Shown: positions 1-64,000 of the stretch, piece after piece
Layout: each line of letters opens with the position of its first letter
Numbering within the stretch: the first letter of the stretch is position 1
Assembly: GCA_027049035.1 (NCBI GenBank)
Contig: JALTVI010000107.1
Span: 206,889 to 270,888 of the forward strand
Source of the DNA: Sulfurovum sp.
Lineage (GTDB): Bacteria > Campylobacterota > Campylobacteria > Campylobacterales > Sulfurovaceae
Direction: 5' to 3'
Length of the DNA: 64,000 nt
Program-made: the position numbers and the translations under genes
The notes under the pieces: model-generated
Told to the model about the DNA's origin: nothing
The model's input: only the letters and a program-made list of their open reading frames with translations
The model's database searches: none

Positions 1-1
1 T

Positions 2-373
2 TTGGTTTTAAACTTCAATTTGAATGATACAGATTTTATTGAAAAAGGAACAGGTGGGTTTTTTAAAAATAAAGATCCGAATGTGAGTAAAGAAGAGTTA
101 CGTAAAAACTTTGTAGATGACTCTTTAGTAGTATATATTGGAAAGGCCAGTTCTTTAAGACGAAGAATAAAGCAATATTTAGATTTTGGAGAGGGTAAAA
201 AGGTAGGTCATCAGGGTGGTCGATATATATGGCAAATCAAGCATAACAGTGAATTGGTTTTTTGTTGGAAGGTGATACAAAGTCAAGATCCAAGAGAAGT
301 TGAGAAAGATTTGATAAGTGTGTACAAGAAACAATTTGGAAGACAACGTCCATTTGCTAATTTACGGGATTAA
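2..373 (+). CDS. GIY-YIG-like nuclease family protein (5' end probably outside window)
   Basis: The reading frame is open to the left edge, so the TTG at position 2 may not be the true start and the N-terminus is probably missing. The visible 123 residues contain VVYIGKASSLRRRI, which resembles the YIG half of a GIY-YIG nuclease core, then HQGGRYIWQI and a C-terminal RQRPFANLRD that is typical of small stand-alone proteins of this type. A partner or pathway cannot be inferred. The gene lies just upstream of antitoxin-like genes, which suggests an accessory patch. Nuclease activity is inference only. Confidence 0.55.
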   Translation: MVLNFNLNDTDFIEKGTGGFFKNKDPNVSKEELRKNFVDDSLVVYIGKASSLRRRIKQYLDFGEGKKVGHQGGRYIWQIKHNSELVFCWKVIQSQDPREVEKDLISVYKKQFGRQRPFANLRD

Positions 374-391
374 AATAAATGCGACAATCAA

Positions 392-408
392 AGTATGCTA
401 TAATATTT
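392..408 (+). promoter_or_regulatory. Extended -10 promoter of first antitoxin gene
   Basis: AGTATGCTATAATATTT contains an extended -10 element (TGC followed by TATAAT at 399-404), 29 bases before the ATG at 434. An almost identical 17-mer (16 of 17 identical) recurs at 621-637 before the next antitoxin gene. Confidence 0.6.
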
Positions 409-433
409 TCACTACAAAATTGCAAGATGTTCT

Positions 434-613
434 ATGACTGTGCCTAAGGATGAAGCCAAGAGAATTATAGATACATTGCCTGAAGATTCGACATATGAAG
501 AGATAGTCAGAGAGTTGGCATTTGATATGATGATACAGCGTGGGTTTGATGATGTCGAAGCCGGCAAAGTGATTTCAAATAAAGAGATGGAAAACGAAAT
601 AGCCAAGTGGTGA
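434..613 (+). CDS. Small antitoxin-like protein (RelB/ParD type, orphan)
   Basis: This is a 59-residue protein starting at ATG 434. The core DTLPEDSTYEEIVRELAF followed by an acidic stretch and a C-terminal EMENEIAKW matches the pattern of small antitoxins that pair with RelE/ParE toxins (acidic N-terminus, EEIVERI-like helix, C-terminal RLASW-like end). No toxin gene follows: a second promoter and a different antitoxin begin within 10 bases. It therefore looks like an orphan antitoxin. Function is inferred from sequence style, not from a proven partner. Confidence 0.6.
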   Translation: MTVPKDEAKRIIDTLPEDSTYEEIVRELAFDMMIQRGFDDVEAGKVISNKEMENEIAKW

Positions 614-620
614 TAACTGG

Positions 621-637
621 AGTATGTTATAATATTT
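621..637 (+). promoter_or_regulatory. Duplicated -10 promoter of second antitoxin gene
   Basis: AGTATGTTATAATATTT carries TATAAT at 628-633 and differs from the 392-408 element at one base. It starts eight bases after the stop of the preceding gene, 24 bases before the ATG at 661. Confidence 0.55.
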
Positions 638-660
638 CAAATGCAATAGAAGGACATACT

Positions 661-864
661 ATGAGCATAAATGATATTATTGAGGAAGCGCTTACGTTGT
701 CACCGAAAGACCGATATCTGATAATTGAGAAGCTTCATGAGAGTCTCAATGTTTCGAATCCCGAAGTAGAGAAAGCTTGGATTGAAGAAAGTATACGTCG
801 TTCCAAGGCTTATGAAAGAGGTGAACTGGAAACAGTAACCTACGAAGAAGTTTTTGGAAAATGA
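661..864 (+). CDS. Addiction-module antitoxin (PF09720/TIGR02574-like)
   Basis: The 67-residue product begins MSINDIIEEALTLSPKDRY and continues with LIIEKLHESL, the hallmark of the putative addiction-module component family whose members neutralise ParE/RelE-type toxins. ATG 661 is preferred over an in-frame upstream start at 607 because it removes an unsupported N-terminal extension and follows AAGGA at a usual distance. Directly after its TGA a ParE-like C-terminal fragment is readable in the same frame (868-978), so the original module has lost an intact toxin. Confidence 0.75.
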   Translation: MSINDIIEEALTLSPKDRYLIIEKLHESLNVSNPEVEKAWIEESIRRSKAYERGELETVTYEEVFGK

Positions 865-978
865 AACATGTTCTTTCCAAACTGCTTTCCCTATAACATT
901 TTTTATTGCGTAGATGATGACGCAATCGTGATACTCTCTACAGCACAGCAGAATAGAAAACCATTTTATACAAATTAA
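861..978 (+). pseudogene. Truncated ParE/RelE-family toxin
   Basis: Between the antitoxin stop and metY the sequence reads, in one frame from 868 to the TAA at 976-978, MFFPNCFPYNIFYCVDD, then DAIVILSTAQQNRKPFY. FPYxIFYxVDDxxIVIL and a terminal QxRKP are characteristic of the C-terminal third of ParE/RelE toxins. The catalytic or toxic N-terminal portion is absent. A separate ATG overlapping the antitoxin stop (861, ATGA) opens a frame MKHVLSKLL that ends after 11 codons, which looks like the original toxin start joined out of frame to the C-terminal remnant by an internal deletion. This is a decayed toxin gene. Confidence 0.6.
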
Positions 979-991
979 ATAAGGAAGAACA

Positions 992-2260
992 ATGCACGAA
1001 CAGACCATAGCGATACATGCAGGATACGAAAAAGATGCGCAGGGGACGATGGCGGTACCGATTTATCAGAGTACGGCGTATGAGTTTCGAGATACCGAAC
1101 ACGCGGCAAATCTCTTTGCACTCAAAGAGCTTGGAAACATCTACACCCGTCTGATGAACCCCACTACCGATGTCTTCGAAAAGCGCTTTGCCGCACTTGA
1201 GGGTGGTGTAGCGGCCATCGGTACGGCTTCTGGAATGGCGGCGATCTTCTATGCCATCGCCAATGTGGCCGAAGCGGGGGAGAATGTGGTTGTCGCCAAG
1301 CAGGTCTATGGCGGAACGACGACACTGACGGGGCATACCATCAAACGCTTTGGCATCGAGACGCGATATTTTGACGTAACAACCCCGGGTGAGATAGAAG
1401 CACTCATCGACGAGAAGACTAAACTGATCATCTTCGAGAGCATCACCAACCCGAGTATCGATGTGGCAGACATCGAAGCTATCGTCGCCATTGCCGACAG
1501 ACACGGGGTGCTTACCTGTGTGGACAATACTGTGGCAACACCGGTTCTTTGTAAACCGCTCTCTTACGGTGTCGACCTGACAGTCCACTCGACAAGCAAG
1601 TACACCACGGGACAGGGGCTTGCGCTTGGAGGCATCATTGTCGAGCGTGAAAATCTGGTTGAGAAGATCAAAGGCAATGCGCGCTACTACCACTTCAACG
1701 AGCCTGATGCAAGTTACCACGGACTTGTTTACAGCGACCTGCCGCTGCCGCTCTTTACACTGCGTGTACGACTGGCACTGCTGCGTGATCTTGGTGGTGC
1801 ACCAAGCCCGTTCAACTCTTGGCTGCATATTCAGGGGCTTGAAACCCTGCCGCTTCGGATGAAGCAGCACTCCGCTTCGGCACTGGCTATTGCAGAGTTC
1901 CTTGAAGCGCATCCGAAGGTTAAACGTGTCAACTACCCCGGACTCAAGAGTTCACCTCAGCATGCGCTTATAGAGAAGTATTTCAAAGAGGGTATGGCAA
2001 GCGGTCTGCTTTCGTTCGAAGTTGAAAGCAAGGAGATGGCACAGAAGATCGCTGACTCGACCGAGATCTTTTCTGTCGTCGTCAACATCGGTGACAGCAA
2101 GTCAATCATCACCCACCCAGCTAGTACGACACACCAGCAGCTTTCCGCACAGGAGCTCATCGATGCGGGTGTTCCGGGAGGATTGATACGGTTGAGTGTC
2201 GGACTGGAAGATACGGAAGATCTCATCAGTGATCTGAAGCAGGCATTGGATAGAGAGTAG
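992..2260 (+). CDS. metY: O-acetylhomoserine sulfhydrylase / aminocarboxypropyltransferase
   Basis: The enzyme makes homocysteine from O-acetylhomoserine and sulfide, using pyridoxal phosphate, in the cytosol. The 422 residues match the Cys/Met metabolism PLP family: YTRLMNPTTDVFEKR near residue 50, GTASGMAAI, the PLP-binding lysine in HSTSKYTTGQG (K203), and a C-terminal TTHQQLS...IRLSVGLED. The start ATG follows GGAAG. metX, which supplies the substrate, is the next gene downstream but separated by a 332-base repeat-rich spacer, so the two may be transcribed separately. Confidence 0.95.
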   Translation: MHEQTIAIHAGYEKDAQGTMAVPIYQSTAYEFRDTEHAANLFALKELGNIYTRLMNPTTDVFEKRFAALEGGVAAIGTASGMAAIFYAIANVAEAGENVVVAKQVYGGTTTLTGHTIKRFGIETRYFDVTTPGEIEALIDEKTKLIIFESITNPSIDVADIEAIVAIADRHGVLTCVDNTVATPVLCKPLSYGVDLTVHSTSKYTTGQGLALGGIIVERENLVEKIKGNARYYHFNEPDASYHGLVYSDLPLPLFTLRVRLALLRDLGGAPSPFNSWLHIQGLETLPLRMKQHSASALAIAEFLEAHPKVKRVNYPGLKSSPQHALIEKYFKEGMASGLLSFEVESKEMAQKIADSTEIFSVVVNIGDSKSIITHPASTTHQQLSAQELIDAGVPGGLIRLSVGLEDTEDLISDLKQALDRE

Positions 2261-2288
2261 GTAGCAGGTAGTAGGGAGGAATGAGGAA
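2261..2288 (+). repeat. Degenerate heptamer run after metY
   Basis: Directly after the metY stop the bases parse as GTAGCAG, GTAGTAG, GGAGGAA, TGAGGAA, four successive 7-base words that drift into each other. It has the same period as the perfect array at 2418. Confidence 0.35.
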
Positions 2289-2300
2289 CCAATCTCTTAT

Positions 2301-2377
2301 GTCATTCCGGACTTGATCCGGAATCTTGACATTTTTCAGCGAATTGACGCAAAGGTTCCTGCTTTCACAGGAATGAC
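2301..2377. repeat. Intergenic palindromic element with GTCATTCC/GGAATGAC ends
   Basis: The element is bounded by inverted GTCATTCC (2301-2308) and GGAATGAC (2370-2377). Inside are two hairpins: ATTCCGGA/TCCGGAAT (2304-2311 with 2317-2324) and TTCCTG/CAGGAA (2356-2361 with 2368-2373). GTCATTCC-bounded small palindromic elements are widespread in bacterial intergenic DNA. It may also terminate metY transcription, although no long T run follows. Confidence 0.6.
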
Positions 2378-2417
2378 GGCGTTTTTAAGGTTTCTGTCAA
2401 GCAAACTATGAAAAATT

Positions 2418-2538
2418 CCCGCTACCCGCTACCCGCTACCCGCTACCCGCTACCCGCTACCCGCTACCCGCTACCCGCTACCCGCTACCCGCTACCCGCT
2501 ACCCGCTACCCGCTACCCGCTACCCGCTACCCGCTACC
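2418..2538 (+). repeat. 17-copy heptanucleotide tandem repeat (CCCGCTA)n
   Basis: CCCGCTA is repeated 17 times without interruption (2418-2536) and ends with CC. It lies 55 bases before the metX start, between metY and metX. A perfect array of this length is prone to slipped-strand mispairing. As 7 is not a multiple of 3 and no coding frame crosses it, any effect would be on promoter spacing or the mRNA leader of metX. A possible -10 element (GATAAAATA, about 2551-2559) lies between the array and the gene. Confidence 0.95.
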
Positions 2539-2592
2539 TTCAGCCCATTTGCGATAAAATAGCGCAACACTATCCCACCACAAAAGCCGTGT

Positions 2593-3690
2593 ATGAAATT
2601 AGAGACCAAAACCGCACATTTCAGCTCGCCGCTCTATCTTGAGAGTGGGCGTATCATCGAGCCGTATGAGATCGCATATGAAACATACGGTGAGCTCAAT
2701 GAAGACAAAAGCAACGTCGTGTTGGTCTGTCACGCGCTCAGCGGTTCGCACCACGCAGCGGGTTTTTACGAGGGTGACAGAAAACCAGGATGGTGGGACG
2801 GCCTCATCGGTGACGGTAAAGCGATCGATACGACGAAGTATTTTGTCATCTGCACCAATGTCATAGGCTCCTGCTTTGGCAGTACGGGACCGATGAGTGA
2901 GAGTTACCCTTCACTTGAACCCTACCGTCTGAAGTTTCCGGTTGTGACCATCAAAGATATGATACGCGCGCAGATGCATCTTCTCTCTGATCTTGGCATT
3001 TACCATGTACGTGCCATTGTAGGCGGATCGATGGGCGGGATGCAGGCACTGCAGTTTGCCGTGGATTATCCTAACTTTGCCGATGATATCATTTCGCTTG
3101 CCGCCACCTATGCGACACGCCCCTGGACGATCGCGTTCAACAAGGTGGCTGTAGAAGCGATCCGTCGTGATCCGCGTTTCAAGCACGGAAACTACGACAA
3201 GGACGACTTCAAAGAGGAGGGGCTTGACGGTCTTGCCATAGGACGGATAGCTGGGCACATCTCCTATCTTTCTCCTGAGTCTATGGACAGAAAGTTTGGG
3301 CGAAACTATGTCAGCAACGATGGTCTCTTCGAACTCTTCGGACGCTATGAGGTAGAGCGTTACATGGAGTACAATACCAACAACTTTGCGCGCATATTCG
3401 ATCCGCTCAGCTACCTCTACATTGTCAAGGCGATCAATACGTTCAATCTCAGCCGCGGTTATGACTCGCTGCATGAAGCGATCAGCCGTATCAAGGCACG
3501 GGTGCATTTGATAAGTTTCTCTTCGGACTATCTTTTCTTCCCGTCAGAGATGGCGCACATCGCCAAAATGCTCGAGCGAAACGGGCAGCCATACACCTAC
3601 CTTGAGGTGGAGAGTGATTACGGGCATGATGCCTTTTTGGTCGAGATAGAGAAATTTGAAGAGCACATTAGAGACGTGCTTGAGAATTAA
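2593..3690 (+). CDS. metX: Homoserine O-acetyltransferase
   Basis: The enzyme transfers acetyl from acetyl-CoA to homoserine, giving the substrate of MetY. The 365 residues form an alpha/beta hydrolase: the nucleophile elbow GGSMGGMQA (S146), the acid in SSDYLFFP (D312) and the histidine in DYGHDAFLVE (H345) make the triad. GSCFGSTGP and the long lid region ending in YLYIVKAI fit the family, whose members are usually 350-380 residues. The start follows a weak ribosome site. The long heptamer array just upstream may affect its expression. Confidence 0.95.
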   Translation: MKLETKTAHFSSPLYLESGRIIEPYEIAYETYGELNEDKSNVVLVCHALSGSHHAAGFYEGDRKPGWWDGLIGDGKAIDTTKYFVICTNVIGSCFGSTGPMSESYPSLEPYRLKFPVVTIKDMIRAQMHLLSDLGIYHVRAIVGGSMGGMQALQFAVDYPNFADDIISLAATYATRPWTIAFNKVAVEAIRRDPRFKHGNYDKDDFKEEGLDGLAIGRIAGHISYLSPESMDRKFGRNYVSNDGLFELFGRYEVERYMEYNTNNFARIFDPLSYLYIVKAINTFNLSRGYDSLHEAISRIKARVHLISFSSDYLFFPSEMAHIAKMLERNGQPYTYLEVESDYGHDAFLVEIEKFEEHIRDVLEN

Positions 3691-3722
3691 GAGTGAAGAG
3701 TGAAGAGTGAAGAGTGAAGAGT
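3691..3722 (+). repeat. Heptamer tandem repeat (GAGTGAA)4
   Basis: GAGTGAA occurs four times plus a partial copy, beginning at the base after the metX stop codon. It is the second of several unrelated 7-base arrays in the window. Confidence 0.85.
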
Positions 3723-3769
3723 TATGGTATGCTTTCTTTTAGAAAGCGTTTATTTGATGAGAGGGTGGC

Positions 3770-3976
3770 ATGAAAACGGAAACATTTGAAGAGAAACTGG
3801 CGTACTCAAAGGCACTGCTTGAGAAGCTGATGGACCCGGAGATCACACTGGAAGAGTCGGTCAAGCTCTATGAAGAGGGGCTCAAGACGATCAAAGAGGC
3901 GCAAAAGCTCATCGAAGAGGCGAAGCTGAAGGTTTCGGTGATCGACCAGCAGAATCAGACGGTGGATGAAGCCTGA
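3770..3976 (+). CDS. xseB: Exodeoxyribonuclease VII small subunit
   Basis: XseB binds the large subunit XseA to form exonuclease VII, which degrades single-stranded DNA in mismatch and recombination repair. The 68-residue product has the family core FEEKLAYSKALLEKL, then ITLEESVKLYEEGL and a helix IKEAQKLIEEAKLKV, at normal length. The start follows GAGAGGGTGGC. Its stop overlaps the ATG of the next gene (TGATG), so the two are translationally linked. The xseA partner is not in the window. Confidence 0.9.
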   Translation: MKTETFEEKLAYSKALLEKLMDPEITLEESVKLYEEGLKTIKEAQKLIEEAKLKVSVIDQQNQTVDEA

Positions 3977-4797
3977 TGGCAAAGCAGCTCGTTGTCGCCG
4001 CATTACAGCTGCCCACACTGGGGATGAATGCGACCCGACTGGAGTTCTACCTCAAAAAGGCGACCGAGCGGGGTGCGCAGGTGATGCTGCTTGGGGAGTA
4101 TGTCCTCAACCATTTCTTCAAAGAGCTTGCGACGATGTCGCGGGGAATGGTCAAGGCGCAGACAAAAAAGCATCTTGAGCTTCTCAAGGAGTTCTCCATC
4201 CGTTACGATATGGTCTTTGTTGCTCCCATCGTATTGGCAAAAAAGGATGGCTACTACAAGACTATCGTCAAGATCACCCCGAAGAATACACGCTACTATG
4301 AACAGCAGATTCTCATTCCCTACGAGCACTGGAACGAAAAGGCATTTTTTGCCAACAAAGTCAAACCGCTCAAGGATCCCATGGTCTTCAAGCTCAAAGG
4401 TTTCAAGATTATGGTGATGGCAGGCTATGAGATGCACTTTGATCCTTTCTGGCAGAAAGTAATGGAGAAGAAGATTGATCTGGTACTGTTGCCGACCGCT
4501 TCGACATTTGGTTCACACAACCGATGGCGTGAGATCATCAAGACAAAAGCCTTTCTGCATGGGTGCTTCATTCTGCGTGCCAATCGTCTGGGAGAGTACA
4601 GTGACGATGAGGTGAAGTGGAAATTCTACGGCGATACGATGCTGGTTTCTCCCGAAGGGGAGGTGGAGATGATGCTTGAGGATAAAGAGTCGATGCTGGT
4701 AGAGGTCATTGACAAAAAAGAGGTGAGTGAACATCGCAAAGTATGGCAGTTTGAAAAGGCACTTAAAGAGCATGAAGCGGCAAAGGAGCAAAAATGA
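3976..4797 (+). CDS. Nitrilase-superfamily protein lacking catalytic Lys and Cys
   Basis: The 273-residue protein has the carbon-nitrogen hydrolase fold pattern: VVAALQLPTLG at the N-terminus, the Glu of the triad in LLGEYV (E41), and PTASTFGSHNRWREIIKTKA late in the chain. Where active members have a Lys in YxKxHL, this one has YYEQQILIP (Q110), and where they have the nucleophile Cys in a CYExRFP motif it has AGYEMHFDPFW (G150). Hydrolysis by the usual mechanism looks impossible, so it may bind a ligand or scaffold its neighbours. It overlaps xseB upstream and the ThiF-like gene downstream (ATGA), a tight three-gene operon. Confidence 0.75.
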   Translation: MAKQLVVAALQLPTLGMNATRLEFYLKKATERGAQVMLLGEYVLNHFFKELATMSRGMVKAQTKKHLELLKEFSIRYDMVFVAPIVLAKKDGYYKTIVKITPKNTRYYEQQILIPYEHWNEKAFFANKVKPLKDPMVFKLKGFKIMVMAGYEMHFDPFWQKVMEKKIDLVLLPTASTFGSHNRWREIIKTKAFLHGCFILRANRLGEYSDDEVKWKFYGDTMLVSPEGEVEMMLEDKESMLVEVIDKKEVSEHRKVWQFEKALKEHEAAKEQK

Positions 4798-5474
4798 TAC
4801 CCGAAGAGTACTTCAACCGACAGATTCAGCTATGGGGTGAGGCAACCCAAAAGAGCCTTCAGAGCAAGAAGATCGCCATTATCGGTTCGGGCGGTCTTGG
4901 GTCGACGTTGGCTATGGCGCTTGGCACTTCCGGTATCGGAGAGATACATCTGGTCGATTTTGATATCGTTTCAGGCCATAACATTCACCGTCAGATCGCT
5001 TTTACCCTGGAAGATGAGGGGAAGAACAAAGCAAAGACCATTGCGGCGCTGATAGAGAGAAAGAACCCGTTTGTCAAAGCGGTGGCGTTTGATATGCGTT
5101 TTGAAGAGTTCAGGGAACTGGGCAACCGCTACGACCTGATTCTCGATGCAACGGACAATCTGCCTGTACGCGGTGAGATCGACAGATATGCGAAAGAAGA
5201 GGGGATGCCGTGGGTCTATGCAAGTGTGGAGGAGTTCAACGGTCAGGTCTGCTTTTTCGAAAATGCTGATTTTCAGGTTTTCAACATCTCCGACCATAAA
5301 CCGGGCGGTATTGCCGCGCCTATCGTGATGCATATCGGTTCGCTGCAGGCAAATCTGGCACTGCGCTATCTGGCAGGACTCCCCGTAGCCAAAGACAAAC
5401 TCTACTACCTCTACTTCAACGAAGAGGGAGAACTGGTGACACAGAAGTTCGGTATGCCAAAAAAAGAGCTTTGA
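4794..5474 (+). CDS. ThiF/MoeB/HesA-family adenylyltransferase
   Basis: Enzymes of this family adenylate the C-terminal glycine of a ubiquitin-like sulfur carrier. The nucleotide-binding loop GSGGLGSTLAMALGTSGIG is near residue 30, followed by LVDFDIVSGHNIHRQ and DATDNLPVRGEIDRYA, all hallmarks. At 226 residues it is shorter than typical MoeB, and the CxxC pairs that bind zinc in MoeB and ThiF are absent; only one cysteine is present. The carrier partner is unknown. It is co-translated with the nitrilase-like gene (ATGA overlap). A perfect GCCAATTGGC palindrome follows at 5478. Confidence 0.8.
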   Translation: MIPEEYFNRQIQLWGEATQKSLQSKKIAIIGSGGLGSTLAMALGTSGIGEIHLVDFDIVSGHNIHRQIAFTLEDEGKNKAKTIAALIERKNPFVKAVAFDMRFEEFRELGNRYDLILDATDNLPVRGEIDRYAKEEGMPWVYASVEEFNGQVCFFENADFQVFNISDHKPGGIAAPIVMHIGSLQANLALRYLAGLPVAKDKLYYLYFNEEGELVTQKFGMPKKEL

Positions 5475-5530
5475 ACAGCCAATTGGCATAAAATCATGTA
5501 GTTCCAATGTGCAGCTAAATGGTTTTGGGG

Positions 5531-5536
5531 TATAAT
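5531..5536 (+). promoter_or_regulatory. -10 element (TATAAT) of lipoprotein-ridA genes
   Basis: TATAAT preceded by TTTTGGGG, 29 bases before the ATG at 5565. No clear -35 element is seen, as is usual for sigma70 promoters in this phylum. Confidence 0.5.
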
Positions 5537-5564
5537 TTTTCATTCCAACACGAGGAGAGGGCAA

Positions 5565-5912
5565 GTGAAACGAAAACTGAGCATACTTTCTATTGTTTCA
5601 GGGCTTTTGCTGATGACTGCCTGTACACAGGAGACACAGAACTCTTTGAGCCGTTCATTGCAGAACTGGACGGGCACCAACGGCGTACTTGACATCTATG
5701 CAGGAGACAAACTGGTACACCGTTTCATCAAAATTGACAAGGTGTCGACGGCATACGGCAGCAATGACGGCAAGATGCGTCCCTATCGTTACGGTTACGG
5801 TATCGATGATGAGAACTTCAACTACAAGAAAGATCCTGGTGAGCAGAAGGTTTACTTCGAGTTTTCGGACTACTCCACCTCCTATGTCTTCTATGAGCGA
5901 AACAAAAAATAA
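5565..5912 (+). CDS. Predicted lipoprotein of unknown function
   Basis: The 115-residue product has a signal peptide with lipobox (MKRKLSILSIVSGLLLMTAC, Cys20 the acylated residue), so it is expected to be membrane-anchored on the periplasmic or outer-membrane side. The mature part contains GVLDIYAGDKLVHRFIKIDK, an aromatic segment RPYRYGYGIDDENFNYKK and FEFSDYSTSYVFYE; no family is recognised. It precedes ridA by 20 bases and probably shares its transcript. Confidence 0.7.
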   Translation: MKRKLSILSIVSGLLLMTACTQETQNSLSRSLQNWTGTNGVLDIYAGDKLVHRFIKIDKVSTAYGSNDGKMRPYRYGYGIDDENFNYKKDPGEQKVYFEFSDYSTSYVFYERNKK

Positions 5913-5932
5913 AATTCGGAAAGGATGAATCA

Positions 5933-6325
5933 ATGAGATTTGTAAGTACAAAAGACGCCCCGGCGGCCATCGGACCCTACTCACAGGCAGTCATCGCCAA
6001 CGGACTTGTATACACTTCAGGACAGATTGCACTGATGCCTGACGGCACTATGGAAACCAGAGGGATTGAGTATCAGACAAAACAGGTCATGAAGAACCTC
6101 TTTTATGTACTCAGAGAAGCCGGTGCAGGGTTTGAACATGTTATCAAGACGACCATCTATCTGGCAGATATGAAAGATTTTGAAAAGGTCAACGAGATCT
6201 ATGCGCACTACTTTGGTGAACACAAACCGGCGCGCAGTACTATCGCTGTCAGAACGTTGCCAAAAAATGCACTGGTGGAGATCGAGTGTATTGCTTTTGC
6301 AGACCAGCTGGTTGATTTCGGATAA
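5933..6325 (+). CDS. ridA: RidA family enamine/imine deaminase
   Basis: RidA hydrolyses reactive 2-aminoacrylate and related enamines or imines released by PLP enzymes such as threonine dehydratase. The 130-residue product has the signature at both ends: PYSQAVIANGLVYTSGQI and ARSTIAVRTLPKNALVEIE, with the ligand-binding Arg101 and the acidic residue near position 118. The length is exactly that of the family. It is a cytosolic trimer in known members. The start follows GGAAAGG. Confidence 0.93.
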   Translation: MRFVSTKDAPAAIGPYSQAVIANGLVYTSGQIALMPDGTMETRGIEYQTKQVMKNLFYVLREAGAGFEHVIKTTIYLADMKDFEKVNEIYAHYFGEHKPARSTIAVRTLPKNALVEIECIAFADQLVDFG

Positions 6326-6363
6326 TCTTTGGTATTTTCAAAAAATATTAAACATTGATTGGG

Positions 6364-6369
6364 TATAAT
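6364..6369 (+). promoter_or_regulatory. -10 element of rplU-rpmA
   Basis: TTGGGTATAATCACGAA places TATAAT 41 bases before the rplU ATG. The same arrangement with a CGCGAA-like downstream segment occurs before pyrH and leuD. Confidence 0.6.
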
Positions 6370-6410
6370 CACGAACTTTTTTAAAATACACAGATAGTAA
6401 AGGGTTTGCA

Positions 6411-6716
6411 ATGTACGCAATCATTAAAGCGAGCGGTCAGCAGTTCAAGGTTCAAGAGGGTGATATCATCTGTTTTGACAAGATGGGTCTCGAGCCGAAA
6501 GCAGCGGTCGAGTTCAAAGAGGTTCTCGCGATTGATAACGGAGAGTTGACAGTAGGAACACCTTTTGTAGAGGGTGCCGTTGTCAAAGGCGAAGTGATCA
6601 ACGAAGGTAGAGACAAGAAAGTTGTTATCTACAAGAAGAGAAGAAGAAAAGATTCAAAACTCAAAAGAGGTTTCAGAAGAGACTTCACAAGAGTAAGAAT
6701 TACAAAAATCGCATAA
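6411..6716 (+). CDS. rplU: 50S ribosomal protein L21
   Basis: L21 is a 23S rRNA-binding component of the large subunit. The 101 residues start [18 protein letters not shown] and end in the basic tail [18 protein letters not shown] with RVRITKI, both diagnostic. It precedes rpmA by 14 bases, the usual L21-L27 pair. Its promoter at 6364 is the first after ridA. Confidence 0.97.
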
Positions 6717-6730
6717 GGTAAGGAGATAAG

Positions 6731-6985
6731 ATGGCACACAAGAAAGGTCAAGGGTCTACCCAGAACAACCGTGACTCCGCTGGACGACGCCTCGGCGTCA
6801 AGAAATTTGGTGGTGAAAAAGTTATTCCAGGTAACATTATCATCAGACAAAGAGGAACAAAGGTCAAGCCGGGCAACGGCGTAGGTATGGGTAAAGATCA
6901 TACAATTTTCGCACTTGTTGAAGGTGTCGTAAAGTTTGAAAACCACAGCAGAACACAGAAAAGAGTCTCTGTTATCCCTGCATAA
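6731..6985 (+). CDS. rpmA: 50S ribosomal protein L27
   Basis: L27 sits near the peptidyl-transferase centre. The 84 residues begin [18 protein letters not shown] with [13 protein letters not shown] and include [21 protein letters not shown], the conserved core. The N-terminus starts directly with AHKKG, so there is no cleavable extension as in Firmicutes. In related genomes obgE commonly follows; here a 3.2-kb island separates them. Confidence 0.97.
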
Positions 6986-6995
6986 TTTCCTTCTC

Positions 6996-7011
6996 TGCGC
7001 CTTCGGGCGCA
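6996..7011 (+). terminator. Hairpin after rpmA (TGCGCC-TTCG-GGCGCA)
   Basis: A perfect 6-bp stem with a stable UUCG tetraloop lies 11 bases after the rpmA stop. No T run follows (AAACATTC), so it may act with Rho or as a 3'-end stabiliser. Confidence 0.5.
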
Positions 7012-7253
7012 AAACATTCTCCTAAAACACAATATTCTTTAAGTTGAATATTCAACCAATCCCGCATATCGATACAAGCATAATATCATTCAAAACATTT
7101 TCAATTCAATATATATAAATAAAAATTAAATTTATTATTATAGCGTTGAATAAGATTTCATTTAACTATACTAAATAATATTATAAAGAATAAAAAATAA
7201 TTTATCTTATATTAAGTAAATCTAGTGATATACTCATATTTCAAATTTTATAT
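7012..7253 (+). promoter_or_regulatory. AT-rich leader with palindrome and extended -10 promoter
   Basis: This spacer has no gene and is far richer in A and T than the surrounding coding DNA. It holds a perfect 14-base palindrome GTTGAATATTCAAC (7043-7056), a possible operator, and an extended -10 element TGATATACT (7226-7234) whose expected start point is about 7240, just before the riboswitch. Confidence 0.5.
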
Positions 7254-7343
7254 TTGAACTGCCACACCTGCTGCGAAGCAGGGCCGGAAAGCCATGGATC
7301 TCGATGATAATGCGCCCGCATTGGAGAGACTGCCAGGCTGCAA
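7254..7343 (+). ncRNA. c-di-GMP-I (GEMM-I) riboswitch
   Basis: The RNA has the GEMM-I order: TGCCAC before stem CCTGCT/AGCAGG closed by a GCGA (GNRA) tetraloop (7267-7282), then the conserved GGAAAGCCATGG (7284-7296), a second stem ATCTC/GAGAG with an inner hairpin AATGC/GCATT, and a closing GCCAGGCTG (7332-7340). The G three bases before the ACAC of the leader matches the guanine that contacts c-di-GMP, not the A of cGAMP variants, by recalled alignment to known structures. No terminator hairpin follows; control may be on the ribosome site AAGGAG at 7362. It precedes the 677-residue secreted protein. Confidence 0.8.
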
Positions 7344-7377
7344 TCACACACATTAACATTACAAGGAGCATTCTTTT

Positions 7378-9411
7378 ATGAAAAAAGAAGGAATCAAAGG
7401 AAGTGTTGTTGCAGCAGCACTTGTGTTAGGGCTTGTGACTGCACCAACACCAGTGAAAGCGGGTTGGTTGAGTGACACGTGGGACAGTTTTACCGACAGG
7501 GTGGAAAACCTGTTTGATGAGGCACAGGATGCAGTAGAGGATGTCATTGATGATGTCATTTTGCAGCCGGTTGAAGATGGTATTGTGTATTTACTCGAAC
7601 ACGGAGCAGGAAAAGGTGCAGACTATCTTATTGGCCTGATGCTGCAGCTTGATAGTCTTGACGGACATGTCGCTTTTGGGCTTATGGTCGATCTGATGCA
7701 GAATAAAAATATCATTACTGATGATATTTTAATTGCCATGATGAAAAATGAAAATATGGTTTCACTAATTGGCAAACTGATCGCAGAAGAAGATACACAG
7801 GCAAGAGCGGAAGAGTTTTTTACTGTTGCAATGCAAAGAATGCTTCCGATCATGATGGATCCTTCTTTTGATGTAAACATCATTTCGGAAATCCCGACGG
7901 AGGCATTTGTAATGTTTTCAAGTTTGGGAAGTATTGAAGATAATGATGATGCGCTTGAAAAAGCATGGGAAGGTATGTTGAAAAGTGCAATGAGTGATCC
8001 TCAAACTGCAGGAAGGATGTTCGAATTGCTCGGTAAGGTTTCGCCTGCATACAAAAAAGCGATGCTTGATTTTATGTTCCTTGCCATTGACGCAAATGGT
8101 ATTCAGCATATCGCTCAGTCTGTCAACTTCAACCAGGCGATGATAGAAGGTTTCGCTACGATGATGGAAAACGATCCTCAGGCAGCACAACAGCTTCTTC
8201 AGGGACTTATGCCTATGCTGCTTACGTTTGACGATCAGGGTAATATGACAGGTATGACGCCATATGGCGCTAGATTTATGACGGTGCTCGGTACAAAAAT
8301 GATCACTTGTCAAGACCCCGCAGCAACTGCGCTTGGTATGGCTTTTGGTCAAATGATGCCGGGAGTTGTTCCCCCTGCAATCAATGAGGATTACGCCTGC
8401 AACAGAGTTGAAGATGCTGAAAACATTGCACATTTGAACAATGTAGAGATAACATATATTGACTCAGACAATGACGGCGTACCTGACTTTATGGATAGAT
8501 ACCCAGGTATCGACAATAGAGCAGATATTGATAATGATGGTATCCCTAACGATGCGGATGACGATATGGACGGCGACGATATTGCCAACGGTGCAGATGC
8601 AGATGCAAACGGTGATGGTCAGATTGATACGGGAAAAGCTGATACCGATGGTGACGGTATAGACAATGCATCCGACAATGATATAGACGGTGACGGTATA
8701 GACAATGATTCCGACGATGATATAGATGGGGACGGTATTGCAAACGATGCAGATGCTGATGTAAATGGAGATGGTATTGTTGACAATGGGCCTGATAAGG
8801 ATGGTGATGGTATCAATGATGCACATGATAATGACATTGACGGTGATGGTATTGTCAACGATGCAGATGCGGATGCAGACGGTGATGGTCAGACTGATGA
8901 TGGTGTGCAGGATGAAGATGGCGATGGTATCATAGACGGTATCGTTGTCGATAACGGCAAAATAGTAGAGACTATTGTCTACTTCTATGGTACTGATGGC
9001 ATCCTTAGAGACAAAAACAATCAGGAGGTGGTTAACCGAGATTATAGCAATGATGCCAATCATATTACCAATGTTACAGTAATGATGCCGGGTAACAAGA
9101 GTGTCGTAATTCAGGTCGATATGGATGGGATCCATACTGATGATCAGGGCAACAAAATGATTGTCAGTGATATGCTCGATGACAAGGGCAGCCGCTTTAT
9201 CATTTCGATGACAACTGACGGTTTTGGAAAGGTATTCATCGGAAATGCTGATGGTGGTTTCGAGATGACGGGGTATCTTCAGGGAATGAAAGAGAATGAA
9301 GAGCTTGTCTTCTCTGTGAGCAAAACACAGGACGGAAAGCTTGCAGGCAAGACGACAATTATGCCAAAAGACAAAGCGCTTGCCTTTGGCAGCAGTGTAT
9401 TTAAGCAGTAA
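7378..9411 (+). CDS. Secreted Asp-rich protein with thrombospondin-3-like Ca-binding repeats
   Basis: The 677-residue protein has a Sec signal peptide (cleavage expected after A28, TPVKA). Residues 30-350 are mostly helical, with no recognised family. Residues about 361-521 are an uninterrupted run of DxDxDG-type repeats (DSDNDGVPD, DADANGDGQID, DNDIDGDGID and similar), as in thrombospondin type-3 and EF-hand-like calcium-binding linkers. The last 150 residues are beta-rich. No sortase, PEP-CTERM or type IX sorting end is seen. It lies directly under a c-di-GMP-I riboswitch, which suggests a role at the cell surface or in a matrix; that role is inference. Confidence 0.8.
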   Translation: MKKEGIKGSVVAAALVLGLVTAPTPVKAGWLSDTWDSFTDRVENLFDEAQDAVEDVIDDVILQPVEDGIVYLLEHGAGKGADYLIGLMLQLDSLDGHVAFGLMVDLMQNKNIITDDILIAMMKNENMVSLIGKLIAEEDTQARAEEFFTVAMQRMLPIMMDPSFDVNIISEIPTEAFVMFSSLGSIEDNDDALEKAWEGMLKSAMSDPQTAGRMFELLGKVSPAYKKAMLDFMFLAIDANGIQHIAQSVNFNQAMIEGFATMMENDPQAAQQLLQGLMPMLLTFDDQGNMTGMTPYGARFMTVLGTKMITCQDPAATALGMAFGQMMPGVVPPAINEDYACNRVEDAENIAHLNNVEITYIDSDNDGVPDFMDRYPGIDNRADIDNDGIPNDADDDMDGDDIANGADADANGDGQIDTGKADTDGDGIDNASDNDIDGDGIDNDSDDDIDGDGIANDADADVNGDGIVDNGPDKDGDGINDAHDNDIDGDGIVNDADADADGDGQTDDGVQDEDGDGIIDGIVVDNGKIVETIVYFYGTDGILRDKNNQEVVNRDYSNDANHITNVTVMMPGNKSVVIQVDMDGIHTDDQGNKMIVSDMLDDKGSRFIISMTTDGFGKVFIGNADGGFEMTGYLQGMKENEELVFSVSKTQDGKLAGKTTIMPKDKALAFGSSVFKQ

Positions 9412-9427
9412 AAAAAGGAGAATATGT

Positions 9428-9709
9428 ATGAAAAGAGTTTATAGACTACTGAGCATGGTATCTGCCGCAGCACTCATCACAGGATGTGGCGGCGGAGGTG
9501 GTGGTGGCGGTTCTGCCGCTGCCGTACAACAACAGCAGCCAGTTGCAAAAACGATTCCTTTGAATGTCGGAGAGAAGACTTCGGTAAAACCGGGAGATAG
9601 AATCGTCAATGCCAGTGATGATGCAGTGGTGGATATTGTGGTGGTCGGAGAGGAGCGTACCGTAACGCTTAAAACAGGAAGTGCCGCTTTGCAACGACCT
9701 GTAGACTAG
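9428..9709 (+). CDS. Small poly-glycine lipoprotein
   Basis: ATG 9428 is chosen because it follows AAAAAAGGAG and begins a clear lipoprotein signal, with lipobox LITGC (Cys20); a longer open frame upstream has no support. The 93-residue product continues with eight glycines, an Ala/Gln-rich linker, and a compact beta-like domain with IPLNVGEKTSVKPGDRI. It starts 16 bases after the Asp-rich protein gene and probably shares the riboswitch-controlled transcript. The family is not recognised. Confidence 0.7.
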   Translation: MKRVYRLLSMVSAAALITGCGGGGGGGGSAAAVQQQQPVAKTIPLNVGEKTSVKPGDRIVNASDDAVVDIVVVGEERTVTLKTGSAALQRPVD

Positions 9710-9710
9710 A

Positions 9711-10028
9711 TTACTCCTCTTCTATAATCAGCAGGTGCCGGCACCGGTGCCTGCCTGCAAACCATCCCCTATAATAATCATTTTCATTGTTGAAAAGTTT
9801 ATGCGATTTGGTGTAGTAGCCCTTTGCCGTTTCACAGCCGTCTCTAACCCCTCTTTTATAGATTTCGGAGAGGTTTTTACCAAAACTCACACCGCTATAG
9901 GTGTATCCGCCAAGATAGGGCTGTTGAGCCGGACCGGACTGATTGGAGGCGCACCCTGCAAGCAGCAGGGCAAGTATCGCTGCAGTGAAACCTCTTTGAA
10001 TTTTTTTTGTCTCTTTTTTCATCCTCAT
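9711..10028 (-). CDS. Predicted lipoprotein of unknown function
   Basis: The 105-residue product has a basic N-terminus and lipobox LLLAGC (Cys26), then YLGGYTYSGVSFGKNLSEIY and a Cys/His-rich end RGWFAGRHRCRHLLI. It is transcribed toward the preceding lipoprotein gene, the two stop codons almost touching. The 3' end contains a perfect GGCACCGGTGCC palindrome (9740-9751) that might serve as a shared terminator. No family is recognised. A second possible start lies two codons in. Confidence 0.6.
   Translation of the reverse strand: MRMKKETKKIQRGFTAAILALLLAGCASNQSGPAQQPYLGGYTYSGVSFGKNLSEIYKRGVRDGCETAKGYYTKSHKLFNNENDYYRGWFAGRHRCRHLLIIEEE
9731..9754. other. GC-rich palindrome between convergent lipoprotein genes
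   Basis: The bases form a 9-bp stem, GCAGGTGCC with GGTGCCTGC, with two G-T pairs and a GGCACC loop. It overlaps the last codons of the minus-strand lipoprotein gene and could limit read-through from either side. Confidence 0.4.
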
Positions 10029-10077
10029 CTCTTATGCTTCTTTTTGAATGATTATATCAAAAGTGTACGAATTTCGA

Positions 10078-10083
10078 TATAAT
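10078..10083 (+). promoter_or_regulatory. -10 element (TATAAT) of the obgE operon
   Basis: TTTCGATATAATTGCAGC lies 77 bases before the obgE ATG and is the first strong promoter of the long obgE block. Confidence 0.5.
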
Positions 10084-10159
10084 TGCAGCAATCTTTCTAC
10101 TGTCCGAAGTATCGCGGCAGTATTTATTGACAATTTTTATATAGAAGTAAGGTAACCAA

Positions 10160-11287
10160 ATGTTTGTAGACAGTGTAGAACTGACCATCAGTTCAGGAAA
10201 AGGCGGTGCCGGAGCAATCTCGTTCTGGACGGAAAAATTTGTAATCAAAGGCGGACCGGACGGCGGTGACGGTGGTCGTGGTGGGTCGGTCTTTTTCAAG
10301 GTGGACAACAATACCGACACCCTTTCCGCACTTCGCGGGCGAAACCACATCAAAGCTGAAAACGGACGTCCCGGAGAAGGGCGCAAGAAGTATGGGCGTA
10401 AGGGAAAAGATGTGACCATTACGGTGCCTCCGGGAACTGTCGTCATTGATGCCGAAACGGGTGAAGAGCTACTTGACCTTGTAGAAGAGGGGCAGGTGGT
10501 CAAGTTTCTCGAAGGCGGCAAAGGCGGTCTTGGAAACATGCACTTCAAGAGCTCGACGAACCAGCGGCCAACCTATGCGCAGCCGGGACTGCCGGGCATT
10601 ACCAAGCATGTGCGTCTGGAGATGAAACTCATTGCGGATGTGGGATTGGTGGGCTATCCCAATGTCGGAAAGTCGACACTGATCGCCACACTCTCCAACG
10701 CGAAACCCGAAGTGGCCAACTATGAGTTTACGACACTCACGCCAAAACTCGGTGTCGTCCATGTGGGAGACTACGACTCCTTTATGATGGCGGATATCCC
10801 CGGTATTATCGAGGGAGCCAGTGACGGGCGCGGCCTTGGACTGGAGTTCTTACGCCATATTGAGCGTACTAAGACGCTGCTGCTGATGATCGATGCGTCA
10901 AACTACCGTGAGATGAAATACCAGTACGAAACGCTGCTGGTAGAGCTCAAGCGCTACTCCGAGACACTTGCGACACGTAAGCATGCCATTGCTATTACGA
11001 AGATAGACGCACTTTCCCCTGAAGAGGTGAACGAGAAGACGGCACAGTTCCTTTCGGACATCGGACTGGAGCCCAACAAGACGTTAGCCAAATACAAGGC
11101 TGACAGCAGTTACCTCAGTTACGGCTTTGAAACGGATTTTGGTGTCGACCTGCCTGAAAAGGCACCGCTCTTTGTATTGCCTATCTCCTCTGTCGCGCAC
11201 CTCAATACCGAACCGCTCCGGTATGCCCTGGCCGATTTTGTCAAGAGTGTCGAAGCTGAGGAGAAAGCCAAGAGCGAGGAGGAGTAG
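10160..11287 (+). CDS. obgE: Obg family GTPase
   Basis: ObgE is a ribosome-associated GTPase needed for 50S assembly and stress responses. The glycine-rich Obg fold fills residues 1-157 ([27 protein letters not shown]), then the G domain with G1 GYPNVGKST near 165, G3 DIPGIIEGA, and G4 TKID. The 375-residue length is normal; a short acidic tail replaces the C-terminal domain of some Obg proteins. The start follows AAGTAAGG. It is joined end to end with proB (TAGATG). Confidence 0.96.
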
Positions 11288-12061
11288 ATGCGCCTGGTCA
11301 TCAAAGTCGGTTCTCACGTACTGACCGAGAACGGTACGATTGCAAAAGAGAGGATGCTTTCACTGGTGACACTCATAGCCGACCTCAAAAAGGCAGGCTA
11401 TGAAGTGGTACTGGTCAGTTCCGGTGCCGTTGCAGCAGGCTTTACACTGCTTTCTATCGACAGAAACTCTGTAGCCAACCGTCAGGCACTTGCAGCCATA
11501 GGTCAGCCGCTGCTGATGAAGATGTATCAGGAGAAGTTTGCGCGTTTTGGTCTGCTCTGTTCACAGGTGCTGCTGAGTGCAGATGTCTTCGACTCCAGAA
11601 GAAAGACAGCCCACGCCAAAGAGGCTGTAGAGACGCTGCTTGCCAATAATGTCGTGCCCATTATCAACGAAAACGACACCGTCAGTATCGATGAGCTTGT
11701 TTTTGGTGACAACGACCGCCTTTCGGCGCACGTAGCACACTATTTTGATGCGAAAATGCTAGTAATCCTCTCCGATATCGATGCATTGTACGACAAGGAC
11801 CCCAACTGCCACAGCGATGCGGTTGTTCGTCCTGTGGTCAGCGAAATCTCCGAAGCGGAACTTTGTGCGGAGCATACGCCCAACAACGAGTTTGCTACCG
11901 GAGGGATCGTCACGAAACTGCAGTCGGCAGATTTTCTGATGAAGCACGGCAGAGAGATGTTCCTTGCCAGTGGATTCGACCTTGGTGATGTACGTGCCTT
12001 CCTGCTTGAAAAAGAGCACAGAGGCGGCACGCTCTTTACGCCGAAGGGAGAGGAGGGGTGA
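11288..12061 (+). CDS. proB: Glutamate 5-kinase
   Basis: ProB phosphorylates glutamate, the first step of proline synthesis. The 257 residues form only the amino-acid kinase domain: [44 protein letters not shown] and TGGIVTKLQ(S)A. The C-terminal PUA domain of the E. coli enzyme is absent, which is common in this phylum. It begins directly after the obgE stop. The other proline genes proC and proA lie about 19 kb downstream. Confidence 0.95.
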
Positions 12062-12972
12062 TGAAGAAGATCGTCTATATGGGAACACCCCACTACGCCA
12101 AAGCGATTTTGCAAACTCTAATCGATGCGGAAGATATGGATGTCTCTCTTGTCCTTACGCAACCTGACCGCCCGGTAGGGCGCAAAAAAGTGCTTACACC
12201 GCCACCTGTGAAAGTATTGGCACAAGAACACGGCATTAAGGTGCTGCAGCCAAGCAGGCTGAGTGAAGAGGGGGTGGTAGAAGCGATTGAAGCAGAGCAG
12301 CCCGATTTCATTGTTGTAGCGGCATTCGGACAGCTTTTGCCCAAAAGTGTGCTTGACATTGCCCCCTGTATCAACCTGCATGCATCGCTGCTGCCGCAGT
12401 ACCGCGGTGCCTCTCCGGTGCAGCAGTCACTGCTCAATGGTGACAAGGTAACCGGTGTGACATCGATGCTGATGGAGGAGGGGCTTGATACAGGACCGAT
12501 TCTTGAAATGATCCCCTTCGAGATTCCAGAAGATATGCGCCTGCATGCCCTGATGGCGCAGCTGACTAAAGATGCCTGCAAATTGACATTATCGACACTG
12601 CGGAATTTTGAGAACATCACTCCTCAGCAGCAGGATGAGAGCAAAGCGACACTTTGCAAGAAGATACGTAAAAGCGACGGAGAGGTGGATTTTTCGGATG
12701 CCAGAGAGGTTTACAACAAATACCGGGCATTCGAGGGGTGGCCGGGTATTTTCGCCGCAAACGGTACGAAGTTCGATGATGTAGCGCTGCTTGGAGAGGG
12801 GACATCCCACACACCGTTTGAGATTCTCGGTTTCGAAGGTGAAAATGTCGATGTGGGATGTGCAAAAGGGAGCCTGCGTATCGGCTCCATCCAGCCGCCA
12901 TCGAAAAAAGCGATGAGTGCAAAGGCATACTGTGTGGGACGCGGGCTGAAAAAGGGTGACAGACTGTTATGA
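12061..12972 (+). CDS. fmt: Methionyl-tRNA formyltransferase
   Basis: Fmt formylates Met-tRNA(fMet) with 10-formyltetrahydrofolate for initiation. ATG 12061, overlapping the proB stop (TGATG), is preferred to the GTG one codon before. The 303 residues contain VYMGTPHYAK, the catalytic INLHASLLPQYRGASP region, DTGPIL, and the C-terminal tRNA-contacting domain from about residue 200 (YNKYRAFEGWPGIF). Its end overlaps birA by four bases. Confidence 0.96.
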   Translation: MKKIVYMGTPHYAKAILQTLIDAEDMDVSLVLTQPDRPVGRKKVLTPPPVKVLAQEHGIKVLQPSRLSEEGVVEAIEAEQPDFIVVAAFGQLLPKSVLDIAPCINLHASLLPQYRGASPVQQSLLNGDKVTGVTSMLMEEGLDTGPILEMIPFEIPEDMRLHALMAQLTKDACKLTLSTLRNFENITPQQQDESKATLCKKIRKSDGEVDFSDAREVYNKYRAFEGWPGIFAANGTKFDDVALLGEGTSHTPFEILGFEGENVDVGCAKGSLRIGSIQPPSKKAMSAKAYCVGRGLKKGDRLL

Positions 12973-13625
12973 GCCAGCGTGCGGGCTTCTTCGATATTTT
13001 CGTGTTCGAGATGCTTCCCTCGACACAGCGCTATCTTGTCGATACTCTGAAGGATAAACGTATAGCTGCACCTGCAGCAGTGCTATGTAAAAAGCAAACG
13101 GAGGGGGTCGGCAGCAGGGAGAACCGCTGGGAGGGGATGGATGGCAACTTCTTTGCCTCCATTGCCGTTCCGCTCACACTGCTGCCCGAAGACCTTCCTC
13201 TGGCATCGGCCTCAATCTACTTCTCTTTTCTGATGAAAAAAGTGTTACAAAAAGAGTCAGAAGCGCTCTGGCTGAAGTGGCCAAACGATTTCTACATCGG
13301 CTCTAAAAAAGCGGGTGGTACGATCACGCAGAAGGTTGGAAATACGCTGGTATGCGGTATGGGAATCAACCTCAAAACGGCACCGGAGCCCTATGGTGCA
13401 CTTTTGCTGCAAAGAGAGGCGCAAGAGGTACTTGAAATGTACCTTCAGGAGCTTTCCAACTTCCCGAAATGGAAGCAGGTTTTTAGTGAGTATCGGGTAG
13501 AATTTGAAAAGAGCAAAGGGTATTCGGTACATATCGAAAACCGCAGAAAGAGCCTTGAAAATGCGCAGTTATGCGAAGACGGCTCTTTACTTATCGAGGG
13601 GAAGAAGGTATATAGTTCAAGATGA
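12969..13625 (+). CDS. birA: Biotin--[acetyl-CoA-carboxylase] ligase
   Basis: This enzyme adenylates biotin and attaches it to the biotin carboxyl carrier protein. The 218-residue product is a class I ligase without the DNA-binding domain: LPSTQRYL, the biotinyl-AMP loop GVGSRENRW, LKWPNDFYIGSKKAGG and GMGINL are all visible. It therefore should not act as a repressor. It overlaps fmt upstream and parA downstream (ATGA). accC, encoding the carboxylase subunit, is in this window at 56.8 kb. Confidence 0.92.
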   Translation: MSQRAGFFDIFVFEMLPSTQRYLVDTLKDKRIAAPAAVLCKKQTEGVGSRENRWEGMDGNFFASIAVPLTLLPEDLPLASASIYFSFLMKKVLQKESEALWLKWPNDFYIGSKKAGGTITQKVGNTLVCGMGINLKTAPEPYGALLLQREAQEVLEMYLQELSNFPKWKQVFSEYRVEFEKSKGYSVHIENRRKSLENAQLCEDGSLLIEGKKVYSSR

Positions 13626-14410
13626 GCGAAATAATCAGTATAGCCAACCAGAAAGGCGGCGTAGGAAAGACGACGACAGCAGTGAATCTTGCCGCATCAC
13701 TTGCAGAAAGAGGCAAGAAGGTGCTGCTTCTGGATATCGATCCTCAGTCCAATGCCACAACGAGTCTCGGCTTCAGCAGAAATGACTATGAGTACAATAT
13801 CTACCATGTGCTTATCGGCAGCAAAAAACTCTCCGAAGTGATCCTCAAAACGAGCATCAAAAAGCTCGATCTTGCACCGTCCAATATCGGTCTGGTGGGT
13901 ATTGAGAAAGAGTTCTACAACCCGAAGAAGAAGAACCGCGAACTGGTGCTCAAAGAGAAGATCAAAGAAGTCTCCAAAAAGTACGATTTCATCATCATCG
14001 ATTCACCGCCGGCATTGGGCCCCATTACCATCAATGCGCTCAGTGCATCCGATTCAGTGATTATTCCTATTCAGTGTGAATTTTTTGCACTCGAAGGGCT
14101 CGCGCAGCTTCTGAACACTGTCAGTCTGCTCAAGAAGACGATCAATCCCAAACTGAAGATCAAAGGGTTCCTGCCGACGATGTACTCCAAGCAGAATAAC
14201 CTCTCCAAGCAGGTACTCGCAGACCTCTCCCATCATTTCAAGGACAAACTCTTCCATGTGAAGAAGAACTCCAAAGAGTGTATTGTGGTGCCAAGAAATG
14301 TCAAAATTGCCGAGAGCCCCAGCTTTGGCAAGCCGGTGACCGAGTATGCATCCGGCTCAAAAGGTTCTCTTGCCTACCGCGACCTCGCGACTGTGATTGC
14401 CAGAGGATAG
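13622..14410 (+). CDS. parA: Chromosome-partitioning ATPase ParA/Soj
   Basis: ParA drives origin segregation with ParB-parS. The 262 residues start ISIANQKGGVGKTTTAVNLA (deviant Walker A), followed by LLLDIDPQSNATTSLG and IIIDSPPALGPITINAL (Walker B), with no N-terminal DNA-binding extension, so it is the chromosomal Soj type. ATG overlaps the birA stop; parB follows after three bases. Confidence 0.96.
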   Translation: MSEIISIANQKGGVGKTTTAVNLAASLAERGKKVLLLDIDPQSNATTSLGFSRNDYEYNIYHVLIGSKKLSEVILKTSIKKLDLAPSNIGLVGIEKEFYNPKKKNRELVLKEKIKEVSKKYDFIIIDSPPALGPITINALSASDSVIIPIQCEFFALEGLAQLLNTVSLLKKTINPKLKIKGFLPTMYSKQNNLSKQVLADLSHHFKDKLFHVKKNSKECIVVPRNVKIAESPSFGKPVTEYASGSKGSLAYRDLATVIARG

Positions 14411-14413
14411 CGG

Positions 14414-15277
14414 ATGGCACTGGGTAGAGGATTGGGAGAGATACTCTCCGAGGTAGAAGAGGCGTACGAGAAGGATCTCAGCGGTATCGACAGTTTCGAG
14501 CTCGAAGCGCAGGGTGCGCGTGTTGAGGAGATTCCGGTAGAAAAGATCACCCCAAACCCCTTTCAGCCGCGTAAGCATTTTGACGAGTCCGCACTCAGAG
14601 AGCTCAGCAATTCTATCAAGGCACACGGCCTGCTGCAGCCCATTGTGGTTATTGAAAAAGAGGACGGCTACCTTTTGGTTGCGGGTGAGCGCCGTCTGCG
14701 TGCGCATAAACTGGCAAAACTTTCCGCGATCAAGGCGATCGTTGCCAATGTGGAAATCGATGAGTTCAGACTGCGTGAACTGGCGCTCATCGAAAATATC
14801 CAAAGAGAGAACCTCAATGCGATCGAGCTGGCAAACTCCTATGCCGAACTGATCGAGGTGCACAAGATCACACACGATGAGCTGGCAGAAATCGTACACA
14901 AGAGCCGCTCACAGATCACCAACACGATGCGTCTGCTCTCGCTTGGTGCATATGCGAAAAAGCAGCTTGCCGAGGGGAAGATCACGCAGGGGCACGCGAA
15001 GGTGCTTGTGGGCCTTGACGAGAAGCGGCAGAAGATCATCATCGACTCGATCATCGGACAGAAGCTGAGTGTACGTGATGTGGAGAAGATGGTCAAGCAG
15101 AACAAGCCTACCTCTGCCAAAAGCAGACCCAAAAGTGAAAATCTTCTTGGTCAGTATGCCGATGAAATCAGTGAAACACTCCCTTTTTCCCATAAAGTAA
15201 AACCCAAAAGTATCGAGATCACTTTCGAAACTACACAGGATGTTGAAAAGTTCCTCTCTTTCCTCAAAAATCGATAA
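14414..15277 (+). CDS. parB: Chromosome-partitioning protein ParB/Spo0J
   Basis: ParB binds parS sites, spreads as a CTP-dependent clamp and stimulates ParA. The 287 residues show NPFQPRKHFDESALRELSNSI, the CTP-binding motif GERRLRAHKLA, ENIQRENLNAIELANSYAEL, a helix-turn-helix around 150-180 (LAEIVHKSRSQITNTMRLL) and a C-terminal dimer domain. A parS palindrome was not found by eye nearby. Confidence 0.95.
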   Translation: MALGRGLGEILSEVEEAYEKDLSGIDSFELEAQGARVEEIPVEKITPNPFQPRKHFDESALRELSNSIKAHGLLQPIVVIEKEDGYLLVAGERRLRAHKLAKLSAIKAIVANVEIDEFRLRELALIENIQRENLNAIELANSYAELIEVHKITHDELAEIVHKSRSQITNTMRLLSLGAYAKKQLAEGKITQGHAKVLVGLDEKRQKIIIDSIIGQKLSVRDVEKMVKQNKPTSAKSRPKSENLLGQYADEISETLPFSHKVKPKSIEITFETTQDVEKFLSFLKNR

Positions 15278-15310
15278 AAATTAACCCTTATCTCATCTAT
15301 AAGATGCTAA

Positions 15311-15316
15311 TATAAT
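15311..15316 (+). promoter_or_regulatory. -10 element (TATAAT) before the ATP synthase genes
   Basis: GATGCTAATATAATGCGAAA lies 23 bases before atpF' and suggests that the atp genes have their own promoter in addition to read-through from parAB. Confidence 0.55.
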
Positions 15317-15339
15317 GCGAAATTACTAGAGGAGTTTGA

Positions 15340-15762
15340 ATGCTTGACATACACGTAGGGCTTATGCTGTTCGTGCTGGCGCTATTTCTGACCCTTCTTG
15401 TCGTTTTGAATCGAATGCTGTTTCAACCGCTGTTGAAATTCATGGACGATCGTGATCGTACCATTGCAAAAGATTTGGAAGCGGCAAAGGGCCTGAGCGG
15501 CAACAGCGAAGAGCTTAACGCCAAAGCAGAAGAGAATCTTAGCAAAGCTAAGAGCGAAGCTGCCGCGATTAGACAGAAAGCCGTCGAAGAAGCGAAAGCA
15601 TCGGCAGCCCAGAAAGTCGAAGCCAAACAGGCGGAGCTGGACAAGGCATATACAGAGTTTGCTGAAAAGCTGGCGGAAGAGAAAGAGAATCTCAAGAACG
15701 AGCTTCTTTCACAGATGCCTCTTTTCAAAGAGAGCCTCAAAGCCAAGTTCAGCAAGCTATAG
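15340..15762 (+). CDS. atpF': ATP synthase F0 subunit b'
   Basis: This is a stator subunit linking the F0 membrane sector to F1. The 140-residue protein has one N-terminal membrane helix (LMLFVLALFLTLLVVLNRM) then a long charged coiled coil rich in Ala, Glu and Lys. PLLKFMDDRDRTIAKDL just after the membrane helix marks the b' type. The second, longer b-type subunit follows, so the stator is a b/b' heterodimer, as in other Campylobacterota. Confidence 0.92.
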   Translation: MLDIHVGLMLFVLALFLTLLVVLNRMLFQPLLKFMDDRDRTIAKDLEAAKGLSGNSEELNAKAEENLSKAKSEAAAIRQKAVEEAKASAAQKVEAKQAELDKAYTEFAEKLAEEKENLKNELLSQMPLFKESLKAKFSKL

Positions 15763-15773
15763 GAAGGATGGAT

Positions 15774-16325
15774 ATGAAGAAAAAACTGTTACTGGTATCC
15801 CTGCTTGTCCTGCCTGCGGTGCTTCTGGCAAGCAGCGGACATGGAGAGGAAGCGAGCCGTTACTTCGCACAGACAGGAAGAGAGACAGATTTTTGGCCGA
15901 GAGTGATCAACTTCACAATCTTTGCCGCACTGCTCTGGTACCTTCTTGCCAACCCCATCAAATCTTTCTTCAAAGAGAGAAGTGAAGGGATCAAGTCGAA
16001 ACTGACTGAGATCGAAGAGAAGCTTAAAGCAGCCAGAGAAGAGCAGCAGGAAGCACAGGCGCGACTGGACGAGAGTCTGAAGAGAGCTGAGCAGATCGTA
16101 GAAGACGCGAAGAAAGAGGCTGTGATTCTGGCTGAGAAGATCGCACAGGCGAATGTGCAGGAGCTTGAAGCGCTTGAGAAGCAGTACAACGAGAAGATCG
16201 AACTCGAAGAGCGCAAAGCGACACGTGAAGCGATCGACGAAGTACTGAGCGAGAACATCACCACAGATGATATTCTGCTTGACAGCAGCAAAGTGGTTGA
16301 CATTATCTCCAGGAAGGTGGCGTAA
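15774..16325 (+). CDS. atpF: ATP synthase F0 subunit b
   Basis: ATG 15774 is preferred to one two codons upstream because AGGAAGG then sits at a workable distance. The 183 residues begin with a signal-like hydrophobic segment (KKKLLLVSLLVLPAVLLASS), a second membrane helix (VINFTIFAALLWYLLANPI), then a coiled coil (IEEKLKAAREEQQEAQARL). The extra N-terminal hydrophobic segment is known from epsilonproteobacterial b subunits. It ends two bases before atpH. Confidence 0.9.
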   Translation: MKKKLLLVSLLVLPAVLLASSGHGEEASRYFAQTGRETDFWPRVINFTIFAALLWYLLANPIKSFFKERSEGIKSKLTEIEEKLKAAREEQQEAQARLDESLKRAEQIVEDAKKEAVILAEKIAQANVQELEALEKQYNEKIELEERKATREAIDEVLSENITTDDILLDSSKVVDIISRKVA

Positions 16326-16853
16326 ATGGAAGAGCTAATCGCAAAACGGTATGCAACGGCACTCTCTTCAGCATCGAAAGATGTCAGTGCCGCGACAAAA
16401 GCGCTGACAGTACTAAGCGAAGCGATCGACAGTGATGAGATCACTTCGGTACTGGCTTCACCAATCGTAGATGCAGATAAGAAGACTGAAATGATTATCG
16501 CAGCACTCGGTGATGCAGCAGACGATACACTGAAAAACTTTATCCGTATTCTCGGAGAGCACAAGAGACTGACGCTGATCCCTGTGATCGCGAAGGTACT
16601 CAACGCAGACCTGCAGAAAGCGGCCAACAAGTATGAAGGTGTGGTCACCAGCAGTGACAAGCTTGAAAAAGAGGAGCTTGGCAGACTGGAGGAGACGCTT
16701 GAAAAGTATACAGGTGCGAAGATCAAACTGAAGCAGAAAAAGGGAGACCTTGACGGTCTGCGCGTTGCTGTGGAAGATCTTGGTATTGAGGTGAACTTCT
16801 CTAAGCAGAGAGTCAAAGAACAACTAATCGATTTCATCAAGAAATCATTATAA
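16326..16853 (+). CDS. atpH: ATP synthase F1 subunit delta
   Basis: Delta caps F1 and binds the b/b' stalk. The 175-residue product begins [18 protein letters not shown] and carries [17 protein letters not shown] and a C-terminal [23 protein letters not shown], matching the OSCP/delta family; the usual GGxxxxIGDxxxD motif is weak here. It starts at the base after the atpF stop. Confidence 0.93.
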
Positions 16854-16866
16854 GAAAGGAGTAGCA

Positions 16867-18381
16867 GTGGCAGTAAAATTGCAAGCGGACGAGATCAGTT
16901 CCATCATCAAAGAGAGAATCGAGAATTTCGAGATTGATGTCGACATCAACGAGGTAGGAAAGGTAGTAGGTATCGCAGACGGTATTACTACAGTATACGG
17001 ACTCAACAGCGTTATGGCTGGTGAAGTCGTTGAGTTTGAAAACGGTGCAAAGGGACTCGTACTGAACCTCGAAGAGGCGAATGTCGGTGTCGTTGTACTG
17101 GGAACAAGCGCAGGTATCAAAGAGGGAATGAGTGTCAAGAGACTTGGCCAGCTCCTTAAAACGCCGGTTGGCGACAGTCTGATGGGAAGAGTTGTCAACC
17201 CGCTGGGTGAGCCGCTTGACGGTAAAGGTGCTGTTGAAGCGACTGAGCAGCGCTTCATTGAAGAGAAGGCACCGGGAATCATGGCACGTAAATCTGTCCA
17301 TGAGCCGCTTCAGACAGGTATCAAAGCGATTGACGCTCTCGTACCGGTAGGTCGTGGCCAGAGAGAGCTTATCATCGGTGACAGACAGACAGGTAAGACG
17401 ACTCTGGCGATCGATACGATCATCAACCAGAAGGGTCAGGATGTTGTCTGTATCTACGTTGCGATCGGTCAGAAGCAGTCAACTGTTGCCGCAACAGTGA
17501 AGAAGCTCGAAGAGCACGGCGCAATGGACTACACAATCGTAGTCAACGCCGGTGCAGCTGACTCTGCTGCGCTTCAGTTCCTTGCACCGTATGCGGGTGT
17601 AACAATGGCTGAGTACTTCAGAGACAACGGCAGACATGCGGTTATCTTCTACGATGATCTCTCCAAGCATGCGGTAGCGTACCGTGAAATGTCACTGATC
17701 CTCAGACGTCCTCCGGGCCGTGAAGCATACCCCGGTGACGTTTTCTACCTTCACTCAAGACTGCTTGAGCGTGCGGCGAAACTCAATGACGATCTGGGGG
17801 CTGGTTCTATCACTGCATTCCCTATCATCGAAACGCAGGCGGGAGACGTTGCGGCATACATTCCGACAAACGTCATCTCCATTACAGACGGTCAGATCTT
17901 CCTTGAGACAGACCTCTTCAACTCGGGTATCAGACCTGCGATTAACGTTGGACTCTCCGTTTCACGTGTCGGTGGTGCTGCGCAGATCAAAGCGACAAAG
18001 CAGGTTTCCGGAACCCTGAGACTTGACCTTGCCTCTTTCCGTGAACTGCAGGCGTTCGCACAGTTCGCATCAGATCTTGACGATCACACAAGAGCGCAGC
18101 TCGAGCGTGGTCAGAGAATGGTCGAAGTACTGAAGCAGGGGCCATACTCTCCAGTACCGATTGAGAAGCAGGTCGTTATCATCTTCGCCGGTGCGAACGG
18201 ATACCTCGATGACATTCCTGTCAGTGCGGTAACGAAGTTCGAAGCGGAGCTGATGCCGTTCATGGAAGCGAAATATATGAATGTACTCGATGCGATCAGA
18301 AACGACAAGAAGATCACAGACGAGACTGAAGCAGCACTGAGAAAAGCGATCGAAGATTTCAAAGCTTCTTTTGAAGCGTAA
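16867..18381 (+). CDS. atpA: ATP synthase F1 subunit alpha
   Basis: Alpha is the regulatory nucleotide-binding subunit of F1. The 504-residue sequence has the Walker A GDRQTGKT (residues 171-178), [13 protein letters not shown], and [23 protein letters not shown] with [13 protein letters not shown]. The start GTG follows AAGGAG. Length and motifs are standard. Confidence 0.98.
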
Positions 18382-18393
18382 GAAAGGCTTGTC

Positions 18394-20696
<2,303 letters not shown>

Positions 20697-20725
20697 GCTT
20701 AGTTCTTGTCTGATAAAGGATATTT

Positions 20726-21112
20726 ATGGAACTAATGAAGCTTGAAATCGTCACACCTAACGGTGTGATCTTTGATGACGAAGTCCGACAGGTCACGCTT
20801 CCGGGTTCTGAGGGTGAGTTCGGTGTACTGCCAAAGCACGCGACACTCGTCTCTCTGCTCCAGGCAGGCGTGATTGAGATCGTCAAGGCCGACGGATCGA
20901 AAGTGGCTGTGGCGATCAACTCCGGTTACGTCAAAGTTGATGAAGAGAAGACTACCTGTATCGTTGACGGTGCGGTTGCACTCTCCGGAGAAGATACGGA
21001 CCTTGCCAAGGCACTCAGCGAAGCGAAAGAGCTGCTTAAAAAAGCGGAATCTTCGAGCACAGTGATTGCGGCAGCGGTCAGCAAAGTTGAAAACATAGGG
21101 AAGTCTCTCTAA
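20726..21112 (+). CDS. atpC: ATP synthase F1 subunit epsilon
   Basis: Epsilon couples the rotor to the c ring and can inhibit ATP hydrolysis. The 128 residues begin MELMKLEIVTPNGVIFDDEV, with TLPGSEGEFGVLPKHA in the beta-sandwich; the C-terminal helical domain is short. It is the last atp gene here; atpB and atpE (subunits a and c) are not in the window. tolQ follows after one base. Confidence 0.95.
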   Translation: MELMKLEIVTPNGVIFDDEVRQVTLPGSEGEFGVLPKHATLVSLLQAGVIEIVKADGSKVAVAINSGYVKVDEEKTTCIVDGAVALSGEDTDLAKALSEAKELLKKAESSSTVIAAAVSKVENIGKSL

Positions 21113-21113
21113 G

Positions 21114-21686
21114 TTGGGCTCACTTCTTCACTACTTCACAGGCAGCAGTGCGATCACGATCTTCGTGCTGCTTGTGCTTTCACTCTATTTTATTGCAACG
21201 TTCTGGATCTTTCTTGACCGTTTTTTTCTTTTGAAATCACGTATCTCTGCTGAAGCTCGTTCCCTGAAACAGCTCTACACAGGTCAGTCAAAATCAGTGG
21301 CAACTAACTCACTTATTTTCACTTACCTGGCACGTGTGAACAGGCCTAACAAAGCGATCCTCGAAGCGGCGGTTTCCGATGCGATCCGGGTTTCGACCAA
21401 GGGGCTGACCTGGCTTTCGATCATCGCTTCAACTTCACCGTTTATTGGACTCTTTGGAACGGTCATTGGCATTCTTGAGACATTCTCCGAACTTGGCGGG
21501 CAGTCTTCCGCTTCGCTCAATGTCGTAGCACCGGCAATCTCGGAAGCACTGGTTGCGACAGCAGCAGGTATCTCGGTGGCGATCTTTGCCTATACCTTCC
21601 ATCTGATATTGAAACGAAAGGCGTATGAGCTCTCCTCACTGCTCAATTCGCAGTCTGAAGTCATTCTCTCCCAGACAGAGGCGTAA
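21114..21686 (+). CDS. tolQ: TolQ/ExbB-like proton-channel protein
   Basis: The protein forms, with TolR, an inner-membrane proton channel that energises TolA. The 190 residues contain an N-terminal membrane helix (ITIFVLLVLSLYFIATFWI) and two more near 105 and 150, with GLTWLSIIASTSPFIGLFGTV and AISEALVATAAGISVAIFA, the family hallmarks. A TTG start is used, one base after atpC, with AGGGAAG upstream. Position before TolR/TolA-like genes favours TolQ over ExbB. Confidence 0.85.
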   Translation: MGSLLHYFTGSSAITIFVLLVLSLYFIATFWIFLDRFFLLKSRISAEARSLKQLYTGQSKSVATNSLIFTYLARVNRPNKAILEAAVSDAIRVSTKGLTWLSIIASTSPFIGLFGTVIGILETFSELGGQSSASLNVVAPAISEALVATAAGISVAIFAYTFHLILKRKAYELSSLLNSQSEVILSQTEA

Positions 21687-21687
21687 C

Positions 21688-22074
21688 ATGTTCTCCTGGG
21701 ATGACAATCCGGATTTGAATATCACGCCGCTGGTGGATGTGATGCTGGTGTTGATGGCCATCCTGATGGTGACCGCACCGACCATTACCTATCAGGAGCA
21801 GATCGATCTGCCTGAGGGTTCTAAAACGGTAAAAGTTGTCAAACCAAAAACCCTGACGATCCGTATGGACAAGAACCGTAAGATTTACCTCAACAAAGAG
21901 ACATACACACTGGCAACCTTCGCAGATGATTTTGTCAATCAATCAGCAAAGCTCGACAAGAACAGTGAGGTCTACATACGTGCGGACGAGCGTTTGCAGT
22001 ACAAAGATGTAATGTATCTGCTCAAGAGTGTCAAAGCCGCCGGTTTCCAGAAGGTCTCTCTCATTACGCTATGA
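21688..22074 (+). CDS. tolR: TolR/ExbD-like channel subunit
   Basis: ATG 21688 gives a 128-residue protein with the expected short cytosolic start (FSWDDNPDLNITPLVD) and a single membrane helix (VMLVLMAILMVTAPTITY) with the proton-carrying Asp in LVDVMLV. The periplasmic part ends RADERLQYKDVMYLLKS with VKAAGFQKVSLIT, as in TolR/ExbD. The longer open frame upstream overlaps tolQ in another frame and is not used. It overlaps the next gene by four bases. Confidence 0.88.
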   Translation: MFSWDDNPDLNITPLVDVMLVLMAILMVTAPTITYQEQIDLPEGSKTVKVVKPKTLTIRMDKNRKIYLNKETYTLATFADDFVNQSAKLDKNSEVYIRADERLQYKDVMYLLKSVKAAGFQKVSLITL

Positions 22075-22865
22075 AAGAGCAGAACCTGAGGATTGTCTGG
22101 GGAGTGGTTGCCGTTGCCATCTACCTCTTTGTGATTACGCTGTTATTCTTCTACTTCAATCATCACGAAGCAAAAACGAAAAAACATTATGTAAAAAAAG
22201 ACGAGCACCGTATTCAGGTGGGTCTGAGCGCACCAAAAAAGAAGGTGCTTCCCACGAAGCATAAAAAGAAAGAGAGCAAAAATAGGCAGGCGCACAAGCC
22301 GAAAAAAACGCACAGCAAACCTGCCAAGAAACAGCAGAGCCGGAAAAAGGTGATCAAAGAGAAAGTGGTGAAAAAGAGTGTGAAGCGTAAAGACCTCAAC
22401 ACGACAAAACCCAAAAAGAAGCGGGCAAAAGATCTTTTTGCCTCCATCAAAACGCCTAAAAAGAAACCGGTCATCAAAATTACCGACAAACCGATTGCCA
22501 GCAAACCAAAAAAGCAGCTCTTTGAGATGAAAGATGTACCGATGTCCGCTTCGGAGCGTATCAAGAGTTCACTCAAACAGCAGAAGTCGCATGACAGCGG
22601 TGTAGAAGACAGTTATCTTGCCAAAGTGCAGGAGATGCTGGAAGCGTGGCCGGCACAGAGTGATTTTGCAGGAGAGAAGGTCAAGGTACATTTGAAAATA
22701 GACCCTACCGGACATTTTGAATTCGAGATCAAACGGCGTTCGAACAATCCGGCGTTCAACCAGGCGTTGACGGAGTTCCTTGAGCAGTTGCAGGAGTTTG
22801 GGTTTGGGCCGCACAGAGGACCGCGTACCTATCTTTTTGAAGCGGAATTCATAGCCAAAGATTAG
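22071..22865 (+). CDS. tolA: TolA/TonB-like periplasm-spanning protein
   Basis: TolA links the TolQR motor to TolB and Pal at the outer membrane. The 264-residue protein has one N-terminal membrane helix (VVAVAIYLFVITLLFFYF), a long Lys-rich extended linker (residues 45-150), and a C-terminal TonB/TolA-like domain (LEAWPAQSDFAGEKVKVHL, then FEFEIKRRSNNPAFNQAL). The linker is unusually rich in Lys-Pro-Lys and lacks the Ala-rich helix of enteric TolA. tolB-pal-cpoB, normally next, resume 4.4 kb downstream. Confidence 0.82.
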   Translation: MKEQNLRIVWGVVAVAIYLFVITLLFFYFNHHEAKTKKHYVKKDEHRIQVGLSAPKKKVLPTKHKKKESKNRQAHKPKKTHSKPAKKQQSRKKVIKEKVVKKSVKRKDLNTTKPKKKRAKDLFASIKTPKKKPVIKITDKPIASKPKKQLFEMKDVPMSASERIKSSLKQQKSHDSGVEDSYLAKVQEMLEAWPAQSDFAGEKVKVHLKIDPTGHFEFEIKRRSNNPAFNQALTEFLEQLQEFGFGPHRGPRTYLFEAEFIAKD

Positions 22866-22894
22866 TATGGTTAGTCAAAAGCGAAAGGATGGGT

Positions 22895-22910
22895 GCCTCC
22901 GTGTGGAGGC
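22895..22910 (+). terminator. Hairpin between tolA and carbonic anhydrase
   Basis: GCCTCC and GGAGGC form a perfect 6-bp stem with a GTGT loop between the convergent tolA and carbonic anhydrase genes. No T run follows in either direction, so it is only a probable bidirectional 3' end. Confidence 0.45.
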
Positions 22911-22922
22911 TATTGAAACGGT

Positions 22923-23651
22923 CTACTCCGCTTCGATGGTTCTGTCGAAGAGTTCCTGAACGGGTCTTTCATTGTCTACATAGTATTTTCTGAATGCTTC
23001 GATCTGCTCTTTTGACGCTTCGACAGGTTGCTTGAGCAGATACCACTGTACATTTTCAGTACATGGCGGTGTTGTCAGAGAACCGATGTAGTGGTAGTAG
23101 TGCTGTGTATCGTTTGGCAGCAGGTCCTGCGGGTCGATACGGATCTCTTTTCCGATACCGGAGAGCACATTGTCAAGTACAGGGTTGTTCTTGCCCTCTT
23201 TGAAGAAGACGGCAACGACGGCAAGCTGCTTGGTCTTCGGATTCTGGTGAACAAGGTGTGCAACCATATCGTAGCGCTTCCCGTTTACCGTGTGCTCGCT
23301 TTTTCCGTGGAAGTGGAACTGAATCAGTTTGAACTTTTCACCGTGGAACTCTACGGTACCGCCCTCTTTGGGAGTTACCTTGATAGAGTGTCCGTTGTCG
23401 ATGACCTTTGCTGTGGTGTGTACATCTTCGCTAAGGTGCAGTTTGTAGACAGGCTTGAGGCTGACAGTCTTTCCAGGTACGATGTTGATGGGTGACTGTG
23501 CATGTCCCTTTGCACAGGTTTTGCTGAACTCTCCCCAGTGTGTCGGTCCGTTCTGACCATAGTCCCAGTGTTTTTTACCCTCGTGTTCATTTGCTGTCGC
23601 AAAAGTTGCCAGCAGTGAAGCCGCTGTAAGTGCCAGAGTGATTCTTTTCAT
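22923..23651 (-). CDS. cah: Periplasmic alpha-type carbonic anhydrase
   Basis: The enzyme interconverts CO2 and bicarbonate. The 242-residue protein has a Sec signal peptide (ATFATA, cleavage after A20), CAKGHAQSPINIV, and the zinc ligands in QFHFHGKSEH (H113, H115) and AHLVH (H132), then SLTTPPCTENVQW, all alpha-class hallmarks. The conserved Glu two residues before the third His is Val here (V130). Periplasmic location suits bicarbonate supply or pH buffering in an autotroph. It is transcribed against tolA and divergently from the riboswitch operon. Confidence 0.92.
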   Translation of the reverse strand: MKRITLALTAASLLATFATANEHEGKKHWDYGQNGPTHWGEFSKTCAKGHAQSPINIVPGKTVSLKPVYKLHLSEDVHTTAKVIDNGHSIKVTPKEGGTVEFHGEKFKLIQFHFHGKSEHTVNGKRYDMVAHLVHQNPKTKQLAVVAVFFKEGKNNPVLDNVLSGIGKEIRIDPQDLLPNDTQHYYHYIGSLTTPPCTENVQWYLLKQPVEASKEQIEAFRKYYVDNERPVQELFDRTIEAE

Positions 23652-23902
23652 TCATTCTTCCTTGTAATTGATTTTTTAAACAGAAACTATTATAGGGAAG
23701 ATAGATTGAAGATGGTGTAATTTTGTTCAAATTCCAAGTTTTGAATGCAAAAAAAAAGAATTTAAATCGTAAAACGGGAAAATTGTTCAATTATTCTAAT
23801 TGTAAAAATAAATCAATATGCTACATTCCAAAGGGGATAAAGAAGAGATAATGCATAACCTAAAGTTATTTTCAGGATAGCTTTTGTAAAATAAAAAATA
23901 TA
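23652..23902. promoter_or_regulatory. Divergent promoter region, carbonic anhydrase and riboswitch operon
   Basis: The AT-rich spacer holds no gene. A minus-strand -10 (TATAAT as ATTATA at 23689-23694) lies about 38 bases before the carbonic anhydrase start, with AAGGAAG as ribosome site. A plus-strand -10 (TAAAAT, 23887-23892) is placed so that transcription would begin within a few bases of the riboswitch at 23903. Confidence 0.5.
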
Positions 23903-23982
23903 TCTGCACAAAGCCAAACTGTCTGCAAGGACAGGACGGAAAGCCATGGGTCTTCTCTCCGAAGATCGCCAGGCTGCTCAGA
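23903..23982 (+). ncRNA. c-di-GMP-I (GEMM-I) riboswitch
   Basis: The element is closed by TCTG/CAGA (23903-23906 with 23979-23982). It then shows GCCAAAC, a stem CTGTC/GACAG with a GCAA tetraloop, the conserved GGACGGAAAGCCATGGG (23935-23950), a second stem GGTCTTC/GAAGATC, and CGCCAGGCTGC. The base corresponding to the ligand-contacting G20 is G, indicating c-di-GMP rather than cGAMP. It shares GGAAAGCCATGG and GCCAGGCTG word for word with the copy at 7254. A GTG start with AAGGAGGAG follows at 24037. Confidence 0.85.
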
Positions 23983-24036
23983 AAATCATTAGTTACATCA
24001 CAACTGTTATGTATATTTATTTGAAGGAGGAGTATT

Positions 24037-24639
24037 GTGAATAAAACATTGGTCGTATTGGCTTTAGGCCTGTTTGAGGCAGGGTTTGTGTATGCAGGAG
24101 GTGATATTGCACCTGTGGAGACGACACCAATAGTGGCAGAAGAACCGAGTGCGTTTTATGCAGGAATTGGAGCGGGACGCTTGAGTGTCAAAAATGAGTC
24201 GAGCAAAGAGGAGATAGATGCGACAATGGTTGAGCTGTCATTGGGGTATCAGGTCTCTTCATACTTTGCTGTTGAGGGGCGTTACGCTTTTGGTTTCAAT
24301 ACGGAGTATGATCAGGGCAATGTGGTAAATCCGGTACAGGTTTATGACGGCAAGGTATCCCAGTGGGGTATCTATTTCAAACCGCAGTATGCCTTTGGTG
24401 ATTTCGGCATATACGGCCTGTTGGGTTTCGGCCAAGTACGCTTGAACGACCTTCTGGGTGACAATGCCGTTGAAGAGGGGTTTCGATGGGGACTTGGAGG
24501 AAGCTATGCTATGACAGATCACTGGAGTCTGTATGGAGAGTATCTCTGGCTCTATGATGACAAAGGGTTTGACTATGTGGCTAAACAGGCGGATGTAAAA
24601 GTGAATGCCTGGAGTTTTGGTGTTCAGTACAGATTTTAG
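24037..24639 (+). CDS. Outer-membrane beta-barrel protein (OmpA/OMP_b-brl type)
   Basis: The 200-residue protein has a signal peptide (NKTLVVLALGLFEAGFVYAG), then alternating aromatic strands such as YAGIGAGRLSVKNE, FAVEGRYAFGF, and WGIYFKPQYAFGDFGIYGL, ending in SFGVQYRF with the terminal Phe recognised by the BAM complex. An eight-strand barrel is likely. A GTG start follows AAGGAGGAG. It is the first gene after the c-di-GMP-I riboswitch. Ligand or adhesive role is unknown. Confidence 0.85.
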   Translation: MNKTLVVLALGLFEAGFVYAGGDIAPVETTPIVAEEPSAFYAGIGAGRLSVKNESSKEEIDATMVELSLGYQVSSYFAVEGRYAFGFNTEYDQGNVVNPVQVYDGKVSQWGIYFKPQYAFGDFGIYGLLGFGQVRLNDLLGDNAVEEGFRWGLGGSYAMTDHWSLYGEYLWLYDDKGFDYVAKQADVKVNAWSFGVQYRF

Positions 24640-24651
24640 GAGGAGAAAGAT

Positions 24652-25857
24652 ATGAAATTAAAAATAAGTAGAACAGTTTCACTGCTTTGCGCAGGCGCTG
24701 TGTTGATTGGGGTAAACGGATGTAGTGGCTCTTCAGGGACACAGACGGACTATACATTTGCATCAGAAGCATCAGAACCAGCTTCCCAACAGCAAAGTGC
24801 AACGTATCGGGCAGTATTCCCTACAAAACCGGATGCATATGAGGGAGAAACTGGAGATAACAATGCTTCAGTAGCAGGTTCAGTTGAAGTTGGGGCTCCT
24901 CTCCAGGCACGCAGTATCTATCCACGAGGTGATTATGACTGGATGAAAGTTGAACTTGAAGCAGGGAAACGATATGAAATATTTTCCTATAACTTGAACG
25001 AAGTAGGAGATACCTACCTCTATCTGTATGACGATACAGATCAAAGCCCTGGCAGTGAAATTGCAAGCAATGACGATTACATTGATTATGACAGTTTTAT
25101 TGATTTTACTGCGGATCGAAATGGAACCTATTATATTAAAGTGCGTTCTTACAGTGTAGAAGAAGCAACCAGCTATCAGTTTGGAATCCGTGAGTATGTC
25201 GATAATGATGATGACGGCTATACACCTACGTATGACTGCAATGATAACAATGCCTCCATTTATGTTGATGCGGACGAGATACCCGGCAATGGCATTGATG
25301 AAGACTGTGATGGAGTGGATGCACTCGCAAGTGATGTGCCTGACAGGTATGAAGAAGATAACGATATTGCACAGGCCAAACCAGCTCCTGAAACAAGCGG
25401 ATCTTATGAGGAGGTTGAACACCGTTACGATATTTCTTCGCAGATGCGTACATTACATGAGGCAGGCGACAGTGACTATATGGTCTTTTCATTACAGCCT
25501 CAAGAAAAGGCTAGGTACCAAACATGGAGAAATAACATTGGCAGTATGGATTTTGCCCTTTATGATGAAAATGGCACTGACATCTCTGGTACGTTTGATG
25601 GAATGAACCATTCAAATATATCTCAAACCTATTATATCTCAGTGAACAGTACGGGTGATACAGGATGGTATGTATTTTCATTGTACCGATATGGTGTAGA
25701 TATGGATGGAGACGGTTACTTTACCAAGGATTGGGATGGGGACTGCAACGATAACAATGCATCTATTCATCCGTATGCAGATGACAGCGATGATACTGAC
25801 GGCATAGATATGAACTGTGATGGTGTTGATGGCTACAATAGTGATTATTCGAATTAA
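24652..25857 (+). CDS. Lipoprotein with PPC-like and MopE-like metal-binding motifs
   Basis: The 401-residue protein has a lipobox (LIGVNGC, Cys25). Two pre-peptidase-C-terminal-like beta domains (about 84-180 and 235-345, with GDYDWMKVELEAGKRYEIF and GDSDYMVFSL) each precede a DxDxDGY...DCNDNNASI...DxDCDGVD segment (184-223 and 351-394). These segments resemble the putative metal-binding motif of MopE-type surface proteins. It is thus a modular exported protein, probably calcium-binding. It lies 12 bases after the barrel gene under the riboswitch. Confidence 0.8.
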   Translation: MKLKISRTVSLLCAGAVLIGVNGCSGSSGTQTDYTFASEASEPASQQQSATYRAVFPTKPDAYEGETGDNNASVAGSVEVGAPLQARSIYPRGDYDWMKVELEAGKRYEIFSYNLNEVGDTYLYLYDDTDQSPGSEIASNDDYIDYDSFIDFTADRNGTYYIKVRSYSVEEATSYQFGIREYVDNDDDGYTPTYDCNDNNASIYVDADEIPGNGIDEDCDGVDALASDVPDRYEEDNDIAQAKPAPETSGSYEEVEHRYDISSQMRTLHEAGDSDYMVFSLQPQEKARYQTWRNNIGSMDFALYDENGTDISGTFDGMNHSNISQTYYISVNSTGDTGWYVFSLYRYGVDMDGDGYFTKDWDGDCNDNNASIHPYADDSDDTDGIDMNCDGVDGYNSDYSN

Positions 25858-25874
25858 GAGCAGGTATAGGGCAG

Positions 25875-26294
25875 ATGGATAGAAAAGCTGTAGTGCCAAC
25901 CATTGTAGTGCTGGTTGGCATTGCACTTTTGACAGCTATAGTTCTGTCGGATAAAGAAATACACGATAATGAAAAAAACAATTTTGTATTGGAAAAGCAC
26001 AAAGTTAAAATTGATATTGTGTCTTTGAATAGCTCTGAAACGTCAGTCAATAAAGATATTGATACTACACTGAAAAAAGCCCGTGATGAAAATAGATTCA
26101 ATATAGAAGAACAAAAGTTACAACGCTCTGAAATCTTGGCCCAAAGAAAGATAGAAAATGAAAGAAGGGAAGCGTACAGACAACAGAGAAGAGAATGGCG
26201 AAGGGCACTCAATAAGGCACGACAAAAGGCGAAACTGACAGGAGACTACTCAGAGTATGAAGCTTTGAAAAACAGTGAGCCAACCAAAGACTAA
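25875..26294 (+). CDS. Single-pass membrane protein with charged coiled coil
   Basis: The 139-residue product has an N-terminal membrane helix (VVPTIVVLVGIALLTAIVL) and then a highly charged helical region rich in Arg, Glu and Lys (RRQRREWRRALNKARQKAK-like near residue 100-118). No family is recognised. It begins 17 bases after the lipoprotein gene and is the third gene of the riboswitch operon. Its last four bases overlap the end of the convergent amrB gene. Confidence 0.7.
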   Translation: MDRKAVVPTIVVLVGIALLTAIVLSDKEIHDNEKNNFVLEKHKVKIDIVSLNSSETSVNKDIDTTLKKARDENRFNIEEQKLQRSEILAQRKIENERREAYRQQRREWRRALNKARQKAKLTGDYSEYEALKNSEPTKD

Positions 26295-27097
26295 GGAATA
26301 TAAAACATCGCGCTCATATACCCCACAACAGATTGCTTATCACCGGTTTCAGCAGCACTGGTTCGGTAGTCGAGCAGCTTGCTGTGAAGTTTCAGGGGTT
26401 TGGCGGCAAGGACCATCGCTTTGATGCCAAGCTCTCCGCACGCTTCACACCTTTGCAGCCTGTTGTAGTCGAGGTTTTGGACACCAAGCAGGCAGTTTCT
26501 GTCGATGGCTTCAGCCTCTTTGAGGGGATGGAAGTGGCTGAGGTCGGAGCTGATGATGACAGCGTTCTCTCTGTCTTGAAGCAGGGCAGTAATGATGTTC
26601 ATCAGTGTTTCAACGGAAACATTGCCGTAGATGAGCTCGATGACCTTTCGTTTGGGAAAGTAGTGCTGCAAAAAAGGCATCTGCACTTCAGTGGAGTGCT
26701 CTTTGGCGTGTGCCTGCGGTATGAAGCCGATGTTGAAGCGTTTGGCCAGAGCAAAGAGGTAGGGGGTGTCTATGGCAAGGTTGCCGCAGGGGGTTTGAAA
26801 CTGCTCGAAGAAGCTGCCCGATATTCCTTTAAAGTAGACATGGTGGCTTGGTCCTATGACAATGAAGCGTCTGGCTTTGGTGGGAGCAAGAAAGCGGTAG
26901 GCGAAGTTTGCGGTGTAGCCGCTGAAAATATAGCCTGCATGCGGAACGATGACAGCATTTGGTACAATTTTTCTGGTTTTGGGTGAAATTTCAAGTGCTT
27001 CGAACTTTCGGTTGAATGTCTGAAACATTGCCTTGAGCTTTTGGCACGAAGCCGGGTAAAAGGTGCCTGATACCGCCATTTTTCGAACTGATTCCAT
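26291..27097 (-). CDS. amrB: AmmeMemoRadiSam system protein B (MEMO family)
   Basis: MEMO-family proteins have an extradiol-dioxygenase-like fold; bacterial AmrB is usually encoded with AmrA and the radical-SAM AmrS. The 268-residue protein shows VSGTFYPASCQKL, VPHAGYIFSGYTA, VIGPSHHVYF, HSTEVQMPFL and ISSDLSHFHP, all characteristic. No AmrA or AmrS gene is adjacent, so the substrate here is unclear. It is convergent with the riboswitch operon and divergent from tolB. Confidence 0.88.
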   Translation of the reverse strand: MESVRKMAVSGTFYPASCQKLKAMFQTFNRKFEALEISPKTRKIVPNAVIVPHAGYIFSGYTANFAYRFLAPTKARRFIVIGPSHHVYFKGISGSFFEQFQTPCGNLAIDTPYLFALAKRFNIGFIPQAHAKEHSTEVQMPFLQHYFPKRKVIELIYGNVSVETLMNIITALLQDRENAVIISSDLSHFHPLKEAEAIDRNCLLGVQNLDYNRLQRCEACGELGIKAMVLAAKPLKLHSKLLDYRTSAAETGDKQSVVGYMSAMFYIP

Positions 27098-27261
27098 TGT
27101 AGACGCCTCTTCTTTGGAAAATCTGTTACAATTCTACCACAATTGTATGTTATGATTATAACGTTTCACAGTATGGATTAATGGAGTGTTAATGCCGTAC
27201 TGATACAATGTAAAAAGTTTTACAAGAACGGTAGTGTATGCTGCTGTAGAAAGGATTTTTT

Positions 27262-28500
27262 TTGCGTTTTCTCTTACTGTTCCTGCTAACCCTCAATCTT
27301 TTTGCTGTCGATGCGACGCTGACCATCGAAAAGGATGTCGAGCAGCGTGCAAAAATCGCCGTAGAAGACGGTTCCTCTCTCCCCAATGAGCGTGCTTTCA
27401 ACATTTTCCTCTCCGACCTGAAGATTTCGGGCCACTTTTTGGCTGACGATACGCATCGGCAGGGAGATTTTGCTACGACGGTGATAGACCCGGCATTGAA
27501 GTCCAAGGAGTATCTCCTGAAGTTTTCGATATCCCAGACACAGGGAACGAAACTTTCTGTCAAACTCTTTAAAACCGCAAACGGTACGATGCTCTTTAAA
27601 AAGAGTTACGCTATCGGCTCTTCGGCTAAGATGCCCTTTCTCATCCATAAAGCAGTCTATGACATCAATGCTGCACTCAAGTTTCCCTCTATCGACTGGA
27701 TAAACCGTTACGTAGTCTTTTCCCGCTATACGACACCAAAGCACAGTGAAATTGTGCTTGCGGATTACACCTTTACGTATCAGAAGACGATCATCAGAGG
27801 CGGACTGAACCTCTTTCCCAAGTGGGCTGACAGCAGGCAGCGCAGTTTTTACTACACTTCGTTCAACGGTGTGGTGCCCACACTCTACCGTCTGAATATC
27901 TACAGCGGTGCCAAAAGCAGGGTGGCCTCTTCGGAGGGGATGATGGTCTGCTCCGATGTAAGCAGAGACGGCAAAAAAATACTTTTGACAATGGCGCCTC
28001 AGGGACAGCCAGACATTTACGAGCTCAATTTGGCAACGGGTGCGAAGACACGTGTGACGCAGTTTAACGGTATCGATGTAGGCGGGAAATACGCTGAAAG
28101 CGAGAACAGTGTCGTGTTTGTCTCCAACCGTCTGGGGTATGCCAATATTTTCAAAAAACCTATTCACGGTTCGGCTGTTTCCCAAATAGTGTATCGCGGA
28201 CGCAACAACAATGCCTGTGATGCCTTTAACAACAAAGTGGTTTACGCAAGCCGCGAAAGCAGCAGTGCCTTTGGCAACAATACGTTCAATATCTACCTGA
28301 CAGCAACGGATGATACTGCTTCTCGGCCGTTGACGACAACTGGCAGCAATCAGTTTCCGACCTTTTCGTCAGACGGATCGGTGGTGCTCTACCTCAAGCA
28401 GCTCGGCGGCAGCACTTCGGCAGGGTATATCAACCTCTATTCAAAACAGAGTCAGCTCTTCCCGGTAAACGGGAATAGAATTCAGGCAATCGACTGGTAA
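27262..28500 (+). CDS. tolB: Tol-Pal system protein TolB
   Basis: TolB is a periplasmic beta-propeller that binds Pal and TolA. The 412 residues have a signal peptide (RFLLLFLLTLNLFAVDA), an N-terminal domain, and propeller repeats such as KILLTMAPQGQPDIYELNL and NSVVFVSNRLGYANIFK. A TTG start is used. In relatives it directly follows tolA; here the second riboswitch island lies between. Confidence 0.9.
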   Translation: MRFLLLFLLTLNLFAVDATLTIEKDVEQRAKIAVEDGSSLPNERAFNIFLSDLKISGHFLADDTHRQGDFATTVIDPALKSKEYLLKFSISQTQGTKLSVKLFKTANGTMLFKKSYAIGSSAKMPFLIHKAVYDINAALKFPSIDWINRYVVFSRYTTPKHSEIVLADYTFTYQKTIIRGGLNLFPKWADSRQRSFYYTSFNGVVPTLYRLNIYSGAKSRVASSEGMMVCSDVSRDGKKILLTMAPQGQPDIYELNLATGAKTRVTQFNGIDVGGKYAESENSVVFVSNRLGYANIFKKPIHGSAVSQIVYRGRNNNACDAFNNKVVYASRESSSAFGNNTFNIYLTATDDTASRPLTTTGSNQFPTFSSDGSVVLYLKQLGGSTSAGYINLYSKQSQLFPVNGNRIQAIDW

Positions 28501-28512
28501 AAGGATGACACA

Positions 28513-29007
28513 ATGAACAAAACACTTTTGACACTCTCAACAATGGCACTTCTACTGCTAAGCGGCTGCGGACAGCCCGCTCCCGGCGGTATCGGCGGCA
28601 GCAATATTTCCGATGCCGATACAGTCAGTATCGATGAGGGCCGATACGGGAACAATGGTGCCTATAACAGCAGCAGTGACGGTTTTCAGTCGGTTTACTT
28701 CGACTTCGATGACTACACGGTCTCAGGCAGCCAGGAGGGCGCGATCACCAAAGATGCAGCCAATGCGCAGCGTGTAAGCGGCAAGATCAAAGTTGAGGGC
28801 AATTGTGATGAATTCGGTACAGACGAGTATAACTACGCATTGGGACTCAAACGTGCCAAAGCGGTTAAGGATTCTCTGGTAATGCAGGGTATTCCTGCTT
28901 CGCGTATGGTGCTCGTCAGTTACGGTGAGAGCAACCCTGCCTGTACGGCACAGACAGATGCCTGCTATGCGCAGAACCGAAGGGTAGACCTTCGACTGGT
29001 GAAGTAG
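28513..29007 (+). CDS. pal: Peptidoglycan-associated lipoprotein Pal
   Basis: Pal anchors the outer membrane to peptidoglycan. The 164-residue protein has a lipobox (LLLLSGC, Cys19) and an OmpA-type domain: VYFDFDDYTV, GNCDEFGTDEYNYALGLKRA and NRRVDLRL, including the peptidoglycan-contacting Asp and Arg. It lies 12 bases after tolB. Confidence 0.94.
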   Translation: MNKTLLTLSTMALLLLSGCGQPAPGGIGGSNISDADTVSIDEGRYGNNGAYNSSSDGFQSVYFDFDDYTVSGSQEGAITKDAANAQRVSGKIKVEGNCDEFGTDEYNYALGLKRAKAVKDSLVMQGIPASRMVLVSYGESNPACTAQTDACYAQNRRVDLRLVK

Positions 29008-29760
29008 ATGTTCAAGTCGGTTGTATCCATACTGCTAATGACGGGTATAGTGATGCCCCTTTCTGCACGCAGTGACCTTGCGATGCAGAACCGTCATACA
29101 CTGATGCGTCTGCAGCAGGTAGTGATGGAACAGAACGAGCGCATCGACGGACTCACTTCGCTTATAGAGGGGCTCAATGCCCAAATTGCCCAGCTCAAAG
29201 AGGCACAAAAGCATACGAGTGCTTCGACAGAGAATAATGAGACGGTCAAGCTGCTTAAAGAGCTCGGTGCTATGATAGACAAGATCAATGCCACTTATGT
29301 CAGCAAGGCGGAACTGAAGCAGATACTGGGTTCGAAGATGCCTGCATCGGGAAAAGAGAGTGTCACAGCTTCTGCAAAACAGCCCTCTTTGAGCCAGACT
29401 GCACCGTCAAAGCTCTATAGCGAAGGGGTACGCCTTTTTGTCAAAAAGCGTTATGATGAAGCACAGAAACGTTTTGCTATCACGGCAAAAAAAGGGTACA
29501 AGCCTGCTGCTTCCAATTACTACCTTGGTGAGATCGCCTATTACACAAAGCATTATGATGATGCACTCTTCTATTACAAAAAGAGTGCAAGTCTGTATGA
29601 CCAGGCAAGCTATATGGATGTGCTGTTGCTGCATACGGCAATCGCTTTGGAGAAAACGGGTCAGAAAGAACAGGCGAAGGTATTTTTCCAGAATGTGATA
29701 GAGACCTATCCTGACAGCAAGGCAGCCGCCATTGCTAAAAAGAGGATAAAGGCTCTCTAA
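29008..29760 (+). CDS. cpoB: Tol-Pal accessory protein CpoB/YbgF
   Basis: CpoB coordinates peptidoglycan synthesis with Tol-dependent constriction. The 250 residues comprise a signal peptide, an N-terminal coiled coil (MEQNERIDGLTSLIEGLNAQ), and a C-terminal TPR array (KLYSEGVRLFVKKRYDEAQKR to KKRIKAL). It starts directly after pal and its stop overlaps the next ATG by one base. Confidence 0.88.
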   Translation: MFKSVVSILLMTGIVMPLSARSDLAMQNRHTLMRLQQVVMEQNERIDGLTSLIEGLNAQIAQLKEAQKHTSASTENNETVKLLKELGAMIDKINATYVSKAELKQILGSKMPASGKESVTASAKQPSLSQTAPSKLYSEGVRLFVKKRYDEAQKRFAITAKKGYKPAASNYYLGEIAYYTKHYDDALFYYKKSASLYDQASYMDVLLLHTAIALEKTGQKEQAKVFFQNVIETYPDSKAAAIAKKRIKAL

Positions 29761-30359
29761 TGTATAGGCTATGGAAATTTCCACTTTGGCTGCTGCTGCC
29801 GCTTGCGCTGTTTGCAGATGTGGAGTATGATCCCAATGCGCCGATGGTGCCGCTTAAGCGTGAACTGGTGCCGATCGAAAAAACAGTATTTGAAGTGGTG
29901 CATTTAAAGAGCGGAAAGAGCCGCATTGTTGATTTGACAGGGAAAGACTTCATTCTGGTCTCTGTCCGGGAGCCGGGCAGTGACGGACGCTTCTATGCTG
30001 TCGACCGGGACGGTACGGTATGGTGGAGCGGGCCGGTCACTTCCGGAGCTCCACAGTTTCGCAGTCCCTCGGGGGTGTTCCATATTATTCAGAAAAAGCG
30101 TCACCATATGTCGACGCTTTACCCTGAAGATAACGGGGTGAACAATATGGATTTTATGATGAAATTTACCAAATGGGGGCATGCCCTTCACAAGGGAAGT
30201 GTCGACTGGATGTCACATGGGTGCATCCATATCGACCCCAAAGATGTGCCCGTTATCTACCGCTGGTCGCGTCTGGGTATGCCCGTGGTCATCACGCGGC
30301 ACAGCTACATGCCCTTTGCACGGCCCGATCTGCGCCGTATCTACTCAGGCAAAAAATAG
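29760..30359 (+). CDS. L,D-transpeptidase (YkuD family)
   Basis: The enzyme cross-links peptidoglycan or attaches proteins to it. The 199-residue protein has a signal peptide (WLLLPLALFA) and the catalytic WMSHGCIHID (Cys155) with the upstream H141 of the HxxxxxxxxxxxSHGC pattern. The usual Arg after the Cys is replaced by Ile-His. It overlaps cpoB by one base, so it is part of the tol-pal operon here. A divisome or outer-membrane anchoring role is inferred from that position. Confidence 0.87.
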   Translation: MYRLWKFPLWLLLPLALFADVEYDPNAPMVPLKRELVPIEKTVFEVVHLKSGKSRIVDLTGKDFILVSVREPGSDGRFYAVDRDGTVWWSGPVTSGAPQFRSPSGVFHIIQKKRHHMSTLYPEDNGVNNMDFMMKFTKWGHALHKGSVDWMSHGCIHIDPKDVPVIYRWSRLGMPVVITRHSYMPFARPDLRRIYSGKK

Positions 30360-30362
30360 CCC

Positions 30363-31127
30363 TTATTTTGACAATTCAACCGCTTTTTTGTAGGCGACAG
30401 TGACCGTATCCATGCATGCGGCACGTACTTTCTCTTTCTCCAGTGTGGCGATTCCCGCTGCTGTCGTGCCTCCCGGAGACATCACACTCTCTTTAAGCAG
30501 CGCGGGGTGTTCGGTCTGTATAAGTTCACCAAAGCCTGCAAAGAGGCCGCGCATGACTGCCATGGCATCATCTCTCTTGAGTCCCTGCTGCACAGCGCCG
30601 TCTGCAAGCGCTTCGGCGATGAGTGCAAGGTAGGCAGGGCCCGAGCCTGCCAGGGCAGTGGCGATGTCAAGCTCCTTTTCGCTCTCAAGCCACAAGACAC
30701 TGCCCGCACCGCGCATCAGCACTTCGGCCTCTTCGCGGTGGTCGGCATCCCCTGTGAGGGTGGTCATGGAAGCACCGACCGATGCGGCAAGGTTTGGCAT
30801 GGCACGAACAACGGCTTTGGCTTTTAGTTTCTTTTTGAGTCTCTCCACAGGAACGCCGGCAAGTACGGAGAGAAGCAGTTTAGCTTTGCCCTTGAGCTGT
30901 TTTGATACTGTGTCAAGATTGCCCGGCTTGACGCAGAGAATGACGGTTTTGTCTGTCATGTCAAACTCGTCGATGAGGTGTTTGTCACACGCTTTGCCAA
31001 GCGTCTTTTCGAACGCTTCAAGCTTCTCCATACTGCGACCGACTACTTCGATGTTGTACTTTCCCTTGAGCCCTTCGGCGATACTGCGTGCCATATTTCC
31101 GTTTCCGATAAATGTAATGGTCTGCAT
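30363..31127 (-). CDS. proC: Pyrroline-5-carboxylate reductase
   Basis: ProC performs the last step of proline synthesis. The 254 residues start ITFIGNGNMARSIAEGL (NADPH-binding), with AMPNLAASVGASMTTL and the signature SPGGTTAAGIATLEKEKVRA near the C-terminus. It is convergent with the L,D-transpeptidase gene (three bases between stops) and divergent from proA. Confidence 0.95.
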   Translation of the reverse strand: MQTITFIGNGNMARSIAEGLKGKYNIEVVGRSMEKLEAFEKTLGKACDKHLIDEFDMTDKTVILCVKPGNLDTVSKQLKGKAKLLLSVLAGVPVERLKKKLKAKAVVRAMPNLAASVGASMTTLTGDADHREEAEVLMRGAGSVLWLESEKELDIATALAGSGPAYLALIAEALADGAVQQGLKRDDAMAVMRGLFAGFGELIQTEHPALLKESVMSPGGTTAAGIATLEKEKVRAACMDTVTVAYKKAVELSK

Positions 31128-31183
31128 GTTCCCTCACTTTTGAATGAATTGGGAAGATTATAGCATTATTAGGTTTTATTTGC

Positions 31184-31189
31184 TAAAAT
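31184..31189 (+). promoter_or_regulatory. -10 element of proA
   Basis: TTTGCTAAAATCGGGC is an extended -10 (TGC then TAAAAT), 31 bases before the proA start, in the spacer divergent from proC. Confidence 0.45.
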
Positions 31190-31220
31190 CGGGCAACTTT
31201 AATAGAAGGCAGGAGAGTTA

Positions 31221-32456
31221 ATGGAAACGTTTTTGCAGGAAGCCAAAGCATCGAGCAGAGTGCTCTCGACACTGAGCGGGAGTGAGAAGAACCGTATTCT
31301 CAAAGGGATGGCACAGAAGCTGCGCGAAGAGTGCGGTACCATTTTGGAAGCCAATGCCGTAGATATGCGCAATGCCGAAGAAAATAATCTTACATCGGCA
31401 CTCAAGGACAGACTCTTTCTTGATGAGAATCGGGTCGAGGGGATCGCAAAGGCGATCGAGGAGATCGCTGCGCTCAAGGAGCCGGTGGGCCGTGTGCTTG
31501 ACGGCTGGTATGCAGATGCGGGCTTCAAGATAGAGAAGGTGACCGTACCCATCGGTGTGGTAGGAGTCATTTACGAATCACGTCCCAACGTGACCGCCGA
31601 TGTAGGTGCACTCTGTTTCAAAAGCGGCAACGTCGCCATCCTCAAAGGGGGCAAGGAGGCAGAGAACTCCAACCGTGCGATTGCCGGTGTGCTTCAGAGT
31701 GTGCTTGAAGCAAACGGACTGCCCAAGGCAGCCATCGCCCTCCTGCCTGACAGCAGCCGCGAAGGGGTGGCCAAGCTCATCAAACAGGACAGATATGTCG
31801 ACCTTATTGTCCCGCGAGGCGGGGAGGCACTCATACGTTATGTAAGTGAGAATGCGACCGTGCCTGTTGTCAAGCACGACAAGGGGCTTTGCCACACCTA
31901 TGTGGATGAGGATGCAGACTTTGAAAAGGCGCTCAATATCGCTGTGAATGCCAAATGCCGCCGTACGGGCATTTGCGGGGCACTGGAGACACTGCTGGTC
32001 GACAGTGTCATTGCCGAAGAGTTCCTGCCGCAGATCAAAGCTGCCTACGATGCACAGGGTACGGAGATACGCGGCTGTGAACGTACACGACAGATCATAG
32101 AGGCCAACGCTGCGACAGAAGAGGATTATGCAACGGAGTATCTTGAGAACATTCTTACCATCCGTGTAGTAGACGGTGTCGAAGCGGCCATCGCACACAT
32201 CGAAATCTACGGCTCACAGCACTCCGAAGCGATCATTACCGAGAACTATACCACTGCAGAGACTTTCCTTAATGAGGTTGATGCCGCCTGTGTCTACCTC
32301 AACGCATCCACGCAGTTTACCGACGGCGGAGAGTTCGGTTTTGGTGCGGAAGTGGGTATCAGTACCAACAAGCTGCATGCCAGAGGCCCTATGGGCGTAA
32401 GCGAACTGACGACCTACAAATACAAAATTTACGGTCATGGTGAAACACGGGCGTAG
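31221..32456 (+). CDS. proA: Gamma-glutamyl phosphate reductase
   Basis: ProA reduces the ProB product to glutamate semialdehyde. The 411-residue protein is an aldehyde-dehydrogenase-fold enzyme with IGVVGVIYESRPNVTADVG, LKGGKEAENSN and the catalytic Cys in CRRTGICGALETLL; it ends LHARGPMGVSELTTYKY. Length and motifs are normal. It follows AGGAG. Confidence 0.96.
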   Translation: METFLQEAKASSRVLSTLSGSEKNRILKGMAQKLREECGTILEANAVDMRNAEENNLTSALKDRLFLDENRVEGIAKAIEEIAALKEPVGRVLDGWYADAGFKIEKVTVPIGVVGVIYESRPNVTADVGALCFKSGNVAILKGGKEAENSNRAIAGVLQSVLEANGLPKAAIALLPDSSREGVAKLIKQDRYVDLIVPRGGEALIRYVSENATVPVVKHDKGLCHTYVDEDADFEKALNIAVNAKCRRTGICGALETLLVDSVIAEEFLPQIKAAYDAQGTEIRGCERTRQIIEANAATEEDYATEYLENILTIRVVDGVEAAIAHIEIYGSQHSEAIITENYTTAETFLNEVDAACVYLNASTQFTDGGEFGFGAEVGISTNKLHARGPMGVSELTTYKYKIYGHGETRA

Positions 32457-32517
32457 TTAAGCATCGGTAAAGTTTGCTTGGATAGAATAGCACCAAATTT
32501 AACATTAGGAACATTTT

Positions 32518-33024
32518 ATGGCAGTTAAAGCTGAAAACAGTGTAGTAGGAATCGAGTACGAAGTAAAAGAAGCGGGAAGCAACGAGATCGTAGACAGCAA
32601 CAAGGGTGCACAGCCGCTCGAGTTCGTGACAGGAAAAGGTCAGATCATCCCGGGTCTTGAGAAAGCACTTGAAGGTATGAACGAAGGCGAAAGCGCAGAC
32701 ATTCTCGTCAAAGCGCAAGATGCATACGGTGAAGTGAACCCTGAAGCGGTACAGACACTTCCTATCGAGCAGTTCGAGGGTGTAGACCTTAAAGAGGGTA
32801 TGACACTCTACGGACAGGGTGAAGATGGACAGACAGTACAGGTTACTGTCAAGTCGTTCAACGATAAAGAGGTTACTATCGACTTTAACCATCCGCTTGC
32901 AGGCAAAGATCTGATGTTCTCAGTCAAAGTCCTCTCTGAAAGAGACGCGACAGACGAAGAGGCTGCAACCGGTCAGGTTGGCGGTGCTCACTGTGAAGAC
33001 GGCTCTTGCGGCTGCGGACACTAA
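32518..33024 (+). CDS. slyD: SlyD-like FKBP-type peptidyl-prolyl isomerase
   Basis: SlyD is a prolyl isomerase and chaperone also used in nickel delivery to hydrogenase. The 168 residues start with the FKBP half-domain (VVGIEYEVKEAGSNEIVD, FVTGKGQIIPGLEKALEGM), then the inserted chaperone flap and VDFNHPLAGKDLMFSVKV. The C-terminus GGAHCEDGSCGCGH is a short Cys/His metal-binding tail. Its promoter is probably TAGAAT at 32483. Confidence 0.93.
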   Translation: MAVKAENSVVGIEYEVKEAGSNEIVDSNKGAQPLEFVTGKGQIIPGLEKALEGMNEGESADILVKAQDAYGEVNPEAVQTLPIEQFEGVDLKEGMTLYGQGEDGQTVQVTVKSFNDKEVTIDFNHPLAGKDLMFSVKVLSERDATDEEAATGQVGGAHCEDGSCGCGH

Positions 33025-33031
33025 GCCTTTT

Positions 33032-33060
33032 GGTGCCTCACTTGTAGAGGTACCTTTTTT
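33032..33060 (+). terminator. Rho-independent terminator after slyD
   Basis: GGTGCCTC and GAGGTACC pair over 8 bp (one G-U) with a 7-base loop, followed by six T (33055-33060). Confidence 0.85.
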
Positions 33061-33152
33061 ACTCTCTCCCTCCTTTTTCTCTCTTTTTTCTTAAACGTTA
33101 CTGTTATCATTTTTGTGTTACCATATTCGGGTATAAGTAAAGGGATACTACA

Positions 33153-34487
33153 ATGAAAAAAATCGAGAAGTTTTTTGATATCAGTATGGTACTGATGCCC
33201 ATCTACTCCGCCCTTGAGAACATTCGCGAAGAGGAGGAGATAGAGCTTGTTTTCGATATCGAGGCGACGATTCCCAAAGAGCTTCGGGGCGATGTCGAGT
33301 CGGTTACCCATATGCTTACACAGCTTCTCGTGTTTATTTTTCAAAATACTCCCAGACGCGAAGTGATACTCAAGCTTCGCGCTCCCAAAGACTTTCTTTA
33401 CGAAGAGTCCATCACCTTTTCTGTAGAAGATACCGGCATCAATTACCAAAAGGCACACAGCTTTTTTGATGCGAGACTAAAACCGGTACTTGAACGCCTC
33501 GACGGAACAGCATCGTACGATGAGGAGACCCAGACCATTTCTGTGGCTATCCCTTTCAAACTGAACGACCTTGGGAATCGCCGCTATTACCGTCTTCCCG
33601 ATATCAGCATGCTTGGGAAAAAAGTACTGCTTATCTGTAAAAGCCGCGCCGTTTCCGAAAGTCTTAAGAAGATGTTCAGCTACTTTCTTTATGAGGTGGA
33701 TGTGGGAGCAGAGGAGTATAAAAAGCGTGGAAGCAATCTTGCCCATTACGATATTTTCGTACTCGAAAAATCACTGGTAACTGAGGGGATCACCTCGCTT
33801 GTACAGAAGGTTCAGGAGAAGTACCCGCTTAAGTTTGTCATTCTGCAGGATGCCAAAGATGTGGAACTTATTACAGCACCTTATGTCTCTGCCTATCTGA
33901 TCAAGCCGGTGATGCAGGAGAGTGTGTTTGAATTGATCATTTCGCTCTTTGAGGGGGATGTGCAAGAGAGGAAAATCCGAAAAGAGGCGGGTAAACCGAT
34001 CATCAATATGGAACGCTATATTATGGATGCCTTCAAGAAGAGTGAAGAGGCGTATGTGGAGATGGAGAAGATCAAAGAGCAGATGACTTCTCTACAGAAC
34101 CGTTCCATACTTAAAGAGGAAGATAAAAAAGCTAACGAGGACGAACTGCAAGTTCTCAATGTAAAGTCAGGTATGGAAAAGACCAAAAAACTGGGTTTGA
34201 ACTATACGGAAGAACTCAAGGGGTTTTTGGAGAAGTTTGACAAATCCGATATCTATCTTCGAGATATTGCCAAAAGCAGGGCAGTATGGCAGATCAAAGA
34301 GTTCGCGATCGACCTTGAAAAACGTGCCGGTCAAATTGGTGCGGAGCGTGTGGCACACCTCGCTGAAAAGATCAGTCTGATGTTTGTGTATGACAACCTG
34401 GATATGCTCGATGTCTACAGCCGTAAATACCACATTGAACTTGAGAAGCTGTTGCGGGAAATCAGAAATTTTTTAAAACGGCATTAA
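33153..34487 (+). CDS. Degenerate kinase ATPase / receiver / Hpt-like protein
   Basis: The 444-residue protein reads as three signalling domains, each lacking its key residue. Residues 30-135 resemble a histidine-kinase ATPase, but the N-box Asn is Phe (QLLVFIFQNT, F61) and the G1 box is EDTGIN (D93, Gly replaced). Residues 155-270 resemble a receiver: YDIFVLEKSL has Glu205 where the phosphorylated Asp belongs, and K251 of LIKP is kept. Residues 340-444 match an Hpt bundle (GFLEKF, GQIGAERVAHLAEKI) with Ile386 in place of the His. No His dimerisation helix exists. A paralogue lies at 35326. Confidence 0.65.
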   Translation: MKKIEKFFDISMVLMPIYSALENIREEEEIELVFDIEATIPKELRGDVESVTHMLTQLLVFIFQNTPRREVILKLRAPKDFLYEESITFSVEDTGINYQKAHSFFDARLKPVLERLDGTASYDEETQTISVAIPFKLNDLGNRRYYRLPDISMLGKKVLLICKSRAVSESLKKMFSYFLYEVDVGAEEYKKRGSNLAHYDIFVLEKSLVTEGITSLVQKVQEKYPLKFVILQDAKDVELITAPYVSAYLIKPVMQESVFELIISLFEGDVQERKIRKEAGKPIINMERYIMDAFKKSEEAYVEMEKIKEQMTSLQNRSILKEEDKKANEDELQVLNVKSGMEKTKKLGLNYTEELKGFLEKFDKSDIYLRDIAKSRAVWQIKEFAIDLEKRAGQIGAERVAHLAEKISLMFVYDNLDMLDVYSRKYHIELEKLLREIRNFLKRH

Positions 34488-34492
34488 ATAGT

Positions 34493-34527
34493 GCATTTTG
34501 ACATTTCTCAAGTCAAAATGCTTTTTT
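34493..34527 (+). terminator. Rho-independent terminator after the pseudo-kinase gene
   Basis: GCATTTTGAC and GTCAAAATGC form a perfect 10-bp stem with a 9-base loop, followed by six T. It ends 17 bases before the next start codon, so the nuclease-like gene must have its own promoter inside or just after the hairpin. Confidence 0.85.
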
Positions 34528-34544
34528 AAAGCTATACTTCCTTT

Positions 34545-35039
34545 ATGCAGAACTATACCGACTCCCAACTCTACTCTTTTGCTGTTTTACTGCTTTTTTG
34601 CATACTCTTTCTCTGGAAAGTGTGGCACTTTTTCTCTCTCTCCTCTTCTCGACGATATTTGAGACGGCATGCCTCTCTCAAGCGTCTCAAGAAGCTGAGC
34701 TGGAGTGAGTTTGAGCACCTTTGCCGCATCTTTTTTGAAGAGGAGGGGTGGCAGGTGCGTGAAAATGAGAAAAAAGGGGCTGACGGCGGTGTGGACTTAT
34801 GGATAAAAAAGCGCCGCAGTGTCGGTATTGTCCAGTGTAAGAAGTATGAGGATGCACGGGTGACCATTAAAGTCATCCGTGAAATGTACGGTTTGATGTA
34901 TGAGTATGATGCAGACAGAATATTCGTTGTAACGACCAGTGAATTTACAAAAGAGTGCTACCGTTTTGCAGAAGAGAAGCCTATAGAACTCATTAACGGT
35001 GAGAAGCTTGTGGCACGTATGCGTCAGCTCTCTTCATAA
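34545..35039 (+). CDS. Membrane-anchored Mrr-like restriction endonuclease-fold protein
   Basis: The 164-residue product has one N-terminal membrane helix (residues 11-29, [19 protein letters not shown]), then a basic stretch and an Mrr-catalytic-like domain: [29 protein letters not shown] (D84) and [11 protein letters not shown] (Q97, K99), the D...QxK nuclease signature. Such stand-alone membrane-anchored Mrr domains are widespread but little studied. It is not next to a methylase, so a classic restriction role is unlikely. Its last 16 bases overlap the rubredoxin gene on the other strand. Confidence 0.78.
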
Positions 35040-35194
35040 GGTTCGAAATCCTCTTTTGAAACACCACATTCCGGACAGACCCAGTCATCAGGGATCGCCT
35101 CAAAAGGGGTCCCCGGTACGATGCCTCCGTCCGGATCCCCCACTTCAGGATCGTAAATGTAACCGCAAGCGGTACAGATATATTTTTGTGCCAT
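35024..35194 (-). CDS. Rubredoxin
   Basis: The 56-residue protein begins [20 protein letters not shown] and has [15 protein letters not shown]; Cys7, Cys10, Cys40 and Cys43 bind one iron. Length and spacing are exact for the family. It is a cytosolic electron carrier, often to superoxide reductase, rubrerythrin or oxygen-detoxifying enzymes, none of which is adjacent. The ATG at 35194 follows AAGGAG on the minus strand. The gene overlaps the tail of the Mrr-like gene. Confidence 0.95.
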
Positions 35195-35325
35195 AACATG
35201 CTCCTTTTTGTAAGTATATATTCTGTTTGTGTAATCTTTATGGAATATTTTTTAAAAAATAAAAATATAATGGAGTTTAAATCTCATATTCTATACAATA
35301 ATGAAAAAAGAATAAAAGGGTGGTT

Positions 35326-36150
35326 GTGAAAATGGAAAAGGAGATTGTTTTCAACATTAATCATCTGGTCCGTGGGCTCTATGATGCTTTGAGCGAATGT
35401 TGCAATGAAGATGCACGCCCCCGCGTTTCATTTCTCTTCTCAAAAACACTTCCATGTGAATTGAAAGGAGATGAAGATGCGTTGATGCAGCTCTTTTACG
35501 GCACCCTCTATGAGTGTATCAAACACGACTGTATGACCAACCTTATGGTCGAACTTGACGCCCCCGAAGATTTCCTCTACAAAGAGAAGGTGGCATTCAA
35601 AATTCTCAATGTCCCATTCCGCAAAAAAGAGGTCTATAATGTGCTCAAAGAGCGTTTTGCAAGAGAACTTGAAGCTTTGGATGCGGAGCTGGTCTGCAAT
35701 GAAAAGGAGGGCAGTCTGGAGATTTATGTACCTCTCTCTACTGCCGAGCTTGGTGAGAGGCGTCACTACCGTCTTCCCTCCTCTTTGATGCTCAACAAAA
35801 GGATTTTGCTCGTTTTGGAGGAGAACAACGATGCGATGGCACTGACAAAGATGTTCCGCTATTTTCCGATGGATATCAGCCTTTCGATGAAACGTCTCAA
35901 TCTTCAGAAATACGATGTAGCAGACTTTGATTTGGTACTTGTTGACCGCAACCTTGCAGAAGGTGATACAGCAGGGCCGCTGATAAAGGCACATAAAACA
36001 GCCGGTACAGCTATTGCATACTATGGTGAGTGCAATGAAACAGAACCGTCGGAGGAGAGTACTTCGTTTTGCCTGCCGAAGCCGGCAACCCAGGAGGATG
36101 TCTATACCCTGCTGGTAGATGTTTTCTGGAAGAGTAAGCCAAAGCAGTAA
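35326..36150 (+). CDS. Degenerate kinase ATPase / receiver protein (paralogue of 33153)
   Basis: The 274-residue protein aligns with the first two-thirds of the gene at 33153: APEDFLYKEKVAFKI and RRHYRLPSSLML match APKDFLYEESITFSV and RRYYRLPDISML. The ATPase motifs are even more eroded (QLFYGTLYECIKHD, no DxGxG). The receiver-like half keeps an Asp at the phosphorylation position (FDLVLVDRNL, D207), acidic residues (LVLEENND) and Lys252 in CLPKP, so it could still be phosphorylated. There is no Hpt part. GTG 35326 is chosen for its spacing to AAAAGGG; ATG 35332 is the alternative. Confidence 0.62.
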   Translation: MKMEKEIVFNINHLVRGLYDALSECCNEDARPRVSFLFSKTLPCELKGDEDALMQLFYGTLYECIKHDCMTNLMVELDAPEDFLYKEKVAFKILNVPFRKKEVYNVLKERFARELEALDAELVCNEKEGSLEIYVPLSTAELGERRHYRLPSSLMLNKRILLVLEENNDAMALTKMFRYFPMDISLSMKRLNLQKYDVADFDLVLVDRNLAEGDTAGPLIKAHKTAGTAIAYYGECNETEPSEESTSFCLPKPATQEDVYTLLVDVFWKSKPKQ

Positions 36151-36172
36151 CTGTGCCTCAATGAAAAAATGG

Positions 36173-36178
36173 TAAAAT
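36173..36178 (+). promoter_or_regulatory. -10 element of fabD
   Basis: ATGGTAAAATACGGCAC places TAAAAT 29 bases before the fabD ATG. Confidence 0.4.
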
Positions 36179-36206
36179 ACGGCACATCAACGAACAAAGG
36201 ACATCT

Positions 36207-37148
36207 ATGTCAGTAAAATGTGCATTTTTATTCCCCGGTCAGGGTTCTCAGGCAGTAGGCATGGGAGAAGATTTTTTCAATAATTCCGACGTGGCAAAAG
36301 AGATGATCGAAGCTGCAAGCGAGCGGACAGGTATTGATTTTAAGGAGCTTCTCTTTACAGAGAATGATATGCTTGAAAAGACAGAATTCACGCAGCCGGC
36401 CATTCTTCTTGTCTCGGCGATTGCACATAGGCTTTTTGAGAATGAAATGCCCATCAAGCCGGTTTATGCGCTGGGGCACTCACTTGGAGAATTTTCAGCA
36501 CTCACTGCAGTAGGAGCACTCGATGCCATCGATGCGGTTGAACTGGTGAACCTGCGCGGTAAGCTGATGGCTGAAGCGTGTGAAGGACAGGATGTGGGTA
36601 TGCTGGTCTCTTTGGGACTGGATGATGAAACCGTTGAAAAGCTGTGTGAAGAGCAGAGAGAGCAGGGCAAGAAAGTTTGGCCGGTTAACTACAATGCGCA
36701 GGGACAGATTGTTATTGCGGGTATCAAGAGTGACCTGCAGGAACTTGAGCCGATTCTGAAAGAGAACAAGGCAAGACGTGCGATGCTGCTCAATATGTCA
36801 GTCGCTTCCCACTGTCCTCTGTTGGAATCTGCGACAGCACCGCTTGAGGAAAAGCTTGAAGAGGTGCTGCGTGACGAATTTACCGCACCGGTGGTCTCCA
36901 ACGTGACTGCTGAAAAGTACAGCACCAAAGCCGAGGCACTTAAACTGTTGCCAAAACAGCTTGTCTCTCCGGTGCTTTACAAGCAGTCCATCGCCAAATT
37001 CGACGATGAGGTCGACTGCTATGTGGAATTCGGTCACGGCGGGGTACTCAAGGGGCTCAACCGAAAAGCGACGAAGAAGCCGCATTTCGTGGTTTCTGAC
37101 ATGCAGTCTCTGGCAGATGCCATTGAAGCGGTCAGTAAGCTTGGATAA
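36207..37148 (+). CDS. fabD: Malonyl-CoA:ACP transacylase
   Basis: FabD loads malonyl groups onto acyl carrier protein. The 313 residues contain LFPGQGSQAVGMGEDFF, the nucleophile in LGHSLGEFSAL (S92), and the His region NMSVASHCPLL, then VEFGHGGVLKGL. Length is normal. mtnN follows at once. Confidence 0.95.
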   Translation: MSVKCAFLFPGQGSQAVGMGEDFFNNSDVAKEMIEAASERTGIDFKELLFTENDMLEKTEFTQPAILLVSAIAHRLFENEMPIKPVYALGHSLGEFSALTAVGALDAIDAVELVNLRGKLMAEACEGQDVGMLVSLGLDDETVEKLCEEQREQGKKVWPVNYNAQGQIVIAGIKSDLQELEPILKENKARRAMLLNMSVASHCPLLESATAPLEEKLEEVLRDEFTAPVVSNVTAEKYSTKAEALKLLPKQLVSPVLYKQSIAKFDDEVDCYVEFGHGGVLKGLNRKATKKPHFVVSDMQSLADAIEAVSKLG

Positions 37149-37151
37149 GTG

Positions 37152-37847
37152 ATGAGAATAGCTATTATGGGCGCAATGCCCGAAGAGATAGAACCGCTTG
37201 TCGATAAACTCGACAATGTCTCCATGACGGTCTATGCTGCCAACAAATACTACGAAGGCACCTACAAAGGCCAGGATGTCGTTGTTGCCTATTCGAAAAT
37301 AGGAAAGGTGTTCGCGACACTGACAGCGACGATTCTGCTTGAGAAGTTCGGCTGTGACATGCTGCTCTTCTCCGGTGTGGCCGGGGCGATTTCGGATGAT
37401 CTGAAAATCGGTGATCTTGTCATTGCCGACGGACTCTGTCAGCACGACCTTGATATTACTGCATTCGGTCACCCTTACGGCTTTGTTCCCGAAGGAGAAG
37501 TATGTATTCCTACCGACCCGAAGCTTCGAAGCATAGCCAAAGCGGTGGCAGCAAAAAAGGGCTTGACACTCAAAGAGGGGGTCATCGCCACGGGTGACCA
37601 GTTCATCGCTGATGTGGAGCGCAAGAACTGGATAGGCAAGACCTTCGATGCACATGCGCTTGAGATGGAAGGTGCGGCGGTGGCCGTGGTCTGCAACGCG
37701 CTCAACACACCGTTTTTCATTCTGCGCGCCATCTCCGATGCAGCTGATATGGATGCGAGTTTCAATTTCGACGAATTTCTGGAAAGTTCAGCGAAGATCT
37801 CCGCGGACTTCATTCTTTCAATGGTTGAGCATATTCAGGAAGATTGA
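37152..37847 (+). CDS. mtnN: Methylthioadenosine/S-adenosylhomocysteine nucleosidase
   Basis: The enzyme cleaves adenine from methylthioadenosine and S-adenosylhomocysteine; in Campylobacterota the same enzyme also acts on aminodeoxyfutalosine in menaquinone synthesis. The 231 residues have IAIMGAMPEEIEPLV, LLFSGVAGAIS, TGDQFIAD, ALEMEGAAVAVVC and the catalytic Asp in RAISDAADMDA. ATG 37152 is preferred to the GTG one codon earlier. Confidence 0.95.
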   Translation: MRIAIMGAMPEEIEPLVDKLDNVSMTVYAANKYYEGTYKGQDVVVAYSKIGKVFATLTATILLEKFGCDMLLFSGVAGAISDDLKIGDLVIADGLCQHDLDITAFGHPYGFVPEGEVCIPTDPKLRSIAKAVAAKKGLTLKEGVIATGDQFIADVERKNWIGKTFDAHALEMEGAAVAVVCNALNTPFFILRAISDAADMDASFNFDEFLESSAKISADFILSMVEHIQED

Positions 37848-37857
37848 CACCTTTAAC

Positions 37858-37929
37858 GGTGCGTGAATACGCACCCTACGGGTTTTGATAATTAGTTATA
37901 CATATTTGTAGGGTGCGTATCCACGCACC
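37858..37929. repeat. REPIN-like inverted pair of GGTGCGT/ACGCACC palindromes
   Basis: Two small hairpins, GGTGCGT-GAAT-ACGCACC followed by CTAC (37858-37879) and its mirror GTAG before GGTGCGT-ATCC-ACGCACC (37908-37929), face each other across a 28-base AT-rich spacer. A single copy of the same unit is at 62815-62836. The form is that of REP/REPIN elements mobilised by RAYT transposases. Confidence 0.8.
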
Positions 37930-37944
37930 TAAAAAGAGAGTATT

Positions 37945-38748
37945 TTGGAAAAAAGAAGAATAGACCAGAGCAAATCCATTCCCATGAGCCGCAAACTCCT
38001 CAAAGTCATCGGCAAGACCAATGTCGACTTCAGGCTCATCGGTGAAGGCGACAAGGTACTTGTGGGACTTAGCGGCGGTAAAGATTCGCTCGCACTGGTA
38101 CATGCACTAAAACACATCCAGAAACATGCCCCGTTCAACTTTGAGTTCGAAGCCTGTACGGTCAAGTATGGCATGCCGGACGAGCGCTACGACTATCTTG
38201 TGGCACACTGCAAAGAGTACGGCATCAAACACACGGTGTATGACACCAACATTTACGCCATCTCTAACGACACTATCCGCGAAAACTCCTCTTTCTGCTC
38301 CTACTTTTCACGTATGCGGAGGGGTGCGCTCTATTCGTTCGCGCAGGAGGGCGGCTTTACCAAAGTAGCCCTTGGACACCACTTCGACGATATGGTCGAG
38401 AGCTTCTTTATGAACATGTTCTACAACGGTTCCCTGCGTACGCTGGCACCCATCTACAAAACCGAAAAGGGCTTTCATCTGATCCGTCCACTCATCCAGG
38501 TGCGTGAACGCCAGCTAAGAGACTTCGCGACACAGAACAACCTACAGGTCATCGGTGACGAAGCCTGCCCCGCTATGCTCAAAAATGTCAAAATGCCCCA
38601 CGCCAGAGCATCGACAAAAGCGTGGCTTGAGGGGATGGAGAAAGAGAATAGGGAACTCTTCAAAATGCTCAAAGCCTCTTTTAAACATATCCACGACGAT
38701 ACCTTTCTTGATCCCAAGCGCTGGGACAGGGATGATATAGAGATTTAA
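37945..38748 (+). CDS. ttcA: TtcA-like tRNA 2-thiocytidine biosynthesis protein
   Basis: TtcA thiolates C32 of certain tRNAs using an ATP-activated intermediate and a 4Fe-4S cluster. The 267 residues have the PP-loop VLVGLSGGKDSLALVHAL, then SSFCSYFSRMRRGALY and GDEACPAML. In characterised TtcA the cluster ligands are a CxxC pair and a later Cys; here the first Cys (C118) and the later one are present but the second of the pair is Phe121. A TTG start is used. Assignment to TtcA rather than a related subgroup is therefore slightly uncertain. Confidence 0.82.
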   Translation: MEKRRIDQSKSIPMSRKLLKVIGKTNVDFRLIGEGDKVLVGLSGGKDSLALVHALKHIQKHAPFNFEFEACTVKYGMPDERYDYLVAHCKEYGIKHTVYDTNIYAISNDTIRENSSFCSYFSRMRRGALYSFAQEGGFTKVALGHHFDDMVESFFMNMFYNGSLRTLAPIYKTEKGFHLIRPLIQVRERQLRDFATQNNLQVIGDEACPAMLKNVKMPHARASTKAWLEGMEKENRELFKMLKASFKHIHDDTFLDPKRWDRDDIEI

Positions 38749-38751
38749 AAC

Positions 38752-38780
38752 TTGACAACTTGACAACTTTCTTCTATAAT
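38752..38780 (+). promoter_or_regulatory. Perfect sigma70 promoter of the Phd/PIN operon
   Basis: TTGACA (38752-38757), a 17-base spacer and TATAAT (38775-38780) form an exact consensus promoter, unusual in this phylum. CTTGACAA is repeated directly (38751 and 38759), so a second TTGACA lies inside the spacer; the doubled word may be the antitoxin operator. Confidence 0.8.
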
Positions 38781-38799
38781 GAAGAAAAAAGGAGTTGTG

Positions 38800-39045
38800 A
38801 TGCAGACATTGAGTGTTGCCGAGTTTAAGGCAAATCTTTCCTCCATACTTCAGCAGATGCAGGATGACGGAGAAGAGATCGTCATAGCGTATGGCAGAGG
38901 GCATAAAAAGGTTGCAAAGCTGGTGCCTTACGTAGAGGATAGCGGTCATAGGATATTTGGGCAATACAAGGGAATGGTTGAGATACCCAAAAATTTTGAT
39001 GAAGAAGATGAAGCGATCAATGCAATGTTTTACGGGAATGATTGA
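38800..39045 (+). CDS. Phd/YefM-type antitoxin
   Basis: ATG 38800 is set by AAAGGAG five bases upstream. The 81-residue product starts MQTLSVAEFKANLSSILQQ, the DNA-binding head of the Phd/YefM family, followed by IVIAYGRGHKKVAKLVPY and an acidic toxin-binding tail. The antitoxin represses its own operon in known systems. Its TGA shares a base with the toxin ATG. Confidence 0.88.
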   Translation: MQTLSVAEFKANLSSILQQMQDDGEEIVIAYGRGHKKVAKLVPYVEDSGHRIFGQYKGMVEIPKNFDEEDEAINAMFYGND

Positions 39046-39428
39046 TGGAGATTTTGATAGATACCCATATCTTCCTCTGGTTAGCTACCTCTCCTGAAAA
39101 GCTTTCCAAAAAACATTTGGCACTTTTGCAGGCACGGAAGAACAAGCTCCACTTGAGTGCGATGAGTATTGCCGAGTTGATGATCAAGCAGTCTATCGGG
39201 CAGATTGAGATTCAGTTTGACATTCTCAAAGCATGTGAAGCGATGGAGATAAATCTGTTGGATTTTGATGCGGCAAGTGCTATGAAACTCGGTACGCTTC
39301 CTATGCATCACAAAGACCCTTTTGATCGGATGTTGATCGCGCAGGCGATAGCACACGGCATGACTTTTTGTACGGTCGATCGGAAGATGGAGCTTTATAT
39401 AGATGAGGGATTGGAACTGCTCTCATGA
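39045..39428 (+). CDS. PIN-domain toxin (VapC-like ribonuclease)
   Basis: The 127-residue PIN protein has the acidic site residues in ILIDTHIFLWL (D6), SIAELMIKQ (E44), HKDPFDRMLIAQA and FCTVDRKM. HIFLWL and DPFDRMLIAQA are typical of PIN toxins paired with Phd antitoxins. It should cleave RNA when freed from its antitoxin. ATG 39045 overlaps the antitoxin stop; a TTG one codon earlier is possible. Confidence 0.88.
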   Translation: MEILIDTHIFLWLATSPEKLSKKHLALLQARKNKLHLSAMSIAELMIKQSIGQIEIQFDILKACEAMEINLLDFDAASAMKLGTLPMHHKDPFDRMLIAQAIAHGMTFCTVDRKMELYIDEGLELLS

Positions 39429-39459
39429 AAAAATTGAAAACAGTCTATTGAAAAATCCG

Positions 39460-39465
39460 TTATAA
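39460..39465 (+). promoter_or_regulatory. -10 element of mntA-hepT
   Basis: ATCCGTTATAATACAAAA gives TATAAT 34 bases before the mntA ATG, in the 71-base spacer after the PIN gene. Confidence 0.5.
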
Positions 39466-39499
39466 TACAAAAATATATTATTAAGGCAAAAGAACGACG

Positions 39500-39817
39500 A
39501 TGACCCAGCAAGAACTTATTGAAAAACTGCAACTATTGAAGCCTGTCTTGAAAGAAGAGGGGATTACTTTGCTTGGGATTTTCGGTAGTTATGCCCGAAA
39601 TGAACAGACACCGCAGAGTGATGTGGATATTTTGTATGACATCGATGATCCAAAGGCATTTGCCAAACGGTTTGGCGGTTTTGGTGCGTTTACACGACTG
39701 GAAGAGTTGAAAGAATACATTGCAAAACATTTAAATGCAGAAGTGGATTTTGTTGCAAAAAAAGGTTTGAACAGTGTCAGCAAAAAGTACGTAGAAAAGG
39801 ATCTATTGAATGTCTAA
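39500..39817 (+). CDS. mntA: MntA-type nucleotidyltransferase antitoxin
   Basis: In the HepT/MntA system the MNT protein silences HepT by AMPylation of a tyrosine. The 105-residue protein shows LLGIFGSYARNEQTPQSDVD, with Gly29-Ser30 and Asp41/Asp43 in the GS...DxD catalytic pattern. It overlaps hepT by eight bases, the usual arrangement. Confidence 0.9.
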   Translation: MTQQELIEKLQLLKPVLKEEGITLLGIFGSYARNEQTPQSDVDILYDIDDPKAFAKRFGGFGAFTRLEELKEYIAKHLNAEVDFVAKKGLNSVSKKYVEKDLLNV

Positions 39818-40172
39818 CGACGCAGTTGAAGCAAAGGTAGAATATATCCAAAAAATGCTGTCAAACATTGATACTGTTTTGCAACGGCATGGGGGCATTC
39901 AAAATGCTTTGGCAGATGAAGCCGAAGCAAGGGCGGCGATTATGCTTTCACTTATGCAGATTGGAGAGACACTTAATAAGATTGAAGATGAGGTTCTTGA
40001 ACTGTATGATTTAAAAGTAGATGCAAAAGGTGCCTACAGTGTGCGCAATTTTATCGCACATGACTATGAGGGTGTTGATTTGGAACTGATTGCTGAAATT
40101 ATAGAAGATAATCTTCCAGAATTGGCAAAAAAACTTGAAAAACTAAAGGCATCCTTTGAATCATACAGATAG
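39810..40172 (+). CDS. hepT: HepT-like ribonuclease toxin
   Basis: HepT is a HEPN RNase. The 120 residues are all-helical with the active-site motif RNFIAHDYEGVD (R79, H84 and the AMPylation target Y86, an RX4HXY pattern). IMLSLMQIGETLNKI is the conserved preceding helix. Its 3' end overlaps the next gene by 17 bases. Confidence 0.9.
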   Translation: MSNDAVEAKVEYIQKMLSNIDTVLQRHGGIQNALADEAEARAAIMLSLMQIGETLNKIEDEVLELYDLKVDAKGAYSVRNFIAHDYEGVDLELIAEIIEDNLPELAKKLEKLKASFESYR

Positions 40173-41115
40173 TTTTCAGTCAGAGGGAAGCGGCCGTCTC
40201 GACAAGATCCTCTCCCAAACCCTTGAGGTAAGCCGTAATCAGGTAGAAAAACTCATTAAAGACGGATTGGTGTCGGTAAACGGTAAAGTGGTGAGCAAAC
40301 CAAGCTTCAAAGTAGCAGAGGGTGATGAAGTTGCCTATGTGTTCAAAGAGGCTGAGAAGAGAAAACCGATTGAGGTGGACTTTGATGTAGAGGTGCTCTA
40401 TGAGGATGAGCATCTGCTAGTGGTGAACAAGCCAAGTGGTCTGGTGGTACATCCAGCACCCTCTGTCAAAGAGGCGACGCTGGTGGACTGGCTGGTGCAC
40501 AAGGGCATTTCACTCTCTACGATAAGCGGTGAGGAGCGGCACGGCATCGTCCACCGCATCGACAAGGAGACCACCGGGGCACTGGTGGTTGCCAAGACAA
40601 ATGAAGCACACGAAAAGCTCAGTGCCCAGCTGCAGGACAAGAGTATGGGGCGCTACTATCTGGCACTCATCGACTATCCGCTGAAGGATGACTGCATTGT
40701 CGACAAACCCATAGGGCGCAACCCAAACAACCGTCTGAAAATGGATGTCGTACCGCATGGCAAGGAAGCGAAAACCGCCTTTAGGAAACTGCTCACCTCG
40801 CCGCACGATACGGAGCTTATTGCCGCAAAACTCTTTACCGGACGTACCCACCAGATACGTGTGCATCTGGGTACGCTCGGGCGGCACATACTGGGAGATG
40901 ATTTATACGGCTTTAAGAGCAAAAGAGATAAAATTCCCCGCGTATATCTGCACGCCTATCTGCTCTATCTAATCCATCCCGTAACGGGAGAGAAGATGGA
41001 GTTTACCGCTCCGCTTTTTGATGATATGAAGCACTATCTGACAAAGTATTTCGCCCCTGAATCGGTCGGGAAAGCATTCGATACGACGCTTCTCAAGGAG
41101 CGGTTTGAAGTGTAG
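40156..41115 (+). CDS. RluA/RluD family 23S rRNA pseudouridine synthase
   Basis: The 319-residue enzyme has an N-terminal S4 RNA-binding domain (GRLDKILSQTLEVSRNQVEK) and the catalytic motif HRIDKETTGALVVAKT with the nucleophilic Asp, followed by FTGRTHQIRVHL. It most resembles RluD. The TTG start lies inside hepT (17-base overlap), so the long overlap or an alternative start a few codons later should be weighed. It precedes trmB. Confidence 0.9.
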   Translation: MNHTDSFQSEGSGRLDKILSQTLEVSRNQVEKLIKDGLVSVNGKVVSKPSFKVAEGDEVAYVFKEAEKRKPIEVDFDVEVLYEDEHLLVVNKPSGLVVHPAPSVKEATLVDWLVHKGISLSTISGEERHGIVHRIDKETTGALVVAKTNEAHEKLSAQLQDKSMGRYYLALIDYPLKDDCIVDKPIGRNPNNRLKMDVVPHGKEAKTAFRKLLTSPHDTELIAAKLFTGRTHQIRVHLGTLGRHILGDDLYGFKSKRDKIPRVYLHAYLLYLIHPVTGEKMEFTAPLFDDMKHYLTKYFAPESVGKAFDTTLLKERFEV

Positions 41116-41147
41116 GCGCTGCAAGACCAAAGTTGCAGGAAAGTACC

Positions 41148-42329
41148 ATGCCCCACATTAAAGTCAAACCGTTCGATACGGCCGTTGTCGATGCCGCCAT
41201 TCCCCAAAGCGACATACTCACTTTTCGTGCCAAAGCGCTCAACCGCGGTGACGAACTTTGGGGTGTTTTGCTGGAGGGTGAGGAGTTTCTGCTGCAGGTG
41301 AAGTACTACGACGATGAGGTGCTCATCAAGTACGACAAGGTCACCCGTCCGCTGAAGGTCAATCTGCTCAAAGAGGCGCTTGCCAGAGTGGCGGAGGAAC
41401 TGGAACTCGAGATTCTCTCTTCCAATATCGCGCAGCACAAAGAGGTGCGCTATGCCTCGGCCTATGAAAAGAAGATCGAAGATTTCTACGATATTGATTT
41501 TCCAAGGGAGAAGGTCAGCGTTGAAGTGGGGTTCGGTTCGGGAAGACACCTGCTCTATCAGGCGAAAAAACACCCCGATACGCTCTTCATAGGACTTGAG
41601 ATACATACCCCCTCGGCACAGCAGGTGCTCAAGCAGATAGAGCTGCAGGAGCTTGAGAATATCTGGGTGGTAAACTACGATGCGAGACTCTTTTTGGAGA
41701 TGCTGCCCTCCAATTTGCTTGAGAAGATCTTTGTCCATTTTCCCGTTCCCTGGGACAAGAAGCCCCACCGCCGTGTCATCAGCCCGATGTTCCTTGACGA
41801 ATCGCTGCGAGTACTGAAAAAGGGCGGAAGACTTGAGCTTCGTACCGACAGCGACAACTACTTCTGGTATGCGCTGGAGACCTTCTTCGCGGTACCCAAA
41901 ATCGAAGTGGAGGTACGCAAGAACGAAGCGCTGGAGGTGACCAGCAAATACGAAGCGCGCTGGCTGCGTATGGAGAAGGATATCTACGACGTCTATGTCA
42001 CCTGCAAAGAGGACTCGCCTGCAAGAGAAGCCTTGGGTGACTTTAACTTTAATATTGTAAAATATAGAAATGGCTTGGAGCAGAACCTGCCGCAAAAAGC
42101 ACTGGTGGAAGAGGACTATTTCGTACATATCGAACGGCTCTACAAAACGGATGCGAATCAGCTTCTGGTAAAGTGTTCGTTCGGCAGCTTCGACAGACCC
42201 GAACACAAATTCATCTTTCTTGACGAGGGCGGGTGCCGATACTTCGCATCACCGCCTGTGAAGACCAGTGTCAATTTCAAAGCTCACCAAAAACTAACGG
42301 AGTTACTCAGCGATGTCGAACGTAATTAG
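41148..42329 (+). CDS. trmB: tRNA (guanine-N7)-methyltransferase, long form
   Basis: TrmB methylates G46 of tRNA. ATG 41148 follows AGGAAAG. The 393-residue protein carries an N-terminal extension of about 110 residues absent in E. coli, then VEVGFGSGRHLLYQA (SAM binding), FIGLEIHTPS, FVHFPVPWDKKPHRRV and a C-terminal extension; the long form is the rule in Campylobacterota. Its last 17 bases overlap ftsE. Confidence 0.9.
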   Translation: MPHIKVKPFDTAVVDAAIPQSDILTFRAKALNRGDELWGVLLEGEEFLLQVKYYDDEVLIKYDKVTRPLKVNLLKEALARVAEELELEILSSNIAQHKEVRYASAYEKKIEDFYDIDFPREKVSVEVGFGSGRHLLYQAKKHPDTLFIGLEIHTPSAQQVLKQIELQELENIWVVNYDARLFLEMLPSNLLEKIFVHFPVPWDKKPHRRVISPMFLDESLRVLKKGGRLELRTDSDNYFWYALETFFAVPKIEVEVRKNEALEVTSKYEARWLRMEKDIYDVYVTCKEDSPAREALGDFNFNIVKYRNGLEQNLPQKALVEEDYFVHIERLYKTDANQLLVKCSFGSFDRPEHKFIFLDEGGCRYFASPPVKTSVNFKAHQKLTELLSDVERN

Positions 42330-42987
42330 CGCAAAGAATCTGACGTTGGCGTATGACAACGGCAGAAAAGAGATCATCAAAAATGCCAGCTTCAACATCA
42401 AAAAGGGTGATTTCGTCTTCATTACCGGCCCCAGCGGTTCGGGGAAGTCTACCCTCCTGAAGTCTCTCTACGGCCAGCTCAAACCCAAAGAGGGCAACCT
42501 TGTCGTAGGGGGCAGAGACCTTGCAAACATAGGCTCCCGTCAGCTGCAGGAGCTGCGTACCCATATGGGCATTATATTTCAGGATTATAAACTTATCAAC
42601 GAGTGGACGGTTGCCAAAAACGTGGTGCTGCCGCTGATGATCGCAGGCTATTCGCTCGATGTGCAGGAGACCCAGGCACACCGCCTGCTCAAACACGTCA
42701 AGCTCTCCGAACACGCCGACAAATACCCGCTTGAGCTTAGCGGCGGGGAGCAGCAGCGTGTGGGTGTGGCACGCGCTCTGGCAAAGAACCCTGTGGTGAT
42801 CCTTGCCGACGAGCCTACCGGTAACCTCGATGACTACTCCTCCAACGTCATCTGGGACCTGATGGAAAATGCCTGCCAGCAGCTGGAGACGACGGTGCTT
42901 GTCGTAACGCACAAGATCCCTACGATCTTCTCACTGCCGTACCGGCACTTCATCATTGAAAGCAAGGGTGTTTATGAAGTTCATTAA
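42313..42987 (+). CDS. ftsE: Cell-division ABC ATPase FtsE
   Basis: FtsE with FtsX forms an ABC complex that activates periplasmic murein hydrolases at the septum. The 224-residue protein has Walker [10 protein letters not shown], the Q-loop, signature [15 protein letters not shown] and Walker [14 protein letters not shown]. It overlaps trmB upstream and ftsX downstream. Confidence 0.93.
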
Positions 42988-43789
42988 AAACCATCTGATG
43001 TTTATTCTGCCGCTGATGGCGATTCTGCTCGGTATCGAGTTTTACCTTGTCTTCGACCGTACGACGGACAGTTACGAAAAGGGCCTCAAAGAGGGGTATA
43101 CGATGCTGGTGGTAACTAAAAAGCCTGTGACACTGCAAAAGCTCAAGCAGCTCAACCCTCACATTGCTACGCTTGAAGCGATCAAGCGTGACCAGATCGT
43201 CTCGGAAGTGGCCAAAGGGGTCAGTAAGGAGAGCCGCAAAGAGATACTTGCCGCACTGCCGTACTTCTACAATGTAGGGCTTGACAGTTATCTTGGTACC
43301 GCAGCCCTTGAGAAGATCAAAAAAGACCTTGAAAAAGACGCTACTATCAAGCGTGTGGAGACATTTGGCAGCAGCTACTCCTCTGCCTACCGTCTCTTTG
43401 CGTTCATCAAGTTCCTGCTCAAAGTCTTTATAGGGTTTATGGGAATCGTCAGCCTCTTTCTCATTATCAAGCAGATGGAGATATGGAAGTATGCCCACCG
43501 TGAGCGGATGCAGGTGATGGAGATCTTCGGTGCGCCGTTGATGCTGCGTGCGGGTGTGCTCTTCAAAGTGGCGATTTTTGATGCATTTATTGCGACACTG
43601 CTGACGAGTGCCGTGTTCCTCTATGTTAAATTTGTCTGGGCGGCACAAAGCGGCATCGACCTGATGATGCAGAAGCAGGATGAGCTCTTCAAAATGACCG
43701 ATATGGCTATTTTGCTGGGGGTCGCACTGCTGCTGGTGATTATGGCGGTCTATACGGTGGTATTCAGCAGCAAAGGGGTGCAGGAGTGA
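42974..43789 (+). CDS. ftsX: Cell-division membrane protein FtsX
   Basis: ATG 42974 is chosen because AAGGG lies five bases before it; longer in-frame starts extend into ftsE. The 271-residue protein has four membrane segments (near residues 8-24, 150-172, 200-222 and 240-262) and a periplasmic loop between the first two that would contact the EnvC-like activator encoded next. Confidence 0.87.
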   Translation: MKFIKNHLMFILPLMAILLGIEFYLVFDRTTDSYEKGLKEGYTMLVVTKKPVTLQKLKQLNPHIATLEAIKRDQIVSEVAKGVSKESRKEILAALPYFYNVGLDSYLGTAALEKIKKDLEKDATIKRVETFGSSYSSAYRLFAFIKFLLKVFIGFMGIVSLFLIIKQMEIWKYAHRERMQVMEIFGAPLMLRAGVLFKVAIFDAFIATLLTSAVFLYVKFVWAAQSGIDLMMQKQDELFKMTDMAILLGVALLLVIMAVYTVVFSSKGVQE

Positions 43790-45156
43790 AACGCTTCACG
43801 CTGCTTCTTCTCTTGATGGCCACATTTCTCTATGCAGAGACATCGACGACCAAAAAGATCAAAACCTCCAAGAGCCATTTGAGCAAGACCGAAAGAGAGA
43901 AGAAGCAGGCAAGCCGCAAACTGGACAAGATCGCCAGGGACATCAAAAAGACCGAAAAAGAGATCGCCGTTCTGGACAAGAAGATCGATGCGCTCAGGCG
44001 TGACCAGAACGAGACGGAGGCGGCGTACATACGTCTGAAAAAGGCGCTTAAAGATTCCGAGAGTGAGCTGGCGAAGACAAGCAGAGAGCTTGAGCGGAAG
44101 CGTAAAGCGTTCATTTCGCTGCTCTCCGAGCGTTTTTCGGTCAACTTCGCGATGCAAAAAGCGCACGAGCCGACCAAAAAGGCGATCATTGACCAGGAAG
44201 TCTACAAAGCCTACAAGAAGATCAATACCAAAATGCTTGCAAAACTCAAACAGGATATTGTGACGCTTAAAAAGAAGAAAGCCAATACGAAATACCGCCG
44301 AAACCATACGAAGAACCAGCTTGCGCGCATTATCAAAAAGCGTGAATCCTACGCCAGACAGAAAAAGGCCAAAGAGAAGCTGCTCAAACGGCTGGCGGCC
44401 GATGAGGAGAAGTATACCGCGCAGCTTCAGAAGATTGTCGACAGGCAGAACGCCCTGCGTGCGACACTGGCGAAGCTGAACATCCTGCACAAGCAGGAGG
44501 TTGAAGAGGCGCGAAAACGTGCAGCGGCACGCAAGGCTGCGCTGCAGCGCGAGAAGGAGCGCAAACGCAAACTCAGACTTGCAAAGGCGCGTGCCAAGGA
44601 GAAGGAGCGCAAGGCGAAAGAGGCGCTGCAGCGTGCCAAGACCGAAGAGGCGCGTAAAAAAGCGAGACTGGCGGCAAAAGAGGCAGCTGCAGAGAAAAAA
44701 CGTATTGCCAAAGAGAGCCAGAAGGTACGCAACATCAACTCCTCCTACAAAAAAGAGGCGGTCTACAAGTACCGCGGCGGCAAGACCATCTCACCCATTG
44801 CCGGCGCACGCGTCATCAAAAAGTTCGGAACCTATGTCGATCCGATCTACAAGATCAAGATCTTCAACGAGTCGATTACGCTACAGGCGCCGCAACCCAA
44901 TGCCAATGTGAAAAATGTCCTTAACGGCAAGGTGGTCTTTGCCGGCAAGTCAAGCATGCTTGGTAAGGTCGTCGTGGTCGCACACAGCGGGAAAATGCAC
45001 ACGGTCTATGCAGGACTCTCCAAGATAGCCCCGACGATCAGAGTGGGCAAAAAGGTCAAGCGCGGCTATGTTATTGGCCGGGTCAAAAGCAAGCTGGTCT
45101 TTCAGGCGACAAAAAACTCCAAGCATATTAACCCGCTCAAGCTGATTCGCCTTTAA
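43786..45156 (+). CDS. envC: EnvC-like murein hydrolase activator (degenerate LytM)
   Basis: The 456-residue protein has a signal peptide (RFTLLLLLMATFLYA), long coiled coils (residues 25-320, very rich in Lys and Arg) and a C-terminal LytM/M23 domain. The LytM zinc site is incomplete: the second His of the usual YxHL is missing (HTVYAGLSK), and the HxxxD part reads GTYVDPIYKI. EnvC proteins likewise lost catalysis and instead activate amidases. It overlaps ftsX by four bases. Two amidase genes lie 5.5 kb downstream. Confidence 0.87.
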   Translation: MKRFTLLLLLMATFLYAETSTTKKIKTSKSHLSKTEREKKQASRKLDKIARDIKKTEKEIAVLDKKIDALRRDQNETEAAYIRLKKALKDSESELAKTSRELERKRKAFISLLSERFSVNFAMQKAHEPTKKAIIDQEVYKAYKKINTKMLAKLKQDIVTLKKKKANTKYRRNHTKNQLARIIKKRESYARQKKAKEKLLKRLAADEEKYTAQLQKIVDRQNALRATLAKLNILHKQEVEEARKRAAARKAALQREKERKRKLRLAKARAKEKERKAKEALQRAKTEEARKKARLAAKEAAAEKKRIAKESQKVRNINSSYKKEAVYKYRGGKTISPIAGARVIKKFGTYVDPIYKIKIFNESITLQAPQPNANVKNVLNGKVVFAGKSSMLGKVVVVAHSGKMHTVYAGLSKIAPTIRVGKKVKRGYVIGRVKSKLVFQATKNSKHINPLKLIRL

Positions 45157-45179
45157 CCCCCCTCTAACCCGCAATTGGG

Positions 45180-45919
<740 letters not shown>

Positions 45920-45957
45920 AACAGAGAAACAATTTTAGTACAAAAGAAGGATAACAG

Positions 45958-46167
45958 ATGATTAGAACAGAACAACTGACTGCCAAAGCGCTAGAGAGAG
46001 TCGACTACGACAAGTACCTGCTGGCAAAAGCGGTAGGCAAGCGTGCCGAAGAGATCGCCAACGGTGCCGCACCGCTGGTCGATGCAGACCCCAAGACAGT
46101 TAAGCACACGGACATTGCTCTGCTTGAGATCGCAGAGGGCAAACTGCACGTTTCACTCGAGGGATAA
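45958..46167 (+). CDS. rpoZ: RNA polymerase omega subunit
   Basis: Omega supports RNA polymerase assembly and forms part of a ppGpp site. The 69-residue product begins MIRTEQLTAKALERVDYDKY with AKAVGKRAEEIANG, typical of epsilonproteobacterial RpoZ. It is followed after five bases by the (p)ppGpp synthetase gene, the classic pairing. Confidence 0.93.
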   Translation: MIRTEQLTAKALERVDYDKYLLAKAVGKRAEEIANGAAPLVDADPKTVKHTDIALLEIAEGKLHVSLEG

Positions 46168-46172
46168 CCCTC

Positions 46173-48326
46173 TTGGATGCCTTTCTCGACAGAGTCAAAG
46201 CGATTCATTCGATCGAGGAGGCGACATCCCTCCTTTGGGAAACACTTCCCGAACACTCCGAACAGACTACCAAAGCACTCGATTTAGCGCTGACCGCACA
46301 CGACGGACAGTTTCGCAAAAGCGGAGAGCCCTACATTGTCCACCCCATTCTGGTAGCTGCCATCACGGCGACTATTTCAGGAGACGAGACGATGGTGCAG
46401 GCAGCCCTGCTGCACGATGTGGTGGAGGATACCACATTCGATCTTGAGGATATCCGCAAAGGATTTGGCGACGATGTGGCGCATATGGTCGAAGGGTTGA
46501 CCAAAATCGTCGAGATACGTGACGAGGAGCTTGTCCCGTCGGGATCGGACGACCGTCTTATCTCTTCGGCGCTGACATTCAGAAAGATGCTGATCGCTTC
46601 CATCAAGGACATTCGCGTACTGGTCATCAAGCTCTGTGACCGCCTGCACAATATGCTTACCCTCGATGCCCTGCCGCCGCACAAGCAGAAGCGTATCGCA
46701 GAAGAGACGCTGGTGGTATATGCACCGATCGCGCACCGCCTGGGTATTTCACGTCTGAAGAACCATCTTGAAGACCTTAGTTTTTACTACATCTACCCCG
46801 AAGATTACGCAAAAATCGACGCATACATCAAGGCAAATGCCCAGAACCTGCAGTTCAAACTCAACGCATTCATCCAGAAGGTGCGCAAGATTATGGAGCA
46901 GAACGGTTTTGAAAGCAGTGCCTTTGAGATTATCGGGCGTGTGAAGCACTACTATTCGATCTACCTCAAGATGCACCGCAAAGGAGTGAGTATCGAAGAG
47001 GTACTTGACCTGCTGGCCATACGCATTATTGTCAACCAGCCGCTGGAGTGCTACAACGTGCTGGGGCTGATGCACCTGAACTTCACACCGCTGATTTCCC
47101 GCTTCAAAGACTACATCGCCGTACCAAAAGAGAACGGATACAAGACGATCCACACGACACTCTTCAACGAAGAGGGGATTGTGGAGGCGCAGATACGTAC
47201 GCGTGAGATGCACCGTCTCGCCGAATACGGGGTTGCGGCGCACTGGAAGTACAAAGAGGGTAGCAACAGTGTCAACCTGCAGTGGCTCGAGAGCCTCTCG
47301 TACCAGAACGAATCGGTCGAAGAGTTTTACGAGCTTGCAAAGAGCGACCTCTTCAGTGAAGACATTACTGTATTCTCACCAAAGGGCGACTACTTTACAC
47401 TGCCCAAAGGCTCTGTGGCGCTTGACTTTGCCTACGCGATTCATTCGGAAGTGGGTTCACATGCTGTAGGTGCGCTTGTCAACAAGCAGAAAGCCTCTCT
47501 GCTGACGGTGCTCAAAAACGGTGACATTGTCCGTATTCTAAAAGATGAGAAGCCGCATCTGCACTGCTCATGGCAGGATGCGGTCAAAACCTCCAAGGCC
47601 AAAGAGGGGATCCGCAGCCAGTGCCGTGCACGTCTGAAAGAGACCGATACCTTCTCGGCCTACAACATCCTTGCTACACTCTTCAACCAGAGCAAAGAGG
47701 GGATTATGCAGCGCATCGAAGCATTGGGGATGGCTGAGACAATCTACAAGCTGCCGACACAGCTTGACTTCTTCAAAGAGGTCATCCATAAACTGGCCAC
47801 CTATATGGGGGCAAAAGAGGTGCGCTTCTGGGAGCTGCTCAAAAAGGGTTACAAGAAGCCGCAGGTGAAGGAAATAGAGCATTTCCGCTTCTTTACCAAC
47901 AAGCCGCTGGACGGGGTGGAGTTCGATTACTGCTGTCACCCCAAAGTTGGGGACCAGATTGTAGCGTTTTATAAGGACAGTAAGGCTATTATACACCATA
48001 AATTGTGCAAGAAAGCCTATGCGAAAATCGTACACGGAGAACCGATGCTTTTCGTGGAGTGGCGAAGCACCAAACTGTCACGCTACAGGCTCATTATCAG
48101 TCTGCAGAACCAGAAAGGCATACTCGCGCAGCTGCTGGCACAGCTCTCTGCTCTGGACATGAACGTCATCAGCATCGAATTGGGTATTCACAGCTCGGAG
48201 AGTGCGGAGTATTGCCAGATCGAAGTGGAGAGTCCCGAGAGCCGCAAGCAGGTGCTCGAAGAGAAGATTGCACAGAAGTTCAAGCTGATCGAGATGATCA
48301 GTCTGGATGATGCATACAACAAGTAA
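46173..48326 (+). CDS. spoT: Bifunctional (p)ppGpp synthetase/hydrolase (Rel/Spo)
   Basis: The enzyme makes and degrades the alarmone (p)ppGpp. The 717 residues are in standard order: HD hydrolase (HPILVAAITATISGDETM with HDVVEDTTF), synthetase (VKHYYSIYLKMHRKG, PKENGYKTIHTT), TGS (FSPKGDYFTLPKGSVALDFA), helical, and C-terminal ACT (GILAQLLAQLSALDMNVIS). Both catalytic halves look intact. A TTG start directly follows rpoZ. It is likely the only long RSH in this genome. Confidence 0.95.
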   Translation: MDAFLDRVKAIHSIEEATSLLWETLPEHSEQTTKALDLALTAHDGQFRKSGEPYIVHPILVAAITATISGDETMVQAALLHDVVEDTTFDLEDIRKGFGDDVAHMVEGLTKIVEIRDEELVPSGSDDRLISSALTFRKMLIASIKDIRVLVIKLCDRLHNMLTLDALPPHKQKRIAEETLVVYAPIAHRLGISRLKNHLEDLSFYYIYPEDYAKIDAYIKANAQNLQFKLNAFIQKVRKIMEQNGFESSAFEIIGRVKHYYSIYLKMHRKGVSIEEVLDLLAIRIIVNQPLECYNVLGLMHLNFTPLISRFKDYIAVPKENGYKTIHTTLFNEEGIVEAQIRTREMHRLAEYGVAAHWKYKEGSNSVNLQWLESLSYQNESVEEFYELAKSDLFSEDITVFSPKGDYFTLPKGSVALDFAYAIHSEVGSHAVGALVNKQKASLLTVLKNGDIVRILKDEKPHLHCSWQDAVKTSKAKEGIRSQCRARLKETDTFSAYNILATLFNQSKEGIMQRIEALGMAETIYKLPTQLDFFKEVIHKLATYMGAKEVRFWELLKKGYKKPQVKEIEHFRFFTNKPLDGVEFDYCCHPKVGDQIVAFYKDSKAIIHHKLCKKAYAKIVHGEPMLFVEWRSTKLSRYRLIISLQNQKGILAQLLAQLSALDMNVISIELGIHSSESAEYCQIEVESPESRKQVLEEKIAQKFKLIEMISLDDAYNK

Positions 48327-48343
48327 GAAGGAAACGAAAGAAA

Positions 48344-49549
48344 ATGTCAGTCAATCAAGCGTTGGAAGAGATCCGCAGGGGAACTGCCGAAATTATCGAT
48401 ATGGAGCGTATCGAAACACTGGTGAAGCGCTATTACGAAACCGGTGAGACCTACACTGTCAAAGCGGGGTTTGACCCGACCGGAGCGGACCTGCACCTTG
48501 GACACACCGTGCTGCTGCAGAAGCTGCGTGCATTCCAGAATCACGGCGGCAGGGTACAACTGCTCATCGGTGACTTTACCGCGACCATCGGCGACCCTAC
48601 AGGCAAGAGCGAGACGCGCAAGGTACTTGACAGAGAGACAATTCTTGAAAATGCCAAAACGTATACCGATCAGGTATTCAACATCCTCGACGAGAAGAAA
48701 ACCGATGTGGTCTTCAACTCCACCTGGCTCGAAGCGCTTGGTGCGGCAGGTATGGTGGCGTTGACAACCACGTTCAATGTCGCGCGGATGCTGGAGCGTG
48801 ATGACTTCGAGAAGCGCTACAAAGCCGGACAGAGCATCTCTATCTCCGAATTCATCTACCCGCTGCTGCAGGGGTACGACTCTGTCGAGCTTAAATCGGA
48901 CATCGAAATCGGCGGAACCGACCAGAAGTTCAACCTGCTGATGGGCCGACAGCTTCAGCGTACCTACAATGTCGGCAAGGAGCAGGCGGTACTGATGATG
49001 CCGATCCTCGAGGGGCTTGACGGCGTGCAGAAGATGAGCAAATCGCTGAACAACTACATCGGTATTACCGAAGCACCAAAAGAGATTTATGCGAAGACAC
49101 TCTCCATCTCCGATGAACTGATGTGGCGCTACTACGAGCTGTTGAGTGAGAAACCGCTTGATGAGATCGCACAGATGAAAACCGATGTGGAGGCGGGTAC
49201 GCTGCACCCCAAAACGGCAAAAGAGAATCTGGCGATGGAACTTGTGGCACGCTTTTACGATGAGGAGGCTGCCAGGGCTGCCAAGGCGGAGTTCGACAAT
49301 GTCTTCAAAGCCAACAAGCTGCCTGACGATATGCCCGAAGTCAACGTCGAAGAGGGTGTGTGGATATGCAAAGCGCTGGTCGATGCCGGTATCGAACCCT
49401 CTACGTCACAGGCGCGCCGCGATATCAAGCAGGGAGCCGTGCGTATTGACCAGGAGAAGGTAACGGACGAGAAGACCAACCTTGAAAAAGGGGAATACAT
49501 TCTGCAGGTAGGGAAGCGTAAATTTGCGAAAGTGAAGGTGGGAGCATGA
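48344..49549 (+). CDS. tyrS: Tyrosyl-tRNA synthetase
   Basis: The 401-residue class I synthetase has FDPTGADLHLGHTVLL (HIGH), KMSKSLNNYIG (KMSKS) and a C-terminal S4 domain (STSQARRDIKQGAVRIDQEK), the TyrZ-like arrangement. The start follows AAGGAAACG. Its stop overlaps the next ATG by four bases. Confidence 0.96.
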   Translation: MSVNQALEEIRRGTAEIIDMERIETLVKRYYETGETYTVKAGFDPTGADLHLGHTVLLQKLRAFQNHGGRVQLLIGDFTATIGDPTGKSETRKVLDRETILENAKTYTDQVFNILDEKKTDVVFNSTWLEALGAAGMVALTTTFNVARMLERDDFEKRYKAGQSISISEFIYPLLQGYDSVELKSDIEIGGTDQKFNLLMGRQLQRTYNVGKEQAVLMMPILEGLDGVQKMSKSLNNYIGITEAPKEIYAKTLSISDELMWRYYELLSEKPLDEIAQMKTDVEAGTLHPKTAKENLAMELVARFYDEEAARAAKAEFDNVFKANKLPDDMPEVNVEEGVWICKALVDAGIEPSTSQARRDIKQGAVRIDQEKVTDEKTNLEKGEYILQVGKRKFAKVKVGA

Positions 49550-50655
49550 CATTCAAACCGTTGAAAATCGGAAAATATACGATCGAAAAGCCGATCATTC
49601 AGGGAGGTATGGGGGTAGGTATCTCCTGGGACCAGCTGGCTGGCACCGTCTCTAAAGAGGGGGGACTGGGTGTTATCTCTGCGGTAGGTACCGGTGTCTA
49701 CAAGAACCGAAGCTATCTTGATGACAAGGAGATGGTGGGCAAGGAACACCGCCCATTAGATGCGATCAACTTCTACTCCTACAAGGCGCTCAAGCAGATT
49801 TTCGACAATGCCAGAAAGATTTGCGGCGACAAACCGCTTGCTGCAAATGTGCTTTATGCACAGAGCGACTACAACCGTGTTGTCGAAGATGCCTGCAAGG
49901 CCGGAGCGAACATCATCATTACCGGTGCCGGACTTCCCCTTACTATGCCTGAAGCGACGAAAAACTATCCGGATGTGGCACTGGTGCCCATTGTCTCTAC
50001 GGCAAAGGCGTTAAGAATCCTGTGCAGACGCTGGAAAAAACAGCATAACAGACTGCCTGATGCTGTCATTGTCGAAGGACCGCTCAGCGGCGGGCACCAG
50101 GGCTTCAAGTACGAAGAGTGTTTCCTCCCTGAAAACCAGTTGGAGAACATTCTGCCGCCAGTTGTAGAGGAGGCGAAGAACTGGGGAGATATGCCGGTGA
50201 TTGCTGCCGGCGGTGTCTGGGATCATGACGATATCGTCCGGATGATGGAGCTTGGTGCAAGCGGCGTACAGCTTGGGACACGTTTCATCGGCACGGTAGA
50301 GTGTGACGCGAGTGACGTGATGAAGCAGAAGATCATCGATGCCAAAGAGGAGGATATCAAACTCTTCAAGTCTCCGGTTGGCTATCCTGCACGCGGTGTC
50401 AAGAGTGAACTGCACAAGCGTATCGAAGAGGGGACTGCACCCAAAGTCGCCTGTATCTCCAACTGTGTGGCACCATGCAACCGCGGTGAAGAGGCGAAGA
50501 TTGTCGGCTACTGTATTGCCGACAGACTCTCCGATGCCTATGACGGCATAGAGGAGACCGGTCTCTTCTTTACCGGTGCCAACGGCTACCGCCTCAACGA
50601 GATCATCACCGTCAAGGAGCTGATGGACAAACTGATGTACGGAGAAGAGAAGTAA
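49546..50655 (+). CDS. NAD(P)H-dependent flavin oxidoreductase (nitronate monooxygenase family)
   Basis: The 369-residue TIM-barrel flavoprotein has PIIQGGMGVGISWDQLAG, VEGPLSGGHQGFKY and AAGGVWDHDDIVRMMELGAS with VQLGTRF, the 2-nitropropane dioxygenase pattern. A Cys-containing segment CISNCVAPCN near residue 305 suggests redox or metal binding. Substrate is unknown; the nitronate name is by family only. It overlaps tyrS and precedes the first amidase by one base. Confidence 0.85.
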   Translation: MTFKPLKIGKYTIEKPIIQGGMGVGISWDQLAGTVSKEGGLGVISAVGTGVYKNRSYLDDKEMVGKEHRPLDAINFYSYKALKQIFDNARKICGDKPLAANVLYAQSDYNRVVEDACKAGANIIITGAGLPLTMPEATKNYPDVALVPIVSTAKALRILCRRWKKQHNRLPDAVIVEGPLSGGHQGFKYEECFLPENQLENILPPVVEEAKNWGDMPVIAAGGVWDHDDIVRMMELGASGVQLGTRFIGTVECDASDVMKQKIIDAKEEDIKLFKSPVGYPARGVKSELHKRIEEGTAPKVACISNCVAPCNRGEEAKIVGYCIADRLSDAYDGIEETGLFFTGANGYRLNEIITVKELMDKLMYGEEK

Positions 50656-50656
50656 G

Positions 50657-51880
50657 TTGAAACGCCTTGTTCTGCTGTTGCTGTGGCTATGCAGTACGAC
50701 GATACTTTTTGCATCGGTCGCTGTGTTACAAAAGGCCGAGATCAAGAACAACGAACTTCGCCTGAAGTTCGACAGAGGCTACAACAAGGGTGACATTCGC
50801 CACTTCACCCTAAACCATCCCTACCGTGAAATTTTCGACATTCCCAACGCAAGACTCAAGAGCAGTCGTGTCAGTAGAGGACTGAAGAGTTCCCACTGCC
50901 GCTCTATCCGAATTTCTCAATATAAGTCTAAAACAGTGCGCGTGGTCCTTGAGACAGGGCGCGGCTACGGCTGTACCCCCTACCGCCCGCTCTTTGCCTA
51001 CAACTCCTACCACATTCCGCTGCCCCCTTTCAAGGTTGGTAAGAGCGTGAAACACACACCGAAGCGGATCAAAACAAAAGTGGTGGTCACCAGGAGCAAA
51101 CATCCCAAAAAGACAAAGAAGGTTGCTTCTAAAAGCAACGCCTATGTCATCGATACCCCCAAGAATGTCTACCGCCGCGGCAAGGGAGAGCTCATTGTCA
51201 TCGATGCGGGACACGGCGGGCACGACAGCGGCGCTATTGGCGGCGGGAAGATGGAAAAGACCCTTGTGCTGCAGATTGCCAAGCGTGTCGAGAAGCATCT
51301 TCGGCGCAAAGGGTACCGTGTCTATATGACCAGGAGAACCGACAAGTTCCTGAAACTGCCGCAGCGTACGCGTATTGCAGACAGAAAGGATGCGCGTATC
51401 TTCGTCTCGATTCACGCCAACTCCGTACCGAAGCGAAAACGCAACAAGGCGCAGGGAATCGAAACATTCTACCTGCAAAAGACGCGTGATGCGAAGTCGC
51501 AGCGTATTGCGGCGCGGGAGAATAGGGCGGTACTCAAGGGGGCGGGAACCTCGCTTAGTAAAAAGGTGATCATCGATTCAGTCCTCAACGGCCCAAAGAT
51601 CATCGAGTCGAACAAGCTGGCCATCGATGTGCAGCGCCACATACTGGCCAATGTACGCGCACGCTATCGCGGCGTGGTCGACGGCGGCGTGCGCCATGCG
51701 CCGTTCTGGGTACTGGTGGGAGCCAGCCGCCCCTCCATTCTGGTGGAGGTGGGGTACATTTCGCATCCGAGAGAGCGAAAGCGCCTCTTCGACCCGAAGT
51801 ATCAGGAGCTCATTGCCAAGGGGATCGCCGACGGGATACAGAGCTATCTGAACAACAGAGAGCGAGAGATCGAACTCTGA
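50657..51880 (+). CDS. N-acetylmuramoyl-L-alanine amidase (AmiC-like)
   Basis: The 407-residue protein has a signal peptide (RLVLLLLWLCSTTILFA), an AMIN-like peptidoglycan-targeting region (residues 25-120), a basic linker, and an Amidase_3 domain with zinc ligands in DAGHGGHDSGA, GGKMEKTLVL and SIHANSV and the catalytic Glu in LVEVGYISH. The insert after SIHAN (KSQRIAARENRAVLKG to KLAIDVQ) matches the autoinhibitory helix relieved by EnvC. A TTG start lies one base after the preceding stop. Confidence 0.92.
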   Translation: MKRLVLLLLWLCSTTILFASVAVLQKAEIKNNELRLKFDRGYNKGDIRHFTLNHPYREIFDIPNARLKSSRVSRGLKSSHCRSIRISQYKSKTVRVVLETGRGYGCTPYRPLFAYNSYHIPLPPFKVGKSVKHTPKRIKTKVVVTRSKHPKKTKKVASKSNAYVIDTPKNVYRRGKGELIVIDAGHGGHDSGAIGGGKMEKTLVLQIAKRVEKHLRRKGYRVYMTRRTDKFLKLPQRTRIADRKDARIFVSIHANSVPKRKRNKAQGIETFYLQKTRDAKSQRIAARENRAVLKGAGTSLSKKVIIDSVLNGPKIIESNKLAIDVQRHILANVRARYRGVVDGGVRHAPFWVLVGASRPSILVEVGYISHPRERKRLFDPKYQELIAKGIADGIQSYLNNREREIEL

Positions 51881-51892
51881 CAAAGGAAACGT

Positions 51893-52669
51893 ATGAAACG
51901 AAATATCGCACTATGGGCACTTTTTGCCACACTTCTTTTTGCACTTAGCGGATGTATGGGGCCGGACCGCTCCAACAGGCTGGTGGTGATCGATGCCGGA
52001 CACGGCGGTCATGACTGCGGTGCACAGTGTGGCGGCAGACAGGAGAAAGACCTGGTGCTGCAGATTGTCAAAAAGCTGCAGAAGGAGTTTCGAAGCTCAG
52101 GATACCGTGTCTATATGACACGCGGGACCGACCGCTTCCTGAAGCTGGGAGAACGTACACGTATCGCGGACAAGAAAGATGCCGATGTCTTCATCTCTAT
52201 CCATGCCAACGCCATTGCCGACAAGGGCCGTTTCGAGCAGATCGAGGGGATCGAGACCTACTTTTTGCAAAAGACGCGAGATGCGCGTTCACAGCGTATC
52301 GCGCAGCGTGAAAATGCTGCTGTACTCAGTGGTACTGATGACCTAAGCAGAAATGTCATTGTCGACTCTGTACTGGCAGGGCCGAAGGTCGTCGAATCGC
52401 ACAAGTTGGCCATCGATGTGCAGAACAACATTATGAAGCGTCTGCGCAGCAAATATGCTGACGTCAAAAACGGCGGCGCCAAGCCTGCACCGTTCTATGT
52501 ACTGGTGGGAGCGAGCCGCCCGTCGATACTGGTGGAAGTGGGATACATCACCAACAGCAAAGAGCGCAGGCGGCTGTTCGATCCGGACTACCAGGAGCGT
52601 ATCGCAGAGGGTATAGTAGAGGGGGTCAACCACTATCTTGACAACAGACAGAAAGAGTTGGAGATTTAG
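51893..52669 (+). CDS. Lipoprotein N-acetylmuramoyl-L-alanine amidase
   Basis: The 258-residue protein is a shorter tandem paralogue of the previous gene: a lipobox (FALSGC, Cys21) is followed almost directly by the Amidase_3 domain (DAGHGGHDCGAQ, SIHANAI, LVEVGYIT), with no AMIN domain. It retains the regulatory insert (SQRIAQRENAAVL). It would be tethered to a membrane by lipid, whereas its neighbour is soluble and targeted by AMIN. Tandem duplication is evident from the near-identical ASRPSILVEVGYI segments. Confidence 0.92.
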   Translation: MKRNIALWALFATLLFALSGCMGPDRSNRLVVIDAGHGGHDCGAQCGGRQEKDLVLQIVKKLQKEFRSSGYRVYMTRGTDRFLKLGERTRIADKKDADVFISIHANAIADKGRFEQIEGIETYFLQKTRDARSQRIAQRENAAVLSGTDDLSRNVIVDSVLAGPKVVESHKLAIDVQNNIMKRLRSKYADVKNGGAKPAPFYVLVGASRPSILVEVGYITNSKERRRLFDPDYQERIAEGIVEGVNHYLDNRQKELEI

Positions 52670-52730
52670 TTGAGAAAGGGGTAGGAGAGGCGCAGCGGAG
52701 TACTCCCTGCTACCTGCTCCCTATTATTAT

Positions 52731-53249
52731 CTATTTGTAGTTTTTGATCGCCTGCTCAAGAATCTCTGTCGCAGCGGCTTTGTCCTTGAATCCGCTTACC
52801 TTCACCCACTTGCCGGGCTCAAGCATCTTGTAGGTTTCAAAGAAGTTCTTGATACGGTTGAGTGTCGCTTCGGGGATATCCGAGAGGTCCTGAATATTCG
52901 CGTATGTCGGGTCGATCTTTTCAGTCGGTACCGCAAGCAGCTTCTCATCACCGCCCTTTTCATCTTCCGTCAGCAGTACACCGACAAGGCGGCACTTGAT
53001 GAAAGAGCCGGCCTGAAGCTGATAGTCGCAGAGGACAAGAACGTCTGCCGGGTCACCGTCATCTGAGAGCGTGTTGGCGACAAAGCCGTAGTTTGCCGGG
53101 TAGTGAACTGCAGAGAAGAGCACTCTGTCCACTTCGACCGCACCGGACTCTTTGTCGATTTCATATTTGATGTTTGAGTTGAGGGGTACCTCGATGATGA
53201 CCTTGACGTTGTCCGGGCATTCGCCGTGTCCGATTTTAGTAATATCCAT
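52731..53249 (-). CDS. ppa: Inorganic pyrophosphatase
   Basis: The 172-residue family I enzyme hydrolyses pyrophosphate. VIIEVPLNSNIKYEIDKESG, VHYPANYGFV, DGDPADVLVL and KIDPTYANIQDLSDIPE carry the metal and phosphate ligands. It is transcribed away from the ytfJ-like gene. The spacer to the amidase (52670-52730) holds two degenerate CCTGCTA words but no clear terminator. Confidence 0.96.
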   Translation of the reverse strand: MDITKIGHGECPDNVKVIIEVPLNSNIKYEIDKESGAVEVDRVLFSAVHYPANYGFVANTLSDDGDPADVLVLCDYQLQAGSFIKCRLVGVLLTEDEKGGDEKLLAVPTEKIDPTYANIQDLSDIPEATLNRIKNFFETYKMLEPGKWVKVSGFKDKAAATEILEQAIKNYK

Positions 53250-53341
53250 TCGATATCTCCATAGGTTAAATTTGCGCTAATGGTAGCATAAAATCGATAA
53301 TAATGTTATGATTTTGCATCATATAGGCAAGGAGGTGAACG

Positions 53342-53854
53342 ATGAGGAGTATCGTGATTGGACTATTGCTGCTTTTGGAGTACGGGATGGCCATAGAGGT
53401 AGGCAACGTGCCGCCAAAAGTGGTGCTTGAGGGCAAAGAGGGTGCGAAGGTTGACGGAAGTGCCTGGCACTCCGATACGCTGAGGGGAAAAGTACACATT
53501 CTTTTTTATGTCGACCCGGATGAACGCAAAGCAAACGAAGCCTTGACACAGGCACTTAAAAAACGCCATTTTGACCGAAAGAGATTCGCTTCGGTTGCCG
53601 TTATCAATATGGCAGCGACCTGGATGCCCAATATGGTGCTTGAGTCACTGCTGGCAAAGAAGCAGAAGGAGTTTCCAGACACGGTCTATGTCAAAGACAA
53701 ACAGAAAGTGCTTGTAAAACAGTGGCAGCTCGCCGACGATGCATCGGACGTACTGCTCTTTGACAAAAACGGAAAGCTGCTCTACAAAAAGTTTGGCAAA
53801 CTCTCAGATGAAGAGATAGAGGCACTTGTTTCTCTGATAGAGAAGCACCTATAG
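53342..53854 (+). CDS. YtfJ-family periplasmic thioredoxin-like protein
   Basis: The 170-residue protein has a signal peptide (RSIVIGLLLLLEYGMA) and the YtfJ pattern: VGNVPPKVVLEGKEGAKV, LRGKVHILFYVDPDERK, VAVINMAATWMPNMV and VLLFDKNGKLLYKKFGKLS. The fold is thioredoxin-like without the CxxC, so redox activity is not expected. Function of the family is unclear. Its stop overlaps the end of the convergent MFS gene. Confidence 0.75.
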   Translation: MRSIVIGLLLLLEYGMAIEVGNVPPKVVLEGKEGAKVDGSAWHSDTLRGKVHILFYVDPDERKANEALTQALKKRHFDRKRFASVAVINMAATWMPNMVLESLLAKKQKEFPDTVYVKDKQKVLVKQWQLADDASDVLLFDKNGKLLYKKFGKLSDEEIEALVSLIEKHL

Positions 53855-55036
53855 GTAACTTTTTCTGATCCAGAGATAGTACGTTGCCGTAAGCAGAAAA
53901 CCGATGCCGAGTGTTATGGTAATGCCCTGCAGTGAAAGCCCCCACTCATAGGCGTAGCCGATGAAGAGTGCGGTGGTGATGTTGGAGAGCATAAAGAACA
54001 TATCGTTGTAGGAGATGATACGACCCATATAGGCTTTGTCGGTCTCCTGCTGGAGCATCAGGTAGGTTTGTGACCAGAGTGTGGAGGTGAAGAAGCCAAC
54101 GCCAAAGAGGGCGATGAGCGAGAGGTAAAAGTTGTGCTGCACCATACTCCATACGATGATGGCGATCCCTTCGAGGATGAAGAAGTAGTGCAGGTTGCGG
54201 TTGTGAATCCAGCGGCCGATAAAAAAGGGACCGATCATCAGTGCGATGGCACGCACGGCGTTGATCCAGCCGATGGCGAGGGGCACGGCAATAAGTGTTT
54301 TGTATTCGTAGTCAGCCAGCAGTGTGACAAGCGCATCGAAGCTTGTCAGCCCCAGCGCGGCGTGCAGCAGGATGAGGTGTATCAGTTTTTGGCGCGACTT
54401 GAGATAGGCAAACCCGTCGAGGAACATCTGCCAGTGGGAGTGTGTCTGCTCAGGGAGGCTCAGTGCCAGCTTCAGTCCCATCAAAATAGTGAGCGCTATA
54501 GTGTAGAGGAGTGCATCGGTGATGAATGCGGCATGGTAGCCGAAATGGTAGGTGATGACACCGCCAACGGCCATACCGGATGCGTAGGTGAACGACCAGA
54601 TGATCGAGTGGATCTCGTTGGTATTTTTGAGCATCTCACCCTCGATGATCTTTGGAAAGAGTGTCATCTCCGCACTGAAGAGCATACTTGAAGCTGCCGA
54701 GCGTATGAAGATGAGTACCATCAGCAGCCAGACAAGCGAAAGCGAATCGATGAGCATAAAACCAAGGGTAGCGGCGATCTCTATTGCCAGCAGAGTAGCC
54801 ATCAGCCGTTTAAAGGGAATGCGGTCAACGGCTATGCCGATAACGGGGGCAAGTACCACCGCAGGCAGCATCGCCATGGCGGCAGTCATCGAAATGACAA
54901 GCGGCCCGGCATTCAGCTCGACAAGCAGGGAGAAGATGGCTACCTGAGAGAACCAGGTTCCAAAGTAGCTGATCAGCTGTATCAGCGAAAGGCGTGCGAC
55001 AACGGGGTGGCTGAGTGTTTTAATGTAGCGTGACAT
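53849..55036 (-). CDS. Major facilitator superfamily transporter
   Basis: The 395-residue protein has about 12 membrane helices. The N-terminal half carries IQLISYFGTWFSQVAIFSLL and GIAVDRIPFKRLM, the loop between helices 2 and 3. It resembles efflux-type MFS members (enterobactin exporter/macrolide-like), but substrate cannot be inferred. ATG 55036 overlaps the stop of the CinA-like gene, so the two minus-strand genes are co-transcribed. Confidence 0.85.
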   Translation of the reverse strand: MSRYIKTLSHPVVARLSLIQLISYFGTWFSQVAIFSLLVELNAGPLVISMTAAMAMLPAVVLAPVIGIAVDRIPFKRLMATLLAIEIAATLGFMLIDSLSLVWLLMVLIFIRSAASSMLFSAEMTLFPKIIEGEMLKNTNEIHSIIWSFTYASGMAVGGVITYHFGYHAAFITDALLYTIALTILMGLKLALSLPEQTHSHWQMFLDGFAYLKSRQKLIHLILLHAALGLTSFDALVTLLADYEYKTLIAVPLAIGWINAVRAIALMIGPFFIGRWIHNRNLHYFFILEGIAIIVWSMVQHNFYLSLIALFGVGFFTSTLWSQTYLMLQQETDKAYMGRIISYNDMFFMLSNITTALFIGYAYEWGLSLQGITITLGIGFLLTATYYLWIRKSYL

Positions 55037-55785
55037 CAGCTTTCGTCATTCAGCGTGTAGGGGATATGTTTACGCTCAAGCAGGGAAACGAACTTCCCAA
55101 ATGTCGCTTTTGCCAGCGCCTCATCTTTGGAAGCGACGGAGAGTGTCACGCTCCAGCCGTTGTCGTAGAGTTTGGGCAGTGAAGAGATCTCCACTTCCTT
55201 GGGAGCACTCTCCATCAGTTCTATGAAAAGATTCTCTTTGCATTCGGCTGTCAGTGTGAAGCGGTAGGTGGGTGCACCTTGGGGGATGATGGCCTCCAGT
55301 ATATGCTCCACCATCGGGTGGCTCATCTCCGGGAAGCCCGGCATAAAGAAGTAGCGCTCATCGAGATAGAATGCGGGCATTTGGTTTACCGGGTTTTCCA
55401 GCATTTTCGCTCCCTTGGGAAGCTGCGCCATCTTGATGGGGTGCGGGTAGGCCTCTTTACCGAGTCTCTCCTCTATGATCTTTTTGGCTTCGGGGTGTTC
55501 GTAGAGGTTCCCGTCACGCAGTGCGATGGCGGCACACTTTCGGGTATGGTCATCGGGCGTGGAGCCGATGCCGCCAAAACTGAAGAGCACAGGGTTGGGC
55601 TGGGATGCGATGAATTTGAGTGTCTGAACGATGAGTGCGGGGTCATCTGCGATGACGAACGAACCTGAGAGGGGGTGTCCCTTTTTGGCAAGGGCATCTG
55701 CAACGAAGGAAAAGTGCGCATCCTTACGTCGCTGGTTGAGTATTTCGGTACCGATAATAAGGGCAAAGAAGGTGGGTGTTTTCAT
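55036..55785 (-). CDS. CinA-type molybdopterin-binding domain protein
   Basis: The 249-residue protein contains the MoaB/Mog-like domain of CinA (ALIIGTEILNQRRKDAHFS, FSFGGIGSTPDDHTRKCAA) and a short alpha/beta tail, but lacks the C-terminal NMN deamidase (PncC) domain. Similar COG1058-only proteins exist in Campylobacterota. Its substrate is not known; nucleotide pyrophosphatase activity is possible by analogy to the COG1058 domain. It overlaps the MFS gene by one base. Confidence 0.8.
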   Translation of the reverse strand: MKTPTFFALIIGTEILNQRRKDAHFSFVADALAKKGHPLSGSFVIADDPALIVQTLKFIASQPNPVLFSFGGIGSTPDDHTRKCAAIALRDGNLYEHPEAKKIIEERLGKEAYPHPIKMAQLPKGAKMLENPVNQMPAFYLDERYFFMPGFPEMSHPMVEHILEAIIPQGAPTYRFTLTAECKENLFIELMESAPKEVEISSLPKLYDNGWSVTLSVASKDEALAKATFGKFVSLLERKHIPYTLNDES

Positions 55786-55802
55786 AACGGGTATTATAGC
55801 AG

Positions 55803-56657
55803 TTACAATGTTATCGAAAGATAGAAGTCCATATCGAAATGGCCGTCGTCGCTGAGGTGGTGGTTGGTGCGGTAGATGGCGTAGGGCGGTTTGGTTGTCG
55901 TCTCATAGCCGCTTTGGGGCAGCCAGGTGTGATAGACCCAGCGTATGAAGCGCAGCAGGTCTTCACGCTCCCCTTTGACTTCGAATTTGGCATAGACGCC
56001 GCCTGCGATCTTGAACTTGGGCAGATTCACCTCTGAATTTTTTGCATCCAGCGTGATAGCTGAGACATGCTGGCACGCATCGAGCCTGGTGATGGCGGGG
56101 TTGTCATGAAAGAGGGAAATGAGCGTATAGCTTTTGGGCTCGAGGGTGTAGATGAGTGTCTGCAGCTTCTGCCAGGAGTGTTTTATGTGTGGGCCGTAGC
56201 CGTTGTCGCGAAGGTAGAACGCATCGATGGGCTCCTGCTTGACGATCGCAGGCTCTGAGACAAGAAGCTTGCCGCTCTCCACGCTGCCGAGCAGTTTGTC
56301 GGAGTAGAGAAGAAAGCCGCCGTTTCGCCACGCCTTTGGGGTCATGCCAAAGCGTGCCTTGAATGCACGGATGAAAGAGGTTTGCGAACTGTATCCGCAG
56401 GCAGCGGCTATTTTACTGATGGTGGAGTGGCGATTGGTTATCAGCAGGTTGGAAGCTTTTTGGAGGCGTATCGACTTGATGCTCTCATAGATATTTCTGC
56501 CAAAGACCTTTTTGAAAACCTTGTGCAGGTAGACCCGGTCCATACCTAGTGAACGGGCTACTTCATCCATATTGATGTCTGTGTCTATATTGGTGTAGAT
56601 GTAGAACATCAGATCGTTCGCCACACGTATATTCTTCCAGTATGTCTCTCTTTTCAT
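55803..56657 (-). CDS. AraC-family regulator with GyrI-like effector domain
   Basis: The 284-residue protein has an N-terminal AraC double helix-turn-helix (MDEVARSLGMDRVYLHKVF, then ISKIAAACGYSSQTSFIRAF) and a C-terminal GyrI-like small-molecule-binding domain (LVSEPAIVKQEPIDAFYL...VYAKFEVKGE). This MarA/Rob-type order suggests sensing of an amphipathic compound. The adjacent MFS transporter is a plausible target. It is divergent from accC. Confidence 0.88.
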   Translation of the reverse strand: MKRETYWKNIRVANDLMFYIYTNIDTDINMDEVARSLGMDRVYLHKVFKKVFGRNIYESIKSIRLQKASNLLITNRHSTISKIAAACGYSSQTSFIRAFKARFGMTPKAWRNGGFLLYSDKLLGSVESGKLLVSEPAIVKQEPIDAFYLRDNGYGPHIKHSWQKLQTLIYTLEPKSYTLISLFHDNPAITRLDACQHVSAITLDAKNSEVNLPKFKIAGGVYAKFEVKGEREDLLRFIRWVYHTWLPQSGYETTTKPPYAIYRTNHHLSDDGHFDMDFYLSITL

Positions 56658-56750
56658 GAAAACAATTATAGCAACAAAAGTATATATTTATGACAAAAAA
56701 AGATAATTTTTAGTCTAAAAGGTGTGTAGAGTCGGAGTGCTACCAAAGGC

Positions 56751-56756
56751 TATAAT
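56751..56756 (+). promoter_or_regulatory. -10 element (TATAAT) of accC
   Basis: AAAGGCTATAATGGCACAAA lies 21 bases before the accC ATG. On the other strand the AT-rich 56665-56700 segment probably serves the AraC-type gene. Confidence 0.55.
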
Positions 56757-56776
56757 GGCACAAAAAAGGATATGCG

Positions 56777-58243
56777 ATGATAAAAACCGTAAAAAGAAAG
56801 ATAAATAAACTGCTCATAGCCAACCGTGGAGAGATCGCGTTACGTATCATCCGCGCCTGCAAAGAGCTTGGTATCACAAGTGTGGTGGTACACTCCGAAG
56901 CGGACAGAGAGGGTGTCTGGGTAAAGAAGGCTGACCAGACCATAGAGATGAAGGGACACCCGGTCCAGGTCTATCTTGACTATGAGAACATCATAGACCT
57001 TGCAAAGGCCAACCGCTGCGATGCAATTCATCCGGGGTACGGGTTCCTCTCCGAGAGTGCCGAGTTTGCAAGAGCCTGTGAGAAGCGAGGTATCATCTTT
57101 GTAGGTCCAAGCCCGGAGCACATCGCCCTCTTTGGGGACAAGATCGCCTCCAAGGAGAAGATGAAAGAGATCGGTGTACCGGTTATTGAAGGGACGGCTG
57201 CGCCGGTACATAATGTGGATGAAGCACGGCAAATTGCCGAAGAGATCGGCTATCCGGTCATCATCAAGGCGGCATTTGGCGGCGGCGGGCGTGGTATGCG
57301 TATCGTCGAGGAAGCCAAAGGCTTTGGCGCTGCCTTTGAGGCGGCAAGGTCTGAAGCGGAGAAGTATTTCGGAAACGGTGACCTCTTTGTCGAGAAGTTC
57401 ATCAAGAATCCGCGCCATATCGAAGTGCAGATCATTGCGGACAAATACGGCAACGTCGTCCACCTTGGCGAGCGTGACTGCTCCATTCAAAGACGCCACC
57501 AGAAGGTCATAGAGATCTCTCCCTCACCGCGGCTGAACGCTGCGACACGAAAGGAGCTCTACCGCATCGCCCAAAAGGCGATCTACCGCCTGGGTTATGA
57601 GAGTGTAGGAACGCTGGAGTTTCTTGTCGATGAGGAGGATAACATCTACTTCATCGAGATGAATACGCGTATCCAGGTGGAGCACCCCGTTACCGAGATA
57701 ACTACCGGTGTGGACCTCATACAGCGTATGATCCAGATCGCCGAGGGAGACAAGCTTCATTTCTTGCAGGAGGAGATCCAGTTCAGGGGGTATGCTATCG
57801 AGTTTCGTATCAACGCAGAAGATCCGCAAAAGGAGTTCATGCCCTCCTTTGGTACCATAGGAGAGTACCTGACTCCGGGAGGTCCGGGTGTGAGGCTTGA
57901 CAGCGGTATCTACGGCGGATACACAATCCCGCCGCATTACGATTCGATGATCGCCAAGCTGATCGTCTGGGCACTGGATTGGGAGGGTGTCATCCACAAG
58001 GCACAAAGAGCACTTGATGAGTACTACATTGAAGGTATCAAAACCAACTTGCCGCTGCACCGCGCCATTGTCGAAGATGAAGACTTTAAAGAAGGCAGGT
58101 TCACCACAGCCTTTCTGGACAGGTTTGCCGACGAGTTCGCATTGTTGAGTACCATCGCGCCGACAGACGGAGATGATACTACTTCGTTCGTGTCACGCCT
58201 GATACAGAAAGGATTGATGACGATAAAGGGGGATATGCTGTAG
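56777..58243 (+). CDS. accC: Biotin carboxylase (acetyl-CoA carboxylase subunit)
   Basis: AccC carboxylates the biotin of AccB with bicarbonate and ATP. The 488-residue ATP-grasp protein has ANRGEIALRIIRACKELGI, the Gly-rich loop AFGGGGRGMR, GERDCSIQRRHQK, EMNTRIQVEHPVTE and the catalytic Arg region FRINAEDPQ. It is about 35 residues longer than E. coli AccC at both ends. AccB is not adjacent, so use by another biotin carboxylase system (such as 2-oxoglutarate or pyruvate carboxylase) cannot be excluded. BirA is encoded at 12969. Confidence 0.9.
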   Translation: MIKTVKRKINKLLIANRGEIALRIIRACKELGITSVVVHSEADREGVWVKKADQTIEMKGHPVQVYLDYENIIDLAKANRCDAIHPGYGFLSESAEFARACEKRGIIFVGPSPEHIALFGDKIASKEKMKEIGVPVIEGTAAPVHNVDEARQIAEEIGYPVIIKAAFGGGGRGMRIVEEAKGFGAAFEAARSEAEKYFGNGDLFVEKFIKNPRHIEVQIIADKYGNVVHLGERDCSIQRRHQKVIEISPSPRLNAATRKELYRIAQKAIYRLGYESVGTLEFLVDEEDNIYFIEMNTRIQVEHPVTEITTGVDLIQRMIQIAEGDKLHFLQEEIQFRGYAIEFRINAEDPQKEFMPSFGTIGEYLTPGGPGVRLDSGIYGGYTIPPHYDSMIAKLIVWALDWEGVIHKAQRALDEYYIEGIKTNLPLHRAIVEDEDFKEGRFTTAFLDRFADEFALLSTIAPTDGDDTTSFVSRLIQKGLMTIKGDML

Positions 58244-58264
58244 TGAAGAGGGCAGGCTTGGGGC

Positions 58265-60121
58265 CTACTCTTCGATGTAGTTTTTGAGTTTTCTTCCCAC
58301 TTTGGGGTGCTTGAGCTTTTTGATCGCACTGCTTTCGATCTGGCGGACACGCTCACGGGTAACGTTGAGCTCCTTGCCGATCTCTTCGAGGGTTCTGTCA
58401 CTCTCATCCTCAAGGAGTCCGAAGCGCATACGGATGACTGCTTTCTCTCTCTCGTTGAGCTGGTCAAGGACTTCGTCTATCTGGTTGTTGAGGTCGTCCT
58501 TGAGGACCACTTCGGTCGGGCTGAGGGTCGTTTTGTCTTCAATGAAATCACCGAATCTTCCGTCATCCTCATCCCCCACAGGTGTCTCAAGAGAGACCGG
58601 CTCTTTGGTAATCTTGATGACATTCTTGACCTTGTCCACAGAGAGTCCCACCTCTTTTGCGATGGTCTCAAGATCGGGCTCTTTGCCGGTCTCCTGCAGG
58701 TGCTTACGGATGATCTTGTTGATACGGTTGATCGTCTCGATCATATGGATCGGGATACGGATGGTTCTTGCCTGGTCTGCGATGGCACGGCTGATCGCTT
58801 GGCGGATCCACCAAGTCGCGTAGGTGGAGAACTTGTATCCCTTTTCATACTCGAACTTGTCGACCGCTTTCATCAGGCCGATGTTGCCCTCCTGGATGAG
58901 GTCCAGAAACGGCAGACCGCGGTTGGTGTAGCGCTTGGCGATGGAGACGACCAGACGCAGGTTGGACTTTGCCATACGCGTCTTTGCCTTTTCGCTTTTT
59001 GCCTTACCCTGGCGGATCTGGTTGAGGATCTCCTGAAGCTTCTCTTCGCTTAGGTCGAAGCCGCCTTTACTCGCTTCGCGGGTTTCAAAGAGCTTTTTGA
59101 TCTCCACATAGGTGCTCACCATTGTCGTCTCAGGTACGGCGTCGATGATATCCTCTTTGTCCATATTGATGATGTTGTCGAGGATCTTCTGGTGGTTTTC
59201 GCGCAGCTGGTCATTGAAGAGCGGCAGTTTGTACTCCAGGCGTTTGAGCTCCTTTTCGAAACTGTCATCGCTCTTGAGTGCAGTCTCCATAGCTTTTACC
59301 AGTTCGTTGATAAGTTTGGAGGTCGGCCCAAGGTCAAGCAGGGCAGCTTTGAGCTGCTCTTTTTTGTACGCGATCTTGAGGCGCTCATGGATCACTTTGA
59401 CAGGGTCTGTCTCGTTCTTGATCACTTCATCGAGCCCCTCGCGCGCTTTCATCCACTCTTTCTTGGCTTTTTCGAGACGTTTGAAGCTCTCTACAACCTG
59501 CTTGACACGTTTGTCGTTCTTGGGTGTTTTGCTCTCTTCCGTATCGCCCTCGGTCTCTTCTGCATCCTCTTTGTCGTCAGAGTCGCCCTTTTCATCCTCA
59601 AAGCTCTTGAAGAGCTCCTTGACGCGTCTTTCACGGTTGAGCAGCGGCTCTTTGTAGTTGAGAATGTAGTCGATGAGGTAGGGGACCGAACAGATCGCGT
59701 CGATGATGATCTCTTCACCCTCTTCGATCTGCTTGGAGAGTTCAACCTCCTCTTCCTTAGTCAGCAGCGGGATCTTACCCATTTCACGCAGGTACATACG
59801 TACCGGTGAGTCCGACCTGCTCCACTCGAGCAGCTCTTTTTCCTTGTTGAGGTCGAATTCATCCTCGATTTCACCGTCGGCTGCACGCTTGCGAGCCTCT
59901 TCGCGGCGTTTGCTCTCTTTATCGGTCAGGTGTTTGGCATATTCGGAAGCAGAGATGATCTGCACTTTGTTGTCTTCGGAGAGTTTGTGGATTTTTTTTG
60001 CCTGCGCCAGTGTGGGAGCCTTGTTGAACTCCTTGGCGATGTTTTCGAAGGTGACCACATCACCTTTCTTCTTGGATTTGAATAACGCTTCGATATTCTT
60101 CATAGTGTCTTTTGCTGCCAT
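58265..60121 (-). CDS. rpoD: Primary sigma factor RpoD
   Basis: The 618-residue product starts at ATG 60121; a longer open frame upstream runs into the leuD promoter and is not used. Region 1.1-like segment, region 1.2 ([19 protein letters not shown]), an acidic insert near 165-190, region 2 ([34 protein letters not shown]), region 3 and region 4 ([31 protein letters not shown]) are all present. It is divergent from leuD. Confidence 0.96.
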
Positions 60122-60231
60122 TGAAACCCTTTTGATATGTGAGAGAAATCTCTTAAGATATGATAAAGGTGGATTATACCGAAATTTTCTTTGTTTTGGC
60201 GGTCCAATTTGGCAATTTTCGATTTTTTGGC

Positions 60232-60237
60232 TATAAT
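60232..60237 (+). promoter_or_regulatory. -10 element of leuD-leuB
   Basis: TTGGCTATAATCGCGAAAAT lies 50 bases before the leuD TTG, in the 160-base spacer divergent from rpoD, and matches the pyrH promoter. Confidence 0.6.
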
Positions 60238-60281
60238 CGCGAAAATTTTTCCGGTCCAAGCCGGAGCGTAAAGGATCTACT

Positions 60282-60779
60282 TTGCAAGGAAAAGTCTGGA
60301 AATTCGGTGACAATATCGATACCGACCTCATTATTGCCGCGCGCTACCTGAACACAAGCGAGCCGGCTGAATTGGCCAAGCACGTTATGGAAGATGCCGA
60401 CCCTGAGTTCGTCTCCAAAATGAAAGAGGGCGATATCATCGTAGCAGGCGAGAACTTCGGCTGCGGTTCAAGCCGTGAGCACGCACCGATAGCGCTGAAA
60501 GCTGCGGGCATCAATGCCGTTATCGCACCTTCGTTCGCGCGTATCTTCTACCGCAACGCGTTCAATATGGGGCTTCCCATTTTCGAGCTCAAAGAGGCTG
60601 ACGAGATCAACGAGGGCGATACCGTGCGTATCGATATGGATAACGGCGAGATCATCAACGTCACACAGTCTAAAACTTACATGTTCACACCGATTCCTGA
60701 ATTTATGCAGGAGCTGGTCGATGCGGGCGGGCTGATCAACTTCGCCAAAAAAGAGATTGCACAAGGAGCAGCGAAATGA
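60282..60779 (+). CDS. leuD: 3-isopropylmalate dehydratase small subunit
   Basis: LeuD with LeuC isomerises isopropylmalate in leucine synthesis. The 165-residue protein has [17 protein letters not shown] and the [17 protein letters not shown] motif, then [22 protein letters not shown] start follows AAGGATC. leuC is not adjacent. The stop overlaps leuB (ATGA). Confidence 0.95.
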
Positions 60780-61849
60780 GTACAAGAAACTATAAGATAG
60801 GCGTCATCAAGGGTGACGGTATCGGGCCGGAGATTGTCGATGAGGCACTGAAAGTACTCGATGCCGTCTCCGTAGCACAGGGCTTCAACCTCAAGTATGA
60901 AGAGTTTCTGCTCGGCGGTGCGGCGATCGATGCCACCGGTGTACCGCTCCCTGAAGAGACTATTCAGGGAGTCAAGAAGTGCGATGCCGTACTCTTTGGT
61001 GCCATTGGCGGACCGAAGTGGGACAACCTGGAGCGTCACCTCAGACCCGAAACGGGACTGCTTGGCCTGCGCAAGGAGATGGGAACCTTTGCCAATCTCA
61101 GACCTGCAACGGTCTATGACGAGCTTGTCAACGCTTCCAGTCTGAAGCCTGCGGTCATTCAGGGTGTGGATATTATGGTCGTGCGTGAGCTTACCGGAGG
61201 TATCTACTTTGGTCAGCCGCGCGAGCTGCAGGAGGACAAAGCGTACAATACGATGGTCTATACCCGTGAAGAGGTCAGACGTATCGCCGTTGTCGCTTTT
61301 GATATTGCGATGAAGCGCGACAAGCGTGTCTGCTCTGTCGACAAGGCGAACGTCCTTGAGGTCAGCCAGTTCTGGCGCGAGATTGTTGAAGAAGTCGCCA
61401 AAGACTACCCCGAGGTGGAACTCAGCCATATGTACGTCGACAATGCTGCGATGCAGCTTATCCGAGACCCTAAGCAGTTCGATGTCATTCTGACCGGAAA
61501 CATCTTTGGAGACATCCTCTCTGACGCGGCAAGTATGCTCAGCGGCTCCATTGGGCTGCTGCCAAGTGCGAGCACTGGAAAAGGCGTGGGACTCTTCGAA
61601 CCGATTCACGGCTCCGCACCAGACATTGCAGGACAGGGGATTGCAAACCCCATCGCGACCATTGCAAGTGCGAGCATGATGCTGCGCTACGCGCTCGATG
61701 AGCAGGAGGCGGCCGACAGGATCGATGAAGCGATCAAAAAAGCGCTTGCCGAGGGGTACAGAACCGGTGATATTGGCGATTTCGATGCCAAAGAGATTGT
61801 CAGCTGTGCGGAGATGGGTGATATTATCGCCAACTACGCGAGTAGATAA
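60776..61849 (+). CDS. leuB: 3-isopropylmalate dehydrogenase
   Basis: LeuB oxidatively decarboxylates isopropylmalate using NAD. The 357-residue protein has [32 protein letters not shown], the Asp cluster in [19 protein letters not shown] and [18 protein letters not shown]. Motifs and length are standard. Confidence 0.97.
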
Positions 61850-61853
61850 AAAG

Positions 61854-61881
61854 AATTAAAAATTAAAAATTAGAAATTAAA
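61854..61881 (+). repeat. Heptamer tandem repeat (AATTAAA)4
   Basis: Four adjacent 7-base units, three exact AATTAAA and one AATTAGA, begin four bases after the leuB stop codon. Confidence 0.75.
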
Positions 61882-61891
61882 AGTTTCGGTG

Positions 61892-61919
61892 GGCTTTTCT
61901 GATCGAAAAGCCTTTTTTT
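61892..61919 (+). terminator. Rho-independent terminator after leuB
   Basis: GGCTTTTC and GAAAAGCC form an 8-bp stem with a TGATC loop, followed by seven T. Confidence 0.92.
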
Positions 61920-61936
61920 AAGGGTAGGGAGCTTGA

Positions 61937-62773
61937 ATGGAAACCAAAGCGCGTGTGTTGATCGACTGTCATGATGCCAAGGGGCTGGTATATAAGATTT
62001 CGAAGGTCTTTTACGACCGTGATCTCAATATCGACTCCAACCGTGAATTTGTCGATAAGGAAAAAGAGAAATTCTTTATGCGCACCGTAGTGACGGGTAC
62101 GTTCGAGATCGAAGAGCTCGATGCCGCGCTGAGGGAAGTCGCTCCCGATGATGCGCACATCCGTGTGGTTGCACCCAAAAAGAAGAAGATCGTCATTCTT
62201 GCGACCAAAGAGTCTCACGCACTGGGAGACATCCTTATTCGTTACGCGGCAGGTGAACTGGGGGCGGACATCGAGTGTGTCATCGCCAACCACGAAACGC
62301 TGCGTGATCTTGTAGAGCGTTTTGACATCCCTTTCATTCATATTTCGGCAGAAGGCTTGAGCAGAGAAGAACACGAAGCCAGGGTGATGGCGGAGATCGA
62401 CAAGCATACTTTCGACTACATCGTGCTTGCCAAGTATATGCGCATTCTAACCCCCTCTTTTGTCGCTGCCTATCCTGAAAAGATCATCAATATTCACCAC
62501 TCTTTCCTGCCTGCATTCATCGGTGCCAACCCCTACAAGCAGGCATACGAGCGTGGGGTGAAGATTATCGGTGCGACGGCACACTTCGTAACCGACGATC
62601 TGGATGAGGGGCCGATCATCGCACAGGATGTCATCCCCGTCAACCACCGTTTCGACTGGAAAGAGATGCAGCGTGCAGGGCGCGATGTAGAGAAGGTCGT
62701 ACTTTCACGCGCACTCAACCTCGTGCTCAATGACCGGGTATTTGTCAACGGCAATAAAACGATCGTCTTTTAA
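61937..62773 (+). CDS. purU: Formyltetrahydrofolate deformylase
   Basis: PurU releases formate from 10-formyltetrahydrofolate. The 278-residue protein has an N-terminal ACT domain (RVLIDCHDAKGLVYKISKVF) and a formyltransferase-like domain with the catalytic IINIHHSFLPAFIGANPY, then GATAHFVTDDLDEGPI. It starts 17 bases after the leuB terminator, so it has a promoter within that hairpin region or relies on leak-through. Confidence 0.95.
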   Translation: METKARVLIDCHDAKGLVYKISKVFYDRDLNIDSNREFVDKEKEKFFMRTVVTGTFEIEELDAALREVAPDDAHIRVVAPKKKKIVILATKESHALGDILIRYAAGELGADIECVIANHETLRDLVERFDIPFIHISAEGLSREEHEARVMAEIDKHTFDYIVLAKYMRILTPSFVAAYPEKIINIHHSFLPAFIGANPYKQAYERGVKIIGATAHFVTDDLDEGPIIAQDVIPVNHRFDWKEMQRAGRDVEKVVLSRALNLVLNDRVFVNGNKTIVF

Positions 62774-62800
62774 ATGAGGAATGAGGAATGAGGAATGAGA
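62774..62800 (+). repeat. Heptamer tandem repeat (ATGAGGA)3
   Basis: Three exact ATGAGGA units and a partial copy begin at the base after the purU stop codon. Confidence 0.8.
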
Positions 62801-62814
62801 AACCGATAAGAACA

Positions 62815-62836
62815 GTAGGGTGCGTAATCACGCACC
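62815..62836. repeat. Single REP-like palindrome
   Basis: GTAG then GGTGCGT-AATC-ACGCACC. The same GTAG-linked 7-bp hairpin is present as an inverted pair at 37858-37929. Confidence 0.75.
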
Positions 62837-62868
62837 AAAATCAGCGTTCACTGTGATATGGATTAGAA

Positions 62869-63366
62869 ATGTTCAATATAGTGTTGGTAGAACCGCAGAT
62901 TCCGCAGAATACGGGGACGATTGGGCGGCTCTGTGTCAACCTCGGTGCAACGCTGCACCTGGTCAAACCGCTTGGGTTCGACATTGACGACAAGGCGGTC
63001 AAGCGTGCGGGACTGGATTACTGGAAGCAGCTTGACCTTGTGGTGTGGGAGTCGTTTGAAGAATTCCTTGCTGCACACCCTATTGATAGCCGTACCCATA
63101 TGGCGACAACGAAAACGGATAACCTCTACTTCGATACCCGTTTCCAAAAGGGTGATTACATCCTCTTTGGTTCGGAGACCAAAGGGATCGATGAGCGCGT
63201 ACTTTTGGAGCATCCGCAGAAGTGCATTACCATTCCGATGGGTGGCAAGGGACGCAGCCTCAATCTTGGTGTGAGTGTCGGTATCGTCACCTACGAAGCG
63301 TTGCGTCAGAATTACGAAGGATTTGAAAAGATCACGATTGCCAACAGTTTGAAGGAGAGCATATGA
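62869..63366 (+). CDS. trmL: tRNA (cytidine/uridine-34 2'-O)-methyltransferase TrmL
   Basis: TrmL methylates the ribose at the wobble position of leucine tRNAs. The 165-residue SPOUT protein has EPQIPQNTGTIGRLCVNLGA, the FGSETKGIDE loop and IPMGGKGRSLNLGVSVGIV, the knotted SAM-binding end. It is normal in length. Its TGA overlaps the start of the next small gene (ATGA). Confidence 0.93.
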   Translation: MFNIVLVEPQIPQNTGTIGRLCVNLGATLHLVKPLGFDIDDKAVKRAGLDYWKQLDLVVWESFEEFLAAHPIDSRTHMATTKTDNLYFDTRFQKGDYILFGSETKGIDERVLLEHPQKCITIPMGGKGRSLNLGVSVGIVTYEALRQNYEGFEKITIANSLKESI

Positions 63367-63494
63367 GTTTTGGAGATATTGTCTATATTGTTGCGATGGT
63401 TCTCTTTGCCTGGATGACCTTTGCGATCGTGCGCAACAACTTTCGTTCAAAGTTCGATGATGAGGGGAACCGAAAAGACCTTGATGAGGAGTAG
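63363..63494 (+). CDS. 43-residue single-pass membrane protein
   Basis: The reading frame starts at ATG 63363, overlapping the trmL stop (ATATGA), and reads MSFGDIVYIVAMVLFAWMTF followed by AIVRNNFRSKFDDEGNRKDL. It has one membrane helix and a charged cytosolic tail. The tight coupling to trmL and the clean amphipathic composition argue for a real gene. No family is known to me. Confidence 0.65.
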   Translation: MSFGDIVYIVAMVLFAWMTFAIVRNNFRSKFDDEGNRKDLDEE

Positions 63495-63590
63495 CACGCT
63501 TGTGTTACATGAGACTGCCTGCCGCCTAACCCCCTATTTACCAACTTTTAGATAAAATTAATGCCATTATTATCTACGAGGATGACCCTG

Positions 63591-64000
63591 ATGACACAAC
63601 CGTTACTGATCGAGATAGGGGTAGAGGAACTGCCCGCCATTCCGCTGCTCAAGATTGTTAAGAATATTGAAAATGCCTGGAAGAAGATTCTGGAAGAGTA
63701 CAGACTTGAGAGCGATTTCACTTTTCTCTACACGCCAAGACGCCTGGTGCTGATGCACGATGCAATGCCTGCCAAGCAGGAAGACAGTATCGTAGAACTG
63801 ATGGGACCTCCAGTTGCAGCAGCATTCAAGGACGGTGAGCCGACACCTGCCGCACTTGGATTTGCCAGAAAATGTGGTGTGGATGTGAGTGAACTGGGGC
63901 GGGCCCAAAAAGGCAAAAGCGAAGTGCTTTACTTCAAAAAAGAGGAGAAGGGCGAAGCAACCGACGCTTTGCTTGAAGATATGATCCAGAAGTGGATCGC
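63591..64000 (+). CDS. glyS: Glycyl-tRNA synthetase beta subunit (5' part)
   Basis: The reading frame starts at ATG 63591 and runs off the window after 136 codons. TQPLLIEIGVEELPAIPLLK, TPRRLVLMHDAM, LMGPPVAAAFKDGEPTPAA and GFARKCGVD are typical of the GlyS N-terminus. ATG 63591 is preferred to an in-frame ATG at 63582 because CGAGG lies at a normal distance only from the former. The alpha subunit gene glyQ is not visible here. Confidence 0.93.
   Translation, partial: MTQPLLIEIGVEELPAIPLLKIVKNIENAWKKILEEYRLESDFTFLYTPRRLVLMHDAMPAKQEDSIVELMGPPVAAAFKDGEPTPAALGFARKCGVDVSELGRAQKGKSEVLYFKKEEKGEATDALLEDMIQKWI

Follow-up and report, generated by a model that had tools for sequence, protein, structure and literature searches.

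Sulfurovum are vent and symbiont bacteria and important chemosynthetic colonizers. To our knowledge, control by cyclic di-GMP (c-di-GMP) is little described in their phylum, Campylobacterota. The window analyzed here, a stretch of 64,000 nucleotides from a Sulfurovum genome, contains an operon for an Asp-rich protein that appears to stand under a riboswitch. This locus raises three questions: does its leader sense c-di-GMP, how would it control the operon, and is it an isolated case? The analysis points to a class I c-di-GMP (GEMM-I) riboswitch in front of an exported Asp-rich protein operon, with control of translation. We consider this explanation as a whole to be probable.

Identification of the aptamer

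A cmscan search of the whole window against Rfam revealed a full-length match to RF01051 (model positions 1-87) at 7251-7345 on the forward strand. The score is 46.1 bits, compared to a gathering cut-off of 35, with an E-value of 7.6e-6. The element is a class I c-di-GMP (GEMM-I) riboswitch aptamer, a known riboswitch class. The original prediction had placed it at 7254-7343, off by merely 2-3 bases, and had proposed as a check that the RF01051 score should exceed the gathering cut-off, which it does. The GEMM-I order described there is entirely present. P2 (7262-7287, +) is capped by a GCGA tetraloop of the GNRA type and is followed by GGAAAGCCATGG, P3 (7290-7339, +) and GCCAGGCTG. The P2 and P3 helices covary. 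The ligand-contacting residues G20, A47 and C92 correspond to 7261, 7288 and 7341, respectively, and the columns of the C44-G83 tertiary pair are kept in the alignment. P3 has an extended tip. In three homologous loci the sequences of the tip differ and its complementarity is kept.

Additional elements are found on either side of the aptamer. A probable extended -10 promoter element, TGATATACT, is located at 7226-7234 (+) according to its match to the consensus, and the two homologous loci (G343 and G347) have a TATACT box with comparable spacing. An AT-rich perfect hairpin (TTCAAAT...ATTTGAA) occupies 7241-7260, directly before the aptamer, where the transcript probably begins. G347 has a similar hairpin at the same place, and G343 has a shorter one. 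Downstream, the Shine-Dalgarno sequence AAGGAG is at 7363-7368 (+), and AGGAG.ATTCTTTTATG is conserved in the three loci.

Prediction of the ligand

In 68 aligned elements, standard pairs make up 97.6% of the GEMM-I structure cells, compared to 86.9% after shuffling. Both sides have changed in 14 of the 19 pairs. The covariation score is higher than that of all 500 shuffles and of every slid version; the shuffling keeps relatedness in, and the result is to be read as support and not as a probability.

Ligand contacts were assessed in 150 elements, these 68 and 82 further sequences. A47 is kept in all of them. G20 is kept in 149, the lone exception being a misaligned row, and C92 in 144. Position 20 is the main position for selectivity between c-di-GMP and cGAMP (PMC9262584; PMC6274999), and cGAMP-type elements have an A there (PMC6274999). 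The A20 of GEMM-Ib (cGAMP) elements was not found in the 7251-7345 aptamer or in the 149 correctly aligned elements, all of which have G. Because G20 is kept and position 20 governs selectivity, the predicted ligand is c-di-GMP rather than cGAMP, and for the 7251-7345 aptamer we hold this to be very likely.

In 6 of the 150 elements (L062, L095, L101 and three more), C92 is replaced by U and G20 is retained; at least one of these six rows may be misaligned. Decay or an altered ligand preference is possible in these elements.

The target operon

The ORF at 7378-9411 (+) encodes a protein of 677 residues with a signal-peptide-like start. It contains 14 overlapping DxDxDG motifs between residues 362 and 526, approximately, in agreement with the original description of a secreted Asp-rich protein with about 160 residues of such repeats. 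Judged from its sequence, the product looks exported and may be located at the cell surface. It is predicted to bind calcium, a function that we favor with some reservation. No Pfam or NCBIfam match to the ORF was found. No curated profile of thrombospondin type 3-like calcium-binding repeats matches the protein, and the PDB yields a weak match (5wtl, E 0.0055). A low-confidence structure model has a helical N-terminal part and a β C-terminal part. The mean pLDDT is 51 (three sequences), and the Foldseek matches, with TM-scores below 0.3, were set aside. The second gene of the operon (9428-9709, +) encodes a small lipoprotein.

Among the 78 Sulfurovum genomes, clear homologs of the ORF are found only in G343 and G347. 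They are 62% and 55% identical to it in the alignment and contain 31 and 18 DxDxDG motifs, respectively. Both are directly preceded by a GEMM-I aptamer of the A24C/A43Y type and followed by a small lipoprotein gene, whose product is 47% (G343) and 42% (G347) identical to the one encoded here. The link between riboswitch and gene is thus independently supported by an aptamer at the same place before both homologs.

The promoter, the riboswitch and the two-gene operon together form an inserted unit (6989-9719, +) between rpmA and another small lipoprotein gene (9711-10028, -). Alignment with L106, the closest relative, shows 91% identity that breaks off at 6988 and resumes at 9720, and the operon is absent from L106-L108. 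The break in identity and this absence point to a 2.7-kb unit that this genome gained or its relatives lost. At the G343 and G347 loci, the upstream neighbor is another gene and not rpmA. Since the unit is present at two locations, the comparison favors a transfer in which promoter, switch and operon would have moved as one unit. No direct repeats of 7 bases or longer were found at the cassette borders.

GEMM-I elements in the genome, genus and phylum

The ObgE encoded in the window is 97-99% identical to that of Sulfurovum sp. MAGs. The host genome (2.49 Mb) contains eight GEMM-I elements above the cut-off, two of them in the window, together with 19 GGDEF and 10 EAL domains. Recurrence of the structure in this genome and its covariation speak against a chance match at 7251-7345. 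Six of the eight are located on a single 278-kb contig (C85) of the assembly. The second element of the window, at 23904-23982 (+), is absent from the original prediction and scores higher than the first (57.9 bits with RF01051). The operon behind it (24037-25857, +) encodes an outer-membrane barrel and a lipoprotein with PPC and MopE motifs, according to domain and motif matches. Clan competition in Rfam assigns this element to c-di-GMP-I-GGC (RF03167; 63.5 bits, gathering cut-off 59). We rejected this membership. The score passes, yet the model has G at the equivalent of A47 and the element has A, which makes the variant label look spurious.

GEMM-I elements are present in 72 of the 78 Sulfurovum genomes, with up to 21 in one genome (G319) and 13 in another (G219). 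By hand addition, the matches in the genus sum to about 531. Among 298 genomes from across the phylum, 25 have matches, all within a single order, where they fall into four families, that of the window among them. The element at 7251-7345 is not a lone oddity; there are hundreds of such switches in the genus, mostly before surface proteins. Their number in one genus and this placement would tie c-di-GMP to attachment in chemosynthetic colonizers. A search for c-di-GMP-II riboswitches in the genus gave no match, but the control genomes gave none either.

We applied a crude export rule of our own to the first genes after the aptamers. By this rule 49 of 60 look exported, compared to 252 of 848 background ORFs taken from this genome and its relatives. 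The domains recognized in the targets are, among others, Ig-like, cadherin-like and SdrD-like domains, CshA adhesin repeats, Laminin-G, P-proprotein, ShlB/TPS two-partner secretion, OEP, OMP barrels, LysM with NlpC/P60, PilJ, PAS, MCP and histidine kinases. Genus-wide, the targets are mostly adhesins, outer-membrane proteins, lipoproteins and chemosensory genes. In this genome, minor-pilin-like genes were recognized by eye behind one giant surface protein.

Closely spaced pairs of aptamers occur in more than one genome of the genus. In G225, two near-identical GEMM-I aptamers (L078:1001-1099 and L078:1112-1209) are arranged in tandem, 12 bases apart, ahead of a Laminin-G protein. The 3' end of the second is complementary to early codons over about 13 bases.

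The proposed expression platform

Terminator-like sites are present in 4 of 61 leaders, compared to 2 of 61 after shuffling, and intrinsic terminators were rejected as the general platform. Pairing of the aptamer 3' strand was likewise rejected as a platform common to every leader, since dinucleotide shuffles of 60 elements yielded a mean z of -0.19 (t -1.2). The sole class with a 3'-strand pairing signal is that of leaders shorter than 60 nt, counted from the aptamer end to the start codon.

This signal was obtained in a swap test, in which each aptamer 3' strand was compared with the initiation region of every gene after double centring, with start codons assigned by a heuristic. In the exploratory set, from which the ORF homologs were left out, 19 short-leader elements gave a residual of -1.95 kcal/mol (p=0.0002), and no own-gene pairing was found for longer leaders (p=0.85). 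Because the split between short and long leaders had been chosen post hoc, the hypothesis was pre-specified and then tried on a second set of 80 new elements, 65 of which were assigned a start codon. Consistent with the pre-specified prediction, the 22 short leaders gave a residual of -1.33 (p=0.0008, or p=0.0015 with similar genes removed), and the 43 long leaders gave no signal (p=0.72). Two other aptamer segments showed no pairing signal. In the second set, the signal is located at -25 to +3 (p=0.00005); the coding part alone was not significant (p=0.11). These tests show that the pairing potential is non-random in the short-leader class, where the 3' strand pairs more strongly with the initiation region of its own gene than with those of other genes.

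No other single element pairs as strongly as the one at 7251-7345. Its aptamer 3' strand (7337-7349, +) can form 12 base pairs with early codons of the ORF (7403-7415, +), a duplex of -18.9 kcal/mol whose partner strand is coding. By inspection, the equivalent helix in the two homologs starts near +25 and +27, and the G at position 91 that pairs with C is replaced by an A that pairs with U. Only 2.3 kcal/mol separate the aptamer fold from the alternative one.

We propose that, without ligand, the aptamer 3' strand would leave P3 and pair with the early codons. The resulting helix would close the initiation region in a loop. With c-di-GMP bound, the 3' strand would be held in the aptamer and the initiation region freed. 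High c-di-GMP would then lead to more production of the Asp-rich protein operon, as expected of an ON switch. In the folding model, the unpaired probability of the Shine-Dalgarno sequence is 0.75 and 0.74 in the two states. No change is predicted there, and a lowering of translation by the alternative helix is inferred. Control is probably exerted at the level of translation; for its direction, we lean slightly toward switching on by c-di-GMP.

Alternative explanations

An OFF switch acting on translation, in which c-di-GMP stabilizes the aptamer and another strand masks the ribosome-binding site, would reverse the proposed direction. Vc2 is described as such a switch, dependent on P1 (PMC9262584), and in our element folding of the aptamer is compatible with a hairpin at the start codon, ATTCTTTT pairing with AAAAGAAGGAAT. 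However, P1 looks weak here, with about two pairs adjoining the core, judged by inspection of the sequence. In addition, the 3' strand pairs with initiation regions, mainly at -25 to +3 in the second set, and such pairing would keep translation blocked as long as no ligand is bound. An OFF switch is therefore considered unlikely. Alternatively, c-di-GMP might control transcription, through an intrinsic terminator or Rho. The Cd1 and pilM GEMM switches act on transcription (PMC9262584), and Rho is outside the reach of the methods applied. Here, however, the 32-nt linker behind the aptamer contains no hairpin with a U-run, and terminators are unenriched in the phylum set. We give this explanation somewhat less credence than the OFF switch.

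Other alternatives concern the aptamer itself. The internal loop of P2 carries A24C and A43C changes near the pocket, and it may be asked whether another cyclic dinucleotide is sensed. A24C occurs together with A43C or A43T in 10 of 10 elements, the one at 7251-7345 and nine others, and never in the other 140; the Fisher value for this pattern is inflated by relatedness. The co-change occurs in several genomes, ahead of different genes. Against a different ligand, G20, A47 and C92 are all kept, and an A at position 20 is characteristic of cGAMP-type elements (PMC6274999), making this explanation improbable. Decay of the aptamer with loss of switching would agree with the weak P1, with one A-C mismatch in P3 and with a score that ranks among the lower of the eight in the genome. 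But the contacts of the core are unimpaired, the three homologous loci preserve the complementarity of the P3 tip although its sequence has changed, and two genomic locations retain the switch. We regard decay as very improbable. A c-di-GMP-responsive switch that acts on translation is the reading we prefer.

Implications and comparison with known systems

A broader picture can be drawn tentatively, at somewhat less than even confidence. Sulfurovum and some related Campylobacterota may have a large network of c-di-GMP riboswitches, in which a genome of about 2 Mb can hold as many as 21 elements. Its short-leader class would be mainly translational, with the 3' strand folding back onto the ribosome-binding site, the start or the first codons, and the switch and a surface-protein operon could move as a cassette. 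The short-leader pairing rule offers a direct, testable mechanism.

The original prediction knew of no characterized GEMM riboswitch in Campylobacterota, and the literature searched yielded no paper that describes a c-di-GMP riboswitch from this phylum. Because most subscription journals were outside this search, the lack of such a paper argues only weakly for novelty. Automatic RF01051 annotation in such genomes is likely. Compared with the literature searched, what is new is the host group, the number of elements in single genomes, the occurrence of switch and operon as one unit at two sites, and the pairing rule.

The elements share with RF01051 c-di-GMP-I riboswitches the fold, the conserved core, the G20, A47 and C92 contacts and the leader position before surface or motility genes. 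They differ in that the G21-C46 pair is swapped to C-G in nearly all of the set, and the 7251-7345 element differs further in A24C, A43C and its weak P1. The Geobacter GEMM-Ib cGAMP riboswitches have the same aptamer fold and are also numerous, with 17 GEMM-I elements in G. sulfurreducens (PMC8835794), but they have A at position 20 where the elements here have G. Vc1 and Vc2 of Vibrio cholerae are GEMM-I switches of a Gram-negative bacterium as well. Vc1 acts positively on the attachment protein gene gbpA (PMC4744006). Vc2 acts on translation (PMC9262584) as an OFF switch that needs a stable P1, whereas the platform proposed here would use the aptamer 3' strand itself. Cdi-1-2 of Clostridioides difficile is a class I switch before the calcium-binding putative adhesin CD630_27970 (PMC6200980). 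The arrangement resembles ours in that a c-di-GMP class I switch directly precedes a putative calcium-binding surface protein, a likeness that goes by their descriptions. Unlike in our proposal, the target of Cdi-1-2 is negatively regulated by c-di-GMP (PMC6200980).
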